Below are positions 1-37,504 of a stretch of 37,504 nucleotides of DNA, piece after piece. The stretch is from positions 1 through 37,504 of the forward strand of contig MHFG01000027.1 of NCBI GenBank assembly GCA_001804065.1, in the 5' to 3' direction. The stretch comes from Omnitrophica bacterium RIFCSPHIGHO2_02_FULL_46_20. GTDB lineage: Bacteria; Omnitrophota; Gorgyraeia; 2-01-FULL-45-10. A program made the position numbers and the translations under genes. The notes under the pieces were generated by a model that made no database searches, had not been told where the DNA came from, and saw nothing but the letters and a program-made list of their open reading frames with translations. How positions within the stretch are numbered: the stretch's first letter is position 1; each line of letters begins with the position of its first letter.

Positions 1-162
1 AAGGAATTTACTCTTCATCCCACTGATCCTGCTATCCGAAGAATTATTGTCGACTACGATTATCTCATATTCGACGCTTATAGCGGAATCGTATATGGAT
101 CGCAAACAGTTTTGCAGCACTGCCGACGAATTATAATTTACTATTACTATTGATATATCCAT
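1..162 (-). CDS. Glycosyltransferase family 2, N-terminal part (runs off the left window edge)
   Basis: Not in the ORF track. Reverse complement of 1-162 reads MDISIVIVNYNSSAVLQNCLRSIYDSAISVEYEIIVVDNNSSDSRISGMKSKFL, a typical GT2 N-terminus (SIVIVNYN...EIIVVDNNSSD). Overlaps the 3' end of the next gene. Confidence 0.85.
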   Translation of the reverse strand, partial: MDISIVIVNYNSSAVLQNCLRSIYDSAISVEYEIIVVDNNSSDSRISGMKSKFL

Positions 163-1603
163 CGATTGTTTCTTCTGAAAACTTAAGATAAGCAAGCAAC
201 AGTCCCAGCAATACCCAAAATAATTTACTTGCGCCGGCAAAAACAAACGCGTCATATGTCAAACATTGAAAAAAGAAGACTATAAGGCCGATATGAATAA
301 ATCTGCACATATATATATCAAAATCGCGCTCTTGATATTTGATAAGCAAGCGCCCTATCTTAAAAACAATTCCGTATATCAGGAACAAGAAGACGGCAAA
401 GCCGACGATTCCTGTCTCTATAAGAGCGTATAAGTAGGCATTGTCAAGATACTGATCGAACCCTGCGCCGGCTGTATACGTTCCGTATCCCTGTCCTAAC
501 AATAGGCGATTCTTCATCCTGCTCACTGTAAAACGATAATCTGACATCCTGCCTTGCAGGCTATGTTCGCGATCGAAAGCCGCTGTGCTCGGATTTAACA
601 ACTTTGCTATGTACTCGGTACAAAAAGTTACTACGCGCTGGTTTTGTAATCCAATGAATAAAATACAAGCTATTAGCCCTATGAGCATCATCTTCTTAGA
701 AATATTCTTTAGAAATATAAAGGACAAAGACACGCCAAGCGCGCACGCTATGTAAACCCCGCGCGTATAAGTCACTGCTATCCCTCCAATCGTTAAGACC
801 ATTGCAAGCGCCGCCAACAACCTTGCCTTCCCATTTTGATATAGGAAGTAAAAAATCTGCAGCGGCAGTATCATGCAAAGGGCTGTGCCAAAAATATGAG
901 GTAACACCTGTGTTGATTTAGCTCTATACAACCCGAATCTGATCGCCTTGGAAAAAGTGGTTTCGATCACTTTGGGATTCTTAATAGTTTTTATACGCAG
1001 AAAGATATTATCCCTTACCGCGGATTCAAAAATTCCGTAAGCCGCGACTATCGACAAACAAAGGATAATAAATGACAGCATCCGCCTGATCTCCGCTCTG
1101 GTCTTCAAAACAGATATTATGACGTAAACCACAAGGATCCTTTCCAGCGAAATGACAGATATCTTCTTTATGCTTTTCGCCAAGTCCCCGTTAGTCAGTA
1201 TGCTGTCGATATTCCACAGGGCCGAAATAGATATGACTGCTAAGTATAAAATAAATTGGGCATCAACGGGCGTTGCACATACTTTTGTCCTGCCCCTTGA
1301 AAGCATTACGGCCCAGCTGCCTAAAATAACCGCCAGGATCAATCTGTCGATATTAAAAAGCATGGCGCGCGTCTCTATGCCTATCGTCGGAGGTATAAAG
1401 AATACGGCAAAGAGATAAATATATATAGCTGCCTTGAGCCTGTTTTGGAAAAATATGACAAGCGCTACGTAAGATAGCATAACGATAAATGGCGCCGGAG
1501 ACTTTATCAGCATTCCTGAACATAAATAGCCAAAAAATAACGCTGCCAACATGCCTGCGGCTTTCCTGCTACTAAACATCTGCGAGACTTTTTCGATAAG
1601 CAC
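131..1603 (-). CDS. O-antigen ligase / Wzy-like polysaccharide polymerase, polytopic membrane protein
   Basis: 490 aa with many hydrophobic segments; C-terminal region with GQGYGTYTAGAGFDQYLDNAYLYALIETGIVGF, typical of the O-antigen ligase (Wzy_C) superfamily; glycosyltransferase context. Confidence 0.8.
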   Translation of the reverse strand: MLIEKVSQMFSSRKAAGMLAALFFGYLCSGMLIKSPAPFIVMLSYVALVIFFQNRLKAAIYIYLFAVFFIPPTIGIETRAMLFNIDRLILAVILGSWAVMLSRGRTKVCATPVDAQFILYLAVISISALWNIDSILTNGDLAKSIKKISVISLERILVVYVIISVLKTRAEIRRMLSFIILCLSIVAAYGIFESAVRDNIFLRIKTIKNPKVIETTFSKAIRFGLYRAKSTQVLPHIFGTALCMILPLQIFYFLYQNGKARLLAALAMVLTIGGIAVTYTRGVYIACALGVSLSFIFLKNISKKMMLIGLIACILFIGLQNQRVVTFCTEYIAKLLNPSTAAFDREHSLQGRMSDYRFTVSRMKNRLLLGQGYGTYTAGAGFDQYLDNAYLYALIETGIVGFAVFLFLIYGIVFKIGRLLIKYQERDFDIYMCRFIHIGLIVFFFQCLTYDAFVFAGASKLFWVLLGLLLAYLKFSEETIDGYINSNSKL

Positions 1604-1605
1604 GT

Positions 1606-2820
1606 CTATTTTTTCTCTTTGAATTTTAACTCTATCTTTTTGACCAGATCCATGATTATATTATCCCATGAATACTGTGGTGCCAGCGACCTTCTCGCCT
1701 CGGACGATTTTACCGTGTCGGTTAAAAATGCCTGCTTTATTGCATCAGCAAATCCTGTCGGTCCTTGCGCCAAAGCTATATATCCCTTAAACCTCTCAGT
1801 GCCTGCTACCGGCGTGGAAACTATCGGCTTACCGCAAGCAAGATATTCATATATTTTTAGAGGATCCATAGAATCTGTAAATTCATTTACCTTATGCGGT
1901 ATTATGCATACATCAAAGCTCCGGATATAGGCAGGGATCTCCGCATATCTTTTCCTGCCCAAAAATCGAACGTTTCTATACTTTGTTAAAGGCTTGAAAT
2001 ATGAGTAATCTTTAACAGGGCCCACGAATACAAAATTATAATCGTGTAATATACTTGCCGCTGCTTCGACCAATGGAATATCGAGCCTGTCCTGCAATAC
2101 GCCTATATAACCGACTATTGGCATGGGCACATCTTTCATGTCTATGGGCATCTCGTTCGTTCCGCTGCGCAAAAATATGCTATCAACGCCGTTAGGCATC
2201 AGAAACAGACTTGAGGATTTGCGAAACATCCTGCGCTGCCCTTCCGCGGCAATACATATCAGATCGGCGTTGTTTTCTACCCAGTCATAGGCCTTTTTGA
2301 TCCTTTTATAAAATCTGGCCATTTGCGGATGAGCCAGCATGTCATCTATCGCGTCGAATATCTTTATCTTAGACGGAATACTGGAGGCTACATCCACCAT
2401 GCGCGGAGTCGCTATCCATAAAACAAAATTTTCGAATTTCAGATCCTTTAATATCCTGGATATATTTCCGGCATGTAGTTCCGAATCTATTTTGGAGAAA
2501 ATATTATCCGATTCTGGAAAAATAGAAGATAGGTTAAGCATGTATAATTCTTCATTTACTTTAACAACCGTGCCCAGCGCCCTTTTCAGCACTATCGGAT
2601 ACATATCTTCGACCCGCCTTTTTCTTTGAAAGTTATTGACTACTCTTTTCGGGAGAGAGACCGGACAGTTTATCAGTAAAACTTTGCCGACACATTCTGA
2701 ACGGCTGAGCGCATTAGCAAATATCAAAGTTCTATATCCGAAATCGTTTATCGCACAGCTCTCCTCGGAACCCATAACTACAAAATCAATTTTTGAATTG
2801 TTGGTTTTATTACAAATCAT
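1606..2820 (-). CDS. Glycosyltransferase, GT-B fold (GT4-like)
   Basis: 404 aa; C-terminal DPLKIYEYLACGKPIVSTPVAGTERF, a GT1/GT4 donor-site motif. Confidence 0.8.
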   Translation of the reverse strand: MICNKTNNSKIDFVVMGSEESCAINDFGYRTLIFANALSRSECVGKVLLINCPVSLPKRVVNNFQRKRRVEDMYPIVLKRALGTVVKVNEELYMLNLSSIFPESDNIFSKIDSELHAGNISRILKDLKFENFVLWIATPRMVDVASSIPSKIKIFDAIDDMLAHPQMARFYKRIKKAYDWVENNADLICIAAEGQRRMFRKSSSLFLMPNGVDSIFLRSGTNEMPIDMKDVPMPIVGYIGVLQDRLDIPLVEAAASILHDYNFVFVGPVKDYSYFKPLTKYRNVRFLGRKRYAEIPAYIRSFDVCIIPHKVNEFTDSMDPLKIYEYLACGKPIVSTPVAGTERFKGYIALAQGPTGFADAIKQAFLTDTVKSSEARRSLAPQYSWDNIIMDLVKKIELKFKEKK

Positions 2821-4027
2821 TTTCCCCTACAAAATTCGGAACATATAGAATATGCGTTCCTTCTTTGCAATTTATATAGCGGTTAGCGCTTTCCTTTTCG
2901 ACAAAATTGACTTTGTTATAATCGAATGCGCCGTATTTTATTTCTTCTCTTATTCCAAAATATTTCAACAGATTTACCAGGCGCGTCCCGCCTCTATGTC
3001 TCCTTAATTGAGCAAAGACGGTCTTCTTCCGAACGATCTGCTGCCCAAATGGTCTATAATTAGAATCCGAAACGGTTGTTAATGTCTTCACGTTCGCAAA
3101 AACCCTGAAAAGTTCCCGGTCATCAATCTTCTTTTTAAGCCCTAACAGAGCTGCTAATTTATCTATAGACCCGTCCCAAGCGAATTTGGCGGCCGTGGCA
3201 AGGCCTTCCTTTCGAAAACGCTCACGCTTGCCCGCATCGTTCAAAAGCCCAATGATAGCTCCGGCTATGACATCGGGATTTTTCGGAGCCACCTTAAGGC
3301 AGTTGATTTCGTGAAAAGCATAATCATCTATCCCTTTTGAATCAGTAGTTATCAATGCTGCGCCGCATGCCATTGCTTCAAGACCGGGCAGTCCGAAGCC
3401 TTCATACCATGACGGGAAAATAAAGATATCGGCCATGGAATATTCGCACGCCACTTCGTCTTCATTAAGATTGTCTTTATAGATAAACCTCGCATGCCTG
3501 ACATGTTTTTTTACGATGCATTCCGCTTTCTTGACATCCTGAGCCCCTTTCCAGCCGCAACGATCGATCACAAAAATCCTTCCATCGCCCCTCTTTACGG
3601 GTCTGGGATAAAAAACAGACTTGTTGATACCATTCATGATAAGAAACGAATCAACGCCATAGTTGTCTTTTGTGTGCTTTTGTACATATCCGGACACCGA
3701 AATGAATTTTATAGGGAGCCGGAATATGCTTTCATCCAGATGTATGAAGCTCTGGATTAGATAGAATTTGTTTTTTGCCGGGGATTTCATCGCGTAATCG
3801 GCATCGTGGTCCCAGTGAAAAATGACAGCATCATCGGCCCGCATAAGCCCTGCGGCAGTATCCCTATCCAAAAAATAAGCATCAACCTTCATCCAGTTTG
3901 GCACATCATCGTCACAAACGATAAAGCATCTCTGAAACCTCTCAGCCAGGCGATTACAATGTTCAAAGACTATCTTGTTCCCGCCAAAAATCCTATTGTT
4001 CGAATTAATATAAAATAAATTGGCCAT
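2810..4027 (-). CDS. Glycosyltransferase family 4
   Basis: 405 aa; FPSWYEGFGLPGLEAMACGAALITTDSKGIDDYA motif. Confidence 0.85.
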   Translation of the reverse strand: MANLFYINSNNRIFGGNKIVFEHCNRLAERFQRCFIVCDDDVPNWMKVDAYFLDRDTAAGLMRADDAVIFHWDHDADYAMKSPAKNKFYLIQSFIHLDESIFRLPIKFISVSGYVQKHTKDNYGVDSFLIMNGINKSVFYPRPVKRGDGRIFVIDRCGWKGAQDVKKAECIVKKHVRHARFIYKDNLNEDEVACEYSMADIFIFPSWYEGFGLPGLEAMACGAALITTDSKGIDDYAFHEINCLKVAPKNPDVIAGAIIGLLNDAGKRERFRKEGLATAAKFAWDGSIDKLAALLGLKKKIDDRELFRVFANVKTLTTVSDSNYRPFGQQIVRKKTVFAQLRRHRGGTRLVNLLKYFGIREEIKYGAFDYNKVNFVEKESANRYINCKEGTHILYVPNFVGENDL

Positions 4028-4235
4028 TGCGGACTTTCCCTTATCTCGCGCTTAATATTTCAACGATTCCGTTCGACATCGACAACAAGCTCTTTCGCCT
4101 TCTCCTTTTTTAAACCTTTTATCTTCCCACACAATTCTGGCGATATAAAAGAGACTAGATAATATGCAAGCACCTTAAGACCAAAATATGTCTTATGCAT
4201 ATAATACCCTTTTCGCATGAACTGCAGGTAATACT
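4018..4235. repeat. Direct repeat copy 1 (3' end of GT2 gene plus 5' end of GT4 gene)
   Basis: aattggccattgcggactttcccttatctcgcgcttaatatttcaacgatt at ~4018-4068 recurs at ~5089-5139, with continuing imperfect similarity beyond. Confidence 0.9.
4060..4235 (-). pseudogene. 3' remnant of a GT2 glycosyltransferase gene, paralogous to the gene at 5123-6127
   Basis: Reverse complement translates as YLQFMRKGYYMHKTYFGLKVLAYYLVSFISPELCGKIKGLKKEKAKELVVDVERNR*, closely matching the C-terminus of 5123-6127 (RRGYAIDKRYFGVRVLIYYLFSFISPELCGKIKGLKKEKAKEFIVDVKSLKY*). An in-frame stop lies just upstream. Confidence 0.85.
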
Positions 4236-4275
4236 ATCAACAAAGGGCCATTTTATGCCGGAGATAGTCTATTTC

Positions 4276-4950
4276 TTAAGTAATATCATAAATAGTTTTA
4301 AGAAATTTATTATGCTCCATTAATCCACTAATAAATATAATCACTCCGACCATTTCAAAGGACTCCTCTAACATAGCTTCAACTCTACGTAAAATATCCA
4401 AATGATTAGAGCTAAGAAACCCCAATGTTGATTCTAAAACTATACTGCCAAAAAAATAGATAAGCGCGCCAATGATTAAGAGACGCGCCGCCTTTGTAGA
4501 GTCATTTAAATATTTTTTTATTTTTATGCCGATGCTCAAAACTATGATAACCGCCAGTGGGCCTATCATCAATAACCATGTATGGCTTCCCGGCCTGGAA
4601 AACTTAAATATATACTTGTTTATTAAAAAGCCTACCTGCTCATGAATAGTGGCAACTTCGTCACATGACATTACTAATAGCCACAATGACAATACCTGCC
4701 ATATCGTTTTGCCGTTCTGATGCGTCTTGGATAAAAACGAACAGCGATACGCAAAGAATGCGGCTATAAACAATAATATGCTTGAAAACCATGTTGGTAT
4801 ATTGGCCTCTGTATCCATATCGATCAGGCGAGTGATCGATTTGGATGGCTCACCAAGCAATATATTGATAATATTAGATGCTATTATAATAATAGCTATT
4901 AGGGTTAAGCATTGTATGCCGGAAATGTTTTTTTTCTTAAGTGAAGTCAT
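4276..4950 (-). CDS. Polytopic membrane protein of unknown function
   Basis: 224 aa with about 6 hydrophobic segments; ORF lies between the two copies of a ~200 bp direct repeat. Confidence 0.6.
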   Translation of the reverse strand: MTSLKKKNISGIQCLTLIAIIIIASNIINILLGEPSKSITRLIDMDTEANIPTWFSSILLFIAAFFAYRCSFLSKTHQNGKTIWQVLSLWLLVMSCDEVATIHEQVGFLINKYIFKFSRPGSHTWLLMIGPLAVIIVLSIGIKIKKYLNDSTKAARLLIIGALIYFFGSIVLESTLGFLSSNHLDILRRVEAMLEESFEMVGVIIFISGLMEHNKFLKTIYDIT

Positions 4951-5088
4951 GCGTCAGTTATACCTCTCTGAATCTTGAGAATAGTCATGTGATTAGCGTT
5001 TAGTATCACGCACTGACTGCCCGGTTAATTCATTAACATATGTTTTGAGTAACTTTATTATTTCTTCGTTTAGATTATACGATTTAGA

Positions 5089-5290
5089 AATTGGCCATTG
5101 CGGACTTTCCCTTATCTCGCGCTTAATATTTCAACGATTTAACATCGACAATAAACTCTTTTGCCTTCTCCTTTTTTAAACCTTTTATCTTCCCACACAA
5201 TTCTGGCGATATAAAAGAGAACAGGTAATAGATAAGGACTCTGACGCCAAAATATCTTTTGTCTATAGCATATCCTCTCCTAATGTATTC
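5089..5290. repeat. Direct repeat copy 2 (see 4018-4235); includes an orphan ATGGCCAATT start of the GT4 gene
   Basis: Same sequence as 4018-4068, then the homologous 3' end of the intact GT2 gene. Confidence 0.9.
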
Positions 5291-6127
5291 CCTGAAAACC
5301 TTCCCGTCATTCTTAATGAAGAGATGCTCATAGGCGATGTTCTTTATTCTTAGCGCATTAACTTTTCTATGATGTTCCACAAGCTTATTTTTAACGCCGA
5401 CATCTAATGAAGCGTCGGCGAGCATCTTTCCCAACACAAGGTTCGTGCATCGTACCTTTATATCAGGCTGTTTTGAAAATGATCCTGCCCGGTTCCGATA
5501 TTTTATCAAGAATTCATTTATGGAATAGATCTCGTATTTCTCTGCTATCCTCAGCCATAGATCGAAATCCTGACTGCGCGCAAGCGCTTCATCGAACGTT
5601 CCTACATCATCCAAAACAGCTTTATCCACCATCACAGAAGATGGCGTTCCGATAAAGTCGATAAATAACAATATCTTATAGTTATATCCGGAAGATTTAT
5701 ACAAAAAACTTGACTGGACTTCGTTATCCTCTCCTATTACCTGATGGCCAGTGTATATCAACCCGACATTCCTGCCCTGCCTTTTCAGTTCTTCATAATA
5801 CTTCACCTGCTTCTCCAGTTTCTCCGGCGCCCAGAGGTCATCATCGTCAAGAAGGGCTATATACTTACCGTTACTGTTTACTATGCCGTTATTTCGCGCG
5901 GCGCTGATACCTCTATTCTCCTGCCTTATATATTTTAGCCTGTCATAATACTTTTTACATATTTTTTCCACTTCACGAGTCTTCGATCCATCATCAACTA
6001 TAATCAATTCGTAATCCTTATATGTCTGAGCAAATACTGACAAAATGGCATCTTCTAAATATTTTTCACCATTAAAAGTCGGAATCACAACGCTAACCAT
6101 TGGATTCATATCCATCTCACCTGTCAA
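5123..6127 (-). CDS. Glycosyltransferase family 2
   Basis: VSVVIPTFNGEKYLEDAILSVFAQTYKDYELIIVDDGS...LDDDDLW: GT-A fold motifs. Confidence 0.92.
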   Translation of the reverse strand: MTGEMDMNPMVSVVIPTFNGEKYLEDAILSVFAQTYKDYELIIVDDGSKTREVEKICKKYYDRLKYIRQENRGISAARNNGIVNSNGKYIALLDDDDLWAPEKLEKQVKYYEELKRQGRNVGLIYTGHQVIGEDNEVQSSFLYKSSGYNYKILLFIDFIGTPSSVMVDKAVLDDVGTFDEALARSQDFDLWLRIAEKYEIYSINEFLIKYRNRAGSFSKQPDIKVRCTNLVLGKMLADASLDVGVKNKLVEHHRKVNALRIKNIAYEHLFIKNDGKVFREYIRRGYAIDKRYFGVRVLIYYLFSFISPELCGKIKGLKKEKAKEFIVDVKSLKY

Positions 6128-7169
6128 AACTACCTTTGATCAGATTCAGCCAATCATACTTTGAATCGCTAACATCAAAAACGTAGTTTCTGATTCCCTG
6201 TTTCCCCTTAAGCCGCCTAAGCTTAACGCATAATTGAGGAGACAAAAACGAAAGAATATAATATATCCAAACCTTAAAGTCGAAAAATGTCTTATCAATT
6301 GCATAACCTTTTCTAGCAAATTTTCTGAAAGCTACCGTATCTTTTTTCTGAAAAAGACTAGCGTATGCGGCATTTTTCCAGTGTAGTGCAGCTATTTTTT
6401 TATAGCGCAAAAGAAGATTTTTCCTTAACTCTGAACTAATAATTTCATTTTTGGCGTCTTCTTCAAATTGTTTTTCGATTATTTTATTACAGTTACTAAT
6501 CCTTGTTTCTGTATCCTTGGAAAGCGAATTCTGCCTATTCCTATATCTGGTCAAGATTTCATTCACCGAATAAATGTCATATTTTTTGGCTATCCTTATC
6601 CACATATCAAAATCCTGGCACTGAAGCAAGCCCTCATCAAATAACCCCACATCACGCAAAACCGAACGCGTTGTCATCACGCAGGAAGGGGTGCCTATAA
6701 AATTGCCGAATAATAACAGTTTATAGTTATATCCTGAAGATTTACATAAACCATTTGCAAGCACATTGTTATCTTCGTCGATCATTTGCTGTCCCGTATA
6801 AATTAATCCTGCATTTATATTTTTTCGCTTTAATTCTTCAAAATACCCAACCTGTTTTTCTATTTTGTCCGGCAACCAGATATCGTCCTCATCCAAAAAA
6901 GCTATATATTCTCCATGGCTGTTAGCTATGCCGTTGTTTCTGGCCGCGCTGACGCCCTTATTCTCCTGCCGGATATATTTTAATTTATCTCCGTATTTTT
7001 TGCATATGCTTTTAGCGCCGCCTGTTGCCGAACCGTCATCCACTACGATTATTTCATAATTTTTGTATGTCTGGGAAAAAACGGACAGCAAGGCTTCTTC
7101 CAAATATCTTTCCTCATAAAAATATGGGATTATTACGCTTACCAGAGGATCTACGCTCATATTATTCAT
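6117..7169 (-). CDS. Glycosyltransferase family 2 (tandem paralog of 5123-6127)
   Basis: VSVIIPYFYEERYLEEALLSVFSQTYKNYEIIVVDDGS...LDEDDIW; collinear with the neighbouring GT2. Confidence 0.92.
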   Translation of the reverse strand: MNNMSVDPLVSVIIPYFYEERYLEEALLSVFSQTYKNYEIIVVDDGSATGGAKSICKKYGDKLKYIRQENKGVSAARNNGIANSHGEYIAFLDEDDIWLPDKIEKQVGYFEELKRKNINAGLIYTGQQMIDEDNNVLANGLCKSSGYNYKLLLFGNFIGTPSCVMTTRSVLRDVGLFDEGLLQCQDFDMWIRIAKKYDIYSVNEILTRYRNRQNSLSKDTETRISNCNKIIEKQFEEDAKNEIISSELRKNLLLRYKKIAALHWKNAAYASLFQKKDTVAFRKFARKGYAIDKTFFDFKVWIYYILSFLSPQLCVKLRRLKGKQGIRNYVFDVSDSKYDWLNLIKGSFDR

Positions 7170-8622
7170 CCAATATTATTATCCTATCGATATTGACTCT
7201 TTTAGCCTTAAAATCTATGAGGTTATTTGTTAAAACAAATATTGCCATGGAGACAACTAATACTAATCCCCCGCCCAATAGAAATACAATGGGCAGCTTA
7301 CAAAACTTAAAGGCTAAAAATGAATAAGCCCCTAATGCCAATGACAAAATTAATGTCATGCAAAAAATAATCTTTAGATTTTTTAAATACAAGATAAAAT
7401 CTAAGTCTATCATTTTTAGCGCTTTTCTTTTGATAATTAAATCGTAAAGAATGGAGACAACAGTAAAAATAATCGCCATTCCGATTATCCCATATTTTTT
7501 TGTCGCCAAATATCCTCCCGATAAGAGCGCCAGAGTCGCTGATAGTTTAATGACATTGACCATCCTAATCCTGCCTAAAACAATCAGCAGAGATTCATCG
7601 GCAAAACAGATGCTAGTAAAGGCCAAATATACTATTAATATCTGAATAACAGGCACCGTCGCTATCCATTTTTCTCCCACTAATAATAATATTAAAGGTT
7701 TAATAATGAAAAAAATGGCTGTCAGCAATGGTATTAACAAGAAACCGCCGCCCAAATTTACTCTGATCAAATTTCTCTTCACTCTTTCTTTTTCTTCTCT
7801 AAAGGAAGCGAAGGCAGGGAAAAACATTCTGCCAAAAATTTGATAAAATTTCATAATCGGGTATTTAGCAACTTTGAAGGAAAAGGCATATATCCCCAGC
7901 GCTGCCGGCCCTAATAATTTCCCAACTAATAAGAAATCGATATTCTCGGAAAGATATGAAATTAAGTTCCTGAATGTGAAGTGAAAACCAAAACCGGACA
8001 ATTCCTTGAATTTTGTAATGGAGAAACTCAGTTTTGGCAGCCACCCCGTTGCAAGCATCAATATAAAACCACGGAAAAATGTAAAAAGTATTTGCTGCGT
8101 CACTAAGCTCCAAACCCCAAAGTTTGAATAGGCTAATAAGACACCTATTATTCCGGAACATAATACGGCTGCCAATTCCGCAACAGCAATCTTATTATAG
8201 TTTAACCTTTTAATTTCCAGAACTTCGGGTATAAAGGCTAATGGAGAACACAAGAAGTTGATAAAAAGTATGCGTGTTATCAAGGTTAATCTTTCATCGT
8301 TATAAAACGAGCCGACAAGAGGAGCGCAAAAAAATACTAACATATAAATTACAATAGAAAAAAAGACAGTGCTCCAATAAACAGTATTGCAATCACCTTC
8401 ATCTATTTCTTTTTTATTAATTAAGGTAGGAGTAAGGCCGAACTCCGTAAAATATCCCAGGAAGGAAGTTATCACTGCAACCATTCCCACTAAGCCGAAA
8501 TCCTTAGGATCAAGAAGCCTGGCTAAAATTACTATGGTGATAAAATTTATTAACTGGGACCCAAACTGCGAAACTGAGTTCCAGAAAACGCCTTTATAAA
8601 GTTTATGACGAATTGACATCAT
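7162..8622 (-). CDS. Lipopolysaccharide/polysaccharide flippase (MOP superfamily, Wzx/WzxC-like)
   Basis: 486 aa polytopic protein; N-terminal GVFWNSVSQFGSQLINFITIVILARLLDPKDFGLVGM is typical of polysaccharide_synt family flippases. Confidence 0.85.
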   Translation of the reverse strand: MMSIRHKLYKGVFWNSVSQFGSQLINFITIVILARLLDPKDFGLVGMVAVITSFLGYFTEFGLTPTLINKKEIDEGDCNTVYWSTVFFSIVIYMLVFFCAPLVGSFYNDERLTLITRILFINFLCSPLAFIPEVLEIKRLNYNKIAVAELAAVLCSGIIGVLLAYSNFGVWSLVTQQILFTFFRGFILMLATGWLPKLSFSITKFKELSGFGFHFTFRNLISYLSENIDFLLVGKLLGPAALGIYAFSFKVAKYPIMKFYQIFGRMFFPAFASFREEKERVKRNLIRVNLGGGFLLIPLLTAIFFIIKPLILLLVGEKWIATVPVIQILIVYLAFTSICFADESLLIVLGRIRMVNVIKLSATLALLSGGYLATKKYGIIGMAIIFTVVSILYDLIIKRKALKMIDLDFILYLKNLKIIFCMTLILSLALGAYSFLAFKFCKLPIVFLLGGGLVLVVSMAIFVLTNNLIDFKAKRVNIDRIIILDE

Positions 8623-9573
8623 TTATCCTTTTAAACCATTTTCGCCTGCGGTTTTTTCGTAATTGTCAACAAATCTCGAAGAGAGTATATATTTTTTCCT
8701 GAACTTTTTCAGACCTATGAAGTGGGCATAGCACGGGCAGTTTTTTTCATGGCATGGATAAGGTTCCTCGCCAAGCTTGACCTTGCCGGAAACCAGCCCC
8801 TCCACGCTTCCTATGTCTTGGGTGAAGCACCTCTTTACAGAGCCATCGAGAAATACATTGATCGTGTCAACCCCTGCGTAACAATCCAAACCTTTGGTTC
8901 GTCTTAACCTCACGAAGTATGAATATTCATCTTTGGTATAAAATGTCTTTTTTAATATCCGTCGTTCCGCCAACGTATATTGCTCCGGATATTTTTTCCC
9001 CATGTAACTGCCTCCAAGCGTGAGAAACCCTTGTAATTTAAAAGGTATACCGTGCTTATCGAAAGTCTCCTTCATATCCGGGAGCTTATTTACCAGTTGC
9101 GGTATAGCGCATACGTTAACAAAGACATCGCAGCCTGCCCCTTTTAAGGTAAGCGTGTTTTCGATAAAGCGCTCGATGGATACGAACTCCGGATGAAAAG
9201 AGCAGTTAAAAGTAGTTTTTGACGGAACTATCTCATCTAAATAGGTTTTCGGGTCTATTGAATTATTTGTAATGAATTCGCATATTCTTACGTTGGGTAT
9301 CCTATCGATATAAAATGCGCATCTTGTAGCCCATCCATCAGCAAATATCTCGCCGTTAAAATTTATCCTCACCATTATAGCGTCTTCCACTCTCGAAAGC
9401 ATGTCCCAGACGCATTTTGTCATCGCGAACTGTTCTTCGCCGAAAGAATATTCCCGGACATTGCCCGCTATCTGGAGACAGTAAGAGCAGCGAAAATTAC
9501 ACTTGAGCCTGGTCCTGTTATCCGGCAATTCCCTGAAATTTATCCTCAGTAAGCCCTCTTTGGTCAATCTCAT
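8623..9573 (-). CDS. Radical SAM protein with C-terminal Cys-rich (SPASM-like) region
   Basis: CNFRCSYC = CxxxCxxC radical SAM motif; C-terminal cysteines in LDCYAGVDTINVFLDGSVKRCF...YPCHEKNCPCYAHF. Confidence 0.8.
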   Translation of the reverse strand: MRLTKEGLLRINFRELPDNRTRLKCNFRCSYCLQIAGNVREYSFGEEQFAMTKCVWDMLSRVEDAIMVRINFNGEIFADGWATRCAFYIDRIPNVRICEFITNNSIDPKTYLDEIVPSKTTFNCSFHPEFVSIERFIENTLTLKGAGCDVFVNVCAIPQLVNKLPDMKETFDKHGIPFKLQGFLTLGGSYMGKKYPEQYTLAERRILKKTFYTKDEYSYFVRLRRTKGLDCYAGVDTINVFLDGSVKRCFTQDIGSVEGLVSGKVKLGEEPYPCHEKNCPCYAHFIGLKKFRKKYILSSRFVDNYEKTAGENGLKG

Positions 9574-9599
9574 TATCTCTTATACCACGCTATCCGCGC

Positions 9600-10724
9600 T
9601 TAATGGCTTTTCGCAATGGCCTTGATTTTTTTATATCTCTCTTCGGAGGTAATCTCCGAGTAAGATTCAATGATGGCAACCATATCAAAGGCCACCTCTA
9701 CGGCTTTATCCATATTCAAATATTTGAATAACCCCAATCGCCCGATAGGGCAGATGTTCTTGGTGGCGCAGACCTTTTTCAGATACCTGTCGAAAATTCT
9801 ATTATTTTCTTCGGTGTTGACCGGATACATTGGCACGCTCTTCTCATCTGCCGCCACAGGCTCCTGATATTGAACGAGGCTATGTGAAGATTTTTGTTTA
9901 TGAAGAATCTTGAAATTACATTTTCTTATGTATCTCGGATGTTGCGGCAGATTTATAGTGCCGTAATCGTCATCTTCCCACTCTTCGTCCTTACTATAAT
10001 CGAATCTTAAGCCTCTATACTGTAATCTGCCGAACTTAAAATCCATAGCATGGTCTATCGGTGCTGACAAAATGACTACATCATAACCAGCAGGATCAAA
10101 AGAAGTGGTGTTTACCATAACGTGTATCCCATCGATCATCCTCTCCAGCAAAAAAGAATAACCGTGACAGGGCAATCCTTGCCACTCATCCTTGAATAAC
10201 CCTTCGCTATCGTCCTCCCGCAACTCCAGCCGTTTTTGGGCCCACTCGGCTGTCAACTCCTTGGGGTCAACTCCCCACATCTTCACGGTATAATTTTTGA
10301 CGAAGTAACCATACAATGTCCTGCCGAAAATAGAGATGCATGCAGTTTCAAAATTTGTTTTGTCTATTATGGCGGGCCTGTTTTTCAACTCCTCAAAAAT
10401 ACGCTCTTTCTCTTCAAGGCCGTCAATGGCCGCCTTGGTCATAGGAAACGGGAATAATCTTCCGTTTATGATCATGCCTTTTCTATGCACATAACCGTTA
10501 AAATCATCAAACCTGGCAACGAATTCTCTCACCCTTGAACTCTTCGCGTGGAACGTCCTGGCTCCGAACGGTTCGTATCGTAACTCATCATCACCTGTCC
10601 TCGTTATGCAGAGGCCCCCTACCTCGCCTCTTTTCTCGATCAGCGACACCTCATGGCCTCTATCCTTTAAGAGCCTCGCGGCCGAACACCCGCTCAATCC
10701 TGCGCCTACAACAAGTATCTTCAT
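9600..10724 (-). CDS. glf: UDP-galactopyranose mutase-like FAD protein
   Basis: N-terminal MKILVVGAGLSGCSAARLLKDRGHEVSLIEKRGEVGG dinucleotide-binding fold; NYTVKMWGVDPKELTAEWAQKRLELR and GLPCHGY resemble UGM motifs. Confidence 0.72.
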   Translation of the reverse strand: MKILVVGAGLSGCSAARLLKDRGHEVSLIEKRGEVGGLCITRTGDDELRYEPFGARTFHAKSSRVREFVARFDDFNGYVHRKGMIINGRLFPFPMTKAAIDGLEEKERIFEELKNRPAIIDKTNFETACISIFGRTLYGYFVKNYTVKMWGVDPKELTAEWAQKRLELREDDSEGLFKDEWQGLPCHGYSFLLERMIDGIHVMVNTTSFDPAGYDVVILSAPIDHAMDFKFGRLQYRGLRFDYSKDEEWEDDDYGTINLPQHPRYIRKCNFKILHKQKSSHSLVQYQEPVAADEKSVPMYPVNTEENNRIFDRYLKKVCATKNICPIGRLGLFKYLNMDKAVEVAFDMVAIIESYSEITSEERYKKIKAIAKSH

Positions 10725-11953
10725 TGCAAATCCTGTGATTTCCCCAACGCTTTCTCAATGGCCCTACGCATGGATTCTACCCATACTTTACTGCTCAAGC
10801 GCTCCTCGAATACCTTTCTGGCGCTGGATCGCAAGGCATCGTATCTGACAGTATCTTCCCACAGTTCTTTTATGACTTTGCCGAAATCCGATCCCTTGGC
10901 GTTTAAATCTAACAAAAAACCATTCTGGCCGTCAAAAACAACTGAAGGTATACCGCCTGTATTAGTGGTGATAATGGGCAGGGCAAAAGCGGAGGCTTCA
11001 GCTAACGCCTGACCAAAACATTCTGCCCTGGTTGGCAAAATAAGAAAATGCGAAGACAGAAATACGTTTTGAAGCTTATGCCCGCCTTCTTCGGTATTTT
11101 TATCCAAAAATCCCATTACCTCAATGTGACTATTTCTAAGATATTGTCTTGGCGGAATGCATCCGCATATGAAAAGTTTTGCTCTGATACCTTCTCTATT
11201 TAACCAATCGACTGCATCGGCCGCGATATCTCCGCCTTTCCTTTCCCAATCAACACCCACAAACAGCAGTCCACATATATCATGTTCCTTTTTCTTCAAT
11301 ACATCGCTGACAGGTGGTATGACATCGAAATTAGGAGGACACGTGATCACTTCTATTTTATTGCCGCTTATCCCGTAATCGCGCATCATAGAATCAGCTG
11401 CCCATTGAGACACGGCTATGACAAGGGCTGCCTTCTCAAGCGCACTCTTCTCGACTATATTGCCGCCTTCAGAAAAATCTCTCGAAACCGGACTAAATTC
11501 AGGATAGTAGCCCTCCATCGCCTTGAACGTAGCATCGGTCTCATAGATAACCGGTATCTTCGTATCAAGGTAAGCTATGCAGAATGACCCCTTTTCGGCA
11601 AATATAATGTCATAGTGTTTACCCCTAAGCCTTTGTTCAATTATCTTGGCGTAATACCGCGATACGGCTATGGTCTTCTCCCACACGAACTTCTTCCCTC
11701 TCGCGTTCCAGCATATCTCTTTTAGTTTCTGCAGTAAATATATCCGCGTAAATTCTCTAAATAGGTTCCTCAGGATATAAGAAATGGTCATTTTATTCGG
11801 CCTGAAATTATGTATGTATTCCACCTCACCGCAGCATTCTTCGAGAAGGCGCGAGATGAGATAGGGCGTGCCTGACAAACTCTTCTTATCAAAGATGTCA
11901 TTGGAATTGACAAATGCTATCTTTAATCTGCTTGAAGTATCCCGTTTTGCCAT
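10721..11953 (-). CDS. Glycosyltransferase family 4
   Basis: LPTRAECFGQALAEASAFALPIITTNTGGIPSVVFDGQNGFLL motif. Confidence 0.88.
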   Translation of the reverse strand: MAKRDTSSRLKIAFVNSNDIFDKKSLSGTPYLISRLLEECCGEVEYIHNFRPNKMTISYILRNLFREFTRIYLLQKLKEICWNARGKKFVWEKTIAVSRYYAKIIEQRLRGKHYDIIFAEKGSFCIAYLDTKIPVIYETDATFKAMEGYYPEFSPVSRDFSEGGNIVEKSALEKAALVIAVSQWAADSMMRDYGISGNKIEVITCPPNFDVIPPVSDVLKKKEHDICGLLFVGVDWERKGGDIAADAVDWLNREGIRAKLFICGCIPPRQYLRNSHIEVMGFLDKNTEEGGHKLQNVFLSSHFLILPTRAECFGQALAEASAFALPIITTNTGGIPSVVFDGQNGFLLDLNAKGSDFGKVIKELWEDTVRYDALRSSARKVFEERLSSKVWVESMRRAIEKALGKSQDLQ

Positions 11954-11961
11954 ACTAAATC

Positions 11962-12150
11962 TTATGCTTCTCTATTGATTTTTCGGGTGATATAATTATC
12001 GATCTCATTAGCCGCAATACGATACCCGCCGCGGCGGCCTTCTTTGTAGGCAGCTATCTTCCTTCTTCTGATAAGCAGTCGAAGATATTCTTCGCTTACT
12101 CTTAAGATGCCGGCGGTTTCTTTTGTCAACAATAATTTTTTAGCCTCCAT
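11962..12150 (-). CDS. Small excisionase-type (MerR-like) helix-turn-helix protein; HTH repeat copy A (intact)
   Basis: MEAKKLLLTKETAGILRVSEEYLRLLIRRRKIAAYKEGRRGGYRIAANEIDNYITRKINREA*. The internal ATG at 12150 has a GAGGGAG Shine-Dalgarno-like sequence; the ORF-track start at 12192 is less likely. Confidence 0.75.
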   Translation of the reverse strand: MEAKKLLLTKETAGILRVSEEYLRLLIRRRKIAAYKEGRRGGYRIAANEIDNYITRKINREA

Positions 12151-12201
12151 CTGTACTCCCTCGCGTATAATTATTTTATTACTCTCTAACAAACTCGAAG
12201 A

Positions 12202-12690
12202 TTAGCGATTAGCGCTTTCTTCTATAAGATTACCTTCGTCGTCATATCTGCGCTTGATCTTTCTCTTTATTTTAGCGTTTATCGGAACATTTTTAGGAGC
12301 TCGTTGATAATCCTGAACTTCCTGCTCTTGATTCTTTTCCTGCCTCTGTTTCTGCTCCTCTTCCCTACGCTGCTGATCTGTGCTCATAAGCGCTCTGGCT
12401 AAGACTCCTGTGCCCGTTGCTCCCAGAATAGGGCCTTGTCCGATTTTGTCGGAAGCTTTTTTGGAGGTGATACCGATATCTATTGCGCGGGCATTTTCTT
12501 CGCCATCGTTTGGGATACTTCTGTAAGGGGTGCTATTATTTTTTCCAAAAATTCCGCCGCTTATGGTGTCGGTAGATGTAGAGCTCTCATTGCTTGAGTC
12601 GCTGTCATTCTCATAATCGTCTGCGCAGTATGCGCCAGGCGCAAACGCCAGTATCAATGCTATCGCTAGCGCGAGTGACAAAATCCTCAT
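12202..12690 (-). CDS. Secreted/periplasmic hypothetical protein
   Basis: Signal peptide MRILSLALAIALILAFAPGAYCAD; low-complexity S/T/Q-rich middle; C-terminus KIKRKIKRRYDDEGNLIEESANR. Confidence 0.6.
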   Translation of the reverse strand: MRILSLALAIALILAFAPGAYCADDYENDSDSSNESSTSTDTISGGIFGKNNSTPYRSIPNDGEENARAIDIGITSKKASDKIGQGPILGATGTGVLARALMSTDQQRREEEQKQRQEKNQEQEVQDYQRAPKNVPINAKIKRKIKRRYDDEGNLIEESANR

Positions 12691-12884
12691 TTATTTCCGC
12701 TCCATTTTGAAAAATAGTATTCTAAAGGATATAGACTTTGTGAAGATATGATCTTATTGAAAAAGAAGGCCTCGCCCTTATAGACTTTCTCAATAAAACC
12801 GTGCCCAAAGAATAGATATAATGCCAACGCTAATAGACTAAGTAAATAGTTGAGTTTTAAAAAGAGTTTCATCTTCATAATCAT
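12687..12884 (-). CDS. Small membrane-anchored hypothetical protein
   Basis: 65 aa with one hydrophobic segment; ATGA overlap with 12202-12690. Confidence 0.45.
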   Translation of the reverse strand: MIMKMKLFLKLNYLLSLLALALYLFFGHGFIEKVYKGEAFFFNKIISSQSLYPLEYYFSKWSGNK

Positions 12885-12904
12885 TTTGTAGCTATACGCG
12901 TTCT

Positions 12905-13085
12905 TTAGGGTATCTTCCCATATCGCCTTGCAATATAATTATCTATCTCATTAGCCGCAATCCGGTACCCGCTGCTGCGGCCTTCTTTGTAGGCGGCTAT
13001 CTTCTTCCTTCTCAAGAGCAGGCGCAGGTATTCTTCGCTCACTCTTAATATCTTGGCCGCTTCTTTGGTCAATAATAATTTTCCC
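12905..13085 (-). pseudogene. HTH repeat copy B: near full-length excisionase-like HTH without an ATG
   Basis: Reverse complement reads GKLLLTKEAAKILRVSEEYLRLLLRRKKIAAYKEGRSSGYRIAANEIDNYIARRYGKIP*; in-frame TAA upstream and no ATG (a TTG start is possible). Confidence 0.8.
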
Positions 13086-13123
13086 TGCCTATCTCTTTAT
13101 CCTGACTTTGTGACAGTGTGACT

Positions 13124-14143
13124 TTATTCTTTCAGTAAGTTAGTTATAATTTTAATCATAGTATCTTTTTCTCGTGGATCGCTTGCCGCAATGAGCAGAG
13201 AAAGAGCAACAATCGTGTTATCATTAATCTTGCGCTCGCCATTGGCTTTGTGTAAATATCTATTCTTTTCCAAGAAATAAATAAACATAATAGACGCAAT
13301 GCGTTTATTGCCATCTGAGAACGGGTGATCTTTGATAGTAAGATACAAAAGATGGGCTGCTTTCTCTTCCACGCTTGCGTATAAATCTTTTTTGTCAAAT
13401 GTTTGGTAAAGGGCCCCTATGATACTTTTAAACTTGTGGCTCATCTCCCTGCCAAACAAATCGCTGGACTCATCCTTTACAGCGAGCCTTGCTCTTATAT
13501 CATTTATCACTTTCACAGCCATATAATAGCCTAAAACAAATTTGGGTTTAGCTTTACTGGCTAGTAAAAGAGACTTATTATCATATTTATATAGAATGGT
13601 TAGCGCATTAGAGTATTCGTTAAGCAGCTTTAGAAGATCGTCTGCTTTGCCTGCCAGCTGGGGGTGCGAAGCATTAGTGCCGATAAATGCTATCGTCTTC
13701 CTAAGTTCGTTTAACGCAGTTTCGCGCTCGTGAAGTCTTTTTTGGTTAAGCGCATATCCTTTAAGGAGGTAACTCTTTAAAACGCTTGTCGCCCATATAC
13801 GAAACTGAGTTGCCCGTTTTGAGTTAACACGATAGCCTACAGATACAACGATATCCAGATTATAAAATTTTACGGGCTTGTCTGAAAAAGGAATGTGCAT
13901 TTTTTGCACATTGCATTTTCCATCTAATTCTCCTGTTTGAAAAATGTTATTTAGGTGCTTTGTAATAACACTTCTCTCGGTTAAAAAAAGCCTGGCAAGT
14001 TGTGCTTGAGTAAGCCAGACTGTTTCTTTTTCGAGCCTTACGTCCAGACGAACCGCGCCACTTTTCGCTTTGTAAATAATAATCTCGCCTTTTTCGGCAG
14101 CTATTCTTTCATTTTTTATATTCTTCATGACATCGTCTTCCAT
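13124..14143 (-). CDS. RhuM family protein with C-terminal Fic/Doc-like domain
   Basis: RhuM-like VSVGYRVNSKRATQFRIWATSVLKSYLLKGYALN; Fic motif HPFSDGNKR. Confidence 0.88.
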   Translation of the reverse strand: MEDDVMKNIKNERIAAEKGEIIIYKAKSGAVRLDVRLEKETVWLTQAQLARLFLTERSVITKHLNNIFQTGELDGKCNVQKMHIPFSDKPVKFYNLDIVVSVGYRVNSKRATQFRIWATSVLKSYLLKGYALNQKRLHERETALNELRKTIAFIGTNASHPQLAGKADDLLKLLNEYSNALTILYKYDNKSLLLASKAKPKFVLGYYMAVKVINDIRARLAVKDESSDLFGREMSHKFKSIIGALYQTFDKKDLYASVEEKAAHLLYLTIKDHPFSDGNKRIASIMFIYFLEKNRYLHKANGERKINDNTIVALSLLIAASDPREKDTMIKIITNLLKE

Positions 14144-14171
14144 GTTTTCCTCCTTTTTACTGATTTAGTGC

Positions 14172-14192
14172 CTTATATGTCTACTATATAAG
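14172..14192. promoter_or_regulatory. Inverted repeat CTTATAT-N7-ATATAAG upstream of rhuM/fic
   Basis: Perfect 7-bp arms (14172-14178, 14186-14192) just upstream of the start codon. Confidence 0.4.
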
Positions 14193-14290
14193 ACGTAAAA
14201 AGTGGGGAAATTGTTGCAAAATATTTTAATGCACACATATCTAGTAAAGAAATAGCGGGGGGATGTTTGTCTACAAGCATTCTCTATGTT

Positions 14291-14363
14291 TTATTCCACC
14301 CTATATCGCCGTCTGATATACTTATCTATTTCTTGCAAAGGAATCCGGTACCCGCCGCGGCGG
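14291..14363 (-). pseudogene. HTH repeat copy C: 3' fragment
   Basis: Reverse complement reads RRGGYRIPLQEIDKYIRRRYRVE*; homology starts at a CCGCCGCGGCGG palindrome. Confidence 0.8.
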
Positions 14364-14384
14364 ACATTTACCCCTGCAACGGCA

Positions 14385-15215
14385 TTACGATTTTAACATT
14401 CTGATCGGAAAGACTATCTCCCTATTCGCAAAAACCCTCTTTAACCCATATCGTTTGACGAGGATATTGGCCACATCTTTTGTTCCTGCCGAAGCCTCGC
14501 TGTCAAAATAGCCGCGTATCGCCCTAAAAGCATCCTTGACGTCTTTGTTGCTTTTATATTTCGATAATTCTTTCCGCACGGAAACCGGTCCATCTTTAAA
14601 ATTGACTATCGTGTACCATATATCATAAGCGTCCTTCGAGGCCCTGTTTTCTTCGTTCGAATAAGCGAAAGCCTTCAACGCCAAGAATGGTATTATATTC
14701 GGGATTTTAACCTGCGCTGTCTTCTTTCGTTCACGCTTGAGATCCCTTATAACAAAATCATCAAATACCAAATACACCCCGCGAAATTTAACGGCTTCCA
14801 CGTCGGGAGATATCTCTTTTATCTTATCGGAGACAGGTTCAAGCTTATCATCCGTTATCAAATCTATAACCACCGGTTTATAGCCGCCCTCATATTTGAT
14901 AAAACTATGGCTCATCACGCCCATTCCGTCCGCGGTCTTCTGTTTTTCAAACCCCAGAAACCGTAAAATCTTATAGAAGTCTTTATATCTTCCGCTTTGA
15001 GAAACCGCGAATTTTAGCGCGAGATCTATATCCAGCGTTCCCAAATACTCCCTCAGATACGGCAGTTTATTTTTGACCAATAAATCAGGCACAAGGCCGC
15101 CGACCAGATATAGGTCCCCCGATATTTTGCCAAACGCGGCATATATATCGGACAACATATATTTGAGTCTGTCCAGATGTTCCGGCGAATAATCCTCAAA
15201 CGCCTTTTCTCTCAT
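14385..15215 (-). CDS. AbiEii-like nucleotidyltransferase toxin
   Basis: LYLVGGLVPDLLVKNKLPYLREYLGTLDIDLAL: GG(x)nDxD nucleotidyltransferase motif; 4-bp overlap with the upstream AbiEi-like gene. Confidence 0.75.
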   Translation of the reverse strand: MREKAFEDYSPEHLDRLKYMLSDIYAAFGKISGDLYLVGGLVPDLLVKNKLPYLREYLGTLDIDLALKFAVSQSGRYKDFYKILRFLGFEKQKTADGMGVMSHSFIKYEGGYKPVVIDLITDDKLEPVSDKIKEISPDVEAVKFRGVYLVFDDFVIRDLKRERKKTAQVKIPNIIPFLALKAFAYSNEENRASKDAYDIWYTIVNFKDGPVSVRKELSKYKSNKDVKDAFRAIRGYFDSEASAGTKDVANILVKRYGLKRVFANREIVFPIRMLKS

Positions 15216-16267
15216 CTTGACTCTCTCTTAATAAGAGCCAGGATATGGCCGGCCTGTTTTTCTCCGCGCAAAGGGTTCTTTTTTAAGTCGGCGTAGAGCT
15301 GAAGGTTATCTACGACTTTTAAGCCGCCTTTGTCCTGTATTTTTGTAAATATATATTCATCCGGCGCTTCTATAACCGTAAGATTAAAGCCCTTATCGGC
15401 TTCGGCCGCCGACAACGATCTTTCTGGAAATTTATCGAGCGATTCTACATAGACCGAAACTATATCAAACGCAGCGAACGGCGCCACTAAAGAAGCTCCC
15501 GCTTCCTGCGTAAAGGCATATTTTATTCTATTATTGGAAAGTCTATCGGCTACAGAGGCCATCAATTTAGACGGATTTTGAGCCCATACATAATAGCTTG
15601 CCTTTCTTAAGCGCCGTTTTGTCTCCGCTTCTATCCAAGCGGAAAAGAGATCGTCAAACTCCGTTAAGGCCAGTTTTTCTTCTTTCTCCAACACGTATCC
15701 TGCCTCTATCATTTTACCTATGACGCGCGAAACCAGACCTTTGCTTAATCCTGTCCTTGCAGCGATATCTTTTTGTCTCCATTCCTCGCGAGGCTGGCTA
15801 AGGAATAATTTTGTAATCCTCGCGGATTTTGGTGAAAATATAGACTGATTTACAGGCGACGCCTGCCTTGGGCGCTCTTTCCCTTCCGTATAAATTAATA
15901 TGCCTTTATGCGTTATCTTCGCGTTTCCGCCAAAATCCATATACCCGACGTTGTTTTCGTCGCATATCCTCTTCCCGCCTTCGCCCATAAACGGAACGGC
16001 AACAATCGGATAATATGAGGGGTTGGACTTAGTGATTTTCTTTAGAATGGCGATACCGTCTCTGACATACTGCGGGTAGCCGGCTGTTTTAACTTCAACG
16101 CAAAAACAATAAGTATGACCGTCGCTGTCCCTGGTTTTTATCAATAGATCCGGCGCCGTGGCGCCCGTTTTCTTATTATGCCGTATATTCCAATGTGAAA
16201 GGAACGGCATGCGTTTTTTAAGCTCGCTTTCTATTTTCGTTATAAGGCGCTTTTCCGGTATATACAT
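15212..16267 (-). CDS. AbiEi-like antitoxin: N-terminal PD-(D/E)xK-like region plus winged HTH
   Basis: APDLLIKTRDSDGHTYCFCVEVKTAG; HTH region EWRQKDIAARTGLSKGLVSRVIGKMIEAGYVLEKEEKLALTE; operonic with 14385-15215. Confidence 0.65.
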   Translation of the reverse strand: MYIPEKRLITKIESELKKRMPFLSHWNIRHNKKTGATAPDLLIKTRDSDGHTYCFCVEVKTAGYPQYVRDGIAILKKITKSNPSYYPIVAVPFMGEGGKRICDENNVGYMDFGGNAKITHKGILIYTEGKERPRQASPVNQSIFSPKSARITKLFLSQPREEWRQKDIAARTGLSKGLVSRVIGKMIEAGYVLEKEEKLALTEFDDLFSAWIEAETKRRLRKASYYVWAQNPSKLMASVADRLSNNRIKYAFTQEAGASLVAPFAAFDIVSVYVESLDKFPERSLSAAEADKGFNLTVIEAPDEYIFTKIQDKGGLKVVDNLQLYADLKKNPLRGEKQAGHILALIKRESR

Positions 16268-16281
16268 GTATCTATCCTATA

Positions 16282-16319
16282 ATATATCATAGTTTACAAA
16301 TTGGTGAACTCTGATATAT
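16282..16319. promoter_or_regulatory. Operator-like inverted repeat in the abiEi/abiEii promoter
   Basis: Arms atatatcatagtttac (16282-16297) and gtgaactctgatatat (16304-16319): 16 bp with 2 mismatches and a 6-nt spacer, directly downstream of the -10. Confidence 0.6.
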
Positions 16320-16348
16320 AGTAAACCATATCTTTCCTTCTTTGTCAA
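16320..16348 (-). promoter_or_regulatory. Sigma70-like promoter TTGACA-N17-TTTACT
   Basis: -35 at 16343-16348 (inside the HTH repeat D tail), -10 at 16320-16325, spacer 17. Confidence 0.6.
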
Positions 16349-16449
16349 GGCATGTGTAGTCTATTTTCGTTGTGCCTGCAGGAAATATAATTATCTATCT
16401 CATCAGCCGCTATACGGTAGCCGCTGCGGCGGCCTTCTTTGTAGGCGGC
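16345..16449 (-). pseudogene. HTH repeat copy D: 3' fragment
   Basis: Reverse complement reads AAYKEGRRSGYRIAADEIDNYISCRHNENRLHMP*; 78 bp (16360-16437) identical to copy E. Confidence 0.85.
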
Positions 16450-16499
16450 AAACAATAACGCTGCTCTGACGCTATACTAATCACAGAGGCCGCCGGCAA

Positions 16500-17168
16500 T
16501 CATTCCAGCAGTTTCTGAGACAAACGATGCATTTCCGGATTGGCTAAAGCCAGAACTTTCTTTTTTACCGCTCTTGAAAAATATTCTTTTTCAGTTTTGG
16601 TTAATTTCTCCCGCTTGAGCTTCTTCAGAAACAACTCTTTCTGTTTAGGAGAAAAAACTTGTGACAATGAATACTCAAGGCTCAGTTCGTCTTTTACAGA
16701 AAGCAATTCGTTCAATTTTGCCTGCGATTGGTTAAAATAATTGTTAAATACGGATTTTAGCCTATGGGCGGACATTTCGCGCCCGGCAACATTGAGATTT
16801 CCATCTTTCTTAAGATTCCTCAGGTATCCGTCAAATTGTTTTTGCATGTTTCTTGAAAGGGCTTTGAAAAGCTCCTTGTGCCAAGAAAATTTTAAATTAA
16901 AGAATTTATAAAGCGCGAGCGACATTGCCACAAGTGAAACCAGAGACGATTTTTGAAAAGCCTTTTTGAGGTACCGATTAACTTTGGCGTAACTGAATGA
17001 CCCGTTCTGCGCGCTATTTGCCAACACCACAGGAAACCCTTCCCAAAGACGAAGTTCTCCCGATCTTACCATATCCGACAAGGTTAAATCCGCGTTTTGG
17101 TATTCCTCAGCGCCAAAAAGCGGGAATCCTAACGCGCCGACTCTTTTTAGAAGGTTATTATTTTTCAT
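16500..17168 (-). CDS. Hypothetical protein, partner of the adjacent nucleotidyltransferase (candidate TA partner)
   Basis: 222 aa, basic and helical-looking; translated after 17227-17808 in the same unit; no family recognised. Confidence 0.5.
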   Translation of the reverse strand: MKNNNLLKRVGALGFPLFGAEEYQNADLTLSDMVRSGELRLWEGFPVVLANSAQNGSFSYAKVNRYLKKAFQKSSLVSLVAMSLALYKFFNLKFSWHKELFKALSRNMQKQFDGYLRNLKKDGNLNVAGREMSAHRLKSVFNNYFNQSQAKLNELLSVKDELSLEYSLSQVFSPKQKELFLKKLKREKLTKTEKEYFSRAVKKKVLALANPEMHRLSQKLLE

Positions 17169-17226
17169 GTGCCAACTCCCTTATAATCGCACACGGAGCC
17201 TCTCGTGAGTGCAATGCGAGGTTTCA

Positions 17227-17808
17227 TTAAGCGGCCCCTTTTTTCTCGAGGCCTTTTAAAAAATGCTCAAAATTCCTACTTACTCTATCTTCTGAAACGT
17301 CAAAAGATGCTGTTTCTTTGAAACGCTGCTCCAATCGCTTTAAGTCTATGTATTTTCTCTTACTTTTCGCCAGCATAAGGCAATCATCCATATCTACATT
17401 ACTAGCCCTGAATAGCTTGCTTATAATGATATCATAATAATTCAACACCCCCAGGTAGATCCTGTCAAACTCTTTTACAGTAATATTATTCCCTTTCTCC
17501 AGAGGCGATTCTAACAACTCTGTAGTATGTATGGCTTTACCCCTGAATAAATCAAATATAAAACCATCGCCTCTTTTCCATCCCCAGCCGCTCGCTGATC
17601 TATATCCAAGCTGTTTTAATACGCTTGTAAGATAATCATACTCTCCTGTGTCCGGCACAATCAGATCAACGTCTTTTGTGGACTCCTTTACGCCTAAAAG
17701 AGTGAGAGCGGTTCCTCCGCAGGCGATTAAATGGACCTTGCGCTTGAGAAAACCGTCCCATGCGCTGATTGTGTTCAACAACCCTTCTTTATCTATACGG
17801 TATTCCAT
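17227..17808 (-). CDS. Nucleotidyltransferase (DUF6036/MNT-like), candidate TA component
   Basis: LIACGGTALTLLGVKESTKDVDLIVPD: GG(x)nDxD motif. Confidence 0.75.
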   Translation of the reverse strand: MEYRIDKEGLLNTISAWDGFLKRKVHLIACGGTALTLLGVKESTKDVDLIVPDTGEYDYLTSVLKQLGYRSASGWGWKRGDGFIFDLFRGKAIHTTELLESPLEKGNNITVKEFDRIYLGVLNYYDIIISKLFRASNVDMDDCLMLAKSKRKYIDLKRLEQRFKETASFDVSEDRVSRNFEHFLKGLEKKGAA

Positions 17809-17816
17809 ACAATACT

Positions 17817-17834
17817 TTGTATATATTTATACAA
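17817..17834. promoter_or_regulatory. Inverted repeat TTGTATA-N4-TATACAA between the promoter and start of 17227-17808
   Basis: Perfect 7-bp arms; further TTGTATA/TATACAA-like words nearby. Confidence 0.45.
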
Positions 17835-17847
17835 TTCTATGTATTAA

Positions 17848-17876
17848 AGTATACAATATATTTAGCTATTTGTCAA
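17848..17876 (-). promoter_or_regulatory. Sigma70-like promoter TTGACA-N17-TATACT
   Basis: -35 at 17871-17876 (HTH repeat E tail), -10 at 17848-17853, spacer 17. Confidence 0.7.
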
Positions 17877-17965
17877 GACCTGCGCGATCTATTTTCGTTG
17901 TGCCTGCAGGAAATATAATTATCTATCTCATCAGCCGCTATACGGTAGCCGCTGCGGCGGCCTTC
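17873..17965 (-). pseudogene. HTH repeat copy E: 3' fragment
   Basis: Reverse complement reads EGRRSGYRIAADEIDNYISCRHNENRSRRS*; 78 bp (17888-17965) identical to copy D. Confidence 0.85.
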
Positions 17966-18044
17966 GATTAAAAAAAATATGTCAACTTACTTTTTATGAT
18001 TTAACAGAATTGAATTGTGTTTTAAGCAGTATTCGGACATTGCA

Positions 18045-19214
18045 TTAACAAAGAGAACCAATTTCTGCAACAGGTATAGCCATTACCCCAGGTGAGAGGG
18101 TGCGGAATTCCTTCTTTACGCCTTTTGGCGGATTAAGGTGGACGACATATTTCTCAACTTTATATCCGGGTATCGCACGCGCCAATTTCATTAAAGATAT
18201 TCCCATTGACGGCTTAACAGAACGCACCGCTTTGGCTTCCATAACAAGGAGCCTGGCGTTACCGGAGAATGGTATTATAAAATCTACTTCCAAGCCCTGC
18301 TGGTCGCGGAAATAATAAATATGCCTGCGCTTACCGCTATTTTCCTGATGTTTGACTATTTCAGAGGCGGCGAATCCTTCAAATATTTGCCCAAAAAAAG
18401 GCGATTTACGCAGCGCATCTTCTGTTTCAATACCTAAGAGATAACAGGATAATCCTGAGTCCGCAAAATAAATCTTAGGGGATTTGATAAGGCGTTTGCC
18501 GAAATTCTCATAAAATGGCGGGACAACAATAATCTGTCCTGTAATCTCAAGAATATTAATCCATTCTGTTAATGCCGGCACAGAAATACCAAGCGGAGCC
18601 GCAAGATCAGTTTTATTAAGCACCGCGCCTTGGCGGCTTCCAATTAGCGAAAGAAACCTTCGAAATGTCGCCAAGTTCTTAATTGCGCTTATAGAACGCA
18701 CATCGCGCTCAAGATATGTCTGGATATACGAACGAAACCATAAAGAGGCTGTCTTTGGCTTTGCCAAAACTTCAGGCAAGCCGCCGCGGAGTATTGAGAC
18801 TTTCTTTGACTCCTCGGAAGAGAGCCCCAACAGATGGAATACAGCGACTCTTCCAGCCATCGATTCTGATACCCCTTTCATTAATGGGGCATCCTGTGAA
18901 CCGGTAAAATACCATTGCCCATAACGGCGCGGTTTTTCATCCATACGCGTACGAAAATAATTAAAAAGTTCCGGGATATTCTGAATCTCATCCAGGATGG
19001 CAGGCGGCTTAACCTCTTCAATAAAGGATCGCGGATCCGCTTTTATGCGCGCGATTGTATCAAGGTCTTCCAAAAGGTAATAAGACGCCTTTGGAAACAA
19101 TTTCTTAAGGAGCGTAGTCTTGCCTGCCCTGCGCGGTCCTGTTAAAAGAATAGCCGCAAATGCATGAGAGGCTTCTACAATTTGTTTTTCTATCAAACGG
19201 TTTATATAACGCAT
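18045..19214 (-). CDS. AAA ATPase, DUF4143-type ATP-binding protein
   Basis: Walker A LLTGPRRAGKTTLLKKLF; PPAILDEIQNIPELFNYFR; C-terminal nuclease-like FRDQQGLEVDFIIPF...LLVMEAKAV. Confidence 0.88.
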   Translation of the reverse strand: MRYINRLIEKQIVEASHAFAAILLTGPRRAGKTTLLKKLFPKASYYLLEDLDTIARIKADPRSFIEEVKPPAILDEIQNIPELFNYFRTRMDEKPRRYGQWYFTGSQDAPLMKGVSESMAGRVAVFHLLGLSSEESKKVSILRGGLPEVLAKPKTASLWFRSYIQTYLERDVRSISAIKNLATFRRFLSLIGSRQGAVLNKTDLAAPLGISVPALTEWINILEITGQIIVVPPFYENFGKRLIKSPKIYFADSGLSCYLLGIETEDALRKSPFFGQIFEGFAASEIVKHQENSGKRRHIYYFRDQQGLEVDFIIPFSGNARLLVMEAKAVRSVKPSMGISLMKLARAIPGYKVEKYVVHLNPPKGVKKEFRTLSPGVMAIPVAEIGSLC

Positions 19215-19338
19215 ATATGAGGATTATAAGCTATCACCTTAGAAAACTCAAGCTTTTTTAGATGACAAGAAAAACAGTTTTTCAACGCTCTCATCGCCAT
19301 GCACTTAACCGCTTGCTTTAACTGGTATTCTAATAAGT

Positions 19339-19557
19339 TCATTGTCTGACCTTTCCGGCGATGGAATGTTTGCGGATAAGCGACCTGACCTTTACCGGGT
19401 CAAGAGAAAAATAGTATTTTTTATCCAGTATCTTTTGGCTAAATTGATACATATCAAGAAATATCCCGAGCGATTTTTTTTCGCTCATCCGTCGCAATGA
19501 TTTTTCTTTATATCGGGATTCAAATTTCCTGATCTTATCCCACTGGTGATTATTCAT
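19339..19557 (-). CDS. Small hypothetical protein
   Basis: 72 aa ORF between HTH fragment F and the DUF4143 ATPase. Confidence 0.4.
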   Translation of the reverse strand: MNNHQWDKIRKFESRYKEKSLRRMSEKKSLGIFLDMYQFSQKILDKKYYFSLDPVKVRSLIRKHSIAGKVRQ

Positions 19558-19585
19558 ATATCGCCTACTTTATCGTCCAGATATC

Positions 19586-19640
19586 TCACCGACAAGGTCT
19601 CGAGATATAATTGCCGATCCCATCAGCCGCTCTTCCCGCC
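19586..19640 (-). pseudogene. HTH repeat copy F: degenerate 3' fragment
   Basis: Reverse complement contains ADGIGNYISRPCR*, resembling ADEIDNYIS of copies D/E; nucleotides gagatataattgccgatcccatcagccgct align to the other copies. Confidence 0.55.
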
Positions 19641-19686
19641 TCAAGGGGGCCATCCCCTACAAACTACGCCCCCCTATGAGCCTTCT

Positions 19687-20430
19687 CTACACCCTCCGTA
19701 TTGTCCAAAAGTCATCGGCGAGTTCTTCGAGATATTGGAATGGGATGGTGAAATACCCGCTCATCCCCCATGACTTACCCCATGAATTGCGGATGATAAA
19801 CCGTTTCGCCTTCTGAATGTATCCGACAGCCATAACCGCATGGCCGCCTGTCACAGATTCTCCCTTGCGCGGCATATGAGCGATGCCTGTCTTAGCTACG
19901 GCCGGAGATTCGAAACTCTCATATACGGTAAATCCGAAGACAAAAGGGTAGCCTTCGGCAAGGCACACAAGCATATCGCGAAGCGTCTCTATGCGATGAT
20001 ACGACTCTATCCTGCGCTTTCTCGCCTCTGCATAACACCTCTTTGCCGGCCTCTTGTCAAAACGCGCTGTCAGGTATGGCCATAGAGCTTCCAGGCATAC
20101 GCCGTCCGCTTTAAGCGTCTTTATGCCGTCTCTTAGCGACGCGCCTGAATCGTAATCTACCGTATCTATCAGGACGCGTTCGTTGTAGTAGATAAAAAGC
20201 CTGCTTACATCCGTATATTTCGAATCCGGCATATTGTCGAGAAATTCGATATTACCGGCTAATGCCTGCGCCGTGCAGCTTCCCAAACTCCCCTGGTCCT
20301 CAACTCCGGAACATAGCTGCCTCAAATCTACCTTATCAGGCAGCCTTACGACAGGTTTTATTGCCGTATAAAGGTAATCCCTCTGGTCCGGCAAGTCAGG
20401 CACCCAGCCGTATGCGCGCTGTTGATACAT
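19687..20430 (-). CDS. Papain-like (C1A) cysteine peptidase
   Basis: EDQGSLGSCTAQALAGNIEF (Q...C), GGHAVMAVGY (H), RNSWGKSWG (N). Start revised to 20430, which has AAAGGAGGATCAATG; the ORF-track start at 20448 lies inside HTH fragment G. Confidence 0.85.
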   Translation of the reverse strand: MYQQRAYGWVPDLPDQRDYLYTAIKPVVRLPDKVDLRQLCSGVEDQGSLGSCTAQALAGNIEFLDNMPDSKYTDVSRLFIYYNERVLIDTVDYDSGASLRDGIKTLKADGVCLEALWPYLTARFDKRPAKRCYAEARKRRIESYHRIETLRDMLVCLAEGYPFVFGFTVYESFESPAVAKTGIAHMPRKGESVTGGHAVMAVGYIQKAKRFIIRNSWGKSWGMSGYFTIPFQYLEELADDFWTIRRV

Positions 20431-20440
20431 TGATCCTCCT

Positions 20441-20513
20441 TTACGCATGGCCTTTTGACCTGAAAGCGATATAGCTATCTATCTCTTCCGATGATATCCT
20501 GTATCCCCGATTT
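20441..20513 (-). pseudogene. HTH repeat copy G: 3' fragment
   Basis: Reverse complement reads GNRGYRISSEEIDSYIAFRSKGHA*; its stop codon abuts the SD of the papain-like gene. Confidence 0.75.
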
Positions 20514-20519
20514 CCGATT

Positions 20520-21167
20520 TCACGAATTGTTTCCTCTCACCTTCTCCAATTCCCTATTTACATAAGATCGGATTCTGATGTCGGGAATCTGTCCCGCCCA
20601 ATCCCGCGCTTTTTTGAAACTGAACGACTTCGGAAAATGCAATTCCGGAAAATGCCCGAACTGTTTTTTCTTGCGCGCCGAGAGATACAGGCAATCCACG
20701 AACGCTTTTTCCGGCTCGGCTATCAGAAAATCACCATTACCCTTATACCAATCAAACCCTTTAAAAAATGAGGGCGCTATCCTGTGAAGATAAAACGTGC
20801 CCAACTTTGTGCGAATCGTTTTTGTGTGGGCCGTCGAGGCCAGAGTCACCAATTGAGGTATCTGCTCTATGATTCCGTGAAGGTGCAAGGCGCTTATAAA
20901 AGATACGTAACCACGGCCATGGGGAAGTAAAAAAGGTATCACGGAATACTGGCTAGTCCGCTTGTTACCCATATCAACCCCCCAGATGCCGCGGGCTATC
21001 TTAATAACTACCCCTTCTCTCGCGAGATGATTGAGCGCCTGAACGGTACCGGAAGTACTGCCGCCGGCGCAGGATGCCGCTTCACGCGTAGTGAAAATGG
21101 GCCGCTTTAATTGCTTGATCGCGGTCAAAACGGATACTTTAGGCATTGCTTTTTCCTGCCCTCTCAA
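20520..21167 (-). CDS. AbiEi-family antitoxin (winged HTH plus COG5340-like)
   Basis: AIKQLKRPIFTTREAASCAGGSTSGTVQALNHLAREGVVIKIARGIWGV; HGIIEQIPQLVTLAS...AEPEKAFVDCLYLS. Confidence 0.75.
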   Translation of the reverse strand: MRGQEKAMPKVSVLTAIKQLKRPIFTTREAASCAGGSTSGTVQALNHLAREGVVIKIARGIWGVDMGNKRTSQYSVIPFLLPHGRGYVSFISALHLHGIIEQIPQLVTLASTAHTKTIRTKLGTFYLHRIAPSFFKGFDWYKGNGDFLIAEPEKAFVDCLYLSARKKKQFGHFPELHFPKSFSFKKARDWAGQIPDIRIRSYVNRELEKVRGNNS

Positions 21168-21939
21168 GAAAATCCGATACTCGAAGCTTTATCTCATCCC
21201 AAGCCGCGGCCTTGTCGTAAACAGACCTGTCTTCGGGCGCCAGATAAGACACGACAGTATCGCGGAACTGCTCAAAACTTATCTCAAGCGCGTTTTCCCG
21301 CGCCCTCTCGAGCAAAGACTGGGTCATCTTGAGCGTGAACACCTTGCTGGATCGGGATGACAAATTGGTCTGCGGGGTTAAGACATAAAGATCAAAGACA
21401 TCCCGTGCCTGGACAGCTGAACGCATAGCGAGCGCTTTGACTTTCTGAAACACCGCTGAGCTGGCTACGTAGTGCGGGCACAGTAACGGCGATAGTTTAT
21501 AAGCGCGCAGGACTGTGTCGGAAACCGGTTCAATGGCGAGAGAGCCATTGAACCCCCTGCGCGAAAACTCTACTTTTGTAAACAGGTCTTCTCCCGCAGA
21601 AGTCAGGAGATGGACTTTGAAACGCTGAGTGGTTTCCGTCTGTTTTGCCTTACCAATATCCGGCGGAACTATTTTTTCGATCCCGAACGGCTTGAGCGAC
21701 TCCTGAAAGGAGCGCGCTTCAAGGATGCCCATCGCCGCATCTTTAAGAGCGTGCATCTGTATCCTGCCCGCGTCAAGGTCCATATCTTCCGAATATCTGA
21801 AACTGTTGAAGAAAAAACGCAGATTTACGCCGCCTTTGAGGACGTAATTCTCCTGTTTTATCTTCCTCCCCAACCATCTGAGAAACTCCAGGTGGAAAAT
21901 TTCCCTTAACTGCAAATGGGTATAAATAGCGTCATCCAT
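21139..21939 (-). CDS. AbiEii-family nucleotidyltransferase toxin
   Basis: NYVLKGGVNLRFFFNSFRYSEDMDLDAG, classic AbiEii motif; overlaps the downstream AbiEi-like gene. Confidence 0.9.
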   Translation of the reverse strand: MDDAIYTHLQLREIFHLEFLRWLGRKIKQENYVLKGGVNLRFFFNSFRYSEDMDLDAGRIQMHALKDAAMGILEARSFQESLKPFGIEKIVPPDIGKAKQTETTQRFKVHLLTSAGEDLFTKVEFSRRGFNGSLAIEPVSDTVLRAYKLSPLLCPHYVASSAVFQKVKALAMRSAVQARDVFDLYVLTPQTNLSSRSSKVFTLKMTQSLLERARENALEISFEQFRDTVVSYLAPEDRSVYDKAAAWDEIKLRVSDFLERAGKSNA

Positions 21940-21947
21940 GATAATGT

Positions 21948-21976
21948 ATTATAATTTAGTTATAACTAAATTTCAA
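21948..21976 (-). promoter_or_regulatory. Promoter TTGAAA-N17-TATAAT with a perfect 20-bp palindrome filling the spacer
   Basis: -35 at 21971-21976, -10 at 21948-21953; palindrome AATTTAGTTATAACTAAATT at 21953-21972. Confidence 0.75.
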
Positions 21977-21998
21977 GACATAATTAAATATTCTCTTA

Positions 21999-22028
21999 GG
22001 GGGTCAGGTCCCAAAGGGACAGGTCCCT
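21999..22028. repeat. GGGGTCAGGTCCCAAAGGGACAGGTCCC dispersed repeat, copy 1
   Basis: Inverted-orientation near-identical copy at 34975-35002. Confidence 0.8.
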
Positions 22029-22094
22029 ATTTTATTCTTATTCTTCCGGTATCATAGCGTCAGGCATGATCGACAGGATCAACGAAGATCGGAA

Positions 22095-24056
22095 TTAACC
22101 GGCGCCTATCTTCGCCACAATAATCGTTATATCGTCGTGCTGCGCCGCTTTCGGCTCAAATTTTCTCAGGTCTTTTTCTATAATATCAAGCAGCGCTTCA
22201 GGGCCGCCGACCCTGTTATTTTCCACTATAGAGGCAAGGCGATTTACCCCGTACATTTCCTCTTTGGCATTCATGGCCTCAGTCACTCCGTCGGTATAGA
22301 ATATAAATATATCTCCTTCTTCAAACCGCTTTTCTCCTCCGGAATATGCCCCATCCATGAGGCCCAGCGGCGCCCCATCTTCGACATTTAAAAATACAGA
22401 GGCTTTATTTTTAGTTAAATATAGCACGGGGAGGTGTCCGCCATTTGCGTATCTTAGAACTTTATTACGCATGTCAAAAATCGCATAGAAGACCGTAACA
22501 AATAGATTGGACGACGACTCTTTGACAAGCTTATAATTAAGATTTGACAAAACTTGCTCGGGTTTAACCTCCGGCAGGGCAAAAGATTTGAACGCGCCGG
22601 AAACCATAGCCATAAAAAGACTGGCCGGTATGCCTTTTCCTGAAACATCTCCCGCCATAATACCTAATTCGTCAGGGCCGAATTCGACAAAGTCGTATAG
22701 ATCCCCCCCTACCTTCCGGGCTGTTATCATCCTCGCGGCTATATCAATGCCATTGACGCGGGGTAAATTTTTCGGCAGAAAACTCTCCTGTATTTTTTTT
22801 GCTATGTCGAGTTCTCGATCCAGCGCGATCCTCCCCCTCCATTCACCGAGATATTTGTATGAAGCGATTGACAAGTAAAGCGCCCCCATAACCATTACGG
22901 GGCATACTATGTCTATCCATATGCCGAAATTATTGAATAAAAATAAGCTTGCGATTAAAGATAGCGCTATAGCCAGTATCAGCGCCAAGAACCCATTCAT
23001 AGGCTTCGTCTTAAAAATAATAAATGAGAAAAATAAGCATGAAATAATCAATACATACAAATTCATCTTACGTGAAACGCGCGAGATAAATTTATTATTT
23101 ATCATCGAATTAAGGGTTTCCGCGTGAACGCCGACTCCCGGATATATCGGCTCAAAAGGGCTTGGGTGTATATCCATCCCCGCTGTGGTAATGCCTACGA
23201 TGCATACCTTGTCTTTAAAGAAATCCGGGCTCAAGAAAGGTTTCTCGCCGGCCATCCCGGCCAGATACGTTTGTAATATATCCACGTAGGAGTAGTGTTT
23301 AAAAACTTTGCCCCAGTTGCCGGAATAATTTATAATCAGGTTTGACCTCTCATCCAGCGGTATCCTGATATTCGCGCAAAGCGCGTATTCGCCCTGATAT
23401 ATCCGCACATCTTCACTTTTAATACCGAGGTAGCCGCATCCCGCTAAAAACGACAGGTGCGGATAAAGGTTGTTCCCGTATTTTATATATAGCGGAATTC
23501 TTCGAAATTTCCCGTCGGGATCAGGGACTATATTGATATGGCCAATCCCTTTTGATGCCGCCGCGAGGCCTTCCAGGCATTTCGCGACGTAGCCATTAGC
23601 CGAGACGATCTTTGACTTTTTATTTATATCGATATCAAACGCGAAGGGGATATAAACATTTCCAGCCTGCTTGATTGCCTCCTCCAGCTCTGCATCGTGT
23701 TCCTGCGGTACGCTAAAGAGCAGATCGAAGACTATCGCCTTTGCCCCAAACGCGGAAAGCGCCTTGATAAGAAGAGCGTGGTAATTTCTATCGAACGGAA
23801 ATCTGCCTAATTTTTTCACAGCATCTTCGCCTATCTCAACTATTACTACCTTATCGCTGATAGGCGCTGCCGGCCGAAGCAAGAATCTGCGATCAAGCGA
23901 CACCAATTCGTAATTGTCCAGCAGGCGAAAATATGAGACCGCGGATATTAACAGGAGCGCGGCGAGGGGGATTATAAAGCCTGCCGTTCTCTTAAAAACT
24001 TTTAAATTATTATTCATGCTTAAATTTATCAAGTCAAAAAGATTTAAACGCGCCAT
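22095..24056 (-). CDS. CHASE2 sensor with C-terminal SpoIIE/PP2C-type phosphatase
   Basis: N-terminal LDRRFLLRPAAPISDKVVIVEIGEDAVKKLGRFPFDRNYHALLI (CHASE2); transmembrane segments; GGDLYDFVEFGPDELGIMAGDVSGKGIPASLFMAM (PP2C). Confidence 0.92.
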   Translation of the reverse strand: MARLNLFDLINLSMNNNLKVFKRTAGFIIPLAALLLISAVSYFRLLDNYELVSLDRRFLLRPAAPISDKVVIVEIGEDAVKKLGRFPFDRNYHALLIKALSAFGAKAIVFDLLFSVPQEHDAELEEAIKQAGNVYIPFAFDIDINKKSKIVSANGYVAKCLEGLAAASKGIGHINIVPDPDGKFRRIPLYIKYGNNLYPHLSFLAGCGYLGIKSEDVRIYQGEYALCANIRIPLDERSNLIINYSGNWGKVFKHYSYVDILQTYLAGMAGEKPFLSPDFFKDKVCIVGITTAGMDIHPSPFEPIYPGVGVHAETLNSMINNKFISRVSRKMNLYVLIISCLFFSFIIFKTKPMNGFLALILAIALSLIASLFLFNNFGIWIDIVCPVMVMGALYLSIASYKYLGEWRGRIALDRELDIAKKIQESFLPKNLPRVNGIDIAARMITARKVGGDLYDFVEFGPDELGIMAGDVSGKGIPASLFMAMVSGAFKSFALPEVKPEQVLSNLNYKLVKESSSNLFVTVFYAIFDMRNKVLRYANGGHLPVLYLTKNKASVFLNVEDGAPLGLMDGAYSGGEKRFEEGDIFIFYTDGVTEAMNAKEEMYGVNRLASIVENNRVGGPEALLDIIEKDLRKFEPKAAQHDDITIIVAKIGAG

Positions 24057-24107
24057 CTCATAGATCGCATGAGGAATGGCAAAGGCGCGGGTTTTACGAC
24101 ATTACTG

Positions 24108-25277
24108 TTATACAAGCGTTCCAAGAAATTTACTCGCGCTGATAATACGTATAGAATCCTTAAGGTAATCGATCCCTTCTTCGCCTATCACTAGATAGCT
24201 AAATGGAATTTTGAGATGAGTGGAAAAATATTTTAAAGAAACCGGCAGCTCCCTGAAAGAAGCCTTGACCTCAACGCAAAACCATGGTTTCTTTTCAATG
24301 CACACCAAAAAATCAACTTCTCTTTGTTCTTTATCCCTGATATAATAAAGCTTAGCGTCATAGCCTTCAACATCATGTAGAAAATGGCATAGTTTTAAAA
24401 GATGGGAGGCTATAAGGTTTTCAAGGCGTATATCCTCATCCTCGATCTCGGACCAGTCCCATAAATATAACTTTGGTTCTTTTCTAAGCGATTTGATACG
24501 GCTGCTTTGAAAAGGATAGATGCGGTAGTGGTAATAGAATTTCTCAAGCACATCTACCCATGAAGCCACTGTCTTATGCGTTACCTGAAGATCCTCTTTC
24601 AATGAGTTTATTGAGAATAAAGAACCGACTTTATCCGGCAAAACATCAACGAGCACCTGGAGAGCAGAAATATCCCTTATGGCTTCTATATCACGGATAT
24701 CTTCTCTTATAAGTAAATCTGTCCTTTCATTATGCCATCGCCTTAATAACCGAACATCATGCTTAAGACATACTTCCGGAAACCCTCCATACGAGAAAAG
24801 CTTCTTAAATTCTTCTTTACGCGCGCCAGAAAAAATAAGCTCTTTATGAGGAGTTATAGACTTATCGTTTCCCGCTAATTCAGCTACGGATAATGGATGC
24901 AGCCTGTAAGCATGATATCTGCCTAATAAGGAATCTCCTCCCCTTCGGTATAGATCAAGACGGGCGCTGCCTGTAACCACTATGCTGAATTTATCCCGAT
25001 ATTTGTCATATTCCCCTTTGAGATAATTTTTCCAGTTTTTGTATTTATGAATTTCGTCAAAAATCACAAGACGGTTACCCGCTTCAAATTCCCCGCTAAG
25101 AATTGCCTTGCGATCCCTGCGATTATCCCAGTTTAGATAACTGCAGGAATCAGGAAAGTGCTTTCTGCCAAGCTCTTTAGCAAGAGTTGTTTTCCCGACT
25201 TGCCTCGGACCGCTTATAAAAACCATCTTATCGGCAATGTCCTGCCTGACATGATCCTCTAAATAGCGCTTTATCAT
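24108..25277 (-). CDS. AAA ATPase, DUF4143-type ATP-binding protein (second copy in window)
   Basis: Walker A FISGPRQVGKTTLAKEL; RLVIFDEIHKYKNWKNYLKGEYD; C-terminal EVDFLVCIEKKPWFCVEVKAS. Confidence 0.9.
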   Translation of the reverse strand: MIKRYLEDHVRQDIADKMVFISGPRQVGKTTLAKELGRKHFPDSCSYLNWDNRRDRKAILSGEFEAGNRLVIFDEIHKYKNWKNYLKGEYDKYRDKFSIVVTGSARLDLYRRGGDSLLGRYHAYRLHPLSVAELAGNDKSITPHKELIFSGARKEEFKKLFSYGGFPEVCLKHDVRLLRRWHNERTDLLIREDIRDIEAIRDISALQVLVDVLPDKVGSLFSINSLKEDLQVTHKTVASWVDVLEKFYYHYRIYPFQSSRIKSLRKEPKLYLWDWSEIEDEDIRLENLIASHLLKLCHFLHDVEGYDAKLYYIRDKEQREVDFLVCIEKKPWFCVEVKASFRELPVSLKYFSTHLKIPFSYLVIGEEGIDYLKDSIRIISASKFLGTLV

Positions 25278-25311
25278 ATACCTTTCCCTCGCCTGTCTAT
25301 ACTACAAATTA

Positions 25312-25353
25312 TACCATAGTATAAAAATAAATCAAACTTTTTATACTTTGGTA
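25312..25353. promoter_or_regulatory. 16-bp inverted repeat overlapping the promoter of the DUF4143 ATPase gene
   Basis: taccatagtataaaaa (25312-25327) and tttttatactttggta (25338-25353), one mismatch, 10-nt spacer; overlaps a plausible TTTGAT-N17-TATAAT on the minus strand. Confidence 0.55.
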
Positions 25354-25376
25354 GAAATATTACTGCGCCTTCGGCG

Positions 25377-25745
25377 TTAAATTGGTTTAAGGATGCCGAT
25401 TCTGTTGAGGATAATGATGAGTATGCTGTATGCTGCCACGGTTATCAGCAGGGTTCTCAAAGCGTTAAGCCTATTTCTCTTGTCCTGCATTATACTTTTT
25501 CCGCTGAAATACATCATTAGGACGCCAAAAACGTTACTGAGCCAATAAAAGGCCAGCGTCAGAAAAAGAAAGTCCGCTTTTATAACCTTTGCCAGTAATG
25601 CCGCGCAAAGATAGGCTATCGGTATATTCACAAAAGCGTCGTTCCAGAATGTGAGCGGTGAAAGCATCCACCCTATGAAGAATATGGCATTTCTTATGAT
25701 CGACGGCATACGCTTATATTCTTTCGGTATGCGCATAAGATCCAT
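25377..25745 (-). CDS. Small membrane protein of unknown function
   Basis: 122 aa, about 3-4 hydrophobic segments; overlaps the flippase gene end. Confidence 0.6.
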   Translation of the reverse strand: MDLMRIPKEYKRMPSIIRNAIFFIGWMLSPLTFWNDAFVNIPIAYLCAALLAKVIKADFLFLTLAFYWLSNVFGVLMMYFSGKSIMQDKRNRLNALRTLLITVAAYSILIIILNRIGILKPI

Positions 25746-26917
25746 ATAAGCGCGAGGATCTCGGCAAGAAGAAATGCTATGGCCGCTCCCATCATACCAT
25801 ATTTAGGCATAAGGATTATATTTACTACAACATTTAAGCAGGCGCTTGCCAGCACCTGTTTTAATACCTCTTTTTCAAACCCGGCCGCGACAAGGCCCGT
25901 GGAAAATGGGAGATTGAAAAACACGAATATAAGCCCAAGCGCCATTACCTTGAATGGAAGGCTCGCGGACAGGTATTCGCCGCCAAGCGCGAAAGATATT
26001 ATAGGGCCGCTTAAAACTATGATCGGCAGGACCACTAATATGGTTAAGAATAAGGATATTTTTAAGAATTTTCCGGTGGCGCTCTTGAACTGACAAATAT
26101 CATTGCTGAAAGTCGATGACAATCGCGGCAGCAAAGCATTGGCGAGAAATACCATTAACAGCGTGCATCCGCTTACGGCCCTTCTCGCGACGCTAAAACA
26201 GCCTACCTCTTCAGGGCTCTTAAATAATCCCAAAAGGACTATATCAAGTCCGTTATAAACTTGAGCGAATATAGCGATAGACCATATGATTATGGAGCTG
26301 GAAAGATAACGCTTTATCTGTTTCAGATAACCCATCTCAAACTTAGGCCTGTACCTAAAATGCAGAAGAAACGCTATCGGAATAAAAAAAGCCGCCAGTG
26401 AATACAATAGCGGGGCTTTCAGGAAGTCATTCGCGCCTTTAACAAATATATAGATAAGAAGAAATTGTAATAGCGTAGTCGCCGCGAAAGACACGAACAC
26501 CATACGCATCTTTTCCTGGCCCTGGAATGCCCAGTCGGTTCCCATAGCCGCCGCAAATAATAACAACGCGACTTCGGCCATCAGGACCTTGAACTGCGTT
26601 GACGGGCATGCCAAAAATGCCGCGGCAACGATTATAACGAATAAAACGCCTGCTATAAGCAGCTTGAAAGATACGATCTCAGAGACGTATTCCGACACCC
26701 TCTCTTTATTTTTAGCGACCTCCCTTACCCCATATGTGGATAGGCCGAGGTCTACGAAATTAAGCATATAAAATATGAACGAGTGGGCGTATGAGATGGA
26801 GCCGAATGCCTCGGCCTTTAGGGTTCTGGCGAGATATATGAATAGGGCGATGCTAAAAAACGAGCCAGCTATATTAGCGGCCGCCATCCATATGAAATTT
26901 TTCTCTAATCTTCCCAC
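25694..26917 (-). CDS. Flippase (MOP superfamily, polysaccharide export)
   Basis: NFIWMAAANIAGSFFSIALFIYLARTLKAEAFGSISYAHSFIFYMLNFVDLGLSTYGVREVAKNK. Confidence 0.88.
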   Translation of the reverse strand: MGRLEKNFIWMAAANIAGSFFSIALFIYLARTLKAEAFGSISYAHSFIFYMLNFVDLGLSTYGVREVAKNKERVSEYVSEIVSFKLLIAGVLFVIIVAAAFLACPSTQFKVLMAEVALLLFAAAMGTDWAFQGQEKMRMVFVSFAATTLLQFLLIYIFVKGANDFLKAPLLYSLAAFFIPIAFLLHFRYRPKFEMGYLKQIKRYLSSSIIIWSIAIFAQVYNGLDIVLLGLFKSPEEVGCFSVARRAVSGCTLLMVFLANALLPRLSSTFSNDICQFKSATGKFLKISLFLTILVVLPIIVLSGPIISFALGGEYLSASLPFKVMALGLIFVFFNLPFSTGLVAAGFEKEVLKQVLASACLNVVVNIILMPKYGMMGAAIAFLLAEILALIWILCAYRKNISVCRRS

Positions 26918-28125
26918 TATTTTTTATTTATGAACCCTCTGATTAGATCGATATAATCGCTGGCCTTGTCTGCCACGCCGCCTGCGGCATCTCCCTGTTT
27001 CGTTATCTGTTCGACAACAGAGGAGATCTTATCTATCGCCATTGAGGTAATCGCGCGTTTTGATATGGGCCCAAGATAAAATTGAGGATTTGTCATATCG
27101 CCTTTTATTTTGAAATCGAAGACTATATCTCCTGAGGTTGTGGTAAAATAACGCATCAAATCCTGAGCGTTTGTTTCCCACATTTGTGAGCTTTCATAAC
27201 CCGGCTTGATATAGAATTGTATATGCGATAATATTATCTCATTGGTCGAGCCGATATTTCCGTTATCAAAATCAAAAACAAGGGCCCCGGAAAACATGCC
27301 TCTTTTGAATACAAAAGGCGAAAACTTGTCATAGTAAGGTTCAAACGCCAATAAATCCAGGCTCGACACGTCGAACCTGTTCGACATAGTAATTCTTGGC
27401 GTAGCCGGGTTTAATGACGCCTTCCATTTTATAACTTCGTTTCGAGATTCATTCATATTCCCTTCGAGTGTAAAGGATAGGGCAAGTATCTTTGAATAAT
27501 TGTCATCTAAGCTGATAGAGACTTCTCCGTTCAAAGAATTAACGGTTATCAAATGCGGCTTATCATAAGGAAGAGCGTCCAAAAACGCTATTCTCCCGTC
27601 TTTTATGCCGAACGAGCCGGGTAATTCTATAATATCGGATAATTTCCTGCCGCGCTGCGGGCCTTGCTTGGCTTCTGAAGGAGCTTTATCCGTATTGGCT
27701 TGGGCGGGTAAACCTTCTCTTTCCTTAGGCGTAATACTCTTTATAAAATTCCCCATTTCAACAACGTTAATCCTGCCATCCCTATGCCTTTCTATTTCAA
27801 TGTCTGCCCCCTTAAAGAAAACATCCGATATCTCAATGCCTTCCGGAATCCCTTTGCCTTTGATCCCATATCTACAGCTTATATCGTTTATTTTTAATAA
27901 ATATTCTGAGGAGAACCCGGGCGGATTCAAAATCTTAAAATCATTTAAAGAAATTTTACTGCCGGCAAAATCAAAATTTATCTTATCTATCTTTACATAG
28001 CTTGGCAGATTCTCGCGTATAATTTTTTCCGCGTAATATTGTATTATCGCGTGCCTGTAAATATATATCGCTGCAATAACTATCGCTATTATTATGATGA
28101 TCAATATAAATATTTTTTTAAACAT
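26917..28125 (-). CDS. AsmA-like/DUF748-type envelope protein
   Basis: Single N-terminal TM then KIDKINFDFAGSKISLNDFKILNPPGF and an AsmA-like repeat pattern. Confidence 0.7.
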   Translation of the reverse strand: MFKKIFILIIIIIAIVIAAIYIYRHAIIQYYAEKIIRENLPSYVKIDKINFDFAGSKISLNDFKILNPPGFSSEYLLKINDISCRYGIKGKGIPEGIEISDVFFKGADIEIERHRDGRINVVEMGNFIKSITPKEREGLPAQANTDKAPSEAKQGPQRGRKLSDIIELPGSFGIKDGRIAFLDALPYDKPHLITVNSLNGEVSISLDDNYSKILALSFTLEGNMNESRNEVIKWKASLNPATPRITMSNRFDVSSLDLLAFEPYYDKFSPFVFKRGMFSGALVFDFDNGNIGSTNEIILSHIQFYIKPGYESSQMWETNAQDLMRYFTTTSGDIVFDFKIKGDMTNPQFYLGPISKRAITSMAIDKISSVVEQITKQGDAAGGVADKASDYIDLIRGFINKK

Positions 28126-29045
28126 TATTGATTATCCTTAAATAGATCCAAAAATCGGTCTTCATACAACTTATATAAGTCCCACCTATCAAGCTCTTTC
28201 TTAAGGACTAACGCCTTCTTCTTATCCTGTTTCGCTTCCAGGAAAAGCTTTTCTATCTTCTCCATGATATACCCGGGGATCTTCTTCTCTTGCGGGCGCG
28301 ACTCCGGACTTTCTTCCTCTATAGTAAATACGTCCTTCACCTTATCTTCTACTATAGCCATCCTCTCTTCCATATCCTTTATGTATCCGATTAGCTCGTG
28401 AAAGTCTATCTTGATATCAAGCATCTTGGCCAAAACCTCTATTATGGCTTGCGACGCCTTTGGATTTGGCAGGCTTATCGCATATTGAGGCATCGTTGCT
28501 AAAAGACACGCCGCGTCAATGCCTCTTTTCGCGGCAAAACTAAGCATAAGGCCGTTAAGGCCGGATATATGCCCGCCTTCCATGAGCTTTACGCCTGATT
28601 TTGTAAAAAGATTTCGCAAGCTCTCTTTATTCACCACACCGTAAACCTCGGGAATATCTCCATAGCTGATCGGAAGCGGAAACGCCGCAGCCGTATAGAT
28701 CCTCGACGTCTTAAGATCTGCGGCAATATCAAGAACTTTATCCAACAGCTCTATGCCGTTTTTGCCTGTCAGCTGCACTTCGCCCTCGAATATTATAATA
28801 TCAGGATTTTTTACGTAATAAAACGTGTTTAACGGAGGTTTTGGAAATTTTGATATGCCGTCTTCGACCTCTACCGCGTCAAGCGTTGCCAGCGGATCCA
28901 TCTTTATCTCGGCGAACCTTACTGCCTTCAAATTCTTACGTATATAATCAGCGGTGCCTAACGCGACATTTCCCATGCCGGGCCATGCGGCGATCATTGA
29001 CGGATTCGTAACCTCTATTTTTTTATAGAATTTTATCTCATCCAT
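28125..29045 (-). CDS. PAC2 family protein (proteasome assembly chaperone-like)
   Basis: MIAAWPGMGNVALGTADYI; EGEVQLTGKNGIELLDKVLDIA; MEGGHISGLNGLMLSFAAKRGIDAACLLATMP. Confidence 0.85.
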   Translation of the reverse strand: MDEIKFYKKIEVTNPSMIAAWPGMGNVALGTADYIRKNLKAVRFAEIKMDPLATLDAVEVEDGISKFPKPPLNTFYYVKNPDIIIFEGEVQLTGKNGIELLDKVLDIAADLKTSRIYTAAAFPLPISYGDIPEVYGVVNKESLRNLFTKSGVKLMEGGHISGLNGLMLSFAAKRGIDAACLLATMPQYAISLPNPKASQAIIEVLAKMLDIKIDFHELIGYIKDMEERMAIVEDKVKDVFTIEEESPESRPQEKKIPGYIMEKIEKLFLEAKQDKKKALVLKKELDRWDLYKLYEDRFLDLFKDNQ

Positions 29046-29063
29046 ATATTAATATTCCATACC

Positions 29064-29188
29064 ATTGCTGTACAAATTAGACGTCATTGCGAGAAGGCGC
29101 TTTAGCGCCGACGAAGCAATCTAAAAAAAGAGATTGCTTCGCTCATTTCATTCGCTCGCAATGACGAAGGAATTATGCGCACTGCTCA
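29064..29188. repeat. MITE/REP-like intergenic element, copy 1
   Basis: Palindromic CATTGCGAG...GACGAAGCAATCT..AGATTGCTTCG...CTCGCAATGAC; right end gaattatgcgcactgctca identical to copy 2 at 33344-33487. Confidence 0.75.
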
Positions 29189-29193
29189 AATAA

Positions 29194-29757
29194 TTAAAAC
29201 AGGCTTTTGTCAATACCTGTTTCCCATAAACCTTTATTTTTTTCTCTTGCTTCTTTTTGCAGTTTCAGAAAATAGCCGGCATACTTGACGTTCGGCGGGA
29301 TAGTCATAACTTGAGCGTATCCTTCTTCTATGATCTTCGCGTTCAAGAATGTTCCGTCTTCCAAATAAACATAAGCAAGGAGCCTGCCGTATTTATCACG
29401 CTTTTCGACATCGAACTCTAACCTCACCATCTTACCCTGAACCTTTCTTCTGGTAAAATCAGACGCCTCTATGCCCATCCTGATAATGCTCTTTATATCA
29501 CTGCCGCTTCTTTTGGAATCCCGTACGATCTTTTTATTATACCGCGATTCGGGCGTATCGATCCCGATAAACCGGACATACCCGCCATTGGAAAGTTTTA
29601 TTGTATCGCCGTCTATTGCGCGGCTGACAAAAACAAGCCCGTTATTCAGCGAAGAAGAATTTTTTTGATGCGGCAGGCATCGCATCCCAAAGTATGCCAA
29701 AACCGCCGCCAATAGGATCGCTATGCTTACAATATTTTTAAGTTCTCTTTTTGTCAT
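29194..29757 (-). CDS. Thermonuclease (SNase) family protein
   Basis: RAIDGDTIKLSNGGYVRFIGIDTPES...EFDVEKRDKYGRLLAYVYLEDG. Confidence 0.92.
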   Translation of the reverse strand: MTKRELKNIVSIAILLAAVLAYFGMRCLPHQKNSSSLNNGLVFVSRAIDGDTIKLSNGGYVRFIGIDTPESRYNKKIVRDSKRSGSDIKSIIRMGIEASDFTRRKVQGKMVRLEFDVEKRDKYGRLLAYVYLEDGTFLNAKIIEEGYAQVMTIPPNVKYAGYFLKLQKEAREKNKGLWETGIDKSLF

Positions 29758-29783
29758 ATTTTATCATGAGCTTGCCGAATGAT

Positions 29784-29829
29784 AAAAACAAGGCCTCCCT
29801 TCTAATCTTTAATTTTAGAACGGAGGCTT
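29784..29829 (-). terminator. Intrinsic terminator of the glycine-zipper gene
   Basis: Minus strand AAGCCTCCGTTCTAAAATTAAAGATTAGAAGGGAGGCCTTGTTTTT: long stem followed by a T run. Confidence 0.75.
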
Positions 29830-29843
29830 TCAATGAATTTTTA

Positions 29844-30515
29844 TTAGTAATATATTTCTTCTTCGGAAACAACCTTGCCGCTATCGTCGTATTTTCTGAG
29901 GATCTTTTTACGCGTGCCTGGCGCGCCGCTCGTATCCTCGCCGGATGTTTGAGTCGTATAACCTTGCTGCTGAGATGGCTGCGGCTTACGGTATACCCTT
30001 CTCGGCGGCGGCTGTGAAGGTGTCGTAATCGCATCGAGCAATACGCCGCCTATGACGCTTGTGCCAGCGCCGATCAGCGCGCCTTTCCCGGCGCTGCCGC
30101 CGGACGCGCCGGCTGAGATAGCTCCGACACCCGCTCCTAACAAGCCCTGCTTGAGAACTTTCTGGGTACCGGATTCCTGCGGCGGCGGTTCGTAATATTC
30201 GACGGGCTGTTCGTCCTGATAATAGTCATCTTGATCATAATATTGAGGCTGCGGGGCCCTGCGGGCGGTAGAAGCCGAAGGAGCGGTCAACATATCTAAA
30301 AGAGCGCCGCCTATGATATTGGTCCCCGCGCCTATGAGGGCGCCTTGGCCTGCAGAGCCTCCCGATGTACCGGCGGCAATCGCGCCGGTGCCTGCCCCTA
30401 ACAAGCCCTGTTTTAGTATATTTCTCGTATCCTCATCCGTGCTATACGCAAGACTTGTGCTAAATATGGTTAAAACTAAAATTGCGAAAATCATGAATAT
30501 CTTTTTTGCGGCCAT
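29844..30515 (-). CDS. Secreted glycine-zipper protein with two tandem zipper modules
   Basis: Signal peptide; LKQGLLGAGTGAIAAGTSGGSAGQGALIGAGTNIIGGALLD repeated as LKQGLLGAGVGAISAGASGGSAGKGALIGAGTSVIGGVLLD. Confidence 0.85.
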   Translation of the reverse strand: MAAKKIFMIFAILVLTIFSTSLAYSTDEDTRNILKQGLLGAGTGAIAAGTSGGSAGQGALIGAGTNIIGGALLDMLTAPSASTARRAPQPQYYDQDDYYQDEQPVEYYEPPPQESGTQKVLKQGLLGAGVGAISAGASGGSAGKGALIGAGTSVIGGVLLDAITTPSQPPPRRVYRKPQPSQQQGYTTQTSGEDTSGAPGTRKKILRKYDDSGKVVSEEEIYY

Positions 30516-30592
30516 TGTAATTATCCTCCTGTTTAATATTACACCAAAAACTGCTTAAATTCAAGAAAAAAATCAGCTTTGGAAAAAATCAG

Positions 30593-31852
30593 CTAATTTG
30601 CGTGAGAGGCTCTTGCTATGGTAGCGAGCGCGCGCGGTATCACGTATATTTTCGCATATTTGCCGACAACATCTTCCGCGCGCTGTAAAGCATCCGACAG
30701 ATTTTCGCAATATTCAATAGGGAGGCCTTCCATGAAATTTTTAAAGCCTTTTGTCACAAATATAACTTTATAATCTAACAGCGCTTTCGCGACCATATAG
30801 GCCCTATGTTCTCCCGCAACGCAGCCTTTTATTCTGACATGATTAACAAAATTCTCCGCTGAACGCATATTTTTCAACTCTTCATAGAATCTTTTCTCAG
30901 CATAGCTCTCCCCTATCCCGTCTCTAAGTTCTGCGGCCACTATCACTACCCCGCCTTTTCTGACTACCGGCTTATCAACGCTCAAAATATAGTTTATGGC
31001 TCTTGATGCCTGATAAAGGTTAACATCTTTTGGACAGCCTATGCCGCATATTACGATATCGGCTTTTGTTTTCGCCTCGACCTCAAAAACAGTCTTCGCG
31101 AAATCCGCGCCTTTTTTAAATACATCTTTTACCGGCCCCGCGAATACTTTCAAGGCCTTACCATCCGGATCATTGACAGTATTTATTGAAAATACGGGAG
31201 AGATATTTTCTATAATATGCCAAAGCGTCTCTTGGAAATGGTTGCCTTCCAAGGAGCCTATGTTTGTAGCCGCGTCATCCAAAAATTTTACGCTATGTGT
31301 CGCGTTTATAGTCGCCTCGCCGGCAAGCCCTATCGCAATCGTCTTGGCGCCCCCGCTATATCCCGCGTACAGATGCGGCTCTATGACGCCTATCGATATT
31401 ATAAAATCGTAATTAAGCACTCTCTTGTCTAATGCCGCGGGAACGTCATACTTGGTCTTTCCGAAATGTAGGCATGATTTACCATACGGGTCATGCTGCA
31501 GAATTCTGCAACGTTTTAAAATAGGGAATCCTAAAAGCCTTCGAAGCTGATCGGGTGTATGTTTTTTGTGCAGACCGGTGGCTATTATTATATCCATAGA
31601 CCTCGAGGGGATGGAAATTTTTTTTAACAAGGCCGGCAGGATCTCTTTCAGATGGCCGCTTCTCGTGGCGTCAGGAACTACAATCAGAACTTTTTTCTTA
31701 CAAAAAGGCACATCTTTTTCTCTCAAGGCTTTTAAAACTAATTTGCTTATACTTTTTGCAGGCTCCATTTTATTCTGCAGTATTCCCAGAAGCCTATTTT
31801 CCGGCAAAGAAAGTTTTAAAGCGCCTCTGCCGTAAGGAATATTTATTGTCAT
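30593..31852 (-). CDS. larA: LarA-like nickel-dependent lactate racemase family (DUF2088)
   Basis: VLIVVPDATRSGHLKEILPAL; IATGLHKKHTPDQLRRLLG; GVIEPHLYAGYSGGAKTIAIGLAGEATINATHSVKFL. Confidence 0.85.
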   Translation of the reverse strand: MTINIPYGRGALKLSLPENRLLGILQNKMEPAKSISKLVLKALREKDVPFCKKKVLIVVPDATRSGHLKEILPALLKKISIPSRSMDIIIATGLHKKHTPDQLRRLLGFPILKRCRILQHDPYGKSCLHFGKTKYDVPAALDKRVLNYDFIISIGVIEPHLYAGYSGGAKTIAIGLAGEATINATHSVKFLDDAATNIGSLEGNHFQETLWHIIENISPVFSINTVNDPDGKALKVFAGPVKDVFKKGADFAKTVFEVEAKTKADIVICGIGCPKDVNLYQASRAINYILSVDKPVVRKGGVVIVAAELRDGIGESYAEKRFYEELKNMRSAENFVNHVRIKGCVAGEHRAYMVAKALLDYKVIFVTKGFKNFMEGLPIEYCENLSDALQRAEDVVGKYAKIYVIPRALATIARASHAN

Positions 31853-33333
31853 ACTAAGCCAAGCGCCTCTTTTGGAAAAATATTATCTAATCCGAGAACG
31901 CAATTAGGGTCGAGGGCCTTTTTTATCCTGGCCATTTCCAGTATGCCTTCATGGCCGTACATTTCTTCCAGATATTCGCGCCGCGTCTTTCCTATTCCGT
32001 GTTCGGCTGAGACTGTTCCGCCTAAAGCGACGGCTTTCTTTACAAACTTAAGGCATATCTCTTCTGAAATCTTAAGCTCTTTTTCATCTCTGGGGAGAAG
32101 ATTTACATGGACGTGGCATTCACCGATGTGGCCAAATACGGCATGCTCTATTCCAGCTCTTTTTAGAGCGCCGGCATAGCAGCGCATCATATCCAGAAAT
32201 TTGCTTTCGGGAACGGCTATGTCAGTGCTAATTTTCCGGAAGCCGTTTCTCTTGACGATCTCATTTATTGACTCAGGGATCGCATGGCGAAATTGGGTAA
32301 ATGTCTCGCGCATCTTTTCTGTCATCGCGACCCATGTATTATCTAAAAACGCGTTGTGTTTCGAGATAAGTTTTAGCCAGCTATCCACGCTTCTTTCTTC
32401 ATCCGCACCCGCTGCTTCCTGCTCAAAAAATATCGCGGCAGAGGCATCTTTCGGAACCGCGCTATTCTTTTGACGCAATAATTTAAGCGCGTTTTCGTCG
32501 AAATATTCAATGGATAGCGCGTCGATACCGTCGGCTTTGTTTTTATCCTTTGATAGGGTTCTCGCTTCAGCCGCAAAATTCCATGAATCCGAATATTCCT
32601 TAAAGAACACGAAAGAGCTGAATATCTTTGGCGGTTTTTTTGTCAGGCCCAATTCCATCTCTACTATTATAGAAAGCGTCCCTTCCTGCCCTATAAATAA
32701 ATCAATCGCATCCATTCCGGTTCGCGCAAAATATCCCGCGGAATTTTTTACCTTTGGCATTTTATAGGCCGGTAAAGGTATTTTTATTTCTTGGCCGCTA
32801 TCAAGCCGAATCGTAGAATATTTTTTTGTTAATAAATTTTGCCCGCGCTTTATTTCGTATATTTCACCGCTCGCCAGCACCATCTTCAGGCGCTCCACAT
32901 AAATTCTAGTAGAGCCATATTTGAACGATCTTGAGCCGGAGGCATTTGTCGCGACAGTGCCGCCTAAAAACGCGGTTTTTTCCGTAGGATAACAGGCGTA
33001 AAAAAGGCCTTTCCTTTCGCACTCGTTCTTAAAATCCTCGACCAAAACGCCTGCCTGAACGATAGCGCGGAATCCTCCTTCTGAAATCTCGATTATTTTA
33101 TTGAATTTTTCGAGCGATACCACTATACCGCCAAAAGGAATGCGCGAACCAGTGGTGCCTGTGCCTCCGCCGGATATTGTTATGGGGAGTTTATTTTGAT
33201 TTGCTTCTTTCACAAATTCTGATAAAGCGGTTATATCTTCGGGAAAAGCTACGCTATCGGCGTGACCGCCTTTTAAGTTTGAGCTGTCCTCAAAATAGCC
33301 CCTTATCACATCCTGGTCTTTTTTGATTAACAC
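31849..33333 (-). CDS. FAD-binding oxidase (GlcD / D-lactate dehydrogenase-like)
   Basis: LPITISGGGTGTTGSRIPFGGIVVSLEKFNKI; GHIGECHVHVNLLP; GGTVSAEHGIGKTRREYL. Confidence 0.9.
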   Translation of the reverse strand: MLIKKDQDVIRGYFEDSSNLKGGHADSVAFPEDITALSEFVKEANQNKLPITISGGGTGTTGSRIPFGGIVVSLEKFNKIIEISEGGFRAIVQAGVLVEDFKNECERKGLFYACYPTEKTAFLGGTVATNASGSRSFKYGSTRIYVERLKMVLASGEIYEIKRGQNLLTKKYSTIRLDSGQEIKIPLPAYKMPKVKNSAGYFARTGMDAIDLFIGQEGTLSIIVEMELGLTKKPPKIFSSFVFFKEYSDSWNFAAEARTLSKDKNKADGIDALSIEYFDENALKLLRQKNSAVPKDASAAIFFEQEAAGADEERSVDSWLKLISKHNAFLDNTWVAMTEKMRETFTQFRHAIPESINEIVKRNGFRKISTDIAVPESKFLDMMRCYAGALKRAGIEHAVFGHIGECHVHVNLLPRDEKELKISEEICLKFVKKAVALGGTVSAEHGIGKTRREYLEEMYGHEGILEMARIKKALDPNCVLGLDNIFPKEALGLV

Positions 33334-33343
33334 GGTAATTAAG

Positions 33344-33487
33344 TGAGGGGTGTGTATAATTCATACCAGGTCATTCTGAGGAGCGATAGCGACGAAGAAT
33401 CTAAACAATTGAGATTCTTCTCCCGCCATGACTCATAATAGGCGCGGGGCGGGATCAGAATGACGATAGAATTATGCGCACTGCTCA
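33344..33487. repeat. MITE-like element, copy 2, with 19-bp imperfect TIRs
   Basis: TIR-L TGAGGGGTGTGTATAATTC (33344-33362), TIR-R GAATTATGCGCACTGCTCA (33469-33487), 4 mismatches; flanked by direct ATTAAG; internal AGAATCT/AGATTCT palindrome. Confidence 0.75.
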
Positions 33488-33537
33488 ATTAAGTATATAC
33501 AGTAAAGAGAGATTTGACAATAAAAATCCGTAGAAAA

Positions 33538-33580
33538 AGGGACAGCGACTATTTATCACTAATGAATAGTCGCTGTCCCT
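33538..33580 (-). terminator. Perfect 16-bp hairpin (REP-like) followed by T run on the minus strand
   Basis: agggacagcgactatt (33538-33553) / aatagtcgctgtccct (33565-33580), 11-nt loop, then TTTTTC on the minus strand; lies just after the stop of 33588-33959. Confidence 0.7.
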
Positions 33581-33587
33581 ACGAATA

Positions 33588-33959
33588 TTATTTCTTAATG
33601 GAATTCAGCGCTTCGCGCGCCTCTTTATCTTCCCACTCTTTCTTGAATCGCAGATCGTTCTTATTCGAATCGGAAGTTTTGAGCGGAGGCTGAACAGCCG
33701 CCATTTGGCATATTCCAGCGGCCGGTTGGTAGTTATATTTCGTCTTTATCCCTGAGAGAAAACCCAAGGTGACCAATATTATTACCGCTGTTATCCTTGC
33801 GGCAGAGTTATTGTAAAAACGCACAGGCTTTGTCGCGTATTTCATTTCTATGCCTGACATTATGTTGCCGGACAGGTAATCACCGACTATTTCCATCGCT
33901 TCATCTTTATTTGCCGCTTCGGAAGTTATCTCGATGTTGGTTTTATACTTAATTGCCAT
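33588..33959 (-). CDS. Hypothetical membrane protein
   Basis: 123 aa, one hydrophobic segment AARITAVIILVTLGFLSGI. Confidence 0.6.
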   Translation of the reverse strand: MAIKYKTNIEITSEAANKDEAMEIVGDYLSGNIMSGIEMKYATKPVRFYNNSAARITAVIILVTLGFLSGIKTKYNYQPAAGICQMAAVQPPLKTSDSNKNDLRFKKEWEDKEAREALNSIKK

Positions 33960-34054
33960 GTTATCTCCTATTCAATACTTTTAACTAATGCTAAGTATAG
34001 CATTAGATTAGAGAATAGGCAAGAGAAATATCTAACTATTTTAAACCTTAACTT

Positions 34055-34627
34055 TTAGATTTTATCTAAGGAGAGGCCGAGTTCGTAGGATTTTAGGAGC
34101 GCGTCTTTTAGTTTTTTGGAATTATTAGTCATTTTATTCGTTCCGCATACGAAAAGTTCGCCGGCGTACTCAACATCGAGGGTTACAAAAAATATATTTA
34201 TTATCTTTTTAGCGCTTTCAAAGTACTCTCTATTGTCCTTGCCCGCTACACATATAAAAATGCCTTTCCGCGACTTTGGACGCGCCATGCCCTTCTTCAA
34301 AATATATTTCTTGACCCAGAGGCTTTGACACCTGTCAATCATCGCTTTAAGCTGGGCTGTTACGGTTCCAAAATATATCGGGGACGCTATGATAAAACCG
34401 TCGGCATGCTCAAGTTTTTCGTAAACGGCTCTCATGTCGTCGCTAAGAACGCATACGCCTGTTTCGTCGCAGCCGCCGCATGCCTGGCAGGGTTTAAAAT
34501 CAAGATCGTTTAAGATTATCTTGTCTGTGCCGGCGCCTCCGGCTCTTGCGCCGTCAAGAGCCTCGTTTAATAAAAGATTGGTAAATCCCTCTTTCTTGGG
34601 GCTGCCGCTTATTCCAAGAATCTTCAC
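34055..34627 (-). CDS. Flavodoxin-fold NAD(P)H-dependent (iron-sulfur) flavoprotein
   Basis: MKILGISGSPKKEGFTNLLLNEAL; FKPCQACGGCDETGVCVLSDDM; ASPIYFGTVTAQLKAMIDR. Starts with GTG. Confidence 0.88.
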   Translation of the reverse strand: MKILGISGSPKKEGFTNLLLNEALDGARAGGAGTDKIILNDLDFKPCQACGGCDETGVCVLSDDMRAVYEKLEHADGFIIASPIYFGTVTAQLKAMIDRCQSLWVKKYILKKGMARPKSRKGIFICVAGKDNREYFESAKKIINIFFVTLDVEYAGELFVCGTNKMTNNSKKLKDALLKSYELGLSLDKI

Positions 34628-34674
34628 CCCGCACCTTCTTCCATCCCGCTATCCTTCTTTAGAAGGTGCGGGGT
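34626..34674. promoter_or_regulatory. 14-bp inverted repeat overlapping the GTG start/SD of 34055-34627
   Basis: accccgcaccttct (34626-34639) and agaaggtgcggggt (34661-34674), 21-nt loop. Confidence 0.6.
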
Positions 34675-34679
34675 TCACC

Positions 34680-34946
34680 CTATTCTTCTCTATTCTTCCT
34701 TATCCTTAATCCTACATTTTTGGCTATGTCACAGAATTCTTTTTCGCTCAAATTATCCAGGCTCTTCCGTCGTTTATCCAACTGCTCGTTGAACTTTACA
34801 GCCTTCTCCTGCATCATCTCATGCGTCTCTTCCGAGCCGCCAAAAAGAGCGAAGTTCTTCCCCTTGGTGACCCTCACGTGGCCGTCTTTACAATCCAACC
34901 CCAAACCTAATAATAATTTTCTGTTTACTCTATTCATCCCGCTCAT
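34680..34946 (-). CDS. Small hypothetical protein
   Basis: 88 aa ORF with coding-like composition. Confidence 0.55.
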   Translation of the reverse strand: MSGMNRVNRKLLLGLGLDCKDGHVRVTKGKNFALFGGSEETHEMMQEKAVKFNEQLDKRRKSLDNLSEKEFCDIAKNVGLRIRKNREE

Positions 34947-34974
34947 TCTCCTACTCGTTACCCTGCCTTTAATT

Positions 34975-35002
34975 GAGACCTGTCCCCTTGGGACCTGACC
35001 CC
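34975..35002. repeat. GGGGTCAGGTCCC dispersed repeat, copy 2 (inverted relative to 21999-22028)
   Basis: gagacctgtccccttgggacctgacccca; nearly the reverse complement of copy 1. Confidence 0.8.
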
Positions 35003-35015
35003 AATCATTTCCTTA

Positions 35016-35423
35016 TTAAACTCTGTAAACACTATCCCCTTGCCTGGCGCGTGATTTTACTAATAATCCTATTTCCTGGCCTTTCTTCCCCTCCTGTATA
35101 GGGACACGGTCAAGTTGTATCGATTTAACCACTTCTTTAAAATCTGTCGTGTGGCCTTTGATATATATAGAATCGCCGGCCTTCAGGCCGTCTTTCAATA
35201 ATTTGACTGCCGCCGCTTTCACGTGCTGGAAATAATGAGTGACCACGCCAATCTTTTCTAATGATACCTCGGGGGCCGCTTTTTTAATCTTCTTAAGCTT
35301 CGTTTTAAGAGCCTTGTCTTTTACCGCCTTTTTGGCTTTTATCTTCTTGGCCTTTGACCCTGCCGCGGCAGGCCGAGCCTTGGCCCTTTTAACATTAGCT
35401 TTTCTGACCTTCTTTTTAGCCAT
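35016..35423 (-). CDS. Lys/Ala-rich histone-like tail fused to an EF-Tu domain 2-like beta-barrel
   Basis: N-terminal AKKKVRKANVKRAKARPAAAGSKAKKIKAKKAVKDK; C-terminal GVVTHYFQHVKAAAVKLLKDGLKAGDSIYIKGHTTDFKEVVKSIQLDRVPIQEGKKGQEIGLLVKSRARQGDSVYRV. Confidence 0.75.
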   Translation of the reverse strand: MAKKKVRKANVKRAKARPAAAGSKAKKIKAKKAVKDKALKTKLKKIKKAAPEVSLEKIGVVTHYFQHVKAAAVKLLKDGLKAGDSIYIKGHTTDFKEVVKSIQLDRVPIQEGKKGQEIGLLVKSRARQGDSVYRV

Positions 35424-35491
35424 AGTTTCGCTCCTTTTTTAGTTTCATTTTTGTTATATTATATATCACAAAAATTCATTTGCAAGTTATT

Positions 35492-36136
35492 TTATCCGGA
35501 GCTTTTGTTGAGCGGGCATTCCTTACAATTCGGCTTGCTTTGGCAAAATTCTTTGCCTAAACGCACTATAAGCGCGTGGTATTCATTATATAACTTTTCC
35601 CGCTTAGGCAAATTATCCATAAAAAATTTCTGCACTTCGTGATAGTCAGCCGCTTCCTTGACGAGCGAATGCCTTGAAAATATCCTTTTTGTATACGCGT
35701 CGACAACAAACACTTTCTTTTTAAACGCGTAGAGCATGATCGAGTCGCATGTTTCCGGGCCTATGCCGTTAATATGTAAAAGCTCTTCCTTTAGTTTATC
35801 CGCTCTTTGCGTAGACAACCTATCGAGAGAGCCGGCGTATTTGGAATATAGAAAAGATATGAAATTCTTTAATCTTTTTGTTTTTATATTGTAGTATCCC
35901 GACGGCTTTATCATGCGCCCGAGAGAATCATAGCGGATATCTTTTATTCTTTTGGGCGATAACGATTTGGCTTTTTTAAGGTTAACTATCGCCTTTTCGA
36001 CATTGGACCACGCCGTATTCTGCGTAAGTATGGCGCCTACGATAACTTCAAAACGCGTCTTGCCAGGCCACCACCCTTGAGGGCCATAGAATTCATAGAG
36101 CCGATTATATATTTCCACCAATCTACCGCTCTTCAT
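35492..36136 (-). CDS. Endonuclease III / HhH-GPD family DNA glycosylase
   Basis: VIVGAILTQNTAWSNVEKAI; LLHINGIGPETCDSIMLYAFKKKVFVVDAYTKRI; C-terminal Cys cluster CQSKPNCKECPL. Confidence 0.92.
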   Translation of the reverse strand: MKSGRLVEIYNRLYEFYGPQGWWPGKTRFEVIVGAILTQNTAWSNVEKAIVNLKKAKSLSPKRIKDIRYDSLGRMIKPSGYYNIKTKRLKNFISFLYSKYAGSLDRLSTQRADKLKEELLHINGIGPETCDSIMLYAFKKKVFVVDAYTKRIFSRHSLVKEAADYHEVQKFFMDNLPKREKLYNEYHALIVRLGKEFCQSKPNCKECPLNKSSG

Positions 36137-36876
36137 AATCGGCCGATTCTTTTTAAATACAGGATCCCTTTAATGATCCCGGATAGGTCTTTTGCTTCCA
36201 ATGTATAATAAGGGTCCAAAGATGTTTTATCCAACGCTTCAAAGAAGCTTAAAAAGTCGATCTTGCCCTTTCCAAGCGGCAGATGAGAATCCATATCGCC
36301 TAAATTATCGGAAAGATGTATCTCTTTTATTAAATCACCGGCATAATCGCTTAAAAGCAGAGTTACGCTTTTCTCCGCAAATACGTAAAAATGGCCGACA
36401 TCAAAACATGCCTTCAAGCGGTCAGAATTTATCGCAGTCAAAATTTTGATTATCGGCTTCGCGGATATTTCTTGATGATTTTCAAGCAGCACCGTGATGG
36501 AATTTTCATCCGCAAAATCCGCTATCTCTTTCCATATATATACATGCTCTTCCCGCCAATAGCCTTCCACATGCATTACTATAGTATCCGCGCCGAGATG
36601 CTTACAAAATCGCGATGTTTTATAATAAATTTCCTTATATTTATCAAATCCTTCTTTATTAGGGTCGCATACCGGCGCGTGGACCCTTCTTGATATACCT
36701 CTTTTATCTAATAACTTCGCGGCGCGCTCGATTTCATCGATATTATAAGAATTGATTTTGGCAGGATCGAGGTAGACTTCGCAGTTAACTTTAAAGAGAT
36801 AGATTAACCACAGTTTTTCCAAGAGGTCGCGGTATGTTATCTGGATGAATAGCTTATTCTTTTGAATCTTTTTCAA
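36133..36876 (-). CDS. Sugar phosphate isomerase/epimerase (xylose isomerase-like TIM barrel)
   Basis: ADTIVMHVEGYW...ITVLLENHQE...KACFDVGHFYVF...IKEIHLSDNLGDMDSHLPLGKGKIDF. Confidence 0.88.
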   Translation of the reverse strand: MKKIQKNKLFIQITYRDLLEKLWLIYLFKVNCEVYLDPAKINSYNIDEIERAAKLLDKRGISRRVHAPVCDPNKEGFDKYKEIYYKTSRFCKHLGADTIVMHVEGYWREEHVYIWKEIADFADENSITVLLENHQEISAKPIIKILTAINSDRLKACFDVGHFYVFAEKSVTLLLSDYAGDLIKEIHLSDNLGDMDSHLPLGKGKIDFLSFFEALDKTSLDPYYTLEAKDLSGIIKGILYLKRIGRL

Positions 36877-36879
36877 GGG

Positions 36880-37503
36880 TTATTCAAAATAATCGGTATC
36901 GCTATATTTATATTTACAGATACCTCGTTTAGAACTTTGAATAAATTCTATCAGATATTCCAGCTCCTTTGACGGGCCTAACTTCTTAATCTCGTCTATG
37001 GCCTGGGACGTATTGAGATTTGAGCTATAAAGAAGCTTAAACGCTTCTGTTATTTTATGTATTGTATCGCGTGAAAACTTCGCCCGCCGTAAACCCACAA
37101 GATTGACCGACCGGATAACGGAAGGCCCCCTTACCAACATATACGGAGGAACGTCTTTATTTATACCGGAGAAGCCGCCTACTATAACAAAAGCGCCTAT
37201 GCGGCAAAATTGATGAACGACAACGTTGCCTGATATGAATGAATTATCGCCGACCGCTACGTGGCCCGCAAGAAGCGCGCCATTGGCCAGTATCACGTTA
37301 TTGCCTATCATACAGTCATGGCCTATATGAGACGCGGCCATTAAATAGCAGCCGTCTCCGACTACCGTGGATGAGCCCTCTTTCGCGGCCCGGTGTATGG
37401 TGGCGTATTCTCTTATAACATTATGCTTCCCTATCTTCAGGAACGTATTCTTGCCGGCGTCAAGTGTCAGATCTTGCGGCAAGTTGCCCAGCACAGCGCC
37501 CAT
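36880..37503 (-). CDS. lpxA: Acyl-ACP-UDP-N-acetylglucosamine O-acyltransferase (N-terminus beyond or at window edge)
   Basis: Left-handed beta-helix hexapeptides; IGKHNVIREYATIHRAAKEGSSTVVGDGCYLMAASHIGHDCMIGNNVILANGALLAGHVAVGDNSFISGNVVVHQFCRIGAFVIVGGFSGINKDVPPYM. Confidence 0.9.
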   Translation of the reverse strand: MGAVLGNLPQDLTLDAGKNTFLKIGKHNVIREYATIHRAAKEGSSTVVGDGCYLMAASHIGHDCMIGNNVILANGALLAGHVAVGDNSFISGNVVVHQFCRIGAFVIVGGFSGINKDVPPYMLVRGPSVIRSVNLVGLRRAKFSRDTIHKITEAFKLLYSSNLNTSQAIDEIKKLGPSKELEYLIEFIQSSKRGICKYKYSDTDYFE

Positions 37504-37504
37504 A

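Follow-up and report, generated by a model that had tools for sequence, protein, structure and literature searches.

How did a two-gene unit come to lie between two identical stretches of DNA, and could the same repeats serve to remove it again? This question is raised by a 37,504-nucleotide stretch of Omnitrophota DNA, hereafter called the window, in which a nucleotidyltransferase (NTase) gene and a partner gene are bracketed by long direct repeats.

The flanking repeats within a chain of HTH_17 relics

Ungapped comparison at an offset of 1528 revealed that copy D (16360-16437, minus strand) and copy E (17888-17965, minus strand) agree over exactly 78 bp, with a mismatch at each edge. The repeat scored 85 against a best of 12 in shuffled sequences, far above chance. 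The identity had originally been read by eye, and realignment upheld it (78/78), together with the statement that the remaining copies of the array are diverged: D and E form its sole identical pair.

Read on the minus strand, every copy corresponds to the 3′ part of one small HTH_17 (excisionase-like helix-turn-helix) gene, and the frame of D and E aligns with the full-length HTH copies, as expected from the original prediction that the repeats are HTH fragments. Copy A (11962-12192, minus strand) is a full-length gene, listed at 76 aa, that exceeds the curated cut-off of PF12728 (34.4 bits versus 27). Copy B (12917-13082, minus strand) is a nearly complete HTH_17 open reading frame in which no ATG was seen. 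Copy C (14300-14363, minus strand), a diverged 3′ relic, separates the AbiEii-like gene from the RhuM-Fic gene. Copies D and E are 3′ fragments of the HTH_17 gene; E (EGRRSGYRIAADEIDNYISCRHNENR) is in frame with A and B, and D is the same relic with homology about 13 bp longer, to approximately 16450 (AAYKEGRRSGYRI). About the first 26-31 HTH codons are missing from C, D and E, and D and E, having no start codon, are presumably non-coding relics. Identity to D is 58/65 for A, 61/66 for B, 35/48 for C and 25/30 for F, and against the repeat-search reference the other copies reach 72-75% identity over 64 bp. Copy F (19602-19631, minus strand), a sixth and decayed relic upstream of the AAA-DUF4143 module that was absent from the original prediction, carries the alternation of relics and modules past the array as first described.

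Within one 7.7-kb stretch, at least six HTH copies of unequal decay share a single orientation, and each TA-like (toxin-antitoxin-like) or defence-like module in the row is preceded by one of them. F precedes the AAA-DUF4143 ATPase (18045-19214, minus strand; PADLOC candidate PDC-S01), E precedes the NTase and its 222-aa partner, and D precedes a winged-HTH protein of 351 aa with an AbiEii-like protein of 276 aa (14385-16267, minus strand), whose own promoter lies just beyond D. C is followed by the RhuM-Fic protein (13124-14143, minus strand; PADLOC candidate PDC-S23), B by two small open reading frames, and A adjoins a cluster of glycosyltransferase genes. Comparison with the rest of the genome and with 16 other genomes of the class confined the relic chain to this contig. 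The HTH gene is single-copy in those 16 genomes and likewise in 16 named contigs, almost all of which carry the label Candidatus Omnitrophota; where its context is readable, it often lies in a polysaccharide cluster, beside chain-length, ligase, flippase or epimerase genes.

The two identical copies differ in how far they extend. On the 5′ side, the HTH homology of D exceeds that of E by 12-13 bp (GCCGCCTACAAA), and this extra sequence lies on the inner, insert side; with such unequal 5′ ends, D and E are not a simple clean duplication. Beyond the opposite edge, both copies run in the same register into TTGACAAA, which contains the -35 element and is part of each adjoining module's own native promoter. 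Similarity between D and E past the 78 bp is weak, with mismatches that are mostly transitions. The earlier view of the D/E pair as the youngest event in the array is likely but unproven, because gene conversion could also have produced the identity.

The NTase-partner module

The unit between the repeats is a patchily spread, toxin-antitoxin-like module with its own promoter and operator, and both of its genes lie where they had been predicted. The NTase (17227-17808, minus strand, 193 aa) contains CGGT and DxD motifs. Its sole match is DUF6036 (PF19502, E = 2.2e-8, above cut-off), and neither Pfam nor PADLOC returned an AbiEii match. Among 27 homologues, C30, G31, G32 and T33 of the CGGT motif and D46 and D48 of TKDxD are invariant, as are K131, R134, D139 and D142, which might correspond to the C-terminal motifs III/IV, with K, R and D, of MenAT/AbiE NTases. 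The predicted structure (AF2, pLDDT 92) has the MenT1/ANT fold; its nearest PDB folds in Foldseek are ANT(2'')-Ia (1.6e-5), TM1012 and MenT1 (4.1e-4). A PDB search by sequence gave no significant match for the NTase or the partner.

The partner (16500-17168, minus strand, 222 aa) is family-less: it has no match above cut-off in Pfam and none in PADLOC, NCBIfam or the PDB, whether by sequence or by fold. Its model is all-helical except for one hairpin (pLDDT 79), and its most conserved part is the C-terminal third.

Upstream of the NTase, the promoter/operator region (17809-17881, minus strand) consists of CTTGACA and TATACT separated by 17 bases, followed by alternating TTGTAT and ATACAA half sites that continue into the ATG. 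These half sites are spaced about one helix turn apart and end in the start codon, a layout that suggests cooperative autoregulation. Some 25 Omnitrophota loci with otherwise unrelated flanks share this conserved region. Together, the 222-aa partner and its conserved iterated operator represent a candidate new antitoxin family. Across 17801-17881, the iterated operator overlaps the NTase start codon, and no obvious Shine-Dalgarno sequence is present.

Homology to other genomes reaches from the -35 box (about 17880) to the partner stop codon (16500) and no further, which gives the module clean borders. A sample of 384 genomes of the phylum contained the partner in 66 (17% of sampled Omnitrophota), in a patchy distribution; it is up to 78% identical across different families, usually with the NTase directly upstream. 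The proposal of a separable unit is therefore well founded, given this patchiness, the unrelated neighbours elsewhere and a homology that ends just inside the repeats.

The two genes decay unequally. Large in-frame deletions affect the NTase at L022 and L104, the gene is cut to 27 codons at L107 and frameshifted at L101, and only remnants survive at L110 and L120; at all six loci the partner is full length. Two further loci (L020, L075) likewise combine a broken NTase with a retained partner, and in most of the NTase-damaged loci the operator is also kept. Conversely, all eight other near-full-length NTases found among 57 relatives, in a search not selected for the partner, have a full-length partner. 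Loss of the NTase with retention of an intact partner is the asymmetry that a toxin and its antitoxin would show, and we refer to the NTase as the presumed toxin and to the partner as the presumed antitoxin or regulator. The deletions at L022 and L104 are independent, and both resume at residue 154, fusing the C-terminal helices to a short N-terminus; the truncated NTase might act as a regulator at these loci.

Among characterized systems, the closest comparison is with NTase toxin-antitoxin pairs of the MenAT/AbiE type, represented by MenT1 with MenA1 (PDB 8an5; PMC10435456). Like them, the module combines an NTase of polymerase-beta-type fold, bearing DxD, with a dedicated partner in an operon of two genes, and its decay is asymmetric in the way expected for toxin and antitoxin. 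It differs in that its NTase belongs to DUF6036 rather than AbiEii/DUF1814, in that the NTase gene comes first, and in its all-helical 222-aa partner, which in our searches matched neither AbiEi/COG5340 nor MenA1-like or other known antitoxins. The TA-like module probably works like NTase-type toxin-antitoxin systems, yet by two tested features, toxin family and antitoxin type, it is not an AbiE/MenAT member.

Direct repeats around modules in other genomes

We surveyed 51 module loci, the window locus included, by taking the best local direct alignment between the 300 bases upstream of the promoter and the 300 bases after the partner, and counted Smith-Waterman scores of at least 18. Flanking direct repeats were found at 8 of the 51 loci and inverted repeats at 1 of 51, whereas the controls gave 3 of 978 random same-length placements on the same contigs and 5 of 422 gene-bounded units. 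The threshold was picked after the score distribution had been seen, and the counted loci include some in which the repeats had first come to notice, so the p-values are only indicative: 9e-6 for 8/51 versus 5/422 (Fisher), 5e-5 without the window locus, and 0.008 when three REP-like or palindromic cases are removed as well. Three of the top four control matches look TA- or defence-like.

The repeats are 20-205 bp long and unrelated between genomes, and the clearest of them derive from the ends of adjacent genes. Their gene readings rest on inspection of translations unless a Pfam match is given. At L093, the repeat consists of the last 12 codons and the terminator of an intact upstream gene (69/70). 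At L094, the module spans the -35 to the stop codon and has the beginning of the gene that follows (MNNTYAVI) on either side, with almost nothing extra between the repeats. L105 carries 205 bp of an integrase 3′ end, in which relic and intact gene differ by 19 synonymous and 7 non-synonymous codons; this synonymous excess indicates that the relic diverged while still coding. A diverged GT9 3′ end at L098 is recognizable at the protein level and lies below the threshold. At L095 (20/20), L082 and L023, the repeats are of a REP-like or palindromic kind that may be generic. Similar modules between repeated ends of unrelated neighbour genes suggest insertion by recombination at gene ends. The remaining 43 of 51 loci have no detectable repeat, which points to decaying scars or to further routes.

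A second unit of like anatomy occurs in the window itself, at 4017-5285. Here the 3′ end of an upstream glycosyltransferase gene lies on one side of a 224-aa membrane-protein-like open reading frame (4276-4950), and a relic of the same gene on the other. The repeat is identical over 52 bp around the stop codon and beyond, while part of its coding portion represents a different allele, which makes it a mosaic.

AAA-DUF4143 modules have direct repeats at 4 of 30 loci and the housekeeping PAC2 control at 0 of 29 (p = 0.06 versus PAC2; p = 0.002 versus the 422 units). One of the AAA-DUF4143 repeats, 53 bp long, reads as the 3′ end of maf, and another, of 24 bp, resembles a tRNA 3′ end. No strong repeats surround wHTH-AbiEii modules outside the window. 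RhuM-Fic modules were considered as support but not counted: their direct repeats (4 of 19) apparently contain the module's own promoter. At L135, L138, L141 and L142, a second promoter-like copy (44-54 bp, direct) follows the RhuM-Fic genes, and such copies are perhaps remnants of tandem modules.

As originally interpreted, the repeats could support recombination that would excise the unit. That interpretation is partly supported; flanking repeats recur around the module in other genomes, and no genome of the same genus, and hence no empty site, was found. For an empty site at L093, 38 relatives were searched, and none has a homologue of the host gene.

Proposed routes of insertion and their alternatives

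We give an even chance to the reading that the TA-like module was inserted into the HTH_17 relic chain by recombination at the relic 3′ end, leaving a relic on each side. At the outset there would be a DNA molecule in which the module is linked to an HTH_17 gene at its 3′ end. The incoming 3′ end would then recombine with a resident HTH relic. This could be a single crossover of the RecA type, or homology might act on one side only, the second join being illegitimate; the product would be a relic-module-relic array with identical cores. A reverse crossover could delete the module, and excision through D and E is plausible. Against this reading stand the missing empty site, the 43 loci with no detectable repeat, the REP-like or palindromic repeats that may be generic, and the 12-13 HTH bases on the inner side of D, absent from E, which call for one or more additional steps. 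We infer the direction and chemistry of this event.

Homology-facilitated illegitimate recombination, known from transformation experiments, joins foreign DNA through gene homology on one side and an illegitimate join on the other. Gene-end repeats would result from such a process, which at this locus is inferred from the anatomy only. The literature searched contained no account of it.

The strongest alternative, which we regard as unlikely, starts from a long staggered break in the HTH relic: the module would be joined to the broken ends, fill-in would duplicate about 78-90 bp of target, and donor and target would need no homology. Restriction-modification genes in Helicobacter offer a precedent of the same anatomy, termed insertion with long target duplication (Nobusato et al. 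2000, cited in PMC1643837 and PMC3031569). The likeness extends to a small addiction-type unit, to long and variable direct repeats of target DNA, and to the absence of a transposase, none being in sight at the module. The genes here differ in being TA-like (an NTase with a family-less partner) rather than restriction-modification genes, and several of the repeats look like recombined alleles; the flanking repeats are in this sense a variant of a known insertion pattern. The very high identity in the cleanest cases (78/78 in the window, 69/70 at L093, 20/20 at L095) fits a duplicated target well, as does the L094 module, held tightly between two target copies. Against it, the repeats of L105 and L098 and those of the unit at 4.0-5.3 kb show allele-like divergence or are mosaics, and neither donor nor empty site has been found. 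In addition, D has 12-13 bp of HTH sequence on the insert side where E has none, an outcome for which a 78-bp target duplication would require later trimming. The L105 divergence, the mosaic at 4276-4950 and the extra bases of D together favour recombination between alleles over plain target duplication: a crossover between a resident relic and a molecule bearing the module and a longer relic accounts for all three.

A tandem HTH family broken up by many insertions and deletions, with D and E homogenized by recent gene conversion and the module never arriving as a unit, appears improbable. The presence of at least six co-oriented copies in differing decay within 7.7 kb is compatible with such a history, and so is the weak, mostly transitional D/E similarity that continues past the 78 bp with TTGACAAA in register. 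That sequence, however, is native to each adjoining module's promoter, and the sharp module boundaries and the unrelated flanking repeats in other genomes also speak against this history.

Integron gene cassettes are known to carry TA operons (reviewed in PMC2654758), and the row resembles them in its promoter-bearing TA-like modules, related intervening repeats and single orientation. It is nevertheless very unlikely that a recombinase works in trans on the HTH fragments as specific sites of such an integron-like array of cassettes, a possibility already disfavoured, despite the regular relic-module-relic-module order. The repeats are gene relics found at this locus only, and they do not look like recombination sites, being without structure, nearby integrase or recurrence around the pair elsewhere. 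DNA folding of the copies was unremarkable (z from +0.6 to -1.4), with no strong fold on either strand and no folded attC-like site, and the idea of a structured site was rejected. No integrase, integron-type or other, occurs in the window, and the whole genome has only two tyrosine recombinases, of Xer-like length (291-319 aa). A role for the HTH sequence as a module-specific site was likewise rejected, since no HTH sequence lies near the module in the other genomes examined. A search for RNA families across 11900-20000 returned none.

Joining of the copies by metagenome mis-assembly is very improbable: the genome is a draft of 92 contigs, but 78 bp is shorter than a typical read, both junctions enter intact promoters and complete genes, and the gene order within the module is that of other genomes.

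Insertion by recombination at the relic 3′ end concerns the D/E unit; the whole HTH chain on either side of it is not accounted for by any single mechanism. As a wider and tentative extension, which we consider possible if doubtful, TA-like modules of the Omnitrophota may be recombinase-free cassettes, promoter-to-stop units that insert at arbitrary gene ends and leave direct repeats for re-loss. If this is true, gene-end repeats would be both integration scar and exit door. For the question of how small toxin-antitoxin operons move between chromosomes in the absence of transposases, a measurable phylum-wide excess of gene-end direct repeats, with housekeeping genes as a natural control, offers a testable signature.

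Elsewhere in the window, 22000-22031 and 34971-35002 form an inverted pair of GGGGTCAGGTCCC/GGGACAGGTCCC-type repeats, which resemble in type the REP-like GGGACTGTCCC repeats of several other loci.
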